Origin: Pedosphaera sp.
Lineage (GTDB): Bacteria; Verrucomicrobiota; Verrucomicrobiia; Limisphaerales; Pedosphaeraceae
Length of the DNA stretch: 55,002 nt
Direction of reading: 5' to 3'
Assembly (NCBI GenBank): GCA_028293285.1
Contig: JAQGPC010000280.1
Coordinates: 1-55,002, forward strand
Shown: positions 1 to 55,002 of the stretch, piece after piece
How positions within the stretch are numbered: position 1 is the first letter of the stretch
Layout of the letters: each line of letters starts with the position of its first letter
Program-made: the position numbers and the translations under genes
Notes under the pieces: model-generated
Database searches by the model: none
What the model was told of the DNA's origin: nothing
What the model saw: the letters and a program-made list of their open reading frames with translations, nothing else

Positions 1-168
1 TCCTCGCGCATCAAACATAAATACGGAGCCGCAAAGGCCCACTCCTCATCACTCACATCACTCGGATAATTACCTCGTTCTATCATCCAACAGCTTACAC
101 CAACAAAGTTAAGTACACCCTCTAGGACAATCCATCTGGCAGAAGAATTACAGAAGGGCCGGCATCAG

Positions 169-930
169 TTGGATTTGGACAAGTGGTTTGGTGTGCCGCA
201 TCCGGAAACGTTGGCCGTGCCGAAAGTGACGCCCACAGCCACTATCTTGGCAGAGGAAGTTTTGCGAAAAGCCTTGGAGGCACGCGGCGGATCTCAAGCC
301 GCTTTGAGCATTCGTTCCTTTCACGCCAAAGGAATGTATGACGCTGATTGCGGCTGGCTGGCCACGTCACCAGTGGAAATCTTTGCGACGAGATCCAATA
401 AGTGGCGGTTCGTCATTGACCAAAAATCGCCAATGGGGCTGAAGCTCGACGGCTATGGCTCTGGATTTGACGGACTGAACAGTTGGGAGACTCAGGACGG
501 GGCCGTTACCAGGCTGAAAGGCAAACGGCTTGAACAGAACCGCGACGATGCGGAATTCTTCGCGTGCTATGATGATCCACAAAACTATCAATCGGTGGAA
601 TCTCTGGGCGAAACGACGTTCGAAGGCAGAAAGTGCTACGCGTTAAAGCTGGTGACAAAGTCGGGCCGCCAAAAGACTCATTACTACGACGCAGCCAATT
701 TCCTTTTGTCTGGCACCATGGAGACAGTAGAAATTGGCGGCGCGCCAACCTTGTTAAAAAAGAGTTTTGCTGACTACCGCGAGTTCGGCGGATTTAAATT
801 CCCCATGCGCCAATGTTCCCAGACGCAGTTCAGTAAAGAGGTGATGCAATATGGTTCCATTGAGGTGAACCGGGTGGAAGACCTGGCGCTGAAGATGCCC
901 GTCCAACCTCATACCGTACCACGAAGATAG
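169..930 (+). CDS. LolA-like outer-membrane lipoprotein-sorting domain protein, possibly 5'-incomplete
   Basis: The protein has 253 residues and a TTG start. The frame is open upstream to about position 70 with no ATG, so the true start is unclear and the gene may be the surviving 3' part of a longer one. A helical stretch (residues about 25-45, ending LEARGG) leads into a beta-rich region rich in short Gly/Trp/Tyr strands. This layout is typical of the LolA/LolB-like 'outer membrane lipoprotein-sorting' domain that Verrucomicrobiota and Acidobacteria attach to peptidases. No signal peptide is visible from this start, which supports a missing N-terminus. A lipid or lipoprotein carrier role is inferred from the fold only. 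It lies 180 bases upstream of the MlaA-type gene, another outer-membrane lipid protein. Confidence 0.6.
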   Translation: MDLDKWFGVPHPETLAVPKVTPTATILAEEVLRKALEARGGSQAALSIRSFHAKGMYDADCGWLATSPVEIFATRSNKWRFVIDQKSPMGLKLDGYGSGFDGLNSWETQDGAVTRLKGKRLEQNRDDAEFFACYDDPQNYQSVESLGETTFEGRKCYALKLVTKSGRQKTHYYDAANFLLSGTMETVEIGGAPTLLKKSFADYREFGGFKFPMRQCSQTQFSKEVMQYGSIEVNRVEDLALKMPVQPHTVPRR

Positions 931-1112
931 TTGATGGCAAAGGGAGCAAGATGGTTGCTTCAAGAGGAAAACACCCCATATGCCACACCGCCCTTTTCCA
1001 ACATCGTCCAGCTTAATAGACGCAACGAGCGCGATTTTCAGTGCAATTGGTTGGCCGATACGCATTTAAAACGCGCGCTCTACATTCAGAAATAAAATCT
1101 CTAAGCATTTTG

Positions 1113-3161
1113 ATGAAAAAGGCTCTCCTGTTTTTTGCGCTGCTTCTTTGCGGGCTATGTGCAGCCTGTCCGTCCGCGTTCGGCCAGACCTTGGGCTTTA
1201 AACCACCCACTGATGGCGACAAACCGACTGACGCCGCCACCGCTCCCGGTGTTGCAACCAATCAGGTCGATAAAATCATCACTAACACGTCTCCGCCCGT
1301 AGTGACGCAGAAAACGCTCAATCCACCGCTCCCGACCAATTGGACTCATAATGCTGTTTCTGAAACCTTCGAACTCCCCAAATCTGTTCCCGATCCCATT
1401 GAACCGGTGAATCGCGTCATGTGGTCCTTCAACAAGGGGCTTATGGTCGGCGTCGTCAAGCCGACCAGCAAAGTCTATCGCGTCGTTGTGGGGAAGCCGG
1501 TTCGCAGAGGCATTGGCAATTTCAGTCGCAACGTTACTTATCCCGATCGCGTGATTAATAATTTATTACAAGCTCACTGGGTCGGCGCGCGGGATGAAAC
1601 CTATCGTTTCCTTTGCAACACAGTTCTTGGCGGCGCTGGTTTTTTCGATGTCGCCACCAAATTTAAAATCCCCAAATCGAACAAGGATTTCGGCCAGACC
1701 TTTGGCTATTGGGGGTGGAATCCCCAAGTCTATTTGATGCTCCCCGTCTTTGGCCCGAGCAACGACCGCGACGGCACCGGCCTCATCGGCGATACCCTCG
1801 TAAACCCACTCGTGTACTTTCCTCCTTATTCCTACGCCACCTATGGGTTCACCTATAATAATCTTTCCGACAACGTTGATGAATATGTCCGCTTCGCCCA
1901 AGCCGAAGCGGACGCCTATTCTGAAATTCAATATGTCTGGACCTTTGTCCGAAAAAATCAGGTGGCTGACTTCCAACTGAAGGGCAAACAGGACGAATCC
2001 ACGCTTGAAACCCTTCAATCGGTTTTTTTCACTTACCAGGATCAGGAATTTCCCGGCAATGCCACCACGACCTCAGTTTTAATTCCTACTACCGGAAGAA
2101 AATTAAAATTTACTTATTGGCTGCAACCCGGCAACGCCCCCGTAGTCTATATCGCTCCCGGCCTTGGTTCGCATCGTCTCGCTGAAACCGCGCTCGCCCT
2201 GGCCGAATTAGTTTATAAACAAGGTTTCTCCGTTGTATCCGTCAGCAGCGTTTACAATCCCGAATTCATGGAACACGCCTCCACTGCGGCTCTGCCGGCT
2301 TACACGCCTGTGGATGCTCAAGATTTGCATGTGGCCCTGACCGCGATTGATCGTCAATTGACGAAAGCCTATCCGTATCGGCTCGGTTCCAAAGCGCTCA
2401 TGGGCTACTCCATGGGGGCCTTTCATTCCTTGCTCATCGCTGGCACCGAATCAACCAATCAGGCGCCGTTGGTCAAGTTCGACCGTTACGTTGCCATCAA
2501 TACTCCCGTACGATTGCTCTATGGTGTATCCAAGCTGGACGAATTCTATCAAGCCCCATTGGAGTGGCCTCCTGAAGAACGGACCGCTGATATTGAAAAT
2601 ACCTTTCTTAAAGTCGCCGCGCTCAGTAGCAACACCCTTCGGCCCCAATCCACCTTGCCATTCAGTGCCGTCGAATCCAAATTCCTCATCGGTCTGGCCT
2701 TCCGCTTTATCCTGCGCGACGTCATCTACAGCAGCCAGCGGCGAAACAATCAAGGCGTCTTGCAGCATCCCATTAAAAACCTGCGACGCGATCCCGTGTA
2801 TCAAGAAATCCTTCAATTTTCCTATAAGGATTACTTCCAGAAATTTGCCATTCCCTATTATAAAACCCGCGGCATTGATTTGGCCTCACCAGAAGTCCTG
2901 GCCAAAGCCGGTGACTTGCGCACCTATGCCGAAGGCCTTCATGCCAATCCCCACATCCGGCTCATCGCGAACCGCAACGATTTCCTTCTCGCTGATGAAG
3001 ATTACGATTGGCTGCGTGCCACCTTTGATCCCAAGCAAATGACCGTCTTCGAGCGTGGTGGCCATCTCGGCAACCTGAGTCATCCTGGCGTCCAAAAAGC
3101 CATCCTCAACGCCCTCCAAGACCTCCGCCCACCACAAAAAAACGACAGCAAAACTCCTTAG
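1113..3161 (+). CDS. MlaA (VacJ)-type lipoprotein fused to an alpha/beta hydrolase
   Basis: I chose the ATG at 1113 (682 aa) over the upstream GTG at 1041 because it begins a clean export signal (MKKALLFFALLLCGLCAAC; Cys19 is a weak lipobox candidate). Residues about 92-285 match MlaA/VacJ: the DPIEPVNR hallmark, the N-x-P-x-R-V-x-N-N-L-L segment and a GFFDVA turn. MlaA removes misplaced phospholipids from the outer leaflet of the outer membrane. Residues about 320-675 are a second domain with an alpha/beta-hydrolase nucleophile elbow GYSMG (Ser433), a candidate acid in a NRNDFLLADEDYDW segment, and a C-terminal GGHLGNLSH histidine. Typical MlaA proteins have about 250 residues, so this is a true two-domain fusion. 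An esterase or phospholipase acting on lipids extracted by the MlaA half is plausible but inferred. Confidence 0.85.
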   Translation: MKKALLFFALLLCGLCAACPSAFGQTLGFKPPTDGDKPTDAATAPGVATNQVDKIITNTSPPVVTQKTLNPPLPTNWTHNAVSETFELPKSVPDPIEPVNRVMWSFNKGLMVGVVKPTSKVYRVVVGKPVRRGIGNFSRNVTYPDRVINNLLQAHWVGARDETYRFLCNTVLGGAGFFDVATKFKIPKSNKDFGQTFGYWGWNPQVYLMLPVFGPSNDRDGTGLIGDTLVNPLVYFPPYSYATYGFTYNNLSDNVDEYVRFAQAEADAYSEIQYVWTFVRKNQVADFQLKGKQDESTLETLQSVFFTYQDQEFPGNATTTSVLIPTTGRKLKFTYWLQPGNAPVVYIAPGLGSHRLAETALALAELVYKQGFSVVSVSSVYNPEFMEHASTAALPAYTPVDAQDLHVALTAIDRQLTKAYPYRLGSKALMGYSMGAFHSLLIAGTESTNQAPLVKFDRYVAINTPVRLLYGVSKLDEFYQAPLEWPPEERTADIENTFLKVAALSSNTLRPQSTLPFSAVESKFLIGLAFRFILRDVIYSSQRRNNQGVLQHPIKNLRRDPVYQEILQFSYKDYFQKFAIPYYKTRGIDLASPEVLAKAGDLRTYAEGLHANPHIRLIANRNDFLLADEDYDWLRATFDPKQMTVFERGGHLGNLSHPGVQKAILNALQDLRPPQKNDSKTP

Positions 3162-3200
3162 ACCCACGACCTATCTAATCTCTGTAGGAGCCGACGTAAC

Positions 3201-3336
3201 GGCGTGTTGCCCAAATCCCGGAGCGCGGACGTCCCCGTCCGCAGCAACGTTAAACCGGCAGAATTCTTAGACCTCTCCAGACTTTAAAATAACCCGGACC
3301 ACGCCTTTTGCAGCCTTCCGATTTGGGCAACACGCC
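3201..3336. repeat. Intergenic inverted repeat with internal hairpin
   Basis: A perfect 17-base arm, 3201-3217, recurs inverted at 3320-3336 (arm ggcgtgttgcccaaatc). Between them, 3225-3242 forms a perfect 7-bp hairpin (gcggacg / cgtccgc, 4-base loop). The element fills the gap between two convergent genes, so it may work as a bidirectional terminator or be a dispersed palindromic repeat. Just upstream (3184-3197) the word gtaggagccgacgt resembles gtaggagacgacgt near 54752. Confidence 0.7.
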
Positions 3337-3377
3337 CGTAAGGAGGGTTCCAACCTTTCCTTCCAGAACCACTAGGC

Positions 3378-5957
3378 TCAATTCACAAACGTCAGCTTTA
3401 CCCGTTGTGACTTGAGAATATAAAGCGACCAGATCGTGGCCGGAACAATGGTGCGAAAAATAGCAGAGTAATTGGATGTGCCTGCCACAGCAGCGTGCGG
3501 AATAAATCCGCATCCCACCTGATCAACGATGGTGACCATCACATTGACGGTCAGAAAAATCAGAAAAAATCGTCGGAAAGCGTATCGTTTTTGAAAAAAG
3601 AAGACGGCGTTTAGCACCGAGAAAACCAACAAGCTCAAATTGCCCAGCAGTTCCAAAATCAATATGGGTGCCCACAAAGAATGATAAGCTGAAGAGTCAG
3701 GCGCGGTTAGATAGTTCCAGGTGGTCACGGAGTAGGCGGAAGAGTTTTTTGCAATCAGGAACGTAATGTTGATTGGAGCAAGGCACATTGCAATCGCCAG
3801 CACGATCAGCCAGCCGCCAATCCCCTTTAGTGGATGTGCAATCAAGGGCGGAGTAGACGATTTATATTCGGGGCGGAACCAATATAAGGCCACTGCCCCG
3901 GCTGCCACCAATAGAAAATAAATCGCTCCCATTGCCAGGATGCTCCAATTCGGCTGGAATGATTTATCTTTCGTCATTCTGCGTGAGGTGCCGCTGCTGA
4001 TATTGGCATGCTGAATCCCGAATCCCACCGCCTCGCGAATCTTCTTCAAATTGTTCAGATGTTCCGGCACGTCCTTCACCGCGACTTCATCGGCCAGAGT
4101 CGCCACCTCATAATGAATCGTGAGCCGGCGGTTGTTATAGTTTACCCGCCGCTCAAATCGCATGGCTTCGTCCCGCACCGATTTGATTTCATTTTTAATG
4201 GCATAATCCTGCGGCAGGGTAATTTCGGTATTCTGAATATAATGCCGGGGGTGAACCACTCCGAGTGGGGTCGTGCGGATGGAGGTTTCCGGGCTTTTTG
4301 CAAACGAAAATATTTCGTCCGGATAAAACCAGCATGCCCATTCCTTTTTGTCTTCTGATAATTCGTAAATATCGGACACTTCATAATGTTCGTAGGTTTT
4401 GATGAGGTTCTTCTCCTGGTCATCCTGCACTTCCATCGGCTGCGCCGATTTGACTTTCGGATACTTTTTTGCAGTCTGATTTAAATAGGCTTTTTCCAAA
4501 TCCTCCCGCCGGGTTCCCGCTAGTGTTGCTCTCATCCGGTCTGCTGCTGCCCCTTCAAAAATTGACGTCACTTCATAAACAATGGGCGTACGATAACTTT
4601 TTATCCTGAACGTCTCATTGACGGTGGTTTTTGGAAGGCCCGCGGTATGACGCGGAATTATACAGAGATTCGTTGTCCCCGCTTCAACGATCAAACCTCG
4701 TCCATAATCTGGAAAATAAAAATCCTTCAAATGGCCCCGTTGATAGGAGCGCGTGGGGTCCAGCCAATAAGTTTTCCCATTAACTTTTACCTGCGCCGTT
4801 ACATGATTGAAGGCGTAAGGCGAAGGTGCCCATTCATCCACATGTCTGCTGTAAGTATCCACCAGGACTGGATGCGCCTCGATTTCCAACTCGTGCAGGA
4901 TCGCGCAAAACAATGCCACTTTGTCTTTGCAATCTCCGAATCGGCGGTTAAAAACGGCCGCTGGTTCATTAGGTTGGTGCGATCCCTGGCCGATTTCAAT
5001 GCCCAGATACCGCACCTCATCCTGTACGAATCTTAATGCGAACCGTACCTGTTCTTCCTGGTCAGCGGACAATCGCCACAACGCAATTTTCTGAATTAAA
5101 TCTGCCGGCAACGGTCCCGAGTGTTCGTAAAGCGCTTCAGCCCACCCGGCCACTTCCGTCCAGCTTGAGAATTCCGTGAATTGGATCCAGCCCAGTTGGG
5201 TGTACCCCGGTGGCATTGAACCTTCCAACGCCACCGGGCGGCGGTTTTTCAACTCCCATGAATATTCCATTAATCCACTGACATCTTTGATAGTGGGCTG
5301 GACTTGCGTTGCATGGTTCTGGATGGTGAGCCTGCGCGCAGCGGGCCATAACAGCCGAAAGGCATGTTTCTCTATTGGGATGGCCCAATCAATGAGCGTG
5401 TAGTTAAGAAAATGCCCCCGCAGGACTGGATTGTTTCCGCGAACAGTCCACGCATATTCGATGATATCTCCCACCCGCACATCTTCCAAAAACAGGACTG
5501 CTGACAGGTTCCCATTATACATGTGTCTTTCCAGCTCTGCTTCCTGCTGGATGACTTTGATTTTGTCTGCATCCAATCGGTCGTAGGTCTTATCTCCCCG
5601 GCGAATGACAATGTAATGCAAAATCAATTGCTGATACGTGGGATCATAATTGAAACTCAAACTTGCTCCATTTTGCACACCGTTCTGGCTGGTGATTTTT
5701 TTGACTATGTGGCAGTAATTTTCATCCTTTCCTGCATGCACCTGTGTGTCCAAAAGCAAGTAACGCTCCCCTTCATTGCTTGAGGGCGAAGATGCTGGTT
5801 CGTCTGCTGGCTCGGACACCGGCTTCACCCACTTGCCGGAATCCTGGATCATAAATGCATTCGTTCCATTCTGGCCTTGGCCCCAGGCCGGCAGGCCAAC
5901 CGCCGAAAAGAAAAACAAAATGAATAACCAGGCTTTCACCACCCTCAGGCGAGGCAT
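3378..5957 (-). CDS. DUF3857/transglutaminase-like membrane protein with C-terminal DUF2569
   Basis: The start used here is the ATG at 5957, which opens a signal sequence (MPRLRVVKAWLFILFFFSAV), giving 859 aa; the frame is open further to 6026. Residues about 55-220 look like DUF3857. The region about 300-410 is a transglutaminase-like fold with the complete triad: Cys343 in FGDCKDK, His385 in FNHV and Asp400 in WLDPT. The last 140 residues hold at least four membrane segments starting with KGIGGWLIVLAIAMCLAP, the DUF2569 signature. The catalytic part should face the periplasm and be anchored by the C-terminus. Transglutaminase-fold enzymes of this type are often proteases or cross-linkers; the substrate is unknown. 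It is convergent with the MlaA fusion gene. Confidence 0.85.
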   Translation of the reverse strand: MPRLRVVKAWLFILFFFSAVGLPAWGQGQNGTNAFMIQDSGKWVKPVSEPADEPASSPSSNEGERYLLLDTQVHAGKDENYCHIVKKITSQNGVQNGASLSFNYDPTYQQLILHYIVIRRGDKTYDRLDADKIKVIQQEAELERHMYNGNLSAVLFLEDVRVGDIIEYAWTVRGNNPVLRGHFLNYTLIDWAIPIEKHAFRLLWPAARRLTIQNHATQVQPTIKDVSGLMEYSWELKNRRPVALEGSMPPGYTQLGWIQFTEFSSWTEVAGWAEALYEHSGPLPADLIQKIALWRLSADQEEQVRFALRFVQDEVRYLGIEIGQGSHQPNEPAAVFNRRFGDCKDKVALFCAILHELEIEAHPVLVDTYSRHVDEWAPSPYAFNHVTAQVKVNGKTYWLDPTRSYQRGHLKDFYFPDYGRGLIVEAGTTNLCIIPRHTAGLPKTTVNETFRIKSYRTPIVYEVTSIFEGAAADRMRATLAGTRREDLEKAYLNQTAKKYPKVKSAQPMEVQDDQEKNLIKTYEHYEVSDIYELSEDKKEWACWFYPDEIFSFAKSPETSIRTTPLGVVHPRHYIQNTEITLPQDYAIKNEIKSVRDEAMRFERRVNYNNRRLTIHYEVATLADEVAVKDVPEHLNNLKKIREAVGFGIQHANISSGTSRRMTKDKSFQPNWSILAMGAIYFLLVAAGAVALYWFRPEYKSSTPPLIAHPLKGIGGWLIVLAIAMCLAPINITFLIAKNSSAYSVTTWNYLTAPDSSAYHSLWAPILILELLGNLSLLVFSVLNAVFFFQKRYAFRRFFLIFLTVNVMVTIVDQVGCGFIPHAAVAGTSNYSAIFRTIVPATIWSLYILKSQRVKLTFVN

Positions 5958-6134
5958 GTGAAAGGGTATAATCATCCACCATCCATTATTATTATCGCAA
6001 TGCTTGGGCAATTGCACCGCTAGCAATTACTCGACCTATAAAGAAATTTAAATGAAAATCCCACCCCGTTGGGCTCTTCGGGGTTTAGCATCAATCTCCT
6101 GTTCTACCTGCCGCTGGTTGGCTAAAGTAATTTC

Positions 6135-6797
6135 ATGAACTGCATCGTCACTGCCGGTCCCACGTATGAGAACCTGGACGAAGTGCGGCGGCTTACCAAT
6201 TTTTCCACCGGACGCCTTGGTTCGGAACTGGCTGGTTTCCTCGTCGGCCATGGCCACACCGTGACGTTGCTCCTCGGCCAGCAATCCACCTATCGCCCGG
6301 AGCACTCTGCCGCCAAAGTCGAAACCTTCACCACCACCACCGACTTGCGCGACCGTTTGCAAAAACTTTCGCAGCAATCCACGGACGTCGTCTTCCACGC
6401 CGCCGCCGTCAGTGATTTTACCTTCGGAAAAATCTGGTCCCGCTCCGCCACTGGCGAAATGACTGAAATAAAATCCGGCAAAATCTCCACCCGCCAGGGC
6501 AACTTGCTCGCCGAGCTATTGCCCACGCCCAAAATCATCGCCGAACTGCGCAGTTGGTATCCTCAGGCCCGGCTCGTTGGATGGAAATATGAAGTGGAAG
6601 GGGACCGCGCCGGCGTAATCGCTTTAGGCGAACGCCAAATGGCCGATTGTCGTACCGACGCCTGCGTGGTCAACGGTAAAGCCTATGGCCTCGGCTTCGG
6701 CCTCGTCACCAGTATCGGCCAATGCACTCATTTGTGTGACGGCAGTTCATTATTCACCGCGCTCGAAGAGTTGATCCAAGGAACTCCCACCACGTAA
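6135..6797 (+). CDS. Phosphopantothenate-cysteine ligase (CoaB domain only)
   Basis: The 220-aa protein has the DFP/CoaB fold: N-terminal VTAGPTYENLDEVRRLTN followed by FSTGRLG, and AAAVSDF in the middle. The family joins phosphopantothenate and cysteine on the route to coenzyme A, using a nucleotide triphosphate. In most bacteria this domain is fused behind a CoaC decarboxylase; here no CoaC domain is present, and the length fits CoaB alone. The region normally carrying the conserved Lys (KIKK) is replaced by TEIKSGKIS, consistent with the divergent stand-alone form. The reaction is inferred from the family and could differ. Confidence 0.8.
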   Translation: MNCIVTAGPTYENLDEVRRLTNFSTGRLGSELAGFLVGHGHTVTLLLGQQSTYRPEHSAAKVETFTTTTDLRDRLQKLSQQSTDVVFHAAAVSDFTFGKIWSRSATGEMTEIKSGKISTRQGNLLAELLPTPKIIAELRSWYPQARLVGWKYEVEGDRAGVIALGERQMADCRTDACVVNGKAYGLGFGLVTSIGQCTHLCDGSSLFTALEELIQGTPTT

Positions 6798-6824
6798 CAC
6801 GCACTACGCAACAAGCGACACTCC

Positions 6825-8579
6825 TTAAAACTCAAACTTCTTCAACTGCCTTAATCCCAGTTTGAGCGGCACCCAGCCCAGAACAAACGAAAGCCCGATA
6901 AATCCGCAAATACTGAAAAAAGCCAGATAGGGCGAGGGCGATTGTTCGCGCATTTCCGCCGATCCAAATGCCAGCATCAACACCGTTGCCAGTATATACA
7001 TAAAACTCAGCACCAGGCAGAACGTGCCGCCGAACCCGCTGACAATTTTGGTCGGATTGCCTTCCTTGAAATTCGGGTAAAGCACCCCCAAGCCTGCTGC
7101 CAATCCATTCAAGGCAAAAGTCATAACGCCAATCACTGCCCCAAAGAAAATGATGCGGTCCCACGTCATGTCCAGCAAATAGCAGGAGAGCGAGATTAAG
7201 CTCAACGTCACCACCAGCGAGGAACAGCTCGCCAGCCAATATTTCGCTTTCACCACCCGTTCCAGTCCCATGGGTGCCATGCCGATAATCCACAGCCGCC
7301 GACCTTCCAATGAAAATTGCGGATACACAAAGCGCGTCGTCAACGTCGCCAGATTAAGCGAACAAGCCCCGAGGTTCAGGTAGGAAACCAGGTGCAGCCA
7401 GAACGGGTTGTTCAATTGGTTCGTGAAATGCCGCAGGTTAATGATGTAAACTCCCAACAGCCCAAACAGCAGCACCGACTGCCCCCACTGCGTCGTGTCC
7501 CGCCAGAACATGCGCGCATCCTTCGCCAGCAACGCGCGCGTGTCCCGCTGCAGCCAGTGCATCTTTGCAAAGAATCGTTCAATTCTCCCTTGTGGCGATT
7601 CGAACGGCTTTTTCCGTCGGCTTAACGTCTTAAACCATTCCCATTGCCCGAGCGCACTGGCCCGGCTCTGCACCTCAGACGCTGCGTTGTAATACAAATT
7701 TCCCAGGCGCGTGAAAGCCAGGAAGCCGAAGAAAGTCACGTGACTTAACAGCACCAGCATGAAAAATCCCGCCAGCGGTAGTACGCCCTCCGCCCATTGC
7801 AAAACACTGCTGGACAGCCAGTAGCTCGGCAGAAAAGCAAATTGCGCGAACTTCGTCTTTTGCAATAGTTGATCCAACACGGCCAAAACTCTTGTCTCCA
7901 GCATGTCATCCGGGGCCGGTTGGTCCTTCCACCAAAATCCGGCCATTACTAGCAGTGCCGCCGCAAACACCACCGCCGACACTTGAAACGCGCGCCGGTC
8001 CAGAAAGCGTCCCAGATTGATCGCCAGCCAGGAACCCGCCACTCCCGGTAAAATGATAAAGAGACCTATTAACACCAGTGTTACTGGATAAAAATGCCAA
8101 GCCACATGTCGCGTCAGTCCGAATGCTGCCAGCAGGGGCGATATCAAAAACACAAACGCCCAGGATGCCAGCAAAGTGGATTCAAGAAACTTCCACTGGA
8201 AAATCGTCTGGGCCGGCACTGGCAACGTCATCAGGAAGGCCGCCTCGCGGTTCCGAAACAAGTTCGTATAACTGATGATCATATTGCTCAACAGAAGCAT
8301 CGCAAACAGGAAGGCAAATAGCAGGTAAAGCAACCGCTCAGTGAGTACAATGCCCAAGCCTGGAAATGAGGCCACAAAGTTGAGCCCTTTGTAAAAGAGC
8401 CAGAACGACAATCCCAGGTAGCCGAGAATGAAGATAAGAATCAGTCCGGTCAGCAACCGGGATTGGTTTCGGACTGCTTTTAAACGCCGCCAGGCTTGCG
8501 TCGCATTAACGCGAATAAGCAACAAAAGCGGCGCGGGCACCCTGCTGGACTGTGCTGAACCATCAGACATCGGCGGCAT
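6825..8579 (-). CDS. Putative ABC-exporter-type integral membrane permease
   Basis: This is a 584-aa protein with about ten to twelve strongly hydrophobic segments spread over its length (for example LLTGLILIFILGYLGLSFWL and LLYLLFAFLFAMLLL). It also has a soluble loop around residues 310-360 rich in Arg/Lys (LSRRKK, IERFFAKMHW). The layout matches the 'putative ABC exporter' permease family common in PVC bacteria. No ATP-binding subunit is encoded next to it: the flanking genes are a CoaB-type ligase and recG, both on the other strand. The partner must lie elsewhere. Substrate is unknown. An ATG three codons further in (8570) is an equally good start. Confidence 0.7.
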   Translation of the reverse strand: MPPMSDGSAQSSRVPAPLLLLIRVNATQAWRRLKAVRNQSRLLTGLILIFILGYLGLSFWLFYKGLNFVASFPGLGIVLTERLLYLLFAFLFAMLLLSNMIISYTNLFRNREAAFLMTLPVPAQTIFQWKFLESTLLASWAFVFLISPLLAAFGLTRHVAWHFYPVTLVLIGLFIILPGVAGSWLAINLGRFLDRRAFQVSAVVFAAALLVMAGFWWKDQPAPDDMLETRVLAVLDQLLQKTKFAQFAFLPSYWLSSSVLQWAEGVLPLAGFFMLVLLSHVTFFGFLAFTRLGNLYYNAASEVQSRASALGQWEWFKTLSRRKKPFESPQGRIERFFAKMHWLQRDTRALLAKDARMFWRDTTQWGQSVLLFGLLGVYIINLRHFTNQLNNPFWLHLVSYLNLGACSLNLATLTTRFVYPQFSLEGRRLWIIGMAPMGLERVVKAKYWLASCSSLVVTLSLISLSCYLLDMTWDRIIFFGAVIGVMTFALNGLAAGLGVLYPNFKEGNPTKIVSGFGGTFCLVLSFMYILATVLMLAFGSAEMREQSPSPYLAFFSICGFIGLSFVLGWVPLKLGLRQLKKFEF

Positions 8580-8728
8580 GGTAATGTATCATCTGTCGGC
8601 CCGCAATCATGTAGCTTCGTCGCTAATTCAAGTGAAACCATGGCTGAAACGTAGGTTTTCAGCCACATGCTAATTAAACACCGCTTTCCCGTTGAAGGTG
8701 CGCCCACTCGTTTGTATCGTACTCTCAG

Positions 8729-10792
<2,064 letters not shown>

Positions 10793-10839
10793 ATTTTTTT
10801 CGTTGCCGTTTTCCTTCAACGTGTTAAATTCAGGCACTT

Positions 10840-10983
10840 ATGAAAAGGAAATTGTCCCTTATTGCACTATTGTGTCTGACCAGTCTCGTATTCGTGGGTT
10901 GTGAGCCAAAGTCTACCGACACCACTACTACTCCTCCTACGAACGCAGCTCCGGTAGCTCCGTCTACGAACACGACCAAGTAA
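10840..10983 (+). CDS. Small Thr/Pro-rich lipoprotein
   Basis: A 47-aa reading frame starts at the ATG at 10840, 47 bases after recG. It begins MKRKLSLIALLCLTSLVFVGC, a type II (lipoprotein) signal with a VFVGC lipobox, leaving a mature peptide of only 27 residues rich in Thr, Pro, Ala and Ser. It is followed directly by two hairpins that would end transcription. Such tiny lipoproteins are common in this phylum, and a role cannot be deduced. The signal peptide, position and terminator support it as real. Confidence 0.7.
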   Translation: MKRKLSLIALLCLTSLVFVGCEPKSTDTTTTPPTNAAPVAPSTNTTK

Positions 10984-10985
10984 GA

Positions 10986-11053
10986 CACACTTCCAAAGTT
11001 ACTTTGGGAAAGTGTTAAACACACAAGCCGGGCAAGGGGTTTTTGCCCGGCTT
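10986..11053 (+). terminator. Hairpin pair ending the recG/small-lipoprotein transcript
   Basis: The second hairpin is a perfect 11-bp stem, aagccgggcaa (11025-11035) paired with ttgcccggctt (11043-11053), with a 7-base loop and followed by an AT-rich run (acttattttaaa). A weaker stem precedes it (acacttccaaagt with actttgggaaagtgt, 10986-11016). Together they look like a factor-independent terminator. Confidence 0.8.
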
Positions 11054-11154
11054 ACTTATTTTAAAGAAAGTTAGATTTGGGAAGAGCCCGGTAATCAGGC
11101 ATGTGTTGCCGGGAATGGCCTTGGTTTTTTCTTAAACCGATATAGATTCTCCTG

Positions 11155-11481
11155 ATGAAACAACCTTTCTGTCTCTTCATGTTGGCTGCGCTGTTTCTGG
11201 CAGGTTGCGGCGATAAAAATTCTGGCGGCGGCAACCCGGCCACAGCTCCGGTGGATTATCTTAACGCTGCTGGCAACGCTCAAAAGAAAGCTCTCAAGAC
11301 CGTCGACGTAGCCTCGCTCAATCAGGCGCTCGCGGCTTTTAATGTCTCAGAAGGCCATTACCCCAAGGACCTTAACGAACTGGTTGAGACAAAATACATC
11401 GCCAAAATTCCCGACGCACCGTACGGCTCGAAGATCGTTTACGATGCCGCTGCCGGGACAGTTTCCGTGGTGCCGAAATAG
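11155..11481 (+). CDS. Lipoprotein with pseudopilin-like C-terminal motif
   Basis: A 108-aa protein. MKQPFCLFMLAALFLAGC is a lipoprotein signal with an LAGC lipobox. After a Gly-rich linker, a helix (residues about 45-62) leads to HYPKDLNELVETKYIAKIP and a short beta end (YGSKIVYDAAAGTVSV). This helix plus 'YP-x-x-L-x-x-L-x-x-x-Y-I-x-x-I-P' arrangement is the C-terminal motif of GspG-type pseudopilins, here on a lipid-anchored protein without a prepilin leader. It probably sits in the inner or outer membrane facing the periplasm. Role unknown; it stands between the small lipoprotein and guaA. Confidence 0.75.
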   Translation: MKQPFCLFMLAALFLAGCGDKNSGGGNPATAPVDYLNAAGNAQKKALKTVDVASLNQALAAFNVSEGHYPKDLNELVETKYIAKIPDAPYGSKIVYDAAAGTVSVVPK

Positions 11482-11600
11482 TTCGGCTTCAAGTTCCGCC
11501 GCTGGGTTAGGCTGAGCGGCATCGAAGTAATTTTAGTTGGTGGCATCTTTTGTCTCGCCAAAGCTTCGATTCGAGGGCAAACACTTCCCCTTCATTTGGT

Positions 11601-13142
11601 ATGAACGAGCAAATTGTCATTCTTGATTTTGGTTCCCAATACACGCAGGTCATCGCGCGCCGCATTCGCGAGTGCAATGTCTATTCCATCATTCTGCGCT
11701 ACGATACGCCCGCCGAGGAAATCGCCGCGATGCAACCCAAGGGACTTATTCTGTCCGGCGGCCCCGCGAGCGTTTATGCCAAAGATGCTCCGTTGCCTGA
11801 CAAAGCCATTTTCAATCTCGGCATTCCTATCCTGGGAATCTGTTTCGGTCTCCAACTCCTCGCTCAGTATCTCGGTGGCAAAGTGGAGAAAGGTCTCAAG
11901 CGCGAATATGGCAAAGGCACGCTAAAGGTGAAGGACAGCTTCTGTCCACTCTTCGCGAATCTGCCGGAAACTCTGCAAGTCTGGAATTCCCACGGCGACA
12001 AGCTGACCAAACTTCCGAAAGGTTTCAAATCCGTGGCTGTGACAGAAAACTCTGATTACGCGGTCATCGAGAATCACGCAAAAAAGATGTTCGGTCTGCA
12101 GTTCCATCCCGAAGTAGCCCACACCCCGCAGGGCAGGGAGATCATCAGCAATTTCGTCCATAGCATTTGTGGCTGTGGCAAGCTCTGGACGATGCACAGT
12201 TACATCGATCAAGCTGTTGAAGCCATTCGCAATCAGGTCGGCGATGAGCAGGTGATTCTCGGATTGAGCGGTGGCGTCGATTCCAGCGTGGCTGCGGCGC
12301 TGTTGCACAAGGCTATTGGCGATCAGCTTACCTGCATTTTCGTTAATAACGGCCTGTTGCGTGGTCGCGAAGCCGGTGTGGTGCGGGAAGTCTTTGGCCG
12401 CCATTTCAAAATCAAACTCCAATACGAAGACGCCTCCAAGCTCTTCCTCAAGCGCCTCAAAGGCGTCACCGATCCCGAACGGAAACGCAAGATCATCGGC
12501 CGCACTTTCATTGAAGTATTTGAGGCTGCCACCAAACGCGCTGGCAAAGCCAGATTCCTTGCCCAAGGCACGCTTTATCCCGATGTGATTGAATCCGTGC
12601 CCATCGCCGGCAATCCCGCCGCCATGATCAAAAGCCATCATAACGTCGGTGGCCTGCCCAAGAAAATGCGCTTTCAATTGGTTGAACCGTTGAAATCTCT
12701 CTTCAAGGATGAAGTGCGCGAACTCGGTTTGGAATTGGGTCTGCCCCGCGAAATCGTTTTGCGCCAGCCGTTCCCCGGCCCTGGCCTTGCTGTCCGCATT
12801 CTTGGCGAAGTCACCTCGCGCCGTTGCGATATTTTGCGCGAAGCCGATACCATCGTCGTCGAGGAAATGAAAGCCAGCGGTTGGTATTATAAAATCTGGC
12901 AAAGCTTCGCCGTCCTCCTGCCTGTAAAGAGCGTCGGCGTCATGGGCGACGAACGCACCTACGATTACACCATCGCCATCCGCGCCGTGGAATCCCAGGA
13001 TGGCATGACCGCCGATTGGGTGAAGCTGCCCTATGATCTGCTCGAAAAACTTTCCAGCCGCATCATAAACGAAGTCAAAGGCGTGAATCGCGTCTGCTTC
13101 GACATTTCCAGCAAGCCGCCAGCGACCATTGAGTGGGAGTAA
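11601..13142 (+). CDS. guaA: GMP synthase (glutamine-hydrolysing)
   Basis: GuaA converts XMP to GMP using ATP and glutamine-derived ammonia. I use the ATG at 11601 (513 aa; the frame is open to 11550), because the protein then starts [16 protein letters not shown] as in the family. The class I amidotransferase domain has the nucleophile Cys near residue 81 (GICFGLQ) and HPE near residue 171 (FHPEV). The ATP-pyrophosphatase P-loop SGGVDSS is near residue 222. The C-terminal dimerisation domain has [13 protein letters not shown] and ends [15 protein letters not shown], the canonical terminus. Complete and unremarkable; it appears to be monocistronic. Confidence 0.97.
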
Positions 13143-13229
13143 TTAAAGCCAGCAGGGAAGCATGGCTTTCAGGAGCTTTTGAAGTTGGGATCACTCGTAA
13201 CTTCCCTCCCCGTATCCTTTTCTTGAGGC

Positions 13230-13369
13230 AACTGTCTGGACTAGAATTAACAAATTCCTCTCGCCATGAAATGATTTCATAGTTAAAATTAACTTATCCC
13301 TATTGCACGGCTTCAATAGGGATAAGTTGTTTTTTGAATTGATAGATTGAAAATTCGTGTCAGACAGTT
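13230..13369. repeat. 140-bp nested inverted-repeat element (MITE-like)
   Basis: The outer ends aactgtctg (13230-13238) and cagacagtt (13361-13369) are inverted copies; the match extends imperfectly for about 24 bases inward (shared GAATT and CAA). Inside lies atgaaatgatttcat (13265-13279) and a perfect 14-bp stem, aacttatccctatt (13291-13304) with aatagggataagtt (13315-13328), followed by a T run. No open frame inside looks coding. It may be a non-autonomous mobile element that also ends guaA transcription. Confidence 0.55.
13291..13335 (+). terminator. Strong stem-loop with T run after guaA
   Basis: The stem is a perfect 14-bp pair with a 10-base loop (gcacggcttc), followed by gtttttt. It fits a factor-independent terminator for guaA, about 150 bases downstream of its stop codon, and is the core of the 140-bp nested repeat. 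Confidence 0.65.
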
Positions 13370-13495
13370 TTTTTGGAATCAAATAGACTTGTAAAACGAA
13401 GTATTTCATCTGCCAGATTACGGTGGTTCCACAGCCTTTTAATTCCTGACCACCCGGCTTGACTCGTAGTCTTTCCCCTGCAACCTTTTATTAGC

Positions 13496-16400
13496 TTGGC
13501 GCGAGATTCATCAGCAGTAACGGCGACAAGCGATTTGTTCGCCAAGGTTTCGGAAACTCCCGCTGTGCAGTCCCTGTTGCGGCGATTGGAGCAGGGCGGA
13601 GCCTTGCCATGTACCGGCGTCAGTGCAGCTGCCCAGCCTTTCCTCGCCGTCCTGCTCCGGCAACTCTTTCCCAAGCGCCCTATCGTGGTTGTCACTGACG
13701 GCCTCAAAACCCAGGAAAGCTTTCAACAAGACATCGAAACCTGGCTCGCCCTCGCCGCCGATGGAGAATCCAAAGTCGATAATTTCACCACAAAAGCTGG
13801 CAGCCCACCCGACACGCAACACGCAACACGCAACACGCACTCACCCTTGTTCTACCCCGCGTGGGAAATCCTCCCCCACGAGCCCAAACTCCCTCACGCC
13901 GACGTCATCAGTGAGCGATTGGAAACCTTGGTTGCCCTTTCCAACCATTCCGCACCCCGCACTCCGCATTCCCCACTTATCGTGGTGAATGTCATCGCGC
14001 TGCTGCAAAGTACCTTTCCCGCTCATGTGCTCAAGGAACGCACTCGAAGCCTGAAACGCGGCGATCGCATTGAGCCGCTTGATTTAATCGAATGGCTCGA
14101 AGAGCAGGGCTACGAACCCGAAGCCCAAGTCACGCAAAAGGGTGAGATCGCTTTACGCGGCGGCATTCTGGACGTCTATCCCATGACCAGCCCGTGGCCG
14201 GTGCGAATGGAGTTTTTTGGCGATGAATTGGAATCGTTGCGCCACTTTGATCCCATCACCCAGATTTCCCGCGACCAGATTACCTCGGTGACCCTCCCAC
14301 CCGGCGGTGAATTGGGAATCCTTAAACGTCTCGTCGAGCATCAGCAGGCCAACCAAAACACCTTGGCAACATTGCTCGATTATCTGCCACGTGAGACCAT
14401 TTTCCTCCTTTGCGAACCGGACAAACTCACCGAACACGCCGACCAATACGCCGGTCAAGTTCCCGAAAACGACCCGTTCTTTATTGATTGGGAAGATTTT
14501 CAAAGCCAACTCGCCGCCAAAGGCATGACCTCGTTGGCAGTGGCCGAAGGTACCGATGAAAATATCCCTTTAGTGCCGGAAGAAACCGAAGGCAACTCCG
14601 CTATCCTCAATCCTCCATCTTCCCTCCTCGCCTTTTCATCATTGGAAGCCTTCCGCCCCCTTGGCCCACGCGCACCCGAGCCGCAGATTGCCGAGGCGCA
14701 ACGACGTGAATTCTTTGCCCAACTCCATCGCTGGTCACGCCAAAACTATGCTGTCCATGTATTTTGCAACAACGATGGCGAGCGTCAACGTTTTGAGGAG
14801 ATTTGGAAGGATTACGGTTTCGACGGCGAGGCTCGGTTGGAGATGAATCTTGGCGCGCTCAGTCGGGGATTTATTTATGACGAAGCCAAACTGGTGGTCG
14901 TTACCGATGCGGAAATCTTCGGCCGCTACAAGGTGCAGCGTCCCCGCCGCCTCAAATCGCCGCATGCTCAAGCGACTCGCTCCGCGCTGGACATTGACTT
15001 CACGGAATTAGAAGAAGGCGATTACGTCGTCCATTTGCAACATGGCATTGGTCGTTATCGCGGATTAAAAGTGCTGCCCACTTCTGTCCGCCAAAAAGGC
15101 GCTGATCCCAACGCAACCTCTGCCGATTCCGGTCAGGAATGTCTGGTCATCGAATACGCCGCCAGCGATCCCCAACAACCCGCGCCCAAACTCTACGTCC
15201 CCGTCACCGAAGCCCATCTCGTTGGCAAATACGTGGGAGCGGGCAAGGCGCGTCCACCGCTCAACACCATTGGTGGCACGCGTTGGGCCAAGGCCAAGGC
15301 GCATGCCGAGCGCGCCGTGCGCGATGTCGCCAGTGAACTGCTCGCGATTCAAGCTGCGCGCGAATCACAACCCGGCCACTCCTTCCAGCCCGATACTCCA
15401 TGGCAACGCGAATTCGAAAGCGCCTTTCTTTACGAAGAAACGCGCGACCAGATGAAAGCGATCAACGAAGCCAAGGCCGACATGGAGCGGCCCAAGCCGA
15501 TGGACCGCTTGATTTGCGGTGATGTTGGTTTCGGTAAAACGGAGGTCGCCATTCGCGCCGCCTTCAAAGCCGTGATGGACGGACGACAGGTCGCCATATT
15601 GGTGCCCACCACCGTTCTCGCCCAGCAACATTACAACACCTTCCGTGAGCGCATGGCTGACTACCCCGTGCGCGTGGAATTACTCTCCCGCTTCCGCACT
15701 CCACGCGAGCGCAAAAAAGTTGTCGAAGATTTGCCCGCCGGTTCCGTGGACATTGTCATCGGCACGCATCGCTTAGTGCAAAAAGATATTGCCTTCAAGG
15801 ATCTTGGATTGGTGATTATTGACGAAGAGCAACGCTTCGGCGTCTTGCACAAAGAAAAATTCAAGCAGCTGCGCCGCCTGGTGGATGTATTGACGCTCAG
15901 CGCCACACCCATTCCCCGCACGCTTTATCTCGCGCTTACCGGCGCGCGCGACATGAGCACCATCGAAACTCCGCCGCAGGACCGGTTGCCCGTTGAGACC
16001 ATCGTGGCGCAATATGACGAGCGTCTGATTCGCGATGCCATCCAGCGCGAAATGAATCGTGGAGGCCAGGTTTTTTTCCTGCATAACCGCGTCAGCACCA
16101 TCGAAACCGTCGCGCAAAAACTCAAAACACTGGTGCCGCACGCCCGTCTGGTGGTCGGCCACGGTCAGATGCACGCCGACGATCTCGAAGAAGTAATGAC
16201 CACCTTCATCAATGGCGAAGCCGACGTGCTGCTTTCTACCACCATCATCGAGAGTGGATTGGATATTCCGAATGCCAACACCATCATCATCGACCGTGCC
16301 GACCGGTTTGGTTTGAGCGAACTCTATCAACTGCGTGGCCGCGTCGGTCGTTATAAGCATCAAGCCTTTGCCTATTTATTGCTGCCGCGCCATGCGGGGT

Positions 16401-17167
16401 TGCTGGCCGATGCCCGCAAACGCATTACCGCGCTGAAACAATACTCCACGCTCGGCAGCGGTTTTAAAATTGCCATGCGCGATTTGGAAATTCGCGGCGC
16501 GGGCAACATGCTGGGACCAGAACAGAGCGGTCAAATCACTGCGGTGGGATTTGATCTTTACTGCCAATTGCTCAAACAAAGCGTGGCCGCCTTGAAGGGC
16601 GAGAAGGTCAAGCCCCGCGTGGAAGTGCAAGTGCGCTTTGACTTCCTTGCCTTGAATCCCGGTGAAGAAGCTTCCGCCGAGTTCCAAGGCGCCAAGTCCA
16701 AACCGCAACCTCGCAAATCGGCCGAGCCGGAAATCATCATCCCGCGCGAGATCGCAACGTATGTCGAATACTCCGAATTTGCCGAGCAACCCGTGGAACA
16801 GCCGATACAGGTGGATAAAGCCTCGGCGTTCATTCCGTTAAGTTACATCTCCGAAGCCAAGCAGCGCATTGATGTCTATCGCAAGTTGGCGCAGGCAACT
16901 GACAAAGCCGCGCTGGAAAACTTGACCGTTGAATTACGTGATCGCTTTGGCACGCTGCCACCAGCCATGGAATTATTGTTGCAAGTGGCCGAGCTCAAAA
17001 TTCTCGCGGGCGAACGCCACATTACCATTATCGAAGTCAAAGCCGACAAGCTGATGCTCACGCGTAATAATGATTACGTTATGCTCGGTGGCAAATTCCC
17101 CCGCCTTACCAAGAAGGACGCCAAAAGCAGGCTCAAGGAAATTAAGAAACTCCTGCTCGCACTTTAA
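13496..17167 (+). CDS. mfd: Transcription-repair coupling factor Mfd
   Basis: Mfd removes RNA polymerase stalled at DNA damage and recruits UvrA. The 1223-aa protein starts at TTG; no ATG exists between the upstream stop at 13460 and conserved sequence. It has UvrB-like N-terminal modules, the CarD-like polymerase-interaction domain (LEEGDYVVHLQHGIGRYRGL, residues about 505-525), and the RecG-like motor: GDVGFGKTE near 675, DEEQRFG near 777, TATPIPRT, QLRGRVGRY. A TRCF C-terminal domain follows. It is slightly longer than the usual about 1150 residues, partly because three low-complexity inserts (near residues 105, 152 and 370) are coded by heptamer-periodic DNA. Convergent with terC, 14 bases between stops. 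Confidence 0.95.
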   Translation: MARDSSAVTATSDLFAKVSETPAVQSLLRRLEQGGALPCTGVSAAAQPFLAVLLRQLFPKRPIVVVTDGLKTQESFQQDIETWLALAADGESKVDNFTTKAGSPPDTQHATRNTHSPLFYPAWEILPHEPKLPHADVISERLETLVALSNHSAPRTPHSPLIVVNVIALLQSTFPAHVLKERTRSLKRGDRIEPLDLIEWLEEQGYEPEAQVTQKGEIALRGGILDVYPMTSPWPVRMEFFGDELESLRHFDPITQISRDQITSVTLPPGGELGILKRLVEHQQANQNTLATLLDYLPRETIFLLCEPDKLTEHADQYAGQVPENDPFFIDWEDFQSQLAAKGMTSLAVAEGTDENIPLVPEETEGNSAILNPPSSLLAFSSLEAFRPLGPRAPEPQIAEAQRREFFAQLHRWSRQNYAVHVFCNNDGERQRFEEIWKDYGFDGEARLEMNLGALSRGFIYDEAKLVVVTDAEIFGRYKVQRPRRLKSPHAQATRSALDIDFTELEEGDYVVHLQHGIGRYRGLKVLPTSVRQKGADPNATSADSGQECLVIEYAASDPQQPAPKLYVPVTEAHLVGKYVGAGKARPPLNTIGGTRWAKAKAHAERAVRDVASELLAIQAARESQPGHSFQPDTPWQREFESAFLYEETRDQMKAINEAKADMERPKPMDRLICGDVGFGKTEVAIRAAFKAVMDGRQVAILVPTTVLAQQHYNTFRERMADYPVRVELLSRFRTPRERKKVVEDLPAGSVDIVIGTHRLVQKDIAFKDLGLVIIDEEQRFGVLHKEKFKQLRRLVDVLTLSATPIPRTLYLALTGARDMSTIETPPQDRLPVETIVAQYDERLIRDAIQREMNRGGQVFFLHNRVSTIETVAQKLKTLVPHARLVVGHGQMHADDLEEVMTTFINGEADVLLSTTIIESGLDIPNANTIIIDRADRFGLSELYQLRGRVGRYKHQAFAYLLLPRHAGLLADARKRITALKQYSTLGSGFKIAMRDLEIRGAGNMLGPEQSGQITAVGFDLYCQLLKQSVAALKGEKVKPRVEVQVRFDFLALNPGEEASAEFQGAKSKPQPRKSAEPEIIIPREIATYVEYSEFAEQPVEQPIQVDKASAFIPLSYISEAKQRIDVYRKLAQATDKAALENLTVELRDRFGTLPPAMELLLQVAELKILAGERHITIIEVKADKLMLTRNNDYVMLGGKFPRLTKKDAKSRLKEIKKLLLAL
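13812..13839 (+). repeat. Heptanucleotide tandem repeat in mfd (tract 1)
   Basis: Four perfect copies of acacgca, encoding a TQHATRNTH stretch in the N-terminal region. A change of one unit would shift the mfd frame. Confidence 0.9.
13950..13977 (+). repeat. Degenerate heptamer repeat in mfd (tract 2)
   Basis: Four seven-base units (ccgcacc, ccgcact, ccgcatt, ccccact) encode the linker SAPRTPHSP. The period is the same as in tract 1 but the word differs. Confidence 0.65.
14603..14630 (+). repeat. Degenerate heptamer repeat in mfd (tract 3)
   Basis: Four approximate seven-base units (atcctca, atcctcc, atcttcc, ctcctcg) encode the low-complexity stretch LNPPSSLLA. Same period as the other tracts. 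Confidence 0.55.
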
Positions 17168-17181
17168 CCGCCTCGAAGCGA

Positions 17182-17928
17182 TTACCGATAAGGTTGATGC
17201 AATTCCACTTTGGTGGCCTTCTTCGAACGCAGTTTGAGGTTTAGCATTTCAACCCCAACCGAGAAGGCCATGGCGAAATAGATATAGCCTTTGGGAATCT
17301 CCTTATGGAAGCCTTCGGCAACCAGGGCACACCCAATCAAGAGAAGAAAACTTAAGGCCAGCATCTTCAGGGTTGGATGCCGGTCTACGAACTCACTGAT
17401 GTATTTGGAAAGGAAAAGCATAAATACCAGGGCGATGACTACTGCGGCAATCATTACACTCAGTTGCTGCGCCATCCCGACGGCGGTAATCACGGAATCC
17501 AGCGAGAAAACAATGTCGAGCAAGAGGATTTGGATGATCACGGCTGTGAACCTGGGAACCAGCTTGCGTGTTACTTCGCCATCTTCACCTTCCAGCTTTT
17601 CATGAATTTCATGAGTGCTTTTCCCGAGCAGGAATAATCCACCGGCAATCAGAATTATATCGCGCCCGGAAATTCCATGTTTAAGGATGTAAAATAGGGG
17701 ATTGGTTAGTTTAACCATCCATGCGAGCCCGCAGAGCAGCATAATGCGCGTGACCAGGGCCAGGCTCAAGCCGAGTTGCCGCGCCTTGTTCTGTTGTTCC
17801 TTGGGCAGTTTTCCCGCGAGAATGGAGATGAAGACAATGTTATCGATGCCCAAAACAATTTCGAGCAGCGTCAATGTCACCAGACTGATCCAAACCTGTG
17901 GATCTTTAAGAAATTCAAGCCATTCCAT
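17182..17928 (-). CDS. TerC/Alx family integral membrane protein
   Basis: The 248-aa protein has seven or eight hydrophobic helices and the TerC signatures: LEIVLGIDNIVFISILAGKL near the N-terminus and DIVFSLDSVITAVGMAQ in the middle, each with the acidic residues thought to line the metal path. TerC-family proteins are linked to manganese export and metal or tellurite resistance. The length is that of the short YoaE/YgjT-like form without CBS domains. No yybP-ykoY-type manganese riboswitch could be recognised upstream. It lies downstream of the cytochrome gene on the same strand but is separated from it by a terminator, so it is probably transcribed alone. Confidence 0.85.
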   Translation of the reverse strand: MEWLEFLKDPQVWISLVTLTLLEIVLGIDNIVFISILAGKLPKEQQNKARQLGLSLALVTRIMLLCGLAWMVKLTNPLFYILKHGISGRDIILIAGGLFLLGKSTHEIHEKLEGEDGEVTRKLVPRFTAVIIQILLLDIVFSLDSVITAVGMAQQLSVMIAAVVIALVFMLFLSKYISEFVDRHPTLKMLALSFLLLIGCALVAEGFHKEIPKGYIYFAMAFSVGVEMLNLKLRSKKATKVELHQPYR

Positions 17929-18033
17929 AGAGGTAAGAATTTAGAGACTTCCAAGGAAGTTGCAATTTACAAAGGGAACGCTGGATTATAATGGCCGAAG
18001 AAAAAGCTCTCCCAGAACGAATAATCGAAATGT

Positions 18034-18059
18034 CAGGCGGTGCCAATCGACACCGCCTG
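18034..18059 (-). terminator. Stem-loop after the dehydrogenase/cytochrome gene
   Basis: A perfect 9-bp stem, caggcggtg (18034-18042) with caccgcctg (18051-18059), and an 8-base loop, 14 bases beyond the stop of the minus-strand cytochrome gene. It is followed on that strand by an AT-rich run. Confidence 0.75.
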
Positions 18060-18072
18060 TTAATATGAGATA

Positions 18073-21000
18073 CTACTTGGCTGGAGCCTTGGAGTTCGCC
18101 GCCACCACTTGCTTGGTTGCTGCCAAAAACTCGACGAGATTGCGAATATCCTGTTTGGATAGCACAGTGCCCATCCCTTCAGGCATGGCAGATTGGCCTT
18201 TCTCGCGTGAAGTAATATCGCTCTTCTTGATTTTCACCGGTCCATCATCAGGCGTAATCAAAAGCAGTTCCTGATCGTTCTCGCTCTTGAGCAATCCGCC
18301 ATAAGCCGAACCACTCTTCGTTTTCACAATGAGACTCTCAAAACCCGGTGCAACCTGTTTGTTCGGATAAAGAATGGATTCCAGAATATACTCACGATTG
18401 TGCCGCGTGAGAATGCCCGCCAGTTCAGGGCCAACCTCGCCACCTTCACCGTTCACTTTGTGGCAACGGGTGCACTGGGCTTCGGGACGTTCCATGAAAA
18501 CCTTTTTGCCCAGTTCGGCATTGCCGCCGTAAAGCGTTTCGCGAAAGTCCGCAAATTCGTCATCTTTCGGTTGGGCATCCAGGTAATGCTTTAGCTTCTC
18601 CTTTATCAATGCCGAGGTGCGTTTGTTGGCCGCTTCCACGAGCTCAAACTGAATCTCATTCTGCACCTTGCCTGCCGCGAGTTTATCCAGCCAATCCGCG
18701 AGCAACTTGTCGACGGCTTCACCCGGCAACGTGCCGAGCGTGGCGAATGCGCCTTGCTTCTCCGTCACCGTTCCCTTTTCCAACACAGCGGTGAGTGTGC
18801 CCGTGGCGTCGCCCGGCTGCGTTTCAGCTTTTAAGCGATTGCCTTCCTTGCGCACATTTTCATCCGCGTCCGCCACCGCAATCTTCACTGCTTCAGGCAA
18901 GGTGCTGGCATGGAGTTCTTCCAAGGCTTTCAACGCTTCCACGCGCACATTCCCCGAACTCTTCGTGTTGGTGAAAATATCGTACAATGCCTGCGCGGAT
19001 TCCATGACAGACAGTTTTTGCGCCGCATGCATCGCAGCAATCTTCACGCCGTCAGGCGCAGTGCTTAGAATACTTGCAATCACCGGCCGCAAAGCATCTG
19101 TTGCCGGTTTGCCATCACGCTCCGCCAAAGGTTTCCACAATCCGGTCAGTCGCTCGCGCGGCAAAGGCTTGGCCCATGTTTCCAATGCATGCAATGCTTC
19201 GCCGCGAACTTTTTCTGTCGCCCCATTCTGTGTGGCATAGTTGGCCAGCGCCAAGGCATTCTTGGCATCACCGAGGCGGAAGTTGGCATTGATGACCCGC
19301 CAATCCAACGGTTCGTTTTGTGTGGGATGATCAATGAGTGCGGCCAATTGCGGCATGGCATCCTTGATCGGCACATCATTAATTGCACGCGCAGCTTCGA
19401 GAACGATGAGTGGATCGGCGTCATGCAGGAAGGTGGCAATCTCCGGTAGCTGCAGTCGGCGCATCGCCAGCAACGCGCCCATGCGAACCGAGTTCGACGA
19501 GTCTTTCGCCGCCTCCACCAGATCAGATTTGCTCGCGAGACCAACTAAACCCATCACCACAGCGTGGCGAACGTAAACGTCCTTGTCCGCATTGGCGCGC
19601 AGCAGGGCAAACAAATCGCGCACCGTGGCGGCGTTTTTGGCAGGATTAATCTTTGCCATTTTGCCCAGGCCAAGGGCGGCAAAAAATTGGACGCGCGGGC
19701 TGGGATCTTTCAAGTAGCCAACCAATAAATCATAATCACTATCCGCCTTCCCGCCGCTATCGCCAACCGTTCTGGCAATTTGTGCGCGAATTTCCGGATC
19801 GCTGTCCTTCGCCATCAATTCCACCCGGGTCAAAACCGAGGGATCTGCTATGCGGCTGATATTGCCAATGGCCCAGATGGCATGTATGCGCGCCAGTTGA
19901 TTGGTGCTCGCGCTGGCAACACCATTCAGCACGGGAACGGCATCACCCCATAGCGTCGATTTTTTCGCCAGCCCGCCTAACAACATTGGTTTCGCGCGGC
20001 TTTCGAGTTCGAATTGCGCTTCCTGGCGCACGCGCTGGTCGGGATGCTCCAGTAATTTCGCTAAGTCCTTGTTCGAACGCTTTTCCATCCCTTCCGCGAT
20101 TAACTTCTTCGTTTCCAAAACCACCGGGTCTTTGACTGCTTCGGGATGATAAAGGCGATAGATGCGTCCTTTCTGTGTCATATCCCAGCTTTGCACCCAG
20201 TCCGCCACATACATCTGTCCGTCCGGGCTGAAATCCACATCGGTGGCGAGAATATCCCAAAAGAAATTCGTGCGGCCCGTCATTTCAAACGAAGCCCCAT
20301 TTGGCTTCACCGTAAAACTATGGATGCCGCTGTTCTTGCTGGAGCCGCGGAAATCGCACAAAAAGAAATGGTCTTTGAAGCTTGCGGGAAAACCTGTGCC
20401 GGGATAATGCGCCAGTCCGGATGGCCCGCTCGCAATATGACCCACGGGCGGCAAGATGTAGGCCGCCTGACCGGGAAATTGCAGATGCCATAATTTCTCC
20501 GCGTTCCAAACCCCCGCCGGAGTGGTTTCGCTAAATTGATTGCCCGTGCGCCAGCCGCTGTCGCCGCCTTCAACCACATAAACCAGCCGCGCCGAATCGC
20601 CATGATCGCAATTATTATCGCCCGTCCACAAATTGCCGTAATCATCAAAAACTAATTCCTGCGGATTACGAACACCGTAAGCAAAGATTTCCAGATTGGA
20701 ACCATCCTGATTGCAACGCAGCACCGTGCCCATATCGGGATAATCCAGCAGCTTCCCTTCCTTCGTTTTTACATGCAGTCCACGATCACCAATGCTGAAG
20801 TAAAGCCGTCCATCCGGCCCGATGCGCAGGCCGTGCAAATCATGTCCCAATAAATTGTAATGCACGCCATAGCCGTAGCTGAGCGAGGTTCGTGCATCGG
20901 CCTTGCCGTCATGATTCGTATCTTGCAACAGCCAAAGATTTGGAATATTGGCAAAATAAACATTCCCTTTGCGCGCCAACACGCCCGCGCCGAGACCATC

Positions 21001-21480
21001 AACAATCGAATTAAACCCATCGGCAAATACTGTAGAATGATCAGCCCGGCCTTTGCCCGCGCGATCCTCCAACAACTGCACGACATCCGAGTCCTTGGTG
21101 AAATCCACGTCCTTATCGCCCAGAAATTTGTGCACCATGGCGGCGCGGTCTTCAACGGTGCGACAGGCGAGGTCGTCATCGAACATGTTCATGTGCGACC
21201 GCACGTCCCAAACACACGTCTTCAGACGAAAGGTTTCTACCACATAAACGCGGCCCTTTTCATCGAAGCAAAAAGCAACGGGGTTTTTTAATTGCGGTTC
21301 CGATGCCCAAACCTCGACTTTGAAACCGGGCGGCACCTGGAATTGCTTCATGGCCACTTCCGCGTCCGTGGACAGGTTGCCTGTCACCGGCTCGCCCTCA
21401 TTGGCAAAAGTTCCCAGCGCACCGGCGAATAAAACAACAAAGGCCCCGGTCAGGGCCAAAAACGATTTGGCTTTCAGCAT
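18073..21480 (-). CDS. PVC-type membrane-bound dehydrogenase / HEAT / cytochrome c protein
   Basis: A 1135-aa secreted protein with signal MLKAKSFLALTGAFVVLFAGA. Residues about 40-430 form a glucose/sorbosone-dehydrogenase-like beta-propeller (TIGR02604-type), with phrases such as RIGPDGRLYFSIGDRG and GVRNPQELVFDDYGNLWTGDN. Residues about 465-900 are alpha-helical HEAT-like repeats. Near residue 1003 is a single c-type haem site CTRCHKVNGEGGEVGPEL, with a candidate axial Met in MPEGMG (TIGR02603-type domain). Such proteins are numerous in Planctomycetes and Verrucomicrobia and are thought to oxidise sugars in the periplasm and pass electrons to the haem. Substrate unknown. The gene is monocistronic and ends at a clear terminator. 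Confidence 0.92.
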   Translation of the reverse strand: MLKAKSFLALTGAFVVLFAGALGTFANEGEPVTGNLSTDAEVAMKQFQVPPGFKVEVWASEPQLKNPVAFCFDEKGRVYVVETFRLKTCVWDVRSHMNMFDDDLACRTVEDRAAMVHKFLGDKDVDFTKDSDVVQLLEDRAGKGRADHSTVFADGFNSIVDGLGAGVLARKGNVYFANIPNLWLLQDTNHDGKADARTSLSYGYGVHYNLLGHDLHGLRIGPDGRLYFSIGDRGLHVKTKEGKLLDYPDMGTVLRCNQDGSNLEIFAYGVRNPQELVFDDYGNLWTGDNNCDHGDSARLVYVVEGGDSGWRTGNQFSETTPAGVWNAEKLWHLQFPGQAAYILPPVGHIASGPSGLAHYPGTGFPASFKDHFFLCDFRGSSKNSGIHSFTVKPNGASFEMTGRTNFFWDILATDVDFSPDGQMYVADWVQSWDMTQKGRIYRLYHPEAVKDPVVLETKKLIAEGMEKRSNKDLAKLLEHPDQRVRQEAQFELESRAKPMLLGGLAKKSTLWGDAVPVLNGVASASTNQLARIHAIWAIGNISRIADPSVLTRVELMAKDSDPEIRAQIARTVGDSGGKADSDYDLLVGYLKDPSPRVQFFAALGLGKMAKINPAKNAATVRDLFALLRANADKDVYVRHAVVMGLVGLASKSDLVEAAKDSSNSVRMGALLAMRRLQLPEIATFLHDADPLIVLEAARAINDVPIKDAMPQLAALIDHPTQNEPLDWRVINANFRLGDAKNALALANYATQNGATEKVRGEALHALETWAKPLPRERLTGLWKPLAERDGKPATDALRPVIASILSTAPDGVKIAAMHAAQKLSVMESAQALYDIFTNTKSSGNVRVEALKALEELHASTLPEAVKIAVADADENVRKEGNRLKAETQPGDATGTLTAVLEKGTVTEKQGAFATLGTLPGEAVDKLLADWLDKLAAGKVQNEIQFELVEAANKRTSALIKEKLKHYLDAQPKDDEFADFRETLYGGNAELGKKVFMERPEAQCTRCHKVNGEGGEVGPELAGILTRHNREYILESILYPNKQVAPGFESLIVKTKSGSAYGGLLKSENDQELLLITPDDGPVKIKKSDITSREKGQSAMPEGMGTVLSKQDIRNLVEFLAATKQVVAANSKAPAK

Positions 21481-21596
21481 AGCGGTAAATTGTAGCGGTG
21501 AAATATTCCGAATAAAGGACGAAAAGGGGCATTGCTAATATTCATGGCTTTCAGGAAAAGACTCGCTCCCGTCTTCCCCTGACTTATCTTTATAGC

Positions 21597-22673
21597 GTGC
21601 ATCTGGCGCATCTAAGATTACGCGACTTCCGCAATTACCCGCGGTTGGACGTGGATTTTGCGCCCGGATTTCATGTGCTGCTCGGCGATAATGCGCAGGG
21701 CAAGACCAACATCCTCGAAGCCATCTACTTAATGGCCACGTTGCGCTCCTTTCGCGGCGTCGGCGGTTCACAAATGGTTCGGCACGGTCAAAAAGGCTAT
21801 TTTGTCGGCGGCAAGGCCGTGGGGCAGGGCGAGCACGAGATCAAAATGTATTGGTCCACCGCTGAACGGAAACTCAGCCTGGATAACCAGCCAGTCCGCA
21901 AGTTGGGCGATTACTTTGGCGCTTTGCGCGTGGTCATCTTCTGCACCGAAGACCTCCAACTCGTCAAAGGCCCTTCACGCGCCCGCCGACGTTTCATCGA
22001 CCTGTTGCTCTCGCAAACCTATCCGAGTTACTTGCCGCTCCTGCAACGTTATGCCCAAGCCCTGCGTTCCCGCAATGCGCTCCTGAAGCAACGCACTCCC
22101 GACGATGCTGCGCTTGAAAGCTTTTCCAACGAACTGGTGAAGCTCGGCAATGAAATCATCCGCATGCGCGTTGAGTTGATTCCCAAACTTTCTCCGCTCG
22201 CACGACTGGCATATCGTCGCATCTCGAATGATGCCGAAGAATTGCGCCTCGAATATCAACCAAGCGTGAAGAAAGATTTTGTGGTTGAACTCGCCCAATC
22301 CCGTCGCCGCGAACAAACGTATCGTTCGACGCTCATCGGGCCGCATCGCGACGAAATTCTATTGCAGCTCAACGACCGTTCCGCCGCGCAATTCGGCAGC
22401 GAAGGCCAGAAACGCACCCTCGCCATCGCTCTTAAGATGGCGCAGGCCGAATATCTCACCGGCATTCACGGTTCCGCGCCAATCCTCCTTATTGACGACG
22501 TCATGGGTGAACTCGACGTGAAGCGTCGCAGTGGTTTGCTCCCGTTGCTGGAACGTGCTCATCATACGCGCGGCCAAGTATTCATGACCTGCACCGAAGA
22601 AAATTGGCCCCGCGAACTTGGCCGCGATTTACAACGGTGGGAAGTAAAGGCTGGAGCGCTTAAGAAATTATAA
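21597..22673 (+). CDS. recF: DNA replication and repair protein RecF
   Basis: RecF is an SMC-like ATPase that helps load RecA at single-strand gaps. The 358-aa protein starts at GTG and begins MHLAHLRLRDFRNYPRLDVDF, typical of RecF. It has Walker A GDNAQGKTN near residue 31, the SRARRRFIDLLLSQ segment, an ABC-type signature in GSEGQKRTLAIALK, and Walker B LLIDDVMGELD. Full length. In many bacteria recF sits beside dnaN and gyrB; here it stands alone, divergent from the cytochrome gene and followed by degenerate sequence. Confidence 0.95.
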   Translation: MHLAHLRLRDFRNYPRLDVDFAPGFHVLLGDNAQGKTNILEAIYLMATLRSFRGVGGSQMVRHGQKGYFVGGKAVGQGEHEIKMYWSTAERKLSLDNQPVRKLGDYFGALRVVIFCTEDLQLVKGPSRARRRFIDLLLSQTYPSYLPLLQRYAQALRSRNALLKQRTPDDAALESFSNELVKLGNEIIRMRVELIPKLSPLARLAYRRISNDAEELRLEYQPSVKKDFVVELAQSRRREQTYRSTLIGPHRDEILLQLNDRSAAQFGSEGQKRTLAIALKMAQAEYLTGIHGSAPILLIDDVMGELDVKRRSGLLPLLERAHHTRGQVFMTCTEENWPRELGRDLQRWEVKAGALKKL

Positions 22674-23230
22674 GTAGCTGCGCTTCGTGAGAGCGCGGCT
22701 GATCTCCTGGTGTACGCATGTGACTTGCCTCGTTGTCACGGTTCGTGAACAACTTCAAAACGAACAGCCTGCTTTCCTTCGAGCGTTGATAAATCAACCG
22801 TGCCGTTGCTATCCAACCAGATTGGAATTCAGTGCGCTGCTGACCCGCGAAACTTTATCGTTGAAGCAAGTTCTGATTTCTTCACATGGACACAGCTTGC
22901 CAATGCTGTTCCGGCTAACGGCTATCTACAATTCTTCAATCCAAATGCCAATTTGCCTTTCCGGTTCTATTGGTTGCAGATACCATGATCGCGAAGCTAT
23001 GAAAAAAATCCCTGTCTTCTGGTGGTCAATTATTGCCGGGATCATTGCGGAGGGCATGGTTTGGAGAGGAGGCGCAATGTGACGGAAGGTTGGAAGATAG
23101 CATCAATTCACGGTTTTGGCGGCAATGCTGAAAGCCTTACGGTTCTTGGCTGGATCATTGTTTTGCTGGAGAAACCTTTCGCTCACGAATCATCCGCTAA
23201 AACTTAAGGCTGGCCGATTTCATTTTTTCC
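22674..23230. other. 557-bp stretch with gene remnants, no intact gene recognised
   Basis: It holds the short remnant described at 22749-22988 and a 27-codon hydrophobic frame at 22999-23082 (begins MKKIPVFWWSIIAGIIA) that could be chance. The longer frame at 22687-23082 does not look coding. No terminator hairpin for recF was found. Confidence 0.5.
22749..22988 (+). pseudogene. Remnant of a large secreted protein's C-terminal domain
   Basis: The frame is open from 22749 to the stop at 22988 and has no credible start (only a GTG at 22800). Its end, FIVEASSDFFTWTQLA then FNPNANLPFRFYWLQIP, matches the short C-terminal module seen on many big Verrucomicrobial surface proteins (pattern V-E-A-S-T-D-L-x-x-W ... 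F-x-D-P ... R-F-Y-R). Only this tail remains, so the rest of the gene was probably deleted. Family assignment is from memory of the motif. Confidence 0.5.
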
Positions 23231-23653
23231 ATGCGTATCAAGGTGGCTATTGTCGCGGTATTGCTTCTGCTCTTGGGAACCATTTTTGTGTGGTTGCGGA
23301 ATGAGCAAACGTATCAAAAGAATCTGGCCAAGGGAGAATCGGTTGCCATGGGTCTCAATGCCCGGTTCATGGCCGATCCCCGGTTTCGCGAGGTGAAGGC
23401 TTTGGGTTACACTGAACGGGGGACGCGCTTATGGTCGCATGGTTTTTTTCAAGTGGCCGGTTCGGTGTATTCAACGAATGATTGGCTCAATGTGAGAAGC
23501 CTTGTCCTCGCGCTCGATCCGCCGGGCAGACTTGATAATAAGGTAACCATAAAAAGACCTGTCCAGCCTGTGTCCCCGGTAGTGAAAAATCCAACTCCCA
23601 CGAACAAGCCAGCTTCCAAAGTCCCTGCTCGCACCACCACCCGGAAGAAATAG
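23231..23653 (+). CDS. Membrane-anchored protein of unknown function
   Basis: A 140-aa protein with one N-terminal membrane segment (KVAIVAVLLLLLGTIFVWL), a short mixed helix/strand middle (residues about 30-100), and a Pro/Lys/Thr-rich basic tail (from PVQPVSPVVK to the terminal TTTRKK). The tail is probably disordered. No family was recognised. The start ATG is preceded by AT-rich sequence without a clear ribosome-binding site. It is followed 48 bases later by the NTF2-like gene and might share its transcript. Confidence 0.6.
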   Translation: MRIKVAIVAVLLLLLGTIFVWLRNEQTYQKNLAKGESVAMGLNARFMADPRFREVKALGYTERGTRLWSHGFFQVAGSVYSTNDWLNVRSLVLALDPPGRLDNKVTIKRPVQPVSPVVKNPTPTNKPASKVPARTTTRKK

Positions 23654-23701
23654 AAATCATTCGGGTTGCTTGCGAGCGGTCGTAAAGCAATCTTAAGGAA
23701 T

Positions 23702-24097
23702 ATGCCAAATGATGAACAACAGATTCGTGATCTGATTACCGAATGGCATCGCGCCACAGCGGTTGGTGATTTGCCTAAAGTGCTTACCTTGATGGCCGAA
23801 GACGTGGTCTTTCTCGTCGCCGGACATCCGCCGATGCGCAGCCGGGATACGTTTGCCGCGAGCTTCCAAGGCGCGTTGAAACATTTTCGCATCGAATCCA
23901 GTTCCGAGGTGCAGGAGATCAGCATTGCCGGAGACATGGCATATTGTTGGAGTCATCTTTCGGTGGTGATGAAACCGCTGAACGCCGGTTTGCCCAAACA
24001 CCGTGCGGGCTATGTGCTGACGGTATTGCGCAAGACGCCTGATGGCAATTGGGTTGTCGCCCGCGACGCCAATATGTTATCAGAAGTGCCCTTATGA
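23702..24097 (+). CDS. NTF2-like (SnoaL/DUF4440-type) protein
   Basis: The 131-aa protein (ATG at 23702, the family-like start MPNDEQQIRDLITEWHRAT) has the cone-shaped NTF2 fold pattern: N-terminal helices, then LPKVLTLMAEDVVFLVAGHPP and beta strands ending in DGNWVVARDANML. It resembles the SgcJ/EcaC group (TIGR02246-like). These small proteins are diverse enzymes or binding proteins, so no reaction can be given. Its stop overlaps the start of the next gene (ATGA), which suggests translational coupling. Confidence 0.8.
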   Translation: MPNDEQQIRDLITEWHRATAVGDLPKVLTLMAEDVVFLVAGHPPMRSRDTFAASFQGALKHFRIESSSEVQEISIAGDMAYCWSHLSVVMKPLNAGLPKHRAGYVLTVLRKTPDGNWVVARDANMLSEVPL

Positions 24098-25020
24098 ACC
24101 AATCCATCGCAACGCCCATGAAATTAATTTTACTCAGCCTGATTTTCGCTTTGGCTTTGACGAGCTTTGCGGAACCAAATGCCGCGGTTTCCTCCAATAA
24201 GAAGGTTGTGCTTTCTGACAGTGATAAGGTCGGCGGATTTGTCCTCGGTTGCCAGGCCTATTCATTTCGGGAACTGACGGCTTTTGAAGCAATTGATAAA
24301 ACCAAGGCTTGCGGCGGCAAGGTGATCGAGTTCTTCACCTGGCAGAAATTCAGTCTGGAACATCCAAATGTGGAATTGAACAGCAATCTTTCAGATGAAA
24401 ATATCCGGTTGCTGAAAGCGAAACTCGACGCCGCTGGCATCAAGGCGGTCAATGCCTATGTAGGTAATGCCAATTTCGTGAAAGGCGGCAAGGACGAGAC
24501 CGCGCCGCGCAAGGTTTTCGAATGGGCGCGGAAAATGGGTTTGCGTGGATTAACCGGTGAGCCGCCGGAAGATCAACTGGATATTATTGAAAAGCTGGCG
24601 AAGGAGTACGACATCCAGTTCTGCCTGCATAATCACAAGAAGGAACTGGAGAACCCCGGCTACCATAATTGGGACCCGCATTACACGCTCTCCCTTATCA
24701 AGAATCGTGATCACCATATCGGCGCGTGTGTTGATACCGGTCATTTAGTACGTAGCGAAATCAAGCCGGTGGAGGCGCTTAAAATTCTCGAAGGCCGCGT
24801 GCTCTCCGTCCATTTGAAAGACATGAGCGAATGGGGATCAAAAGGAATGGACCAGCCATACGGCACCGGAATTTCGGACATCAAGGCCGCCCTCAGCGAA
24901 CTCAAACGCCAGAAGTTTACTGGCCATATCTCCATCGAATATGAGAACAACACGGATCACTTGGTGGATGACGTCAAAAAGTGCGTGGATTATGTGCGCG
25001 TGGAAGGGCCAAAATCCTGA
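24094..25020 (+). CDS. Exported sugar phosphate isomerase/epimerase-like TIM barrel
   Basis: The protein has 308 aa from the ATG at 24094, which overlaps the preceding stop by four bases; an ATG at 24118 would give a tighter signal peptide (MKLILLSLIFALALTSFA). The mature part is an AP-endonuclease-2-type barrel: FVLGCQAYSFR, VIEFFTWQ, GEPPEDQL, QFCLHNHKKE, GACVDTGHL, SVHLKDMSEWG and ISIEYENN. These carry the His, Asp and Glu residues that bind the divalent metal in this superfamily. Secreted members are common in PVC bacteria and probably act on sugars in the periplasm. The exact substrate is unknown. Confidence 0.85.
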   Translation: MNQSIATPMKLILLSLIFALALTSFAEPNAAVSSNKKVVLSDSDKVGGFVLGCQAYSFRELTAFEAIDKTKACGGKVIEFFTWQKFSLEHPNVELNSNLSDENIRLLKAKLDAAGIKAVNAYVGNANFVKGGKDETAPRKVFEWARKMGLRGLTGEPPEDQLDIIEKLAKEYDIQFCLHNHKKELENPGYHNWDPHYTLSLIKNRDHHIGACVDTGHLVRSEIKPVEALKILEGRVLSVHLKDMSEWGSKGMDQPYGTGISDIKAALSELKRQKFTGHISIEYENNTDHLVDDVKKCVDYVRVEGPKS

Positions 25021-25052
25021 CCGGCTTTATTGCGCTGCATCTGTTCGGTCGA

Positions 25053-25571
25053 TCAAAACCCCAAAAACAGAATGCTTTCAGTCCAGCGGCCACCATTGCG
25101 CCGAATTAATATTTGCAATCCCCCGCGTTTGCGCCCGCGGAATTGTAAATCAGTTATCCAATGCGCCGCTGCGGAAAGGCGACTGGAAAGGAACGCAAGC
25201 TTGTTCAGTTCCCGGCTGGAGACATCTTTGCGATACTGCTGCTTGCAATGGCGCATGAACTGGGTGGCGTCCCGGATTTCTTTGTCCGTCCCATCAGGCC
25301 AGTATTGCCGGCCATAATCCTGGAATCCCGGCCAGGCTTTTTCTCCCAATGCTGAGAGCGTGTCCGGAATAAGGTGAGCAATGGCATCATAGCGCTTCCG
25401 GAGCAGGACTTTTGCCTGGGCTTCCAAATCCGCAGCAGAAATGGCCAGCAGGGCAGGGCGATCAGCGGCTTGCACGCCCAAGCGTTCAATGATGTCTTCA
25501 GGCATTGCGGCAAAAGCATCCCGCAACTTGCCATCACGCAGCAATCGACCCAATGCCGTGACCAGATCCAT
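25053..25571 (-). CDS. Partner protein of the DUF692 enzyme (BufC/SCO6045-tail-like)
   Basis: A 172-aa soluble, helix-rich protein. It starts MDLVTALGRLLRDGKLRDAF, followed by AADLEAQAKVLLRKRYDAIAHLIPDTL. This 'short helical, then LLRKR' pattern resembles the small companion proteins encoded after DUF692 (MNIO) enzymes, which help bind the precursor peptide. The basic C-terminal part (RGRKRGGLQILIRR) is unusual. The gene overlaps the DUF692 gene by 38 bases, strong evidence that the two are made together. The family link is inferred and a profile search is needed. Confidence 0.55.
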   Translation of the reverse strand: MDLVTALGRLLRDGKLRDAFAAMPEDIIERLGVQAADRPALLAISAADLEAQAKVLLRKRYDAIAHLIPDTLSALGEKAWPGFQDYGRQYWPDGTDKEIRDATQFMRHCKQQYRKDVSSRELNKLAFLSSRLSAAAHWITDLQFRGRKRGGLQILIRRNGGRWTESILFLGF

Positions 25572-26352
25572 TTGTTTTAAAAATCTTTTTTAATTTCTCC
25601 AACTCCGCTGCCATGAGCGCCGGGTCGGGAAAATGTTCATCCCGTTCGAGGATGATCGCCTTCACCGGCGCGTATTCAATCACGGCACCGGCAAGCTCCA
25701 ACAATTCTGTTTGCACTTCCGTGGCATGACCGTCCAGGTAACGGCCATTCTCCATTGAATACCCCACAATATGTAATTGTGTAATCCTTCGCGGCTCCAG
25801 TTCATGCAGCCATTTCACTGGATCGAATCCATGATTGCGACTGTTGATGAAAAGATTCGTTACATCAACCAACAATCCGCAATCGGCCGCCTCACAAACA
25901 CTGTTCAAAAAATCTGTTTCCGACAATTCACCTTGAAGCCGAATATGGGAGGTGATGTTTTCCAGAATGATCGGTTTGCGGCATCGTTCCGAAACTTCCC
26001 GGGCGTGGTCAGCGATGACTTTGATAGATTCCCGGGTTGGCGCGATAGGGTTGAGATGTCCCAGATCCACTTCGGACGTTCGAGTGAAAGCGACATGTTC
26101 ACTGATCCAATCCGGATTGGCGAGGGCGCTGACCTTCGCAAAACTTTCGAGCCTGGATTTGTCGAGTGTTCCCGGCGTGCCCAGGCTCAAGCCGAGTCCA
26201 TGCACAAAGAGATGATAATTCTTCTTCAGCGTTGCCAACTTTTCCTCGCCGCCATCATAGAAGTGCTCCGCCGTAATCTCCAGGCACTCGAGTCCTGTAG
26301 GTCGAGATTCGATCCATTTTGCCAATGGCCTGCGATATCCAACTCCAATCAT
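25534..26352 (-). CDS. DUF692 / MNIO-family iron enzyme
   Basis: The protein has 272 aa from the ATG at 26352 (MIGVGYRRPLAKWIESRP), one base after the previous stop; the longer open frame to 26457 is only the antisense side of the Gly/Cys tail. The family signatures are clear: EITAEHFYD, FVHGLGLSLG (His51), SEHVAFTR (Glu85, His86), ILENITSHI (Glu131, Asn132), LVDVTNLFIN (Asp163, Asn166), QLHIVGYS (His194) and ILERDEHFPDP (Glu236). These are the multinuclear iron ligands of the MbnB/TglH/BufB group, which oxidatively modify cysteines (and a few other residues) in ribosomal peptides. The adjacent Cys-rich protein is the natural candidate substrate. Confidence 0.9.
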   Translation of the reverse strand: MIGVGYRRPLAKWIESRPTGLECLEITAEHFYDGGEEKLATLKKNYHLFVHGLGLSLGTPGTLDKSRLESFAKVSALANPDWISEHVAFTRTSEVDLGHLNPIAPTRESIKVIADHAREVSERCRKPIILENITSHIRLQGELSETDFLNSVCEAADCGLLVDVTNLFINSRNHGFDPVKWLHELEPRRITQLHIVGYSMENGRYLDGHATEVQTELLELAGAVIEYAPVKAIILERDEHFPDPALMAAELEKLKKIFKTNGSGHGIGSIAA

Positions 26353-26353
26353 A

Positions 26354-26782
26354 TCAACCTCCACACCCTCCGCAGCCCCCACCTCCACACCCGCCCCCGC
26401 CACATCCTCCTCCCCCACCGCAGCCGCTGCCACTGCTCGTGTTGGACCATCCGTCACCCATATTGTCGAAATGATTGGCTCTTAGAAGAAAGAGAATGGC
26501 TCCAACCACCATCATAATGAACATGAATTCCCAGCGATGCAGGCCATGCGCCGAACCGTCAAAGTATCGAATAACTCCCGGCACTTCAAAACCGATTATC
26601 CCACCAAGGGTTGTGAGTGGGGTATCAAATCCCTTGGAACGCAGGATGAGCAGCGTCACTCGCAACGCCAGAAACCAGAATAGGTAGCAGGCGAGAAACT
26701 CTTCACCATGCATGGTGTGGAAGAAGTCAAAAAGACTTCCGTCTGCCGCACCTAACACCGCACCTGCTGGATTGGGGTTCAT
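26354..26782 (-). CDS. Small membrane protein with five-cysteine Gly tail (candidate MNIO substrate)
   Basis: A 142-aa protein with two to three membrane segments (residues about 29-47, possibly 55-70, and 86-101). Its last 27 residues are almost only Gly, Ser and Cys, with Cys at 121, 127, 132, 137 and 140 separated by Gly runs. The layout (FLACYLFWFLAL near the start, C-terminal CGGGG repeats) recalls the TIGR04222-type membrane proteins, an assignment made from memory. It lies 10 bases after the nucleotidyltransferase gene and one base before the DUF692 gene. The tail is the obvious place for cysteine modification or metal binding. That function is inferred, not shown. Confidence 0.8.
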   Translation of the reverse strand: MNPNPAGAVLGAADGSLFDFFHTMHGEEFLACYLFWFLALRVTLLILRSKGFDTPLTTLGGIIGFEVPGVIRYFDGSAHGLHRWEFMFIMMVVGAILFLLRANHFDNMGDGWSNTSSGSGCGGGGGCGGGGCGGGGCGGCGG

Positions 26783-26792
26783 AGGTTTTAGT

Positions 26793-27503
26793 TTAAGCTG
26801 GCCATTGTTTTTCCATGAACATGAGCGCCTGATCCACTGCTGGAAACACTCGTTGATGCCACGAAACTATCTCCTTATCCGAAAGCTTTCCGGGATTCCT
26901 TTTATGTGCAAGCAAGTCAGTCAAGAGCCCGGAATCCAATCCCAATTCCCTGGCCAACACGGGAACCCGTTCTTCCATTTCCTTCGGCACCTCCTTGCCG
27001 CTGAGCCGCAGCAATTCGGAAAGGCGAAGGAACAATGGCGTGACCGATTTTGCCAGGAACATCGAGTAATTGGTTGATTGTTTGCGAGTGATGAAGGCGT
27101 GGGCCAGCCGGAGTCGCAGGTTGCGCAAGGTTTGTTCGCAGAGGAACCGCTCCAATTCCGGGTCCACCCGCACATCCTTCAACGGATCGGCTCCATGAAG
27201 CACTTTGTAATTACGTTGAATGCTCAGGAATTTGGGGGCAAAGGCCCGGACACTTCGGGCGAAACCGCGCTTGCCCAATACGAAGGGGTCAATTTGCCGG
27301 TCGCTGCCGATCACGTTGCTGATGGCTTCGTGTGCTGCGGGAGTGGATTCATTAAGGACGATCAGGAGATTGATATCGGAAACACCTTCGACGGCGTCGC
27401 CTCTCACCGCGCTGCCATATAAACAGCAGGAATAGAGGTTTTCTCCCAAGGTTTCCTTCAATGCTTTCACCGCCTGTTCCAGAGTTGATTGAAGTTTGCT
27501 CAT
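26793..27503 (-). CDS. Nucleotidyltransferase-fold protein, degenerate second Asp
   Basis: A 236-aa protein with the pol-beta/MNT nucleotidyltransferase signature LYGSAVRGDAVEGVSDINLLIVL. The usual D-x-D metal pair is D-x-N here (SDIN), so catalysis may be weak or the protein may bind nucleotides only. The C-terminal half (residues about 125-230) is helical, as in antitoxin/kanamycin-type members. A candidate ribosome-binding site (aaggtg) precedes the ATG. It is the first gene of the four-gene DUF692 operon, with 10 bases to the next gene. Its part in that system is unknown. Confidence 0.75.
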   Translation of the reverse strand: MSKLQSTLEQAVKALKETLGENLYSCCLYGSAVRGDAVEGVSDINLLIVLNESTPAAHEAISNVIGSDRQIDPFVLGKRGFARSVRAFAPKFLSIQRNYKVLHGADPLKDVRVDPELERFLCEQTLRNLRLRLAHAFITRKQSTNYSMFLAKSVTPLFLRLSELLRLSGKEVPKEMEERVPVLARELGLDSGLLTDLLAHKRNPGKLSDKEIVSWHQRVFPAVDQALMFMEKQWPA

Positions 27504-27732
27504 TCGCCAGCACCTTGTCGTAATCCTGCAAAAACGGTCAAGCGAATAGGGTCAAATTTCGATTATAAAAGGGTAGCCAAGTTGTAAGTGATTTGGATCT
27601 CTGATTTCATTAGGATTTAACTTATCCCTTAAGGGTGGTGATATCTGGTTAGACTGCAAGATTTCTCGAAGGATCCGTGGATTTGGCGCAAAACGTTTGA
27701 ACCTCCGCGCATAGCCTGTTAACTTGCGCCAG

Positions 27733-28698
27733 ATGCGAATTTTATCAGGCATACAACCGTCCGGCGCGCTGCATCTCGGAAATTATTTCGGGATGATGCG
27801 TCCGGCCATTGAGTTGCAGGAAAAGGGCGAGGCTTATTATTTCATTGCCAATTATCATTCCATGACCTCATTGTTCGACGCTGCCGAACGGCGCAAGAAC
27901 ACGTTGGATGTGGCGCTCGATTTCCTTGCCTGCGGTCTCGACCCGAAGAAATCAGTTTTTTTCAGGCAATCCGATGTGCCCGAAGTCACGGAACTGGCTT
28001 GGATTTTGACCACACTGACGCCGATGGGCCTGCTGGAGCGTTGCACGAGCTATAAAGATAAGATTGCGCGCGGCCTTTCGCCGTACCACGGTTTATTCGC
28101 CTATCCGGTGCTGATGGCTGCCGATATTTTGATTTACGATTCCAATATCGTGCCGGTGGGCCGTGATCAAAAACAGCACGTCGAAGTCACGCGCGACATT
28201 GCCAGCAAGTTCAATGAGCAATACGGCCAGACTTTTGTGATTCCCGAACCGCAGATTCGCGATGAAACCGCGTTGATACCCGGCACCGACGGACAGAAGA
28301 TGAGCAAGAGCTACGGCAACACCATCGAGATTTTTGGTGAGGAAAAAGCCACGCGGAAAAAGATCATGAGCTTGGTGATGGACAGCCGCACGCCAGCCGA
28401 ACCCAAGCCCGATGCGGATAAAAACATTGCCATTCAATTACTCAAGCTGGTTGCACCGCCTGAGGTGGCCAAAGATTTTGAAGATCGGTTGCGCGCAGGT
28501 GGTCTGGGCTATGGTGATTTGAAAAAGGCTCTTTTCGAAAACTACTGGAACTATTTCGCCACGGCCCGCGCCAAACGGGCCGAATTGGTGGCTAATATGG
28601 ATTATGTGAATAGCGTTCTGACCGATGGCGCTGTCCGGGCACGGACTCTGGCGCAGAAGGTTTTGAAACGTGCCAAAGTGGCGAGTGGATTGGATTAA
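27733..28698 (+). CDS. trpS: Tryptophan-tRNA ligase
   Basis: TrpS charges tRNA-Trp. I use the ATG at 27733 (321 aa) rather than the TTG three codons earlier. The class I motifs are present: ILSGIQPSGALHLGNYFG (HIGH equivalent HLGN), YHSMTSLFD, VGRDQKQHVEVTRDIA and the KMSKS loop in DGQKMSKSYGN. Length is normal. It ends face to face with the next gene, whose stop codon follows immediately on the other strand. Upstream (27504-27732) I see no T-box or other leader. Confidence 0.97.
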   Translation: MRILSGIQPSGALHLGNYFGMMRPAIELQEKGEAYYFIANYHSMTSLFDAAERRKNTLDVALDFLACGLDPKKSVFFRQSDVPEVTELAWILTTLTPMGLLERCTSYKDKIARGLSPYHGLFAYPVLMAADILIYDSNIVPVGRDQKQHVEVTRDIASKFNEQYGQTFVIPEPQIRDETALIPGTDGQKMSKSYGNTIEIFGEEKATRKKIMSLVMDSRTPAEPKPDADKNIAIQLLKLVAPPEVAKDFEDRLRAGGLGYGDLKKALFENYWNYFATARAKRAELVANMDYVNSVLTDGAVRARTLAQKVLKRAKVASGLD

Positions 28699-29169
28699 TC
28701 ACAGTTCCCGCTCGTCCGTCACGCCCCGATTGGATTCATATTCCATTTCATAACGGTCCCGTCCCTGGACAGACATACGGACCGTTATTTTGATACTGTT
28801 GTTATTTGTCTTAAGAAAATAGGAAGCGGTTCCGCCCGTCTCCCGGGCAATTCTTTTCAACTCGGCCAGCGGTTTGTCTTCTGCAAAATTCATTTGAATG
28901 GTGGAGCCTTCAATGCTGGCCCGGTCCACCCCGGCAATTCTTCTGACCGTTCTTTCCAATTCGAGGCGATAAGCCGAGGCTTTCACCGATTGCGGAAGCG
29001 GTTCCTGTTTTTTGAGCAGGAAATGATTAAAATAATATCCGGTTAAAAGGCTTAACGGGACACCAACCAGAAAAACTGCCAGCCAGGAACGGACCGGCGT
29101 GCCTTCGCAGAATTTTAGAAAAATCAAGAGAGTGAAAATCACTGAAAACGTTACGATGTAGATTGTCAT
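28699..29169 (-). CDS. Two-pass membrane protein of unknown function
   Basis: A 156-aa protein. Two N-terminal membrane helices (ITYIVT-like start MTIYIVTFSVIFTLLIFL, and SWLAVFLVGVPLSLLTGYYF) precede a small alpha/beta domain (residues about 65-150), which has a KASAYRLELERTVRRI helix and a GTASYFLKTNNNSIKITVRM strand pair. No family recognised. It is convergent with trpS, the two stop codons touching. Confidence 0.65.
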   Translation of the reverse strand: MTIYIVTFSVIFTLLIFLKFCEGTPVRSWLAVFLVGVPLSLLTGYYFNHFLLKKQEPLPQSVKASAYRLELERTVRRIAGVDRASIEGSTIQMNFAEDKPLAELKRIARETGGTASYFLKTNNNSIKITVRMSVQGRDRYEMEYESNRGVTDEREL

Positions 29170-29279
29170 CCTTTTTCCTTAATGCGCTGCGAACATAGCA
29201 GCGCAACTTTCACTGTCAATGAGGGTTTGATTAAGAACAATGGCCGGTGCTTATCTGCTTGTAATCTGCATGGGTGAAG

Positions 29280-30020
29280 ATGATGCTGAGTAAGTTGAAT
29301 CAAGCAGGTATGGGAGCTCTTAACAAACCAAATTATATTTCAATAAACAGGCACAAGGCGTTCACCCTGGTTGAATTGCTCGTGGTGATTGCCATTATTG
29401 CCATCCTCGCCGCGCTGCTGTTGCCATCGCTGGCGCGGGGAAAACAAAAAGCAACCCAGACCAAGTGCATCAGCAATTTGAAACAACTCGCCCTGGCCAT
29501 TCACATGTATGCGGGGGATAACAATGACACACTGCCCGGGCCAATGTGGCAGGGGCTCTACTTTACCTACAATAAGGAAACCGAGCGCATGCTGTATTAC
29601 ATCGCGCCAAACCTTGGCCTGCCGGCGGCATCCTCCCTGGTGCAGACCGGGCAGATCGCCATTTGTCCATCGTCGGCCGCTTTGATGCATGAGCAGCCTG
29701 GTGAATCAGAGGATTCATTGTCCCGTCCGGTGAGTTATATCGTGAGCGCCGAGGTGACGAATATTCTCACTGACGTGGTCACCCGTCCGTTTGGTTATCC
29801 GTACTCAAGCCCATTTTACCGCCTGCCCAAAGGCCCGGATGAACCGCCGAAAAAAGTTCATGAGATAAAAAACCCGTCCCGCTCCTATGCCATCACCGAT
29901 GCCGACCAGCAAAACTCTTTTCCCGGTGGGTTATACTTCAGTCTAATTCCAGTGAACAAGGTGCATGGTGATGTCCGCAATCAACTGTTCTTCGACTGGC
30001 ATGTTGAAGGGGTCAGGTAG
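29280..30020 (+). CDS. Prepilin-type N-terminal methylation domain protein
   Basis: A protein of about 246 aa. After a basic leader comes the type IV prepilin/pseudopilin cleavage site and helix: [26 protein letters not shown], with Glu at position +5 after cleavage. The next part, [32 protein letters not shown], is the standard continuation in PVC DUF1559-like proteins, and the C-terminus ends in FFDWHVEG, a variant of the DG header. The start is uncertain: GTG 29274, ATG 29280 and ATG 29283 are all possible. It would be inserted in the inner membrane and cut by a prepilin peptidase. A role in a type II secretion or pilus-like fibre is inferred. Confidence 0.85.
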
Positions 30021-30059
30021 CCTGGCAGCCTCCGTGCGCAAAAGAGGCGATTGCTTTTA

Positions 30060-31364
30060 ATGAAAATAATAAGCATCTGCGTAATCTATTTCGTCCTGTT
30101 AGGGACGGGAATAGCGGCACAAGAGGCGACGCGACCATATACTCTCGCAGACTTGAATCGGTGGTATAAGGAAGTTCCATCAAGTGAGAATGCAGCCACT
30201 CATTTTTTGCAAGGGACGGCGGTCATGAAGATAACGGACGCTGATTGGCATTCGACTAACCTGCCATGGCCCGGCCACGGAGCACCACCGCAACTGGGCA
30301 AGCCTTTGCCATCGGGCATGGCCGAATCCATCGGCGAACTTCTGGAACGGAACCGGCAGGTATTACCCTATTTCGGGCAAGGGGCCCGGTGCAAAGAAAG
30401 CCGTTATCCACTCGACGCCACGCAAGGGGCTGGGGTGTTGCTTATGTATTTACGGGACCTTAAACAGGCTAGCATGATGTTATCACTTTTCGAACTTTCC
30501 CACGCGAATGCGGGTGAAGGAGATAAAAGTGCGGAAGCCTTAATTATTCACTGCGGGCTGATTCAATCGCTGGAAGCAGAGCCGCTTTTAATTTCCCAGG
30601 AAGTTCGCGTTGATTGCGTTGTCCACATTGGCAGGAGCTTGGAGCAGGCCGTTAATCGAGTCAGGTTTTCTCCTCAAAATCTCGAGGGGATTCAATCTCA
30701 TCTAAAACAACTTGAGGAGCAGGAAGCTTCTGGTTTTGGATTCACACGCGGACTCGTGGGCTATCACGTTTTAACCGCAAGTTTATTTGAATTGACGGGA
30801 CAAAAGGTTATAGAACTGCTTTCCGATGGCCCCGATCGCCTGACCGCCAATGAAAAAAGCACATTGGTGGCTGAAGCGTATCCGCGAGCGGCTGACAAAC
30901 AATTTGCCGATCAAATGTTCGCGCAGGTGACAACGGCATGGAAAGAAATTTATCCCAAGCGGCTTAAAGCAGTTGGGGATATCTGTGCTGCGCGTGAAGC
31001 GAAGGCGGCAAAAAATAACTACTCTATTGGCGCTTTGGACTCACGGGAGATCGTCAAGGCGTTAAAGATAGAGGCCTTGGGCCTGACATGGTGGAGAGTA
31101 GCCCGGACTGCGGTGGCGCTTGAACAATTCAGGACTGCTCACGCCGAACATTATCCAGAAACTTTAAGTGAGTTATTTCCGCTTTATTTGAATGCAGTCC
31201 CGATCGATCCCTTCGATGGGCGCGTATTGAGTTATCGTAAAGCCGGACGCGGCTATGTGCTTTGGGCTGGCGAGGCGAAAAGCAATGCGAAGCTGCCGGG
31301 GAAGACTGTCGAAAACCAGATCACCTTCCAAGTTGTCACGCCTCCGCCAGCTTCACCTAAATAA
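30060..31364 (+). CDS. Secreted protein with pseudopilin-like C-terminal motif
   Basis: The ATG at 30060 (434 aa) has a purine-rich site (aaaagaggcg) upstream and opens a signal peptide, MKIISICVIYFVLLGTGIAA. The body (residues about 25-340) is helical and unrecognised. Near the end, AVALEQFRTAHAEHYPETLSELFPLYLNAVPIDPFDG with RGYVLWA is the same helix plus YP-x-x-L ... V-P-x-D-P arrangement found in GspG-like pseudopilins and in the lipoprotein at 11155. It follows the prepilin-like gene by 39 bases on the same strand, so the two may be co-transcribed. Confidence 0.7.
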   Translation: MKIISICVIYFVLLGTGIAAQEATRPYTLADLNRWYKEVPSSENAATHFLQGTAVMKITDADWHSTNLPWPGHGAPPQLGKPLPSGMAESIGELLERNRQVLPYFGQGARCKESRYPLDATQGAGVLLMYLRDLKQASMMLSLFELSHANAGEGDKSAEALIIHCGLIQSLEAEPLLISQEVRVDCVVHIGRSLEQAVNRVRFSPQNLEGIQSHLKQLEEQEASGFGFTRGLVGYHVLTASLFELTGQKVIELLSDGPDRLTANEKSTLVAEAYPRAADKQFADQMFAQVTTAWKEIYPKRLKAVGDICAAREAKAAKNNYSIGALDSREIVKALKIEALGLTWWRVARTAVALEQFRTAHAEHYPETLSELFPLYLNAVPIDPFDGRVLSYRKAGRGYVLWAGEAKSNAKLPGKTVENQITFQVVTPPPASPK

Positions 31365-31496
31365 GCTTTTTCAAACAATATTTCCCTGATCGACCCACAT
31401 AATTATATACCAAAACAACCTCGTCCGGTGTTTATCTCGTGACATGAAACAACGAGACACCATGGCTTGCGCAAAAGGGATAGATAATTAATAACC

Positions 31497-33140
31497 ATGA
31501 CCTTTCTACCCATAGTAGATCGGGAATTGCGCGTTGCGGCCCGACGGGTCAGCACCTACCGGAATCGCGTACTGACCCCGGTGTTGCTGGCTGTGGTGGT
31601 CATTGCCAAGGCGTTCCTTGTTCCATTTCCCGCCGCCTCTGCGGCGCAGTTGGGCGCGGCGATGTTTGAAACTTTGTCAGCTTTGGCCCTGGCTTTCTGC
31701 GTGCTGGCCGGAGTGCGTGATACGGCAGATTGCCTCAGCGAAGAACGGCGAGGGGGAACCTTGGGATTGCTCTTCCTCACAGATTTAAAAGGGTATGATA
31801 TTATCCTGGGAAAACTGGCGGTCGCTTCGCTCACTTCAATTTATGGCTTGTGCGCCATGGTGCCCATCCTGGGCTGGTCAATTTTTCTTGGCGGCGTCAC
31901 GTATGGAGAAATTGGGCGCATGGCCTTGGCCTTGCTTAACATTCTTTTGTTTTCGTTGGCGGCGGGAATCTGGGTGTCCTCACGCAGCCGTTGGGCCAGT
32001 CGAGCGATGGCTGGAACAATTGGTCTAGTGTTGCTCTTTTTTATTGTGCCAGTGCCGATAAAGACGAGCCTGGTGGCTCCGCTGAGTCCGGCCTATGCGT
32101 TCTTTGGGGCTTGGGAAGGCAAGTATAACAGCAATCCAATGGCGTACTGGGAATCATTGTTATTCACCCAAATTGTTGTTGGTGCTCTATTGCTGCGGGC
32201 TTCAATTACAATTAATCGCTTTCGTGAGGAACAAAATATTCGATCAGATTCCGCGTCCAAGTCGTTAAGTTGGCTCCGCTCGAAAGCTGGCGACCTCGCG
32301 CGACGCACGAAACTTCGAACAAAATTGCTTGGCATCAATCCAGTTCTCTGGCTTGCAAGTCATAATGTGGGTTCGCGCGCGGTAATCTGGCTTTTAGTTT
32401 TCATAGCCGGCGGGGGAATTGCCTGCGTGGTATATTTTACTAATTTTTATAGAAGCCCGGCAACGACTCCGTTGTTGGGTAATGTAGATTTTGTATTCGT
32501 CGCTTTTGTTCTGCTGATCAATTCATTGATGAAGTCACTCCTGGCTGCGCAAGCCTGCCGCTGTCTCGCTGAAGCCCGTCATAACAGCACCTTGGAAGTG
32601 TTGCTATGCACTCCATTGAAGGTCGAAGAAATTCTTCATGGCCAGATTCTTTCACTCAAACGCACTTTTCTCGCGCCGTTGATGTGCCTGATGCTCTTTG
32701 AAGCATTTGGATTATTCTGGATGCTCTACAATGGTTTTCATGGAGCTTCCGGAATTACCGCCGGTCACGGGATCAATGATGCCCTATTTTTTGTGGAAGC
32801 GGGATTCATCATCTTTTTCCTGTTGGATTTCCAAGGTGTCACCTGGGCGGGAATTTGGTTCGGGTTATGTTCTAAAAATGAAAATCGGGCCACCTTCAAG
32901 ACCATCTTCTATGTAGTTGTGTTGCCGCTTTTATTGCTGGTTATCTACTGTATTGGAACGGTTCTTTTTGTCCTCTGGCCGATTGTCAGCTTTGTTTGGG
33001 CACGATTGAAGTTACAGGAACACTTTCGTACCCTGGCTGGTAAACGCTCAGCTTCCAGCAGTGAAGCCGAGGGGTGGGTTCCATTTGAGATACCTGAGAT
33101 TATCGAGGAGGAACCGCTGGCTGGCCAATTTCAGAAATAG
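31497..33140 (+). CDS. ABC-2-type permease
   Basis: A 547-aa integral membrane protein with about twelve hydrophobic segments. The N-terminal half has the ABC-2 pattern: IVDRELRVAARRVSTYRNR, then CLSEERRGGTLGLLFLTDLKGYDIILGK. A second copy of that motif in the C-terminal half (CLAEARHNSTLEVLLCTPLKVEEILHGQ) shows an internal duplication, so one chain may form both halves of the pore. No ATPase gene is adjacent. Substrate unknown. The ATG sits 132 bases after the preceding gene. Confidence 0.8.
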   Translation: MTFLPIVDRELRVAARRVSTYRNRVLTPVLLAVVVIAKAFLVPFPAASAAQLGAAMFETLSALALAFCVLAGVRDTADCLSEERRGGTLGLLFLTDLKGYDIILGKLAVASLTSIYGLCAMVPILGWSIFLGGVTYGEIGRMALALLNILLFSLAAGIWVSSRSRWASRAMAGTIGLVLLFFIVPVPIKTSLVAPLSPAYAFFGAWEGKYNSNPMAYWESLLFTQIVVGALLLRASITINRFREEQNIRSDSASKSLSWLRSKAGDLARRTKLRTKLLGINPVLWLASHNVGSRAVIWLLVFIAGGGIACVVYFTNFYRSPATTPLLGNVDFVFVAFVLLINSLMKSLLAAQACRCLAEARHNSTLEVLLCTPLKVEEILHGQILSLKRTFLAPLMCLMLFEAFGLFWMLYNGFHGASGITAGHGINDALFFVEAGFIIFFLLDFQGVTWAGIWFGLCSKNENRATFKTIFYVVVLPLLLLVIYCIGTVLFVLWPIVSFVWARLKLQEHFRTLAGKRSASSSEAEGWVPFEIPEIIEEEPLAGQFQK

Positions 33141-33204
33141 AATCTCAGGGCGTCCGGAGGACATCAGTCATACGCGTTGGTTGCTAATCGGATTTAATTT
33201 CAGC

Positions 33205-33825
33205 TCAGTTGCGGTTGCCACGGCGCTCCTTTTTGAGAGAGGCAAATTTCAGCTTGGATGATGGCCGGATGTCCGCCTTGAGAACCCGCTCCATTAGTTT
33301 AAGCGCCTGGGTGTTTTGTTGTGGGCTATTGGAGATCACACAATCGGAGGGAACGAAGATTTGATAATCGCGTAGGAAAGCATCGTTCGCGGTAAACAGT
33401 ACACAACGATCTCCGGCAATGCCGGTGACGATCAGTGTTTTTGCCTCGAGATAGCTCAACAAAGTATCGAGCGTGGTGGAGAAGAATCCCGAGTGCTTGG
33501 GTTTCAAGATGAAATAGTCATCCGGGTCGGGTCGCAATTTTTCTGCAAGCACTCGGCCGCAAACGCCGTCTTTCAAACAATGATCCACCTGCTTCTTGAA
33601 ATCCGACTGCCATTTGCCAAAGTTGTCATTTACGTAAATGACCGGAACATGCGCTTTTTTAGCTCGAAGCTTTAAAGAGGCAATTCTGGCCGCCATGAGC
33701 CCGGCATGGCGCAACAGCATTTGGTTGCCTTCAAATTCAAGGTCGTTGATGACGTCAATCAATAGCAAAGCCACGGATGATTTGTCGGGAACGTTGCCGT
33801 GCAGATTTTTATTTTTCGCTGGCAT
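33205..33825 (-). CDS. Isochorismatase-family cysteine hydrolase
   Basis: The ATG at 33825 gives 206 aa; the frame is open to 33867. The Rossmann-like core has the family triad: Asp in VALLLIDVINDLEF, Lys in ILKPKHSGFFST, and the nucleophile Cys in VTGIAGDRCVLFTANDAF. Members hydrolyse amides such as nicotinamide or ureidoacrylate, or isochorismate. The residues around the pocket do not let me choose. It is transcribed away from the thioredoxin-like gene. Confidence 0.85.
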   Translation of the reverse strand: MPAKNKNLHGNVPDKSSVALLLIDVINDLEFEGNQMLLRHAGLMAARIASLKLRAKKAHVPVIYVNDNFGKWQSDFKKQVDHCLKDGVCGRVLAEKLRPDPDDYFILKPKHSGFFSTTLDTLLSYLEAKTLIVTGIAGDRCVLFTANDAFLRDYQIFVPSDCVISNSPQQNTQALKLMERVLKADIRPSSKLKFASLKKERRGNRN

Positions 33826-33925
33826 GGATCCGCAATAATAACCGTACGATAAATTCCGAATTTCCAAGAGTCAAATGGAGCAGCCAGGCAGTGCGGCTAA
33901 GCCTGCCGAAGGGTCTTCACCACAA

Positions 33926-33985
33926 AGGCCAGCCCCATCGCTGAGACTGGCCTGCAAGAAAGAGACAACCCCTATGAAAAGGTTG
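33926..33985 (+). ncRNA. Recurrent two-hairpin motif, copy A
   Basis: Hairpin 1: aggccag (33926-33932) with ctggcct (33947-33953), loop ccccatcgctgaga. Hairpin 2: caacc (33966-33970) with ggttg (33981-33985), loop cctatgaaaa. It lies about 135 bases ahead of the thioredoxin-like gene. Loop words recur in copy C while stem bases differ in a pair-preserving way. Confidence 0.5.
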
Positions 33986-34120
33986 AATCCGTAGCCAGTG
34001 TGAGGAGCTGACTAACGCAGTCAAATAAAAAACGGACGGGTTGACCCCCGTGAAAATTTTATTTTGAGCGGTCGTGAAAATGAAATAGAGTGGGAGAGTG
34101 TTTCAACCAAAGGTCGCATT

Positions 34121-34918
34121 ATGAAAAATTTCAGATTCATTATCCTATTTGTGATATTAGGCATGGCGCTCGCTGTCATCAGTGAAGAACCCAAGGAAGA
34201 AAAGATGCTCAAGAGCGACATGATTTATACTTCCTGGGTGGGCAAGCCAGCCCAACTCAAGTTCACTGCCGTGGATGGCCGCGCCGTGGACATGCAGCAA
34301 TTGCGCGGGAAGGTGGTCTTATTGGATTTCTGGGCGACCTGGTGTGGGCCGTGCCGCGAGGAAATACCGAATGTGCGGGCCGCCTACGAGAAATTTCATG
34401 CGAAGGGATTTGAAATCGTCGGAATCAGTTTTGATAGTGACAAGGAGGCACTGGTAAGCATGGTTAAAGCGGAGCGAATGGCCTGGCCGCAGTATTTTGA
34501 AAGCCGCAAGGACAACAAGATTGGCGAACAGTATGGCATTGCGCACTACCCGAGCATGTGGCTGGTGGACAAAAAAGGGGTGATTCGCTTTATCAGCGCA
34601 CGCAGAGATATGGAGGAGAAGATTGAGACGCTGTTGAATGAAGCCGGACCAACTGCTCCCGGCGCAGGGCCAGTAGTGCCGATCGCAAAGTTAGAATCGG
34701 CGCTGGGTGATTTGAAATTGAAGGAGATTGCGGCGGGCACTTATCCCGTGGCGACGATTCAAACTTCGCAAGGTGATTTCAAGCTGGGTGCCGGGCAAAA
34801 TGCGACGTTAAAAACCGCTGAAGGTGACTTGTGGGTCCATTGCGTATCGGTCACTACCAACGCCACGTTTCTCAGCATGAGAGGCCGGACCACCACGTTC
34901 AAGTTGGCCTTGCCATAA
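34121..34918 (+). CDS. TlpA-like thiol-disulfide oxidoreductase with extra C-terminal domain
   Basis: The ATG at 34121 gives 265 aa with an export signal (MKNFRFIILFVILGMALAVI). Residues about 35-165 are a TlpA/ResA-type thioredoxin: LRGKVVLLDFWATWCGPCREEIP holds the redox pair in WCGPC, and YPSMWLVDKKGVI the cis-Pro region (the family normally has TP; here P follows Y). After a Pro/Ala linker, residues about 180-265 form an extra beta-rich domain of unknown role. It should reduce disulfides in the periplasm. Confidence 0.85.
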   Translation: MKNFRFIILFVILGMALAVISEEPKEEKMLKSDMIYTSWVGKPAQLKFTAVDGRAVDMQQLRGKVVLLDFWATWCGPCREEIPNVRAAYEKFHAKGFEIVGISFDSDKEALVSMVKAERMAWPQYFESRKDNKIGEQYGIAHYPSMWLVDKKGVIRFISARRDMEEKIETLLNEAGPTAPGAGPVVPIAKLESALGDLKLKEIAAGTYPVATIQTSQGDFKLGAGQNATLKTAEGDLWVHCVSVTTNATFLSMRGRTTTFKLALP

Positions 34919-35520
34919 GGGAGGATGGGCGAGATATTCTTTCAAGGGCTTGGAAATGAGCGGCTTGCTTCGTTTTGGGCACTGATGTCAGAAAGGATTT
35001 GCTCAAGCGTAGTTACATCTTTGGGTAATTGTCAGGAGTAAGCGGCTTGAATAGCCTTTATCACGTGAGATCCAAGCGTAAGTCCGCCTACGGACAGCAT
35101 GTAGAACAGACAATTCGGACAGCAATCCTCTTCGTCATTATGCTGTGCCTTGCCTTCTGTGTGGCACTCTTCTTTGCCTGCCGCGCAGATAGATACGTTG
35201 ATTCCTCGGCAAATGCCATTGTCTCCCGCTAAATTTGTATTTAATTGAGCTAGAGGAAGTGGTGATAACCGGAGTGATTCAAATTTTTCCTTTTTTAAAT
35301 AGTGCAGGCAGCAAGGAACTGATCCACGGTACGTAAAAAAGGCCAGTCCCCCCTGGACGCTGGCCGTTGTGGAATTGCGGGAGAAATTTAGGAAAAAATT
35401 CCCGCTATGGTATAACTACGTGTGACAGCAGGCGAATCTTTCAAAAAAGTGAAAATATATTTTTCATCTTTTCGCTCAAACAATTGACCCGCTCAGGAAT
35501 CCATCCAAATATGGTGGGCA
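34919..35520. other. 602-bp region: possible small membrane protein and RNA motif copy B
   Basis: One frame, 35029-35232, starts at TTG and could encode a 67-aa protein with a single membrane segment (TAILFVIMLCLAFCVALFFA). It lacks a good ribosome-binding site and is weak. The two-hairpin motif copy B lies at 35341-35405. Nothing else was recognised. Confidence 0.4.
35341..35405 (+). ncRNA. Recurrent two-hairpin motif, copy B
   Basis: Hairpin 1: ggccag (35341-35346) with ctggcc (35360-35365), 13-base C-rich loop. Hairpin 2: gcggga (35377-35382) with tcccgc (35400-35405), A-rich loop containing taggaaaa. It is about 115 bases ahead of the TPR gene. The second hairpin is longer than in copies A and C, so this copy is the most divergent. 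Confidence 0.45.
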
Positions 35521-36009
35521 GTGAAACAATTGGAAGCGCCGGACACTCATTATTTAGAAGCTGCCCAAGGTTGGTTGTGGCTTGGCAATCATCTGGAAGC
35601 AAACGGAGAGTTGGAAAAAATCTCGCCGATATTGCAGACCCATCCGGATGTCCTGGAAATACGCTGGGGCGTTTATGCGACGGCCAAGCGATGGGAAATT
35701 TGCCTGGACATTGCAGAAGCTTTAATCGAGGAGGCACCTGAGCGGCCTTTTGGTTGGATTCATCGTTCCCAAACGCTTCGTCAGTTAAAGCGTGTGCGAG
35801 AAGCGTATGATTCGCTTTTGCCGGCCTTGGACAAGTTTCCAAATCATTCGGTGATTTGCTATAACCTTGCCCGGTATGCGTGCAAGTTGGGCAGATTCGA
35901 AGACTCTCGAACCTGGTCGGAAAAAGCGTTTGCGTTGGGCAACCGCGAGGAACTTAAGCAAATGGCGCTTGCTGATCCGGACTTGGAGATGATTTGGACG
36001 GGATTTTGA
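35521..36009 (+). CDS. TPR-repeat protein
   Basis: A 162-aa protein with a GTG start. It is entirely helical with about three tetratricopeptide-like pairs: YLEAAQGWLWLGNHLEANGELE, FGWIHRSQTLRQLKRVREAYDSL and VICYNLARYACKLGRFEDSRTW. There is no signal peptide, so it is cytoplasmic. TPR proteins act as binding scaffolds. It is the first gene before the array of receiver proteins and converges with the first of them, six bases separating the stops. Confidence 0.75.
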   Translation: MKQLEAPDTHYLEAAQGWLWLGNHLEANGELEKISPILQTHPDVLEIRWGVYATAKRWEICLDIAEALIEEAPERPFGWIHRSQTLRQLKRVREAYDSLLPALDKFPNHSVICYNLARYACKLGRFEDSRTWSEKAFALGNREELKQMALADPDLEMIWTGF

Positions 36010-36015
36010 GCCGAA

Positions 36016-36474
36016 TCAACACTTGCCATGCACGAGAGACTTGAGACACGCGGCCCAATACTTGATGGCGAGACCGATGACTTCGGTGAGTTCATTCAGG
36101 CTGCCCGGTTTGACGATGTAAGAATTGGCACCCAGAGTATATGCTTTTCTAACGTCTGAATCCTGGCTGGAGGAGGTCATGATAATGACAGGGATAACAC
36201 AGCACTGGGGATGGTCCTTGATCCATTGCAATACTTCGAACCCATCTTTAAATGGCATCTTGAGATCGGTATAAATAATGGTGGGGAAAGGAAAATCGCC
36301 CCGCTCGGAATAGGGAGCTTCCGCGCGCAAATATTTGATGGCCTCCAGGCCATTCTCCACGATGTGAATGGGATTGGTGACTTTGTTTTTCTGCAAGGCA
36401 ATCCGGAGAAGATCCGCGTCATCGGCATTGTCTTCCACGATTAATATCGGTTCATTGTGGTTAATGGTCGTCAT
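36016..36474 (-). CDS. Receiver-only response regulator 1
   Basis: The ATG at 36474 gives 152 aa (MTTINHNEPILIVEDN); the frame extends further but is not conserved. A single REC domain: acidic pair ED in ILIVEDNADD, phosphorylated Asp in IIYTDLKMP, Thr in VIIMTSSSQ, Lys in YIVKPG. No output domain. It has the Rcp1-like insert (APYSERGDFPFP) before the active-site strand. Its closest relative by eye is the broken gene at 41382, sharing the unusual YTDLKMP, the S-Q-D-S-D motif and a Cys-terminated tail ending KC. Confidence 0.9.
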   Translation of the reverse strand: MTTINHNEPILIVEDNADDADLLRIALQKNKVTNPIHIVENGLEAIKYLRAEAPYSERGDFPFPTIIYTDLKMPFKDGFEVLQWIKDHPQCCVIPVIIMTSSSQDSDVRKAYTLGANSYIVKPGSLNELTEVIGLAIKYWAACLKSLVHGKC

Positions 36475-36636
36475 AAGTACAGCTTTTGGAAATAGATCAG
36501 GAATCCAATACCTGAACTTCGAGTCAAACACGTGCTTTGTAAAGGGGGCGTAAGGATTAAACTCAAGGTATTGCGGCCGGTACCCGATAGAACATTGTTC
36601 GCTTAACGGTCCAAGGTTTTTCGCAAGGAGCTACCT

Positions 36637-37101
36637 TCAATCAGTGGCGGGAGTGTGCGAAGAATCACATTGTAAAAGCACGTTGAACTTGAGCCAAAAC
36701 CCGGAGAGATGTTCCACCAGCTTGTCCAAATCTTCGCCGTTCATCGGTTTGATGAGGTAAGAGTTGGCCCCGAGCCGATACGCCAGTTCAATGTCCTTGA
36801 TGAGGTTGCTCGTGGTCAGCACGATTACGGGCAGGCCAAAGAGAGTGGGATGCGAGCGAATCCAATGCAGGACTTCATGTCCGGTTCGCCGTGGCAGCTT
36901 CAGGTCGAGCAGCACGAGACAGGGCAAGGGATGCTGGGTGCGGTTCTCGTAGTCGCCCTTTCCAGCAAGGTATTGAACCGCTTTCTCGCCGTCATTAACC
37001 ACCTGCAGGGAATTGGGAATGCCGCCTTTTTGAAGAGCGCGCTGCATGAAGAAAGCCTGATCTTCATCATCTTCGACCAAAAGCAAGGGTTTGAGTGGCA
37101 T
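36637..37101 (-). CDS. Receiver-only response regulator 2
   Basis: The start used is the ATG at 37101 (154 aa, MPLKPLLLVEDDEDQ); an ATG at 37161 in frame is possible. A single REC domain with all key residues: VEDDED, LLDLKLPRRTGHEVL, VIVLTTSN and YLIKPM. It carries the same Rcp1-like loop (GDYENRTQHPLP). No DNA-binding part. Upstream of the ATG on the minus strand no Shine-Dalgarno-like site is seen. It is transcribed in the same direction as regulator 1, about 160 bases away. Confidence 0.9.
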   Translation of the reverse strand: MPLKPLLLVEDDEDQAFFMQRALQKGGIPNSLQVVNDGEKAVQYLAGKGDYENRTQHPLPCLVLLDLKLPRRTGHEVLHWIRSHPTLFGLPVIVLTTSNLIKDIELAYRLGANSYLIKPMNGEDLDKLVEHLSGFWLKFNVLLQCDSSHTPATD

Positions 37102-37444
37102 TTTTGGAGGTTTATGCAGTCGAGAAGTGTTGTAAAGCCGAAAGGAGGCATTTGAGAACATCAACTTTTTGGAGGCGACCAAATCAGGTTGTGAAGTAGC
37201 TATCACAAAGAGAAAGGTATGCTATACGAAACCGTTGGAGCTATAGTAACTTGTAACTAATAGAAATCTTCAAAAAGTGGGCTAGACCCGCTGGTAATTG
37301 TCTTGCATTGGAATTCCGAGTGTAGCAAGATACAACTACACCGGTGGTTTTTAAGTCTTAATTTTTACGCTTTTCCGCACAGGGCTCACGGACGTTTTTA
37401 TCTGAAAGGCAGTTGTTTGGATGAACTTTGGCTGACGGGAGAAA

Positions 37445-37921
37445 ATGGAAATTATGACAATAGGCTCAGATTCAAACTGGACGGTGCTGGCGGCAGAGGA
37501 TGATAAGGATGCGCGGCTCTTTTTAGAACATGCCTTTCAGGAGGTCGGCATCAAGTGCTCCCTGCGGTTTGTCAGTGATGGAGATGAGGCGATTGATTAT
37601 CTGGACGGCAAGCCACCCTACGCGGATCGTTTCACCCATCCCCTCCCCGAGATTGTCCTCCTTGATGTGAAGATGCCCAGGCGGGATGGATTCGAGGTGC
37701 TAAAATGGATTCGAGGAAATGAAAGAATAAAGCGTTTGATCGTGATCATGTTGACCAGTTCTGACGAAATTAAAGACATTGAGCTGGCTTATACATTGGG
37801 AGCGAATTCCTATTTGAACAAATGTTCAAACCTTCAGGAATTCGTAGAATTGGTAAAGTCCCTTGACACCTATTGGCTAAAAAATAACCGCGCGCCCGAC
37901 TTTTCCCACCTCTCGCCGTAA
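37445..37921 (+). CDS. Receiver-only response regulator 3
   Basis: 158 aa, single REC: AAEDDKDARLFL, phospho-Asp in IVLLDVKMPRRDGFEVL, Thr/Ser in IVIMLTSSDE, Lys in YLNKCSN. The Lys is kept but the following Pro of the usual KP is Cys, which may change the active loop. The gene starts the plus-strand part of the array. RNA motif copy C follows its stop by eight bases, and the divergent upstream region (37102-37444) is AT-rich without a recognisable operator. Confidence 0.9.
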   Translation: MEIMTIGSDSNWTVLAAEDDKDARLFLEHAFQEVGIKCSLRFVSDGDEAIDYLDGKPPYADRFTHPLPEIVLLDVKMPRRDGFEVLKWIRGNERIKRLIVIMLTSSDEIKDIELAYTLGANSYLNKCSNLQEFVELVKSLDTYWLKNNRAPDFSHLSP

Positions 37922-37929
37922 AAATAAAA

Positions 37930-37988
37930 CAGCCGGCCCCATCGCTGAAGCCGGCTGGTTACCCGAAACCAACCTTCCTACAAAAAGG
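37930..37988 (+). ncRNA. Recurrent two-hairpin motif, copy C
   Basis: Hairpin 1: agccggc (37930-37936) with gccggct (37950-37956), loop containing cccatcgctgaa. Hairpin 2: cctt (37973-37976) with aagg (37985-37988), loop cctacaaa. It shares the loop word cccatcgctga and cctayraaaagg-like core with copy A, while stem 1 has changed on both sides. Located between regulator 3 and the DUF1003 gene. Confidence 0.5.
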
Positions 37989-38151
37989 CTGATTAGGGCC
38001 AGCATTACATATTTACGTTCGTAGTCAAATAGATTCTCGACCTTTTAAGTTCCAAATATTCAGGCAGTTGGAAAGGAACTTACCCCATTGGCCACGCGGC
38101 TCCTTTGATGTTATTTTTCGAGGTAAAATAACCGTGAGATTCTATGATTCT

Positions 38152-38682
38152 ATGAAAACGAGAAATTCCATTTCACAGATTACCCAGAAAAATGTGGAGG
38201 CCATCATTAAAATGGAAGAAGTTGCCAATAAAAATCGCAGCTTCGGAGAGCGCATTGCTGACCGGTTTGCCGCCATGGTTGGGAGTTGGACGTTCATCAT
38301 TATTCAGTCGGCAATTTTGGTTTTATGGGTTTGTCTTAATGCCATGGCGTGGATCAAACATTGGGACCCATATCCATTTATATTGCTAAACCTCGGACTA
38401 TCGTTTCAAGCGGCCTATGCGAGCCCGATCATCATGATGAGTCAAAATCGCCAGGCAAAGGTGTTGGAGCAGCGCAACCAACTGGACTTGCAGATCAATT
38501 TGCTCGCTGAACGGGAGAATACGGAAATATTACGATTATTGCATCGGCTTTGTGAGAAACTGGATGTTCCCGTGGCCGACCGCCCCACGGCAGAATGCCT
38601 GGAGCAAGTCACCAAACCGGAAGCTCTCGTGCATCAAATAGAACGCACAGTTCGCAAAAATGGGAAGCATGCAAAGGCATGA
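38152..38682 (+). CDS. DUF1003 membrane protein
   Basis: The ATG at 38152 gives 176 aa; the TTG at 38068 is not favoured. The DUF1003 core is clear: SFGERIADRFAAMVGSWTFI opens the first of two membrane helices (WTFIIIQSAILVLWVCLNA and FILLNLGLSFQAAYASPI), followed by the conserved NRQA and a long amphipathic helix (LEQRNQLDLQINLLAEREN). Both ends are cytoplasmic. Function of the family is unknown. It stands inside the response-regulator array, but no link is proven. Confidence 0.9.
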   Translation: MKTRNSISQITQKNVEAIIKMEEVANKNRSFGERIADRFAAMVGSWTFIIIQSAILVLWVCLNAMAWIKHWDPYPFILLNLGLSFQAAYASPIIMMSQNRQAKVLEQRNQLDLQINLLAERENTEILRLLHRLCEKLDVPVADRPTAECLEQVTKPEALVHQIERTVRKNGKHAKA

Positions 38683-38940
38683 GTCTTCCTAAAAGTTTGC
38701 GATTGAAGTTGGTGAGTTGTTAGCGGGCGGTACTTAGATAGTAACTCGCCATATCCTACATGGGGTCTATACCTACTTTTCCCTGCCTAAATTACCTATA
38801 TCATTTTGATATTGCCGAACGTGTAGGACCGACCAGTTTTATTTTTCCGGTTTTTCACAATTGGTAAGGACTTTCCTTGTACAACAGTCAATTTTCAAAG
38901 GTTTTTCATAGTTGGCGTAAACGATCATGGATTCATCAAA

Positions 38941-39423
38941 ATGAAAACAGTCCTGGTAGTTGAAGACCGATTGGAAGATATCATTTTAATAAACCGCGTT
39001 TTGCAGCGGACGGCTTTTGCCTGCAAGATTCAGGTGGTCACCGATGGGCAGAAACTCATGGATTATCTTTCGGGGACGGGTCCCTATGCAAACCGTAACG
39101 AATATCCCATCCCCGCACTGATTCTGTTGGATATCAATACTCCGCGTCGCAACGGCCATGAAGCGCTGACGTGGGTTCGCTCGCAGTCTGAGTTTGAATT
39201 TCTGCCGGTGGTCATGTTGACCAGTTCAAGTGAGCAGTCAGACATTGAACGTGCGTACTGCGAGAGGGCGAATTCATACCTGGTCAAACCCGTGCTCTAT
39301 GGTGAATTTGAAAACATGCTCTCCTGTGTCCTGGATTATTGGCTAAACATAAATCATAAATCGTCCGCTCACACCGACTTCGCTGACACGGTTTGCACAT
39401 ACAATTTCGGTTCAGAAAGTTGA
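38941..39423 (+). CDS. Receiver-only response regulator 4
   Basis: 160 aa, start ATG. REC landmarks: VVEDRLED (second acidic residue is further along than usual), LILLDINTPRRNGHEAL for the phospho-Asp with Thr replacing Met before Pro, VVMLTSSSEQ and YLVKPV. The C-terminal 25 residues after the domain (NHKSSAHTDFADTVCTY) are specific to this copy. A 258-base upstream gap (38683-38940) holds no gene and may contain its promoter. Confidence 0.9.
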   Translation: MKTVLVVEDRLEDIILINRVLQRTAFACKIQVVTDGQKLMDYLSGTGPYANRNEYPIPALILLDINTPRRNGHEALTWVRSQSEFEFLPVVMLTSSSEQSDIERAYCERANSYLVKPVLYGEFENMLSCVLDYWLNINHKSSAHTDFADTVCTYNFGSES

Positions 39424-39543
39424 TGCCCGGAGATTGATGGCCGCCTGAGCCAGGCATGGCTGTCGGGTCTTATCATTTAAATTGGTCCATGGACAATTTG
39501 ACCGGGAGCGTAGAGTGTGTCGAGGAGGTTTCTTATTGGCGTT

Positions 39544-39975
39544 ATGAAAACATTATTATCAGTGGATGATGGAGAGGACGATGTCTTCTTCATGAGAAAG
39601 GCCGTTCAGCAATCCGGGATCGATTGCATGTTGGAAGTTGCAAATACCGGAGACCAGGCGATGGAGTATCTTTCAGGTGCGGGTCTCTACAAGGATCGTT
39701 ATGCCTATCCGCTGCCGGAAGTGATCTTGCTGGACATCAAAATGCCGGGACGCGATGGCTTTGAAGTGCTGGGATGGATCCGAAAGCAGTCGCAACTGAA
39801 GACAATTCCGGTGGTAATGCTCACGAATTCGGAAGAGCCCAAGGACATTGAACGCGCTTACCGCGAGGGGGCCAATTCGTATTTGCTCAAGCCGCACGAT
39901 TTTGAAGAATTCCAAAAAGAATTGCCCATCCTGATGAAATATTGGCTGGAGATGAATAATACAGTCGCAAGTTAG
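39544..39975 (+). CDS. Receiver-only response regulator 5
   Basis: The ATG at 39544 gives 143 aa (MKTLLSVDDGEDD). A GTG at 39517 is in frame; a gaggagg run at 39523-39529 lies 14 bases ahead of the ATG, a long spacing for a Shine-Dalgarno site. Key residues: SVDDGEDD, VILLDIKMPGRDGFEVLGWIRK, VVMLTNSEE and YLLKPH. It is very close to regulators 3 and 12 in sequence. REC-only, no output domain. Confidence 0.9.
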   Translation: MKTLLSVDDGEDDVFFMRKAVQQSGIDCMLEVANTGDQAMEYLSGAGLYKDRYAYPLPEVILLDIKMPGRDGFEVLGWIRKQSQLKTIPVVMLTNSEEPKDIERAYREGANSYLLKPHDFEEFQKELPILMKYWLEMNNTVAS

Positions 39976-40027
39976 GGGAGCGGTTCAAACCATTCTTGGG
40001 CAGGGTGAATCACCCCATATTCAGTCA

Positions 40028-40522
40028 TTGGATTCTCTACACACTACGCTGCACAAATGGGTCAATCCCTCAACAGTATTAATAACCGGCATCGTGTTGA
40101 TCGTGGATGATAATGAAGATACGCGCCTGCTTTTGACGCGGGCATTTCAGAAAGCCAATTCTTCCTGCGTGTTAAAGGTCGTTAAAAACGGTTTGGAAGC
40201 ACTCAAGTATCTTGAAGGAAAAGACGAGTGTGCAGACCGCGATTCGCATCCTTTACCGAGCATGGTGCTGCTTGATTTAAATATGCCGAAGAAGAGTGGT
40301 TTTGAAGTTTTACAATGGATACGGCGGCACCCTGCATTTAAGCGAATGGTGGTGGTGGTATTTACCAATTCAGAAAAGCAAAAGGACATTGATCAGGCTT
40401 ACGATCTGGGCGCCAATTCCTATTTGATAAAGAGCCCATCTTCTCCGGAATTTTTGGAATTCATCAAGAACCTGGACACCTACTGGTCCAAACATAACTG
40501 CGGGCCGGTTGATTTTTCTTAA
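40028..40522 (+). CDS. Receiver-only response regulator 6
   Basis: 164 aa from a TTG start; the exact start is doubtful because the first 20 residues are not conserved and no ATG is in frame, and a GTG at 40094 (giving VLIVDDNEDT) is an alternative. REC landmarks: LIVDDNED, MVLLDLNMPKKSGFEVLQWIRR, VVVFTNSEK and YLIKSP, where Ser replaces the Pro after the active Lys. No output domain. Confidence 0.85.
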   Translation: MDSLHTTLHKWVNPSTVLITGIVLIVDDNEDTRLLLTRAFQKANSSCVLKVVKNGLEALKYLEGKDECADRDSHPLPSMVLLDLNMPKKSGFEVLQWIRRHPAFKRMVVVVFTNSEKQKDIDQAYDLGANSYLIKSPSSPEFLEFIKNLDTYWSKHNCGPVDFS

Positions 40523-40881
40523 CTACAGTGAACTGACAGGCTCTTCCTCCCTGTTCATGTTAACGCCCGCAAATAGCGTTATACTTCCGCAAGGCTCGCT
40601 TCGGTCAGGGACTAATATTCTGCCGCTTGTGTCCAACAGTAAGACTTTAAGGGGTGAACATAGCCAATAAACAGTGTATTGCGTTACACAAGCCCATGCG
40701 ATGATTCCAGTTGGCAATTCAAAGGAGGTTTAGGCCAAGGCACTTGGAAGTTTTTTGAAATAAAAGTCCCACTTTGGTGTCAAAAATCCATTAAAGGAGG
40801 CCATTCAGATAAAATCGGCATAAAAACAGCTATTTGATCTTCAAGTTCGAGGACAGTTCAACTTCGGACAAACTAAAAGCC
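40523..40881. other. 359-bp gap between regulators 6 and 7
   Basis: No gene, terminator or clear operator was recognised. Two aaaggagg words (40723 and 40794 regions) resemble ribosome-binding sites but are not followed by a credible reading frame except the known start at 40882, which lies too far away. Confidence 0.4.
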
Positions 40882-41313
40882 ATGTCGAAATTGCCCAAAG
40901 AAAACTATCGGGTGCTGATGGCAGACGATTCAGAAGATGATCGTTTGCTAATGCGCCTGGCTTTTCGAAACAATCCTGCGTTCGTTCTGGTGGGAGAGGT
41001 TGAAAACGGCGAAGCGGCAATAGACTATTTAACCGGAAAAGGGGAATTTTCCGACCGGGAAAAATATCCATTTCCTGACTTATTATTGTTGGATTTAAAA
41101 ATGCCGCAATGTGATGGCTTCATGGTTTTGAAGTGGCTGCGAGACCAAATATTTCCAAAATTGAAAGTGGTGGTTTTATCAGGTGACAGCGTGGAAGAAG
41201 ACGTGGCTAAAACTTCTGAATTGGGCGCGCATGGATATCAACTGAAAGCTGCGTCAATATTAGAGCGGCAGAAGAACATTCGCAGTCTCGAAGAAACATT
41301 GGTCGGCGTGTGA
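40882..41313 (+). CDS. Receiver-only response regulator 7 (ADDSEDD subtype)
   Basis: The ATG at 40882 gives 143 aa. This copy belongs to a second subtype in the array: it starts with a VLMADDSEDDRLLMRLAF strand, has EKYPFPDLLLLDLKMPQCDGF for the phospho-Asp, replaces the switch Thr by Ser (VVVLSGDS), and has YQLKAAS around the Lys, without the usual Pro. Its nearest relatives by eye are regulators 9 and 10. The C-terminal helix is short. Confidence 0.88.
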   Translation: MSKLPKENYRVLMADDSEDDRLLMRLAFRNNPAFVLVGEVENGEAAIDYLTGKGEFSDREKYPFPDLLLLDLKMPQCDGFMVLKWLRDQIFPKLKVVVLSGDSVEEDVAKTSELGAHGYQLKAASILERQKNIRSLEETLVGV

Positions 41314-41381
41314 GGGGTAAGCACTTGTTTGACAAACGAATGTTCCGGCAGAAATTTAGTTGGCTCTTAGTTTGAAGCCGT

Positions 41382-41840
41382 ATGCAAACGAATCCTGCAA
41401 CCGAGCCGATCTTGATTGCTGAAGACGACCCGAATGACGTTCTGCTGTTGCAACTTGCCTTGAAAAAAAACGGAATGGAAGGTTCCGTCCAGATTGTGGG
41501 GGACGGCCAGGAGGCAATTAATTATCTTCGCGGGGAGCCTCCCTACAACGACCGGCAGAAATATCCTTTTCCACGGCTGATTTATACCGATCTGAAAATG
41601 CGTCGGCGTGACGGCTTCGATATGCTGGCCTAGCTTCGGAATAATCAGGATTGCGCGGTGATTCCGGTGATCGTCCTTTCCGCTTCCCAACAGGATTCGG
41701 ACATCAAGAAAGCTTACCAGCTTGGCGCCAATGCCTATCTGGTCAAACCTTCTTCCTTGAACGAGCTTGCGGAAATGATTCGTACCAGCATGGAATTTTG
41801 GAAGATATGCCAGAAGCCGCACGTGCCTTCGAAGTGTTAA
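41382..41840 (+). pseudogene. Receiver-only response regulator 8, split by an in-frame amber stop
   Basis: One uninterrupted frame of 152 codons except for a TAG at 41631-41633. The sequence reads DGFDMLA-stop-LRNNQDCAVIPVIVLS; related copies have Trp (L-x-W-I/L) at this place, so TGG to TAG is the simplest explanation. Other residues remain: AEDDPND, YTDLKMRRRDG (Pro after Met changed to Arg) and YLVKPSS. It is the partner of regulator 1 by sequence. It could be a recent nonsense mutation, a sequencing error, or a gene read through by suppression. Confidence 0.85.
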
Positions 41841-41881
41841 GCATGAAGGGGCGGATACTAAAGCCAAAGAAGGCTGTCACT

Positions 41882-42328
41882 TTACTCTTCCGAGGCAACG
41901 GCAAATCCATCCGAGCCCGCCACCAATTCTTCCAGGTCGTGGAGAATTTTCAGGCCTTCGGCGCCGGAGGAAGGTTTATTACGGTAAAAATGCGCACCGG
42001 ATTTAGTGCTGAGCGCTCGCTGTTCCTCAAGCAGATGATCCGATAAAACCACTACTTTTAATCCGGGAAAGGATTGTGCCTGCAACCAATCCAAAACTCC
42101 AAAGCCGCTTATGCCGGGCATCTTTAGATCCAATAGCAACAAGTCTGGAAAGGGATATTTCTGGCGATTACTGTAAATGCCGCTACCGCTCAGATAGGCT
42201 TGGACCTGTTCGCCGGTAAATACTTCTCCTGCGAGGACCAGTTTTGGATGATTGCGGAAGATGATCCGCATCAGCAAACGGTCGTCCTCAGAATCATCGG
42301 CCATCAATACGGAATAGCGTTCTTTCAT
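41882..42328 (-). CDS. Receiver-only response regulator 9 (ADDSEDD subtype)
   Basis: The ATG at 42328 gives 148 aa (MKERYSVLMADDSEDD); the long open extension upstream reads through the remains of regulator 10 in another frame and is not coding. REC landmarks: DDSEDDRLLM, LLLLDLKMPGISGFGVLDWL, VVVLSDHL (Ser in place of Thr), FYRNKPSS. The 3' end overlaps nothing; it converges with regulator 8, 41 bases apart. Confidence 0.88.
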   Translation of the reverse strand: MKERYSVLMADDSEDDRLLMRIIFRNHPKLVLAGEVFTGEQVQAYLSGSGIYSNRQKYPFPDLLLLDLKMPGISGFGVLDWLQAQSFPGLKVVVLSDHLLEEQRALSTKSGAHFYRNKPSSGAEGLKILHDLEELVAGSDGFAVASEE

Positions 42329-42389
42329 GACAAGATTGCATTTTTCCGAGTATTTCCTAACTCCAGAAGAAGGCAAGCTCACTTTTCGC

Positions 42390-42836
42390 TTAACTGCTCC
42401 GCTCAGAAGGAGAGCCATCAAGCAATACTTCGAGGCCGCGGAGGATGTGTTGCTGTTCGGCCTTGGAGGCGGTCTTGGTATGATAGGCGTCTGCGCCCAA
42501 GTCCAATGTCCGGGACTTGTCGTAATCCAGCCGGGCACCGGATAAAACTACACTTTTAAATTAGGAAACGATTGTTGTTGCAACCAGCCCAGCACGTCGT
42601 AGTCGGTGAAGCCGGGCATTTTCAAATCGAGCAGGAGCAGGTCTGGGAATGGATATTCCTCGCGGTTACCGTAAATGCCGGTTCCGCTGAGATAGGCAAT
42701 GGTTTCTTCTCCGCTTGAAACTTCCGCCACGAGTCCCAGCTTGGGATGCTCACATAAGACCGTTCGTATGAAGAATCGGTCATCTTCTGAGTCATCCGCC
42801 ATGAGGATGGAATAATGCTCTTTGCCTTGTTTTCAT
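42390..42836 (-). pseudogene. Receiver-only response regulator 10, two compensating frameshifts
   Basis: The DNA from the ATG at 42836 to the TAA at 42390 is 447 bases, exactly the length of its paralog regulator 9. Near the start one extra A in an AAAA run (atgaaaacaaggc) breaks the frame. In the middle one G is missing in aaagtgtag, where the relative reads L-K-V-V-V-L-S. Correcting both gives a complete ADDSEDD-subtype receiver ending ...LLDGSPSERSS. The middle block 42548-42802 is intact. Either the gene is newly dead or both indels are sequencing errors. Confidence 0.85.
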
Positions 42837-42934
42837 GATGGTTGCAGGTCGCTTTAGGTCAAACCGTTATTTCCCAAAGGCGGAAAAAAGGCAAGGTGGC
42901 TTTATAAGCATGCGAGCAAAATACTCGCGAATTA

Positions 42935-43387
42935 CTACAACCGGACGCTGGGTTGGATGGTTTCGCAACGTGGCAATTGACACTTTTGCCAGAAGTTGTG
43001 AATGACCTGCACCATCTCCGTGAGTTCCTCGATGGTGTGTGGTTTGCCAAACCAGGAATTGGCCCCGAGTTGGTAGGCTTTTTCCGCTTCGCAGTTGGTA
43101 TTGCTGCCACACATCACCGTCACGGGCATCAGCCGAAATGCCGGTTGGCAGCGCAACCATTTTAAAAATTCGCCGCCTTCCATGCGGGGCAGCCGCCAAT
43201 CCAACAGGATAAGTTCGGGCAAAGGATAGGTTTTACGATCTGCATAAAGGCCGTGGCCGAGGAGATATTCCATGGCTCTTTCGGCGCTGCCTAATACCGC
43301 CACAGGCTGGCAAAGACCCTTTCTTCGCAATGCGACGCCGAGCAACATGGCATCATCCACGTTATCTTCAACCACCAGTATTTTCAT
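42935..43387 (-). CDS. Receiver-only response regulator 11, switch Thr replaced by Cys
   Basis: 150 aa, ATG start. REC landmarks: ILVVEDNVDDAMLL, LILLDWRLPRMEGGEFLKWL, then PVTVMCGSNTN where the position normally Thr or Ser is Cys, and SWFGKPHT for the Lys. The change at the switch residue suggests altered or lost phosphoryl signalling. It is the most divergent member of the array. Its C-terminal tail (KCQLPRCETIQPSVRL) is unique. Confidence 0.88.
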   Translation of the reverse strand: MKILVVEDNVDDAMLLGVALRRKGLCQPVAVLGSAERAMEYLLGHGLYADRKTYPLPELILLDWRLPRMEGGEFLKWLRCQPAFRLMPVTVMCGSNTNCEAEKAYQLGANSWFGKPHTIEELTEMVQVIHNFWQKCQLPRCETIQPSVRL

Positions 43388-43502
43388 AATGTACGAGGTG
43401 CAGGAGCACGAAGAGAGTAGTCCGTGAGATTGCTGCGTCCATGGGGTGGTTACCCTAAGAGATTAATGATCTGGCAGACTCCAGGTTCGCAAAGAGATGC
43501 TG

Positions 43503-44288
43503 CTATTCGCCGGGATAGCCAGGCACGTCCGGGCCGGAATTTGGCTCGCGGAAATTCATGACGCGCAATTGAGCCGGCTTCAATGCCAGGACATGGCCAT
43601 CATAAAATAATCCATTCATGCGATTGTTGTGGCGGGGAGGATAATGGCTTACGGCATTGAAAGGAATCCATGGGCCGCGTGGCGGCGTGCTCATGCCTGA
43701 ATCAGAACAGCCCGGGCTGCGGCGGTGATCCCACACGATGAGTCGCTCGCTCGTTTGCGTGATAAATGAATCGCGCTGCAACATGGGACTGCCGGTGGTG
43801 TAGTTCATGCCGTAGCCACATTGCCATTGTTGTTCGACGGGGCACTTGAAAATATTGGTGGTTCCAAAATAGCCGAAGAGTAAACCGTTTTTGAAACCAG
43901 CGCCGGGAATGCCATCGGGAATCTGCGTGGGATCATAGGGTGCCCACCATTCTTCGTTGGGGCCAGTGGATGGGGGACTGTTGGGGCCGTTACCGCTGGG
44001 CACGCCTGCGCTTAGGCCATTGGGATCATTCGGTGTGTCGGGGCAGGAACGATGGGGGGCATTGCGGTCGCCGTAATCGGGACGATACATCGTATAAGCA
44101 AGGCCGATTTGTTTGAGGTTGTTGAGGCATTGGGTCTGGCGGGCCTTGTCTTTGGATTTGGACAGGGCAGGCAGGAGCAGTGCGGCGAGGATGGCGACAA
44201 TGGCGATGACGACCAACAGTTCAATAAGCGTGAAAGCATTTCGATGAAGCTGGTACGGCGGCTTTAGGAATGTTTGACACAGGTTCAT
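43503..44288 (-). CDS. Prepilin-type protein with H-X9-DG tail
   Basis: 261 aa. The leader ends in [20 protein letters not shown], a prepilin cleavage site and membrane helix, followed by [21 protein letters not shown]. The middle is Pro/Gly-rich with a [14 protein letters not shown] segment, and the C-terminus carries [14 protein letters not shown], the H-X9-DG header typical of PVC DUF1559-like pseudopilins. It should be an inner-membrane-inserted, peptidase-processed fibre or secretion subunit. It lies within the response-regulator region, transcribed opposite to regulator 12. Confidence 0.88.
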
Positions 44289-44448
44289 CTCTGACCCGCT
44301 GGGCGGGTAGAAGACTTGTGGCAGGTTCGATATATTTTGTCAAATATAACGGTGGTTCATTTTTGCACCGGTCTCCACATCTTGATGATACCCGGCAGCG
44401 TTTTGGATGGCTTGACAGTGTGGCTGGATAAAAGGCAGATTCCCGCAC

Positions 44449-44898
44449 GTGACCGAGGACGATAAATTTCTTGGGGCTTTTGAGACGTGCACGCTGCCAT
44501 TTGAGCAATGGCATCACCGGGAACATATCAGGGTTGCATATCTTTATCTGTGCCGGTATCCGCTGGAAACGGCGATGGCCAAAATGCGTTCGGGGTTGAA
44601 GGCCTTAAATATGGTACACCAAGTGCCGGAAGCGCTGGATCGCGGCTATCACGAGACGTTGACGATGGCCTGGATGCATTTGGTGCATTGCACATTGTGC
44701 GAGTTTGGGCCGGGTGAAACTGCGGATGTGTTCATGGACAAACAGGCGCAGCTCCTTTCCAAACGCGCGCTGCTGCTTTTCTATTCGCGAGATCGCATCA
44801 TGTCGTTGGAAGCGAAGCACGGGTTTGTGGAACCTGACCTGACGCCGTTGCCGCAGAGCCGGAAGAGCGTGAAATTGCCGTCGCAAGTTACGGAATGA
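44449..44898 (+). CDS. Conserved hypothetical helical protein
   Basis: 149 aa from a GTG start, soluble. It contains FLGAFETCTLPFEQWHHREHIRVAYLYL and ALDRGYHETLTMAWMHLV, a His/Trp-rich helical arrangement I have seen in widespread uncharacterised proteins but cannot name. The histidine-rich face (HHREH, YHETLT) could bind a metal, which is speculation. A perfect 8-bp stem (44936-44943 with 44974-44981) lies 38 bases downstream and may end its transcript, though no T run follows. Confidence 0.65.
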   Translation: MTEDDKFLGAFETCTLPFEQWHHREHIRVAYLYLCRYPLETAMAKMRSGLKALNMVHQVPEALDRGYHETLTMAWMHLVHCTLCEFGPGETADVFMDKQAQLLSKRALLLFYSRDRIMSLEAKHGFVEPDLTPLPQSRKSVKLPSQVTE

Positions 44899-45159
44899 CA
44901 AATTGGCGAAGATTAGCTAGTATGGTTTAGGATTTCCTCCGGCTGAGTTGTTCCCCGCATGAGGGTTTTCTTGGCCGGAGGATTATGAATTGCAAGAGGA
45001 GGAAGTATTAACCGCCGCAACGAGATAGCCTTGGCAACCGCTTGACAGTGCAGGCAGACAGGGCGACGGTGGGCATAATGGGCAAGTCAGCGTGAGCGGC
45101 AACTGTAGAATCAGTTCACGTTTAAGGCCGCAGATATAAGCCGATTTATAAAGGAACTC

Positions 45160-45288
45160 ATGAACCAGTTATTCGCTTCTGTCGTAAATTACGGACCCGG
45201 TTCGGCCTGGCTATGGACATTGGGATTAACCTTGTTTGTGCTTAGTAGTGGAGTGCTGGTGTATATTTCCACCCGGCATCGGCCTTAG
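45160..45288 (+). CDS. 42-aa single-pass membrane peptide
   Basis: The frame starts at ATG after a good ribosome-binding site (aaaggaactc) and encodes MNQLFASVVNYGPGSAWLW followed by a hydrophobic helix (LGLTLFVLSSGVLVYI) and a basic end STRHRP. A spacer of 94 bases leads to response regulator 12. Small hydrophobic peptides beside regulators can be sensors or modulators, but that is only a guess. Confidence 0.55.
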   Translation: MNQLFASVVNYGPGSAWLWTLGLTLFVLSSGVLVYISTRHRP

Positions 45289-45382
45289 ATTAAATTTTTC
45301 TTCTGCGTCGCTTGACAACCTGACATTTGCGGGGAAGAGTGCTGAAAATTTTCCCCGGTTCATCAGGCGTTGCTATATATTT

Positions 45383-45823
45383 ATGAAGACGTTGTTGTTG
45401 GCTGAAGATAATGAAGATGATGTGTTTTTCATGGAGCGGGCGATTCAACAGCGCAAGCTGGGGTGCAGTCTGCGGATTGCCCGGGACGGCGAGGAGGTTA
45501 TCAATTACTTGAACGGCGAGGGCGCTTATGCGAATCGCGAGGCTTTTCCACTGCCAACGCTCATCCTGCTGGACATTAAAATGCCCCGGCGCAACGGGCA
45601 TGAAGTGCTGGAATGGATCCGCGAACATGAGACAGTGGCGACCATACCGGTCATCATGCTTACCAGTTCCAACCAAGACCTGGATGTGAACCGGGCTTAT
45701 CGCACCGGGGTCAATTCCTATCTCATTAAACCCGTCAAACACCAGGAATTTGAGGAGACGATGCAGGAGTTAGCGCATTACTGGCTTAAGCTGAATATCT
45801 CGCCAGCGTTGGATGGCTGCTGA
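45383..45823 (+). CDS. Receiver-only response regulator 12
   Basis: The ATG at 45383 gives 146 aa (MKTLLLAEDNEDDVFFMERA). All key residues are present: AEDNEDD, LILLDIKMPRRNGHEVLEWIRE, VIMLTSSN and YLIKPV. It is the nearest to the textbook Rcp1-like form (REC-only, loop GAYANREAFPLP). It lies 1.9 kb from the other members of the array, separated by the prepilin and a hypothetical gene. It is convergent with the HEAT-like gene. Confidence 0.92.
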   Translation: MKTLLLAEDNEDDVFFMERAIQQRKLGCSLRIARDGEEVINYLNGEGAYANREAFPLPTLILLDIKMPRRNGHEVLEWIREHETVATIPVIMLTSSNQDLDVNRAYRTGVNSYLIKPVKHQEFEETMQELAHYWLKLNISPALDGC

Positions 45824-45824
45824 T

Positions 45825-47021
45825 TTATTGAGCGGGTTGGACGGCTGCCTTGGCCTGCATGTTTTTCAAATCTTTTTTGGCTTCATCAAACGCTATCTTA
45901 AGTTTCGGGTCCTGCACCCGGTCTTCATAAGTAGCAATGAGGTCCAATCGGTCTTTAGCGAGCTTTAGATCTTCCGGCGTGGGATGCTTTTCGTTAATGA
46001 ATCCATCTTGATTTAAATCCTCGATGAAATTGGCGCGAGCTTTCACCGACAAGCTTTCGTCACGCACAGCGGTGTCAAAAAGTTGGTTCGCCTGGGGATT
46101 AGCCCCGGCATAATATAAGCCAACGCGGGCGAGGGCCTCCCGTTGGGCAGGGTCAACGCGGCTGTCGTTGTAGGCGGCGGCGGCAAGAGGCAGCGCCTGT
46201 TCGCCGAGGGATTTTTGCAGATATTTCAACGCGGCGCGATCCACTTGACCATCGGCCTGGATGAGCTGGGCCTCGGATACACTAACGAGCGAAGTGTCAT
46301 TATACATGGCCAAAATGGCGTAAAGATAATCACGGTCGTGTTTATTTACAGGGTCGGCAGGGGTCGCAGTGGTATGCGCCAATAAGTCCTTGGCGGCCGT
46401 CAGGGCGATGTCGCGATATTTATCGGGGGCGAGTTCCTGCAACGTGGTGGCGAGGTAAGCGACTTCCACGGCACGACCGGTCGTGGAGAGCACTTCGCCC
46501 AGCAGTTTCTCGGCATCGGGGCCGCCGATTTGTTTGGAGACATCGAATAAACCGAAGCGCAGTGAGGGCGGGACAACAAAATCTGTCTGGATACGCGAGC
46601 CCTTGGCGCGGCCCAGTCCTTGAGAATCGTAAGCGACGTCCTGATTCTGCATCAGGAATTCGCGAATGGCGGGCAGGGCGTTGGTGCCGGCATCAATCAG
46701 GCTTTCGAATTGCGCGATGGCGATGCGAGTGTTGCGGCTGGAATTGCCGAGCTTGGCGGCCTTGAGTTTCTCAATGATTTCGGTGGGCGTCGATTGGGCG
46801 GAAATGGTTGCAACAGTTTCCGGTGTATAAACCGATTGCCCGGCACGCCGGTTGCCGGCCTTGCTTAATGCGGCTTCGAGATCGGCCTTTTCCTTGTCCC
46901 ACGCAGCCTGCTGGCTGGCGAGTTGAGCGGCAGCCTGCGCGTGTTGACGGCTGGTGGCGATGGTCCAAGAGATCGCGCAGCCAGCGGCGGTAATCAGTAA
47001 AACGAATAAAATCTTTTTCAT
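45825..47021 (-). CDS. Secreted helical-repeat protein of unknown function
   Basis: The ATG at 47021 (398 aa) begins a signal or anchor, MKKILFVLLITAAGCAISW; the upstream frame to 47093 is not needed. Residues about 30-75 form a coiled coil (QAAAQLASQQAAWDKEKADLEAAL). The rest is alpha-helical with ARM/HEAT-like pairs (DRAALKYLQKSLGEQALPLAAAAY, DPAQREALARVGLYYAG). No catalytic motif is visible. The C-terminal helix ends in Lys-Ala-rich residues. Probably a scaffold in the periplasm. Confidence 0.7.
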   Translation of the reverse strand: MKKILFVLLITAAGCAISWTIATSRQHAQAAAQLASQQAAWDKEKADLEAALSKAGNRRAGQSVYTPETVATISAQSTPTEIIEKLKAAKLGNSSRNTRIAIAQFESLIDAGTNALPAIREFLMQNQDVAYDSQGLGRAKGSRIQTDFVVPPSLRFGLFDVSKQIGGPDAEKLLGEVLSTTGRAVEVAYLATTLQELAPDKYRDIALTAAKDLLAHTTATPADPVNKHDRDYLYAILAMYNDTSLVSVSEAQLIQADGQVDRAALKYLQKSLGEQALPLAAAAYNDSRVDPAQREALARVGLYYAGANPQANQLFDTAVRDESLSVKARANFIEDLNQDGFINEKHPTPEDLKLAKDRLDLIATYEDRVQDPKLKIAFDEAKKDLKNMQAKAAVQPAQ

Positions 47022-47243
47022 AGGCAATAAGGGAAGCCACGCAAGGCTGGTGGCGGCTTGTCCATTAAACTTCTGATTAAACGATACTTTCATATGCCGC
47101 GAGAATTTCGGACTTCTTTCTCGTCAGCATCTTCATTTCACGACCCTATGCGCCTTCATAGGGATGTTCCATAATTAAGCACATTTGCATGAAGAGGCAA
47201 TTAATGAAGCATGACAGTTTTTTCATTTTCCAGCACCGGCAAG

Positions 47244-47435
47244 CTACCGGCGAAGAAATTGGCCGAGCAGGAGGAGCGCTCCGCATAAGGCTGCAAAAAC
47301 CATGAACCGCTTTACACGCCTGCCTTTTGCGCTACGCAAGGTTATCTCGCCGGTGCAAAACCATTGTGGGTAAAAGATAAACAAGAAGTTAACAACCAAA
47401 ACGGGAAGCAGAATAAGATAGCTAATCGTGTCCAC
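47244..47435 (-). CDS. Small two-pass membrane protein
   Basis: 63 aa, GTG start. Two hydrophobic helices (LILLPVLVVNFLFIFY and VFAALCGALLLLGQFL) flank a positively charged cytoplasmic loop (RSAKGRRVKRFM). No known family, but composition and hydrophobic pattern suggest a real protein. Confidence 0.5.
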   Translation of the reverse strand: MDTISYLILLPVLVVNFLFIFYPQWFCTGEITLRSAKGRRVKRFMVFAALCGALLLLGQFLRR

Positions 47436-47564
47436 TGGTCAGATAAGGTTATGTGCTCTTTGCAGCACGGTCAATGAACTGAGGTATTCCAAAGAAGTTA
47501 CCAGTTTCCGAAAAGTGCAGAGTAGGTGGTTATGTGTTAACTTATTGCAACCGGAGTAACCTGT

Positions 47565-47894
47565 ATGGCAATGATTGACCGATATCTGCTGGAACTGCTG
47601 ATGCAGGGAGACAATAACACGGAGCAGGAGGCGATTGAGTCGGCCATTTTCGACCGGGTGGTGCCGCTTACTTACAATCTGGAAAAGGACCGTGCTGTCA
47701 TCGAGCAGCAGAAGCCGCACATCATCACCCATTTTCTCCAAACTCACGTCAGGGCGGTGGCGCAATCGCCCGCGCCAAAGGCTGCCAAAAAGTCAACGCG
47801 TCGCAGATCAAGTGGAGAAACGTTGATGGGTAAAAAAAAATCAGTGAATCGAAGAGCTTCGTTGCACACACATCCGCATAACAAGAATGTTTAA
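47565..47894 (+). CDS. Small basic hypothetical protein
   Basis: 109 aa. The ATG follows a weak ribosome-binding site (ccggag). The N-terminal 60 residues are helical and acidic (DRYLLELLMQGDNNTEQEAI), the C-terminal 45 residues are Lys/Arg/Ser-rich (KAAKKSTRRRSS, MGKKKSVNRRA) and probably disordered, possibly nucleic-acid binding. No family recognised. Confidence 0.5.
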   Translation: MAMIDRYLLELLMQGDNNTEQEAIESAIFDRVVPLTYNLEKDRAVIEQQKPHIITHFLQTHVRAVAQSPAPKAAKKSTRRRSSGETLMGKKKSVNRRASLHTHPHNKNV

Positions 47895-48010
47895 TGGTGT
47901 CACAACCGGTTGGTAGACTTTATGGTTCCGGCACAAAGGAACAGAGTATCATTTCCAAAGATTTATAGATTCTAAGTCAGGCATGTTCCAATTGAAAGCC
48001 ATGTTTCCAC

Positions 48011-48592
48011 GTGAACAAAAGTTACAATATTCAAGAATCCACACGCCTGCTAATTGCTGGAATCCTGATTTGGATTGCATTGGCACTCTTCTGTTTTATT
48101 CCAAGACAGGTGACAATTGACCTCACTCATCATGCATCATCCGGGACTACACTTTTAGGTGCGACCCAATTTGCATTAATGTATTTTGGCGTAAGTGCGG
48201 CACTACTGCTGAAAGATTTTACTGTTGGGAAAGGTGTTAGCCCGCTATTTATGCATTTTCAGGTCATGGCTTCGATTATACCGTTGGCATTTTTAATGAC
48301 GGGTATTTTATTTCTTGTATATGCAAGGCTCAGGCTCGGCTATTTTCCCCAGCCGCGTCGGCCTGATCCCAGCTTAATTGGGCTAGGCTTGCTGCAGTTT
48401 GTAGTTGCTTGGATTACCTCAGTAGCAGGAAGCCTGGTTGGATATGCATTTCTCTACAAATTCAAATGGGTAAAATGGACGAGCTTCCGATGGTGCTGCC
48501 CCGGAATCTTGTGCTGCACGAGTGCTTGGCTGGCCGTCTGGCTGGTTACCAAGTATGACCCGCTCCACTTTTTTGACTGGCTTGCGGATTAG
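48011..48592 (+). CDS. Multi-pass membrane protein of unknown function
   Basis: 193 aa, GTG start. Four or five membrane segments (LLIAGILIWIALALFCFIP, QFALMYFGVSAALLL, MASIIPLAFLMTGILFLVY, LGLLQFVVAWITSVAGSLVG). A Cys-rich end precedes the last helix (RWCCPGILCCTSAWLAVW). No family was recognised. AT-rich sequence with no operator-like feature precedes it. Confidence 0.65.
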   Translation: MNKSYNIQESTRLLIAGILIWIALALFCFIPRQVTIDLTHHASSGTTLLGATQFALMYFGVSAALLLKDFTVGKGVSPLFMHFQVMASIIPLAFLMTGILFLVYARLRLGYFPQPRRPDPSLIGLGLLQFVVAWITSVAGSLVGYAFLYKFKWVKWTSFRWCCPGILCCTSAWLAVWLVTKYDPLHFFDWLAD

Positions 48593-48698
48593 AGTTGGTT
48601 GGCGAAACTGGCGCGCACACCAGTTTCGCCTGTGAATAACTTTTCCGTGGGTTGGACAGGTCGTGTCCTACCACGGAATGTTAATCTTGGCGCATGAT

Positions 48699-48728
48699 CG
48701 TTCGAACGTATTTTAGCACGGTGCTAAA
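48699..48728 (+). promoter_or_regulatory. Two operator-like palindromes ahead of the 74-aa gene
   Basis: cgttcgaacg (48699-48708) is a perfect 10-bp palindrome, and tttagcac-g-gtgctaaa (48712-48728) is an inverted repeat with 8-bp arms. They lie 27-56 bases ahead of the 74-aa gene start. GTTC/GAAC half-sites recall LexA boxes; this is a guess. Confidence 0.5.
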
Positions 48729-48754
48729 GCGGTCGGCCGGAGGAAACGGATGCC

Positions 48755-48979
48755 ATGCCGTGTCACACACCAAATAAAAGACCCAAGGTCATGCTGGAGC
48801 CAGAACTGGAGGCGGAGGTCAGCGTTTTGAACGTTTGCCAGCGCCGCGAGCTGGCGCGGAAGTTCGAGCGCTGGGCGCGGCAGTTGCGGGTGAGCGCGAA
48901 GATCCTTGAGCGCGACCAGCTCCCGAGGCCGAAGCCGACTTTAAAAGTCTTGTCGCCGCGGCGGCTGAAGCTGAACTGA
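48755..48979 (+). CDS. Small basic protein, overlaps XRE gene antisense
   Basis: 74 aa with an ATG preceded by a strong Shine-Dalgarno (ggagg at 48739-48743). The central helix CQRRELARKFERWARQLRVSAK is highly basic, and LPRPKPTLKVLSPRRLKLN ends it. The last 161 bases overlap, on the other strand, the tail of the XRE gene at 48819. The short protein looks conserved (familiar from Verrucomicrobial genomes), so the overlap may be genuine rather than an annotation error. Confidence 0.55.
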   Translation: MPCHTPNKRPKVMLEPELEAEVSVLNVCQRRELARKFERWARQLRVSAKILERDQLPRPKPTLKVLSPRRLKLN

Positions 48980-49400
48980 CGGGGGATTTTTTTCCTTGCC
49001 CTCTGGCAGTCTGGGCGAGGGTGGTCCGCAGTTCTTCGGCAGCGCGTTCCAGGGTGGAGACTTTCTGCACCAGGTTGTTGAACAGCACGGCGCGTTCGCG
49101 ATCCGGCATCTTGGACTGCTCGGCCACGACGGCGCTGAGAGAGGTGGCGCGGCGGACCATTTCGCGGGCAGTGGCTTCGCCCTCCAAAAAATATTCCATC
49201 GGCACGCCGAAATACTTGGCGATGCGATAAAGCTCCACGGCCCCCGGTATGCGATTGCCGCGCAAATAATGGCCGACCCCCACATGCGTCATGTGGACGG
49301 CCCGGGCCACATCGGAGGCATTTACCCCGTCCCGGTTCATCAAAGCCCGGAGGCGGTTGGACAAAGTAACGTTAGTTGCACTTTTTTGTTGCAGTGACAT
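48819..49400 (-). CDS. XRE-family (HTH) repressor-like protein
   Basis: 193 aa. Residues about 10-70 carry a helix-turn-helix of the Cro/CI type: LSNRLRALMNRDGVNASDVARAVHMTHVGVGHYLRGNRIPGAVELYRIAKYFGVPMEYFLEG. Residues 80-130 are a second helical part with a coiled coil. The last 60 residues are Ala/Ser/Gly/Arg low-complexity sequence, antisense to the small gene at 48755. The gene heads a divergent pair with the ParB-like gene, as a phage repressor would. Confidence 0.85.
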   Translation of the reverse strand: MSLQQKSATNVTLSNRLRALMNRDGVNASDVARAVHMTHVGVGHYLRGNRIPGAVELYRIAKYFGVPMEYFLEGEATAREMVRRATSLSAVVAEQSKMPDRERAVLFNNLVQKVSTLERAAEELRTTLAQTARGQGKKSPVSSASAAAATRLLKSASASGAGRAQGSSRSPATAAPSARTSAPARGAGKRSKR

Positions 49401-49404
49401 AAGA

Positions 49405-49434
49405 TTTATAATAACATTTGTTATAGTCAGTTAA
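49405..49434 (-). promoter_or_regulatory. Promoter of the XRE gene with embedded operator
   Basis: On the minus strand TTAACT (49434-49429) and TATAAA (49410-49405) are separated by 18 bases. The inverted repeat ATAACA..TGTTAT (49411-49424) sits between them, the place for autorepression. The -10 box ends only four bases ahead of the ATG, which predicts a leaderless transcript, as for lambda cI. Box assignment is by eye. Confidence 0.5.
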
Positions 49435-49696
49435 GACACGACGTTATGAAACACTTGTTAATGAAAAATGTCACGCTAAAAATTTGCGGTCGCAGGAGGG
49501 GTTTTGGGGCCGTTTTGGGCGGGGCAAAAACGTTCCACCTGGAGGTAAGGTGTTTTCCGGCCAGGGGGCATAGACTGTCTGTCGGCAGAAAGTTCGGTTT
49601 AAGCCGTGAAACTAGGTGTAAATCGCTGTCAGGCAGCAACTTGAATCGGTCTGAAGCCCGCGCTCCTTGGGGCATAACCGGCAAACAGGAATGACT

Positions 49697-50548
49697 ATGG
49701 AAAAGCCAATTATTTCCTGTGATCCTGGCAAGCTGAGCGTTCATCCGCTGACCAAGGCAATGCCTGAATGGGGCGCCGAGGACGAGCGATTTCTGGCGCT
49801 GGTGGAAGATATTCGTGCGCGCGGCGTTGACCAGCCGCTATTGATTGACGGGGAAGAGCGCATTGTCGATGGGCGGCATCGCTGGCGCGCGGCGTTGCAG
49901 GTGCGGTTGCCGGAGGTGGCGTGCAAGGTGATTGATGATGCGGAAATCGCCAGTGCGATTTTGCACTCGTTGATTCAACGCCGCCATTTTACAAAGAGCG
50001 CGCTGGCGTATCTGGCTTATCCGTTGCTTGAAGAGGCGCATGAGGAAGCCGTTCAGCGAAAACTCAATTCTCTCAAAAACTCCAATAAATCCTCGTCGTC
50101 GATGGAATCGACGACGACAAAAACGGTGGAGGAATTTGCGCGGAGTTTTGGTTTTGGGCGGGATCTTTTTTACCAAGCGCGCGAGTTGCACGAGAAGTTC
50201 AAGAAGGATCCCCGGCTCAAGTATGAGTATGAGGCGATCATCTTAAACGGTGAGTTGGGATTAGGAACGTTTTTGGCCAGCCTGGTTGATAGCATTGCGA
50301 CGGCGGTGCCGCGCAAGCCACGTTTCCTGTCGGAGCGGTTTGTATTGGTGGAGAGCGCGTTCGAGACGTTGACGAAGCGTTTTGCGTATTGGGAGGAATT
50401 TGATACGGACCAACGAAGTGAATTGGCGCCGATGATTCGTCGCACCGTGGCGAAGATGCCGGTGGATTTGCGCAAGGAGTTTCAAAAGGCAATCCGGGAA
50501 GTTGCCAAAGAAAGTAAAGCCGCGGCTGCAGCCCAAAACCCTGCCTGA
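49697..50548 (+). CDS. ParB/Srx-fold nuclease-type domain protein
   Basis: I use the ATG at 49697 (283 aa; an ATG two codons earlier is equivalent), after a short AGGA box. Residues about 10-95 form the ParB N-terminal fold, with LVEDIRARGVDQPLLIDGEERIVDGRHRWRAAL, including the conserved GRHRW. A Ser-rich linker (KSSSSMESTTTKT) is followed by a helical domain with a candidate HTH (FARSFGFGRDLFYQAREL). The gene starts a four-gene plus-strand run next to an XRE repressor. It may bind DNA in phage or plasmid maintenance. Confidence 0.8.
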   Translation: MEKPIISCDPGKLSVHPLTKAMPEWGAEDERFLALVEDIRARGVDQPLLIDGEERIVDGRHRWRAALQVRLPEVACKVIDDAEIASAILHSLIQRRHFTKSALAYLAYPLLEEAHEEAVQRKLNSLKNSNKSSSSMESTTTKTVEEFARSFGFGRDLFYQARELHEKFKKDPRLKYEYEAIILNGELGLGTFLASLVDSIATAVPRKPRFLSERFVLVESAFETLTKRFAYWEEFDTDQRSELAPMIRRTVAKMPVDLRKEFQKAIREVAKESKAAAAAQNPA

Positions 50549-50557
50549 GGTAGCGAT

Positions 50558-50875
50558 ATGATTGAACCCAAAAGAATTTGCCCCGCGCCGGAAGACACCG
50601 TTGTGAACCAACTGGAGAGCGCATTAAGTCGCAGGAACGGAAACATTCCGGCCGGGGCGCAAGCTTGCAGAAGGCCGGAGCCGCGCGCGCAATTCATTGT
50701 GCGGATGAAGGATGGGTTTGCGTTGCACTTCCTTACGAATGCCTGTTGCCAGGCTTATGCCATCGTGGCCGATGATGAAGCGACGTGTTTTCCCGATCGT
50801 CTGACGGCGGACATTACGGCGCGCAATTATAACCTGCACGGCGATCAATTTGAGATCTGTGAACTAACCGATTAA
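50558..50875 (+). CDS. Hypothetical protein in phage-like run
   Basis: 105 aa, nine bases after the ParB-like stop, 12 bases before the Gam-like gene, so almost surely co-transcribed. It has a basic N-terminal half and a beta-rich C-terminal half (AQFIVRMKDGFALHFLTN, DEATCFPDRLTADI). No family recognised. Confidence 0.55.
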   Translation: MIEPKRICPAPEDTVVNQLESALSRRNGNIPAGAQACRRPEPRAQFIVRMKDGFALHFLTNACCQAYAIVADDEATCFPDRLTADITARNYNLHGDQFEICELTD

Positions 50876-50887
50876 CCCCCAACTGAC

Positions 50888-51445
50888 ATGAAAAAAATAG
50901 CTGAATTGCCCAATCAAAAGGACTCCAATGAATTCGCAAACATGGTGAGTTTGCTCGCGGTTTACTCGGAGGCGAGCAATCGCCTGGAGGAATTGCAAAG
51001 TGAGATCAATCGTGAGTTTCTGGAAAGCGTGGATGAACACCAAACGGAGTATGCGGGGTTGCAGGAAACGTTGACGCGCACCGAGGCCGCGCTGGAAGCG
51101 GTCGCGCTGACGCACCCGGCGTGGTTCCAAACGAAAAAGAGCATCAAAACGCCATACGGCACGCTAACGACGTCGAAGAAGCTTCATGTGCCGAATGAGG
51201 AGGTGACGCTGGTATTGCTGGAGGCGGAAAGCAAGGCGGACGCGAAGTTTCAAGTCGGGCATTTCATTCGCAACACGCCGGAGCTGAATCTGGAGGCGTT
51301 GGAAAAACTGGATGATGATATGCTAGCGCGTTTGCGCATTCACCGGGTGACGGATCAAAACTTCAAGGTGGATGCCGCGAAAGTTGATATGGGCAAGGCG
51401 GTGAAGGAAATCACGAAGCAAGCTGGGCAATTGAAAGCGGCGTGA
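50888..51445 (+). CDS. Bacteriophage Mu Gam-like host-nuclease inhibitor
   Basis: 185 aa. The arrangement fits phage Mu Gam (the bacterial Ku-like DNA-end binder): a long N-terminal coiled coil (RLEELQSEINREFLESVDEH), then HPAWFQTKKSIKTPYGTLTTSKKLHVPNEE, where the PYGTLTTSKK beta pair is the core motif, and a C-terminal helix. Mu Gam binds linear DNA ends and protects them from RecBCD-like nucleases. It sits in the repressor/ParB-like run. No Mu transposase genes are present in the window. Confidence 0.8.
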   Translation: MKKIAELPNQKDSNEFANMVSLLAVYSEASNRLEELQSEINREFLESVDEHQTEYAGLQETLTRTEAALEAVALTHPAWFQTKKSIKTPYGTLTTSKKLHVPNEEVTLVLLEAESKADAKFQVGHFIRNTPELNLEALEKLDDDMLARLRIHRVTDQNFKVDAAKVDMGKAVKEITKQAGQLKAA

Positions 51446-51511
51446 TGAATGAAAGTGGAATGAATCATTGCAATCCCGCGAATATTTACTTCACAAGCAT
51501 TAGACCAAGCC

Positions 51512-51904
51512 ATGCCCAGTAACGAACAATTTGAATTTGCCAGTCTCGGATTTCCGAAGGATCGCTCGGTGCTTTCCATTCGCGACCTGGCGATCAAGCT
51601 GGATGTCACCAACCAACACGTCGGCGATTTGATTGAAGAGGGAAAAATTCTGGCCATCAATGTAGGAGGAGCGGGCCTGGAATGGTTTCGCGCGCCGCTG
51701 GATTTTCTGAAGCTCATTTCCAAGCGCACCGGGCTGGATGAAGAAACGCTGATGCAATTGCTCGAACAAAGCCGCGCGAGCGGCACCAAGCCCGGCACAC
51801 ACGTGAGAAAGTCGTGGCGCATACCGGTCGAATCCTATATCGCCTTTCTCAAGCAACAGAACAGTTTCTCGACGCTCGCCGATCTTCCCGATAAGAAATC
51901 CTGA
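51512..51904 (+). CDS. Excisionase-like HTH protein
   Basis: 130 aa. A MerR/excisionase-type HTH is visible at residues about 18-50 (SVLSIRDLAIKLDVTNQHVGDLIEEGKI), followed by a helical part (LKLISKRTGLDEETLMQLLEQ) and a second basic segment THVRKSWRIPVESYIAFL, which looks like another helix-turn-helix-like motif. Probably a DNA-binding factor of the mobile element. It is 66 bases after the Gam-like gene. Confidence 0.65.
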   Translation: MPSNEQFEFASLGFPKDRSVLSIRDLAIKLDVTNQHVGDLIEEGKILAINVGGAGLEWFRAPLDFLKLISKRTGLDEETLMQLLEQSRASGTKPGTHVRKSWRIPVESYIAFLKQQNSFSTLADLPDKKS

Positions 51905-51995
51905 GGTTTGTCAGGACTTAAACGAGTTTTTCGATAAACTTGCATTGGACATTTTTTGTCCGCTTCGTTAAAACTTTCTTCGTAAAAGGAATTAT

Positions 51996-52811
51996 ATGAA
52001 GAAAGTTATCATTTTTACTTTCCTGCTCTTTATTTGTCTGGCGCGCATCTCATTTGCCCAAGACAAGGCCGGCGCTCAAGCTCTCAAAGTAAAGCCAACC
52101 GCCCAGGATGCAAAAAAACCCGAGAAAATGGACCTTGATCTTCGCCGGGCGGAAACTCTTTTCGCAGACATCTCTTGGGAGCAGCTTGAAAAATCGACGT
52201 ATGAGTCACAGGCGGATTACCGCAAGCGAATTGACAAGCTGCCATTGCCTTTCAAGGGAATGGTTTTCTTGGATATTGATCTTAGACTGGTTCAGTTCCG
52301 TTACGATGCCGAAAAGCAACAACTCTCCTTCGTTTTACAAAGGGACTTTGTTCTCTTGCGGGGGCAATCCGACAGCTCCTCACGGTTTACTTTGGCCAGT
52401 GTCACAAAAACCATTAGCGAGAACGAGGCAAAGACTGTCATCGGCGAAAATATCACCATTCACAACAGAAACGTGGAAAATTTTCAGTTCAACTTCAAAA
52501 ATATGAAAGATATCCCCAAGCGATTGCGGATAATGGTCAATTCTTTTGAAGGCATCGGCTTTACCATTCCCATGGCGGGTGAGACCGCTAAGCAATTGCT
52601 TGCCCACAACGAATTGGCCCTGGTATTTGGGGTGGCAGCCGAGCCCCTGGCGGGAGCTCATCGTTATTATGCCAGCTTTGAAGCGCGGGCGGACACACCT
52701 TCCAATATTCTCCAGATCAATTATGAAATTCCAGCGCGCCTGCTCGATGTGAAGCTCTACAATCGCGTTTCGCATGAAGTCCTGGCCAGTTGGTCTGCCT
52801 CCAGCAAGTAA
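51996..52811 (+). CDS. Secreted protein of unknown function
   Basis: 271 aa with an export signal (MKKVIIFTFLLFICLARISFA). The mature protein is mixed: an acidic helix with RRAETLFADISWEQLEKSTYES, then beta-rich stretches (FRYDAEKQQLSFVLQRDFVLLRG) and a C-terminal strand segment ending LASWSASSK. No family recognised. It may not belong to the phage-like run, from which it is separated by 91 bases, and its codon use resembles the chromosomal genes. Confidence 0.6.
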   Translation: MKKVIIFTFLLFICLARISFAQDKAGAQALKVKPTAQDAKKPEKMDLDLRRAETLFADISWEQLEKSTYESQADYRKRIDKLPLPFKGMVFLDIDLRLVQFRYDAEKQQLSFVLQRDFVLLRGQSDSSSRFTLASVTKTISENEAKTVIGENITIHNRNVENFQFNFKNMKDIPKRLRIMVNSFEGIGFTIPMAGETAKQLLAHNELALVFGVAAEPLAGAHRYYASFEARADTPSNILQINYEIPARLLDVKLYNRVSHEVLASWSASSK

Positions 52812-53293
52812 AGTAATCCGTTCCTTCCTCGTCCTGCGGTATTCTCCGCATTTCGCAAGAACTCTCTTCGTTCCCGCAACTTCGCTGGAAATCTTCCTTC
52901 AATCTATCCGCACATTCATTCCTTCGTACCTTAAAAGCCCCCCATTTTCTTCCCCGTAACCTCTCCTGCGACAGTTTTTTCTCTTTTTTTAAAAAAAATT
53001 CCAATGGAATCAATACAGTCAATGGAGCATTAGGCGTTTTAAAAAACTCATGCGATAACGCTCGCATGTTGCAAACAGTGCATCGAAATTCGGCGAGTGC
53101 CGCGCGGCCTTGCGGATCCTCCGCCTCCGCCCGGGCGACCGCCCTCGCCCCCTGCCGCGCCGCCTCGCGCGCTGTTGTGCAACATGGCCGTGACGGGCAA
53201 CCCTCTGGTGTTCCTGCCCAATCAACACCACCACCCGTCCCGGCCATTCACTTTCACTCCGTCGCTCCAACCCAATCGCCAACCACGCATCCC
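52812..53293. other. 482-bp region without a recognised gene
   Basis: It contains a T-rich run near 52974-52998, then a very GC-rich block (about 53091-53190, with Arg/Ala-rich frames that look spurious) ahead of the lipoprotein start at 53294. The long open frame reading into the lipoprotein from 53066 lacks conserved character. No repeat or promoter was identified. Confidence 0.45.
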
Positions 53294-54043
53294 ATGAAAC
53301 TCCAAACCAATACCACTCTCCTTGTCCTCATTTTTGCAGGCACCGCTCTTGTAACAGTTGGTTGTACCACCATGAGCCACTTGCTGGGCCAGCCCGGTTC
53401 CGTTGAACAACTCGCCCCGCAACGCACCAATTACCTCACTCAAGTCACTACTAATTACGAAACCATTCTGCCCAGGTCTATTCCGGTCCAGACCGTCACG
53501 CGCACCAATGCCGACGGCACCGTTTCCACCATTACGCTGCCGCCGCAAGTCATCGGCCCGGTCACTCGCGAAACGTACACTACTAATGTCGTTTCCGTAA
53601 TTCTCCCCGCCGTTTATTTCACGAACCAGGTTCTCTCGCCCGGCGTCACCAGCGCCATTCAAGGCGCGGGCCAGCTCGCCGGAGCTGCTGGCATTCCCTG
53701 GACACAAACCGCTGCTGGCGCGCTCCTCGCCGCTGCCGGGTTGTTCGTTACCTGGAACAATCGCCGTCAAAAACAGTCGTTACTAGACCAGCTCGACGAC
53801 CACAAAGATCAACTCAGCAATGTCGAACAAGCTCTGGAAACCGCCCAAACCGTCGCCGGCACGCTTGTCGATAATTTTGAATCGCTCCGCAAGGTCGCAC
53901 TCACCATTCCCGGCTATACGCCTGACCTCGACCATAAAGTCATGGATGCCGTCAAGACCGCGCAAGCCTTCGCCGGTGTGAAATCCGAGATCCACGACCT
54001 CGTCGAGCAACACACCGGCGACACCATCGAAGCCAAAAACTGA
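53294..54043 (+). CDS. Lipoprotein with membrane segment and coiled coil
   Basis: The ATG at 53294 gives 249 aa. MKLQTNTTLLVLIFAGTALVTVGC is a lipoprotein signal. After a Thr/Asn-rich stretch (TRTNADGTVSTITLP) comes a Gly/Ala-rich membrane segment (TAAGALLAAAGLFVTW), then a coiled coil (KQSLLDQLDDHKDQLSNVEQALE). The architecture (anchor, helix, coil) resembles phage lysis or membrane proteins carried by Mu-like elements in this phylum, an inference without a named family. Confidence 0.65.
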   Translation: MKLQTNTTLLVLIFAGTALVTVGCTTMSHLLGQPGSVEQLAPQRTNYLTQVTTNYETILPRSIPVQTVTRTNADGTVSTITLPPQVIGPVTRETYTTNVVSVILPAVYFTNQVLSPGVTSAIQGAGQLAGAAGIPWTQTAAGALLAAAGLFVTWNNRRQKQSLLDQLDDHKDQLSNVEQALETAQTVAGTLVDNFESLRKVALTIPGYTPDLDHKVMDAVKTAQAFAGVKSEIHDLVEQHTGDTIEAKN

Positions 54044-54116
54044 TGGCTGTGGCGGCGCTCTATGAGCGCCGCCAACCAAAAAAATAAATTAACCACCCTT
54101 GAACCCCGAAACCACC

Positions 54117-54560
54117 ATGCTTGCTGACGCCACCGCACCCAACGCCTCGCAGCTCGGCATTTGGATTCTCTGCGCCCTCGTCGCACTGGACCTCTGCGCC
54201 AAGGTCGGGTCTTTCCTCAAGTTCGCCCGGAACGACGCCGAGAAACGCGAAGTCACCATCAACGGCGAAGTCGCCGGTAAAACCGAGTTCAACGATCACG
54301 TTCGCCGCAACCAATCCGAGCACGACCAATTGCACAGCAAAGTCGGCTCCTCCGAACGCGAAACCCGTCGCCAGATTGAACAGCGTATTGATCAACTCCG
54401 CCAGGAACGCGCCCGCGACATGGAGAGCCTCAATAACCAGATCGTCGAAATCGCCAAATCTGTCAGCGGCGTGGAAACCGCCAGCGATCTGCAGAACCAA
54501 CGTCTCGTGCAAATGGACGGCAAACTGGACCGCCTCATCGAACGCCACAACTCCCACTAA
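54117..54560 (+). CDS. Single-pass membrane protein with coiled coil, phage-like
   Basis: The ATG at 54117 gives 147 aa (a TTG at 54099 is also in frame). One membrane helix (LGIWILCALVALDLCAKVG) is followed by a long coiled coil (RRNQSEHDQLHSKVGSSERE, IDQLRQERARDMESLNNQI), ending LDRLIERHNSH. This resembles the small TM/coil proteins next to tail or lysis genes of Mu-like prophages. No enzymatic motif. Confidence 0.6.
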   Translation: MLADATAPNASQLGIWILCALVALDLCAKVGSFLKFARNDAEKREVTINGEVAGKTEFNDHVRRNQSEHDQLHSKVGSSERETRRQIEQRIDQLRQERARDMESLNNQIVEIAKSVSGVETASDLQNQRLVQMDGKLDRLIERHNSH

Positions 54561-54957
54561 TCATGATCACCGAAGGAAAACAAATGCCTCGTCCCATAGC
54601 CGGAAACGCAATTTTTCAGATGCCCGCCTTGGTTCCGCCGGGACAACTGAATATAGCCCGGCGATTCACTGCCGCGAGGTTCTCATCGGTCGTAATCGGC
54701 ATAACTCTCCTATAACCGTGAAACTCATCCACAATCCCAACTCCAATCTCCGTAGGAGACGACGTGAGGAGTCTCTAACTAAAACTTCCATGCCTCCTGT
54801 GCAAAATACCCATAACCGTATCGAAGTTACGAGGAGCGCATGCACCCCACACGCAGCCGCATTGGAGCGCGGCGGTATGGTTTTTGAATTATTAAATCGG
54901 TAATGGCTGGCCAAGCAATAGCGGGTTAAGTTTCTTGGGAAGGAGCTTTGACTGGCC
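54561..54957. repeat. 397-bp stretch of dispersed-repeat-like sequence
   Basis: The words gtaggagacgacgt (54752-54765) and gaatatagcccggcgattcactgccg (54649-54674, quoted in part) resemble the short intergenic repeats seen near 3184 and, from memory, in other Verrucomicrobial genomes. Short frames here have no coding character. Confidence 0.4.
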
Positions 54958-55002
54958 ATGTTGAAACCCAAACGATCCCTGCAACTGACTCCGGCGGAGC
55001 GC
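54958..55002 (+). CDS. Start of a gene cut by the window end
   Basis: An ATG preceded by aaggag (54940-54945) starts MLKPKRSLQLTPAER, running off the window. The product cannot be named. Confidence 0.4.
   Translation, partial: MLKPKRSLQLTPAER

Follow-up and report, generated by a model that had tools for sequence, protein, structure and literature searches.

A compact MNIO operon of Pedosphaera with a membrane-tethered Cys/Gly tail as its putative substrate

What does an MNIO (DUF692) enzyme act on when its gene lies next to that of a membrane protein ending in a Cys-rich tail, and what is a nucleotidyltransferase-like gene doing beside them? The question is raised by positions 25,053-27,503 of contig JAQGPC010000280.1 (GCA_028293285.1, Pedosphaera sp., Verrucomicrobiota), part of a 55,002-nt stretch analysed as a whole and called the window here. 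Among named sequences, the close matches of the host come from a Pedosphaera MAG and from an uncultured bacterium of subdivision 3.

Four genes of one operon

An initial annotation had described a four-gene minus-strand operon, and its spans (27503-25053), its gaps of 10 and 1 bases and its overlap of 38 bases, shared by the MNIO and PART genes, were all confirmed. The genes and the features within them are as follows.

26793..27503, minus strand: NT, a 236-aa nucleotidyltransferase-fold protein, predicted catalytically inactive (PF01909, AF2 fold, alignment)
26354..26782, minus strand: MEM, a 142-aa membrane protein, trimmed TIGR04222-like, with a Cys/Gly tail; putative MNIO substrate (orthologues in L034, L047, L048 and L033)
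26642..26698, minus strand: first membrane helix of MEM, aa 29-47 (hydrophobicity calculation)
26477..26533, minus strand: second membrane helix of MEM, aa 84-102 (hydrophobicity calculation)
26357..26437, minus strand: Gly/Ser/Cys tail of MEM, last 27 residues with 5 Cys, predicted modification site (codons; invariant Cys/Gly columns)
25534..26352, minus strand: MNIO (DUF692, PF05114) enzyme, 272 aa (PF05114 match, ATG start)
25053..25571, minus strand: PART, a 172-aa MNIO partner protein, PME-type 2 (AF2 fold match to TglI/NGO1945/MbnC)

In a comparison with two relatives, pN (0.17-0.39) was well below pS (0.72-0.84) for all four genes, indicating that NT, MEM, MNIO and PART are real genes under purifying selection. 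An alternative, longer MNIO frame begins at a GTG at 26457. Promoter and terminator scans of the operon gave nothing above chance, and no metal-related gene is found within it. A tryptophanyl-tRNA synthetase-like gene (window:27724-28698) runs divergently from NT; two relatives, L034 and L048, have the same neighbour, which points to vertical inheritance in the family.

The MNIO is a complete DUF692 enzyme, as had been proposed: it matches PF05114 over its full length (227 bits against a cut-off of 25, profile positions 2-261 of 263), and the His/Glu/Asp iron-site motifs are present when its alignment with TglH (8hci) and MbnB (7dz9) is read by eye. It is the sole PF05114 enzyme found in the host genome. 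The best NCBIfam model is BufB (NF050167), with 188 bits under a cut-off of 310, followed by HvfB, ApyH and MbnB; the scores against BufB and HvfB are far above those against ApyH, MbnB and ChrH. The short gene behind it had been taken for a partner, and the modelled structure agrees. PART has no family match above cut-off, and the missing PF09836 match indicates that it is not of PME-type 1 (DUF2063). Its AF2 model (pLDDT 94.3) finds its best PDB match in TglI (8hi7_A, Z 10.5 over 168 residues, i.e., nearly full length), with further matches to NGO1945 (3dee, Z 7.7) and MbnC (7dz9_C, Z 7.0); all three are known MNIO partners. By its predicted fold (that of TglI/NGO1945), together with the lack of a DUF2063 match and the position of its gene after the MNIO, PART is a PME-type 2 MNIO partner.

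The Cys/Gly tail and its anchor

MEM ends in SSGSGCGGGGGCGGGGCGGGGCGGCGG, and the five Cys annotated in its last 27 residues were confirmed. The tail is encoded by mixed codons (GGA 6, GGC 5, GGG 5, GGT 3; TGT 3, TGC 2); the Gly and Cys third positions vary freely, indicating that the tail is kept as protein and not as a DNA repeat. Its Cys/Gly columns are invariant across five orthologues, the window copy being counted among the five. The protein had been annotated as two- or three-pass: the hydrophobicity calculation supports two helices rather than three. A three-helix topology, which would leave the tail in the cytoplasm, is less likely for the window protein, whose middle segment is too polar; L036, L047 and L033 have a less polar one, so that such a topology keeps some probability. 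Lys and Arg number 0 in the N-terminus, 4 in the loop and 0 on the C-terminal side of MEM, a distribution that favours an outward-facing tail. In relatives of other build, the long TIGR04222 forms have inner parts rich in K/R plus an extra weak C-terminal segment, and the TIGR04222 tail has been predicted to be extracytoplasmic (PMC12452194).

The 142-aa protein had been linked with TIGR04222 as a profile to check, and to the model itself it has no match. The TIGR04222 model gave no hit to MEM at E<=1 and none in a search of the host genome, and a family search with MEM gave no family match. By hhalign, the N-terminal GPxFLxxY region of MEM aligns with a profile built from TIGR04222 proteins (94%, 34 columns), so two TIGR04222-type features are seen in it, i.e., the N-terminal GPxFLxxY helix and the C-terminal Gly/Ser/Cys tail. 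Judged from its sequence, MEM resembles a TIGR04222 protein cut short, a truncated relative reduced to two membrane helices and the tail.

The order NT-MEM-MNIO-PART recurs in four relatives (L034, L048 (=L032), L047 and L033). A fifth, L036, holds a decayed operon in which the NT frame is broken and the Cys tail and MNIO/PART are truncated. In the sixth, L035, NT is followed by a one-helix Cys-tail peptide, then by a lipoprotein, the MNIO and PART, and two of these features are its own.

L035:4893-5102, strand of the MNIO: one-helix Cys-tail peptide replacing MEM (about 60-70 aa)
L035:5299-5904, strand of the MNIO: lipoprotein-like gene before the MNIO

Please note that in the one-helix peptide the positive charges lie on the side of the tail, an argument for a tail within the cytoplasm in this locus. 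Five loci, L037-L040 and L050, combine a long TIGR04222 gene with an MNIO and a gene resembling a partner; NT precedes the TIGR04222 gene in L037, L039, L040 and L050, and L038 shows the arrangement without a recognisable NT. The two such loci tested scored 109 bits (L037) and 144 bits (L050) against the TIGR04222 cut-off of 43.

The MNIOs of the short and one-helix loci form one clade (100/100), and in every intact relative within it the tail gene lies upstream of the MNIO. The initial annotation had staked its reading on DUF692 genes keeping to this precursor: none with a different precursor was found in the close clade, whereas distant MNIOs of the same taxonomic order have other neighbours. 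Six loci of one genus (L041, L042, L044, L045, L046 and L049) have a second MNIO with a PME-type 2-like partner and without an adjacent TIGR04222 gene. A plasmid collection gave no matches when searched with the TIGR04222 and NT proteins; its MNIO matches were all below 60% identity and belonged mostly to other systems, and one actinobacterial locus in it has the order TIGR04222-MNIO-small gene without an annotated NT.

Maturases and the product of the tail

If the tail is the substrate, what is made of it? In three genomes (G012, G119 and G182), the NT gene and a TIGR04222 Cys-tail gene are followed by a radical SAM/SPASM enzyme, and an MNIO search in the same three genomes found none. Two of these enzymes exceed the TIGR04082 (SbtM) cut-off of 350, with 511 bits in G012 and 484 bits in G119, in the enzyme part only (positions 196-516); those of G182 and of G035, where a tail protein and a radical SAM enzyme have no NT beside them, fall under it. 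In G489 a full-length SbtM follows a short Gly/Ser/Cys precursor (GSCGAGSCG...) with a weak TIGR04081 match, and the N-terminal part of this SbtM weakly matches DUF2063, an MNIO-partner domain (E 0.0074). At L149:1353-1760, ahead of a full-length SbtM gene, lies a short SbtA-like precursor that is GSCG-rich and contains a lipobox-like GATGC. Two other identities for the SbtM N-terminal domain were tried: likeness to NT was rejected, and likeness to PART was not significant by hhalign, leaving the weak DUF2063 match.

SbtM forms thiooxazole on Cys (PMC11002830), so the replacement of the MNIO by an SbtM-type enzyme beside the same NT and Cys-tail pair points to tail thiooxazoles, probably copper-binding. 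BufB and HvfB are likewise thiooxazole makers, and MNIOs with type-1 partners form 5-thiooxazole, with products that bind copper (PMC12668002); from this chemistry and the exchange we infer a thiooxazole for the MEM tail. The Cys/Gly tail had been proposed as the substrate from the window, and the proposal gains from its place upstream of the MNIO throughout the intact clade and from homologues that pair with a thiooxazole-type maturase where the MNIO is missing.

Our leaning, held at a little better than even, is toward a compact RiPP-like operon. The MNIO, an iron enzyme, would oxidise Cys residues of the C-terminal Gly/Ser/Cys tail of MEM in the cytoplasm, with PART as the partner holding the substrate. 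MEM would be a two-helix membrane anchor whose tail, once modified, probably faces outward at the inner membrane. Of the possible products 5-thiooxazole is the likeliest; it would make the tail a membrane-tethered site that may bind copper or another soft metal. NT, as a dead nucleotidyltransferase fold, would be a helper, probably one that binds the Gly-rich tail or the anchor, or accompanies either.

Several observations count against this reading: the partner is of type 2, which in characterised systems (TglHI, ApyHI) also goes with non-thiooxazole chemistry, the MNIO stays under the BufB cut-off, the radical SAM enzymes of G182 and G035 fall short of that for SbtM, and the operon has no metal-related gene. 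The tail could be the MNIO substrate with a different product (e.g., oxazolone/thioamide, beta-carbon excision or a cross-link) and a role other than copper, which we consider rather unlikely, if well worth keeping in mind. PME-type 2 partners accompany MNIOs of different chemistry, i.e., TglH, ApyH and biphenomycin-type enzymes (PMC12452194), and structurally PART matches TglI best; the preference of the MNIO for the BufB and HvfB models over ApyH, MbnB and ChrH, and the swap with an SbtM-type radical SAM enzyme, speak the other way.

The tail might also carry no modification at all, serving as free thiols or structurally, with the MNIO acting elsewhere, e.g., on an unannotated peptide or on the L035 lipoprotein. 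It is common in the phylum for a Cys-tailed TIGR04222 protein to have no maturase neighbour, so that the tail may work unmodified. Five Verrucomicrobiae genomes with such proteins (G383, G395, G411, G514 and G385) were searched for an MNIO and none was found, and about a third of TIGR04222 genomes lack an MNIO (PMC12452194); a tail can thus be kept without one. GRDP-like fusions with a Cys tail, in the taxonomic order of the window, have no maturase neighbour either: nine loci (L134, L135, L136 and L138-L143) encode fusions of ~480-570 aa that join a PSxxVDQAWHLHLxYTxSYW domain, which to the eye looks like plant GRDP/DUF1399, to TIGR04222 and a Cys/Gly tail, with neither an MNIO nor a radical SAM gene beside them. 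Against an unmodified tail in the window stand the tight coupling of the four genes, with MEM directly upstream of the MNIO at a gap of 1 base, conserved in the clade, and the finding of no other candidate precursor common to the loci. For this operon we regard it as improbable.

The nucleotidyltransferase-like protein and known systems

NT matches PF01909 (25.6 bits, cut-off 21), and its AF2 model (pLDDT 91) matches AAD(9)/AadA along its whole length (Z 14.3 for 208 residues). It had been annotated as an added enzymatic step, and here the alignment disagrees. The GS...D-x-D motif reads SDIN, i.e., the second catalytic Asp is Asn and the metal-binding motif is incomplete. Elsewhere in the phylum, 17 of the 18 readable NT homologues show the same Asn, the exception being L161 with its Asp. 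The radical SAM loci have the Asn too, as do the MNIO loci other than L035, in which both Asp positions are changed and the second is Lys. The third acid varies (D/N/A/Q/E). With the second Asp lost nearly everywhere and the third acid variable, NT, on this sequence evidence, is probably catalytically dead, its likelier role being that of a binding-type helper. An active NT, AMPylating the membrane protein, the partner or a small molecule, would draw on the full ANT(9)/AadA fold, the first Asp kept in most members and the GS motif kept in the short type, and is quite improbable given the loss of the second Asp across MNIO, radical SAM and TPM contexts and the unsteady third acid.

What such a helper would handle is suggested by its neighbourhood. 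The NT family occurs in 28 of 388 genomes of the phylum and in 17 of 196 of the order, 13 of the latter having NT beside a Cys-tail membrane protein (one decayed). In 16 of the 19 phylum loci read, the gene that ends just ahead of NT encodes a protein with a Gly-rich tail, and all three such proteins tested are TPM-domain proteins (PF04536). Degenerate D-x-N nucleotidyltransferase genes lie right after genes of Gly-rich-tailed proteins in L150-L158 and L160-L166. The lost second Asp, together with this position after TPM-type proteins, makes NT probably a tail-handling pseudoenzyme, and its neighbours suggest that Gly-rich tails are what it handles. Tentatively, we extend the preferred reading to a wider scheme, possible though short of probable: either of two unrelated enzymes, an O2-using MNIO with its partner or an SbtM-type radical SAM enzyme, would turn one membrane-tethered Cys/Gly tail into thiooxazoles, sharing the inactive NT as a factor that binds the tail and that Gly-tailed TPM proteins use as well.

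The initial annotation guessed the type of system well, which the gene content and recurrence in relatives show to be real and conserved; its view that such a system had little or no description does not hold, since TIGR04222 Cys-tail membrane proteins were described in 2025 as probable MNIO substrates with PME-type 2 partners (Antoine et al. 2025, PMC12452194). The central idea is thus not new. The window shares with those systems the membrane anchor, the C-terminal Gly/Ser/Cys tail, the gene adjoining the MNIO and the PME-type 2 partner; it differs in that MEM lacks the central domain and a match to the TIGR04222 model, and in the added inactive NT gene, of which a text search found no mention in the main text of that paper. 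A literature search for TIGR04222 with nucleotidyltransferase or radical SAM gave no further paper.

Bufferins/captophorins (BufABC, HvfABC, FonABC) likewise combine an MNIO and a partner acting on Cys, and the MNIO of the window comes nearest to the BufB/HvfB models, but the substrate predicted here is a membrane-anchored tail instead of a secreted signal-peptide peptide, and the partner is of type 2 instead of DUF2063 type 1. SbtA/SbtM (TIGR04081/TIGR04082) offers a similar Gly/Ser/Cys-rich substrate, an SbtM-type enzyme taking the MNIO's place by the NT and Cys-tail pair in relatives, and the weakly DUF2063-like SbtM N-terminus, whereas SbtA is a short peptide and the window has an MNIO, not a radical SAM enzyme. 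NT has the full-length fold of ANT(3'')/ANT(9) (AadA, AAD(9); Z about 14), with D-x-N instead of D-x-D and a genomic context unrelated to resistance.

What appears new are the short and one-helix substrate forms missed by the TIGR04222 model, the pseudo-nucleotidyltransferase and the MNIO/SbtM exchange. These forms are very small membrane-anchored substrates for the bench, of 142 aa and, in L035, about 60-70 aa. The degenerate nucleotidyltransferase family that follows membrane proteins with Gly-rich tails receives a first context. The natural exchange of MNIO and SbtM-type enzymes beside the same substrate predicts 5-thiooxazole, and, if this is true, the cargo of TIGR04222 Cys tails would become directly testable.
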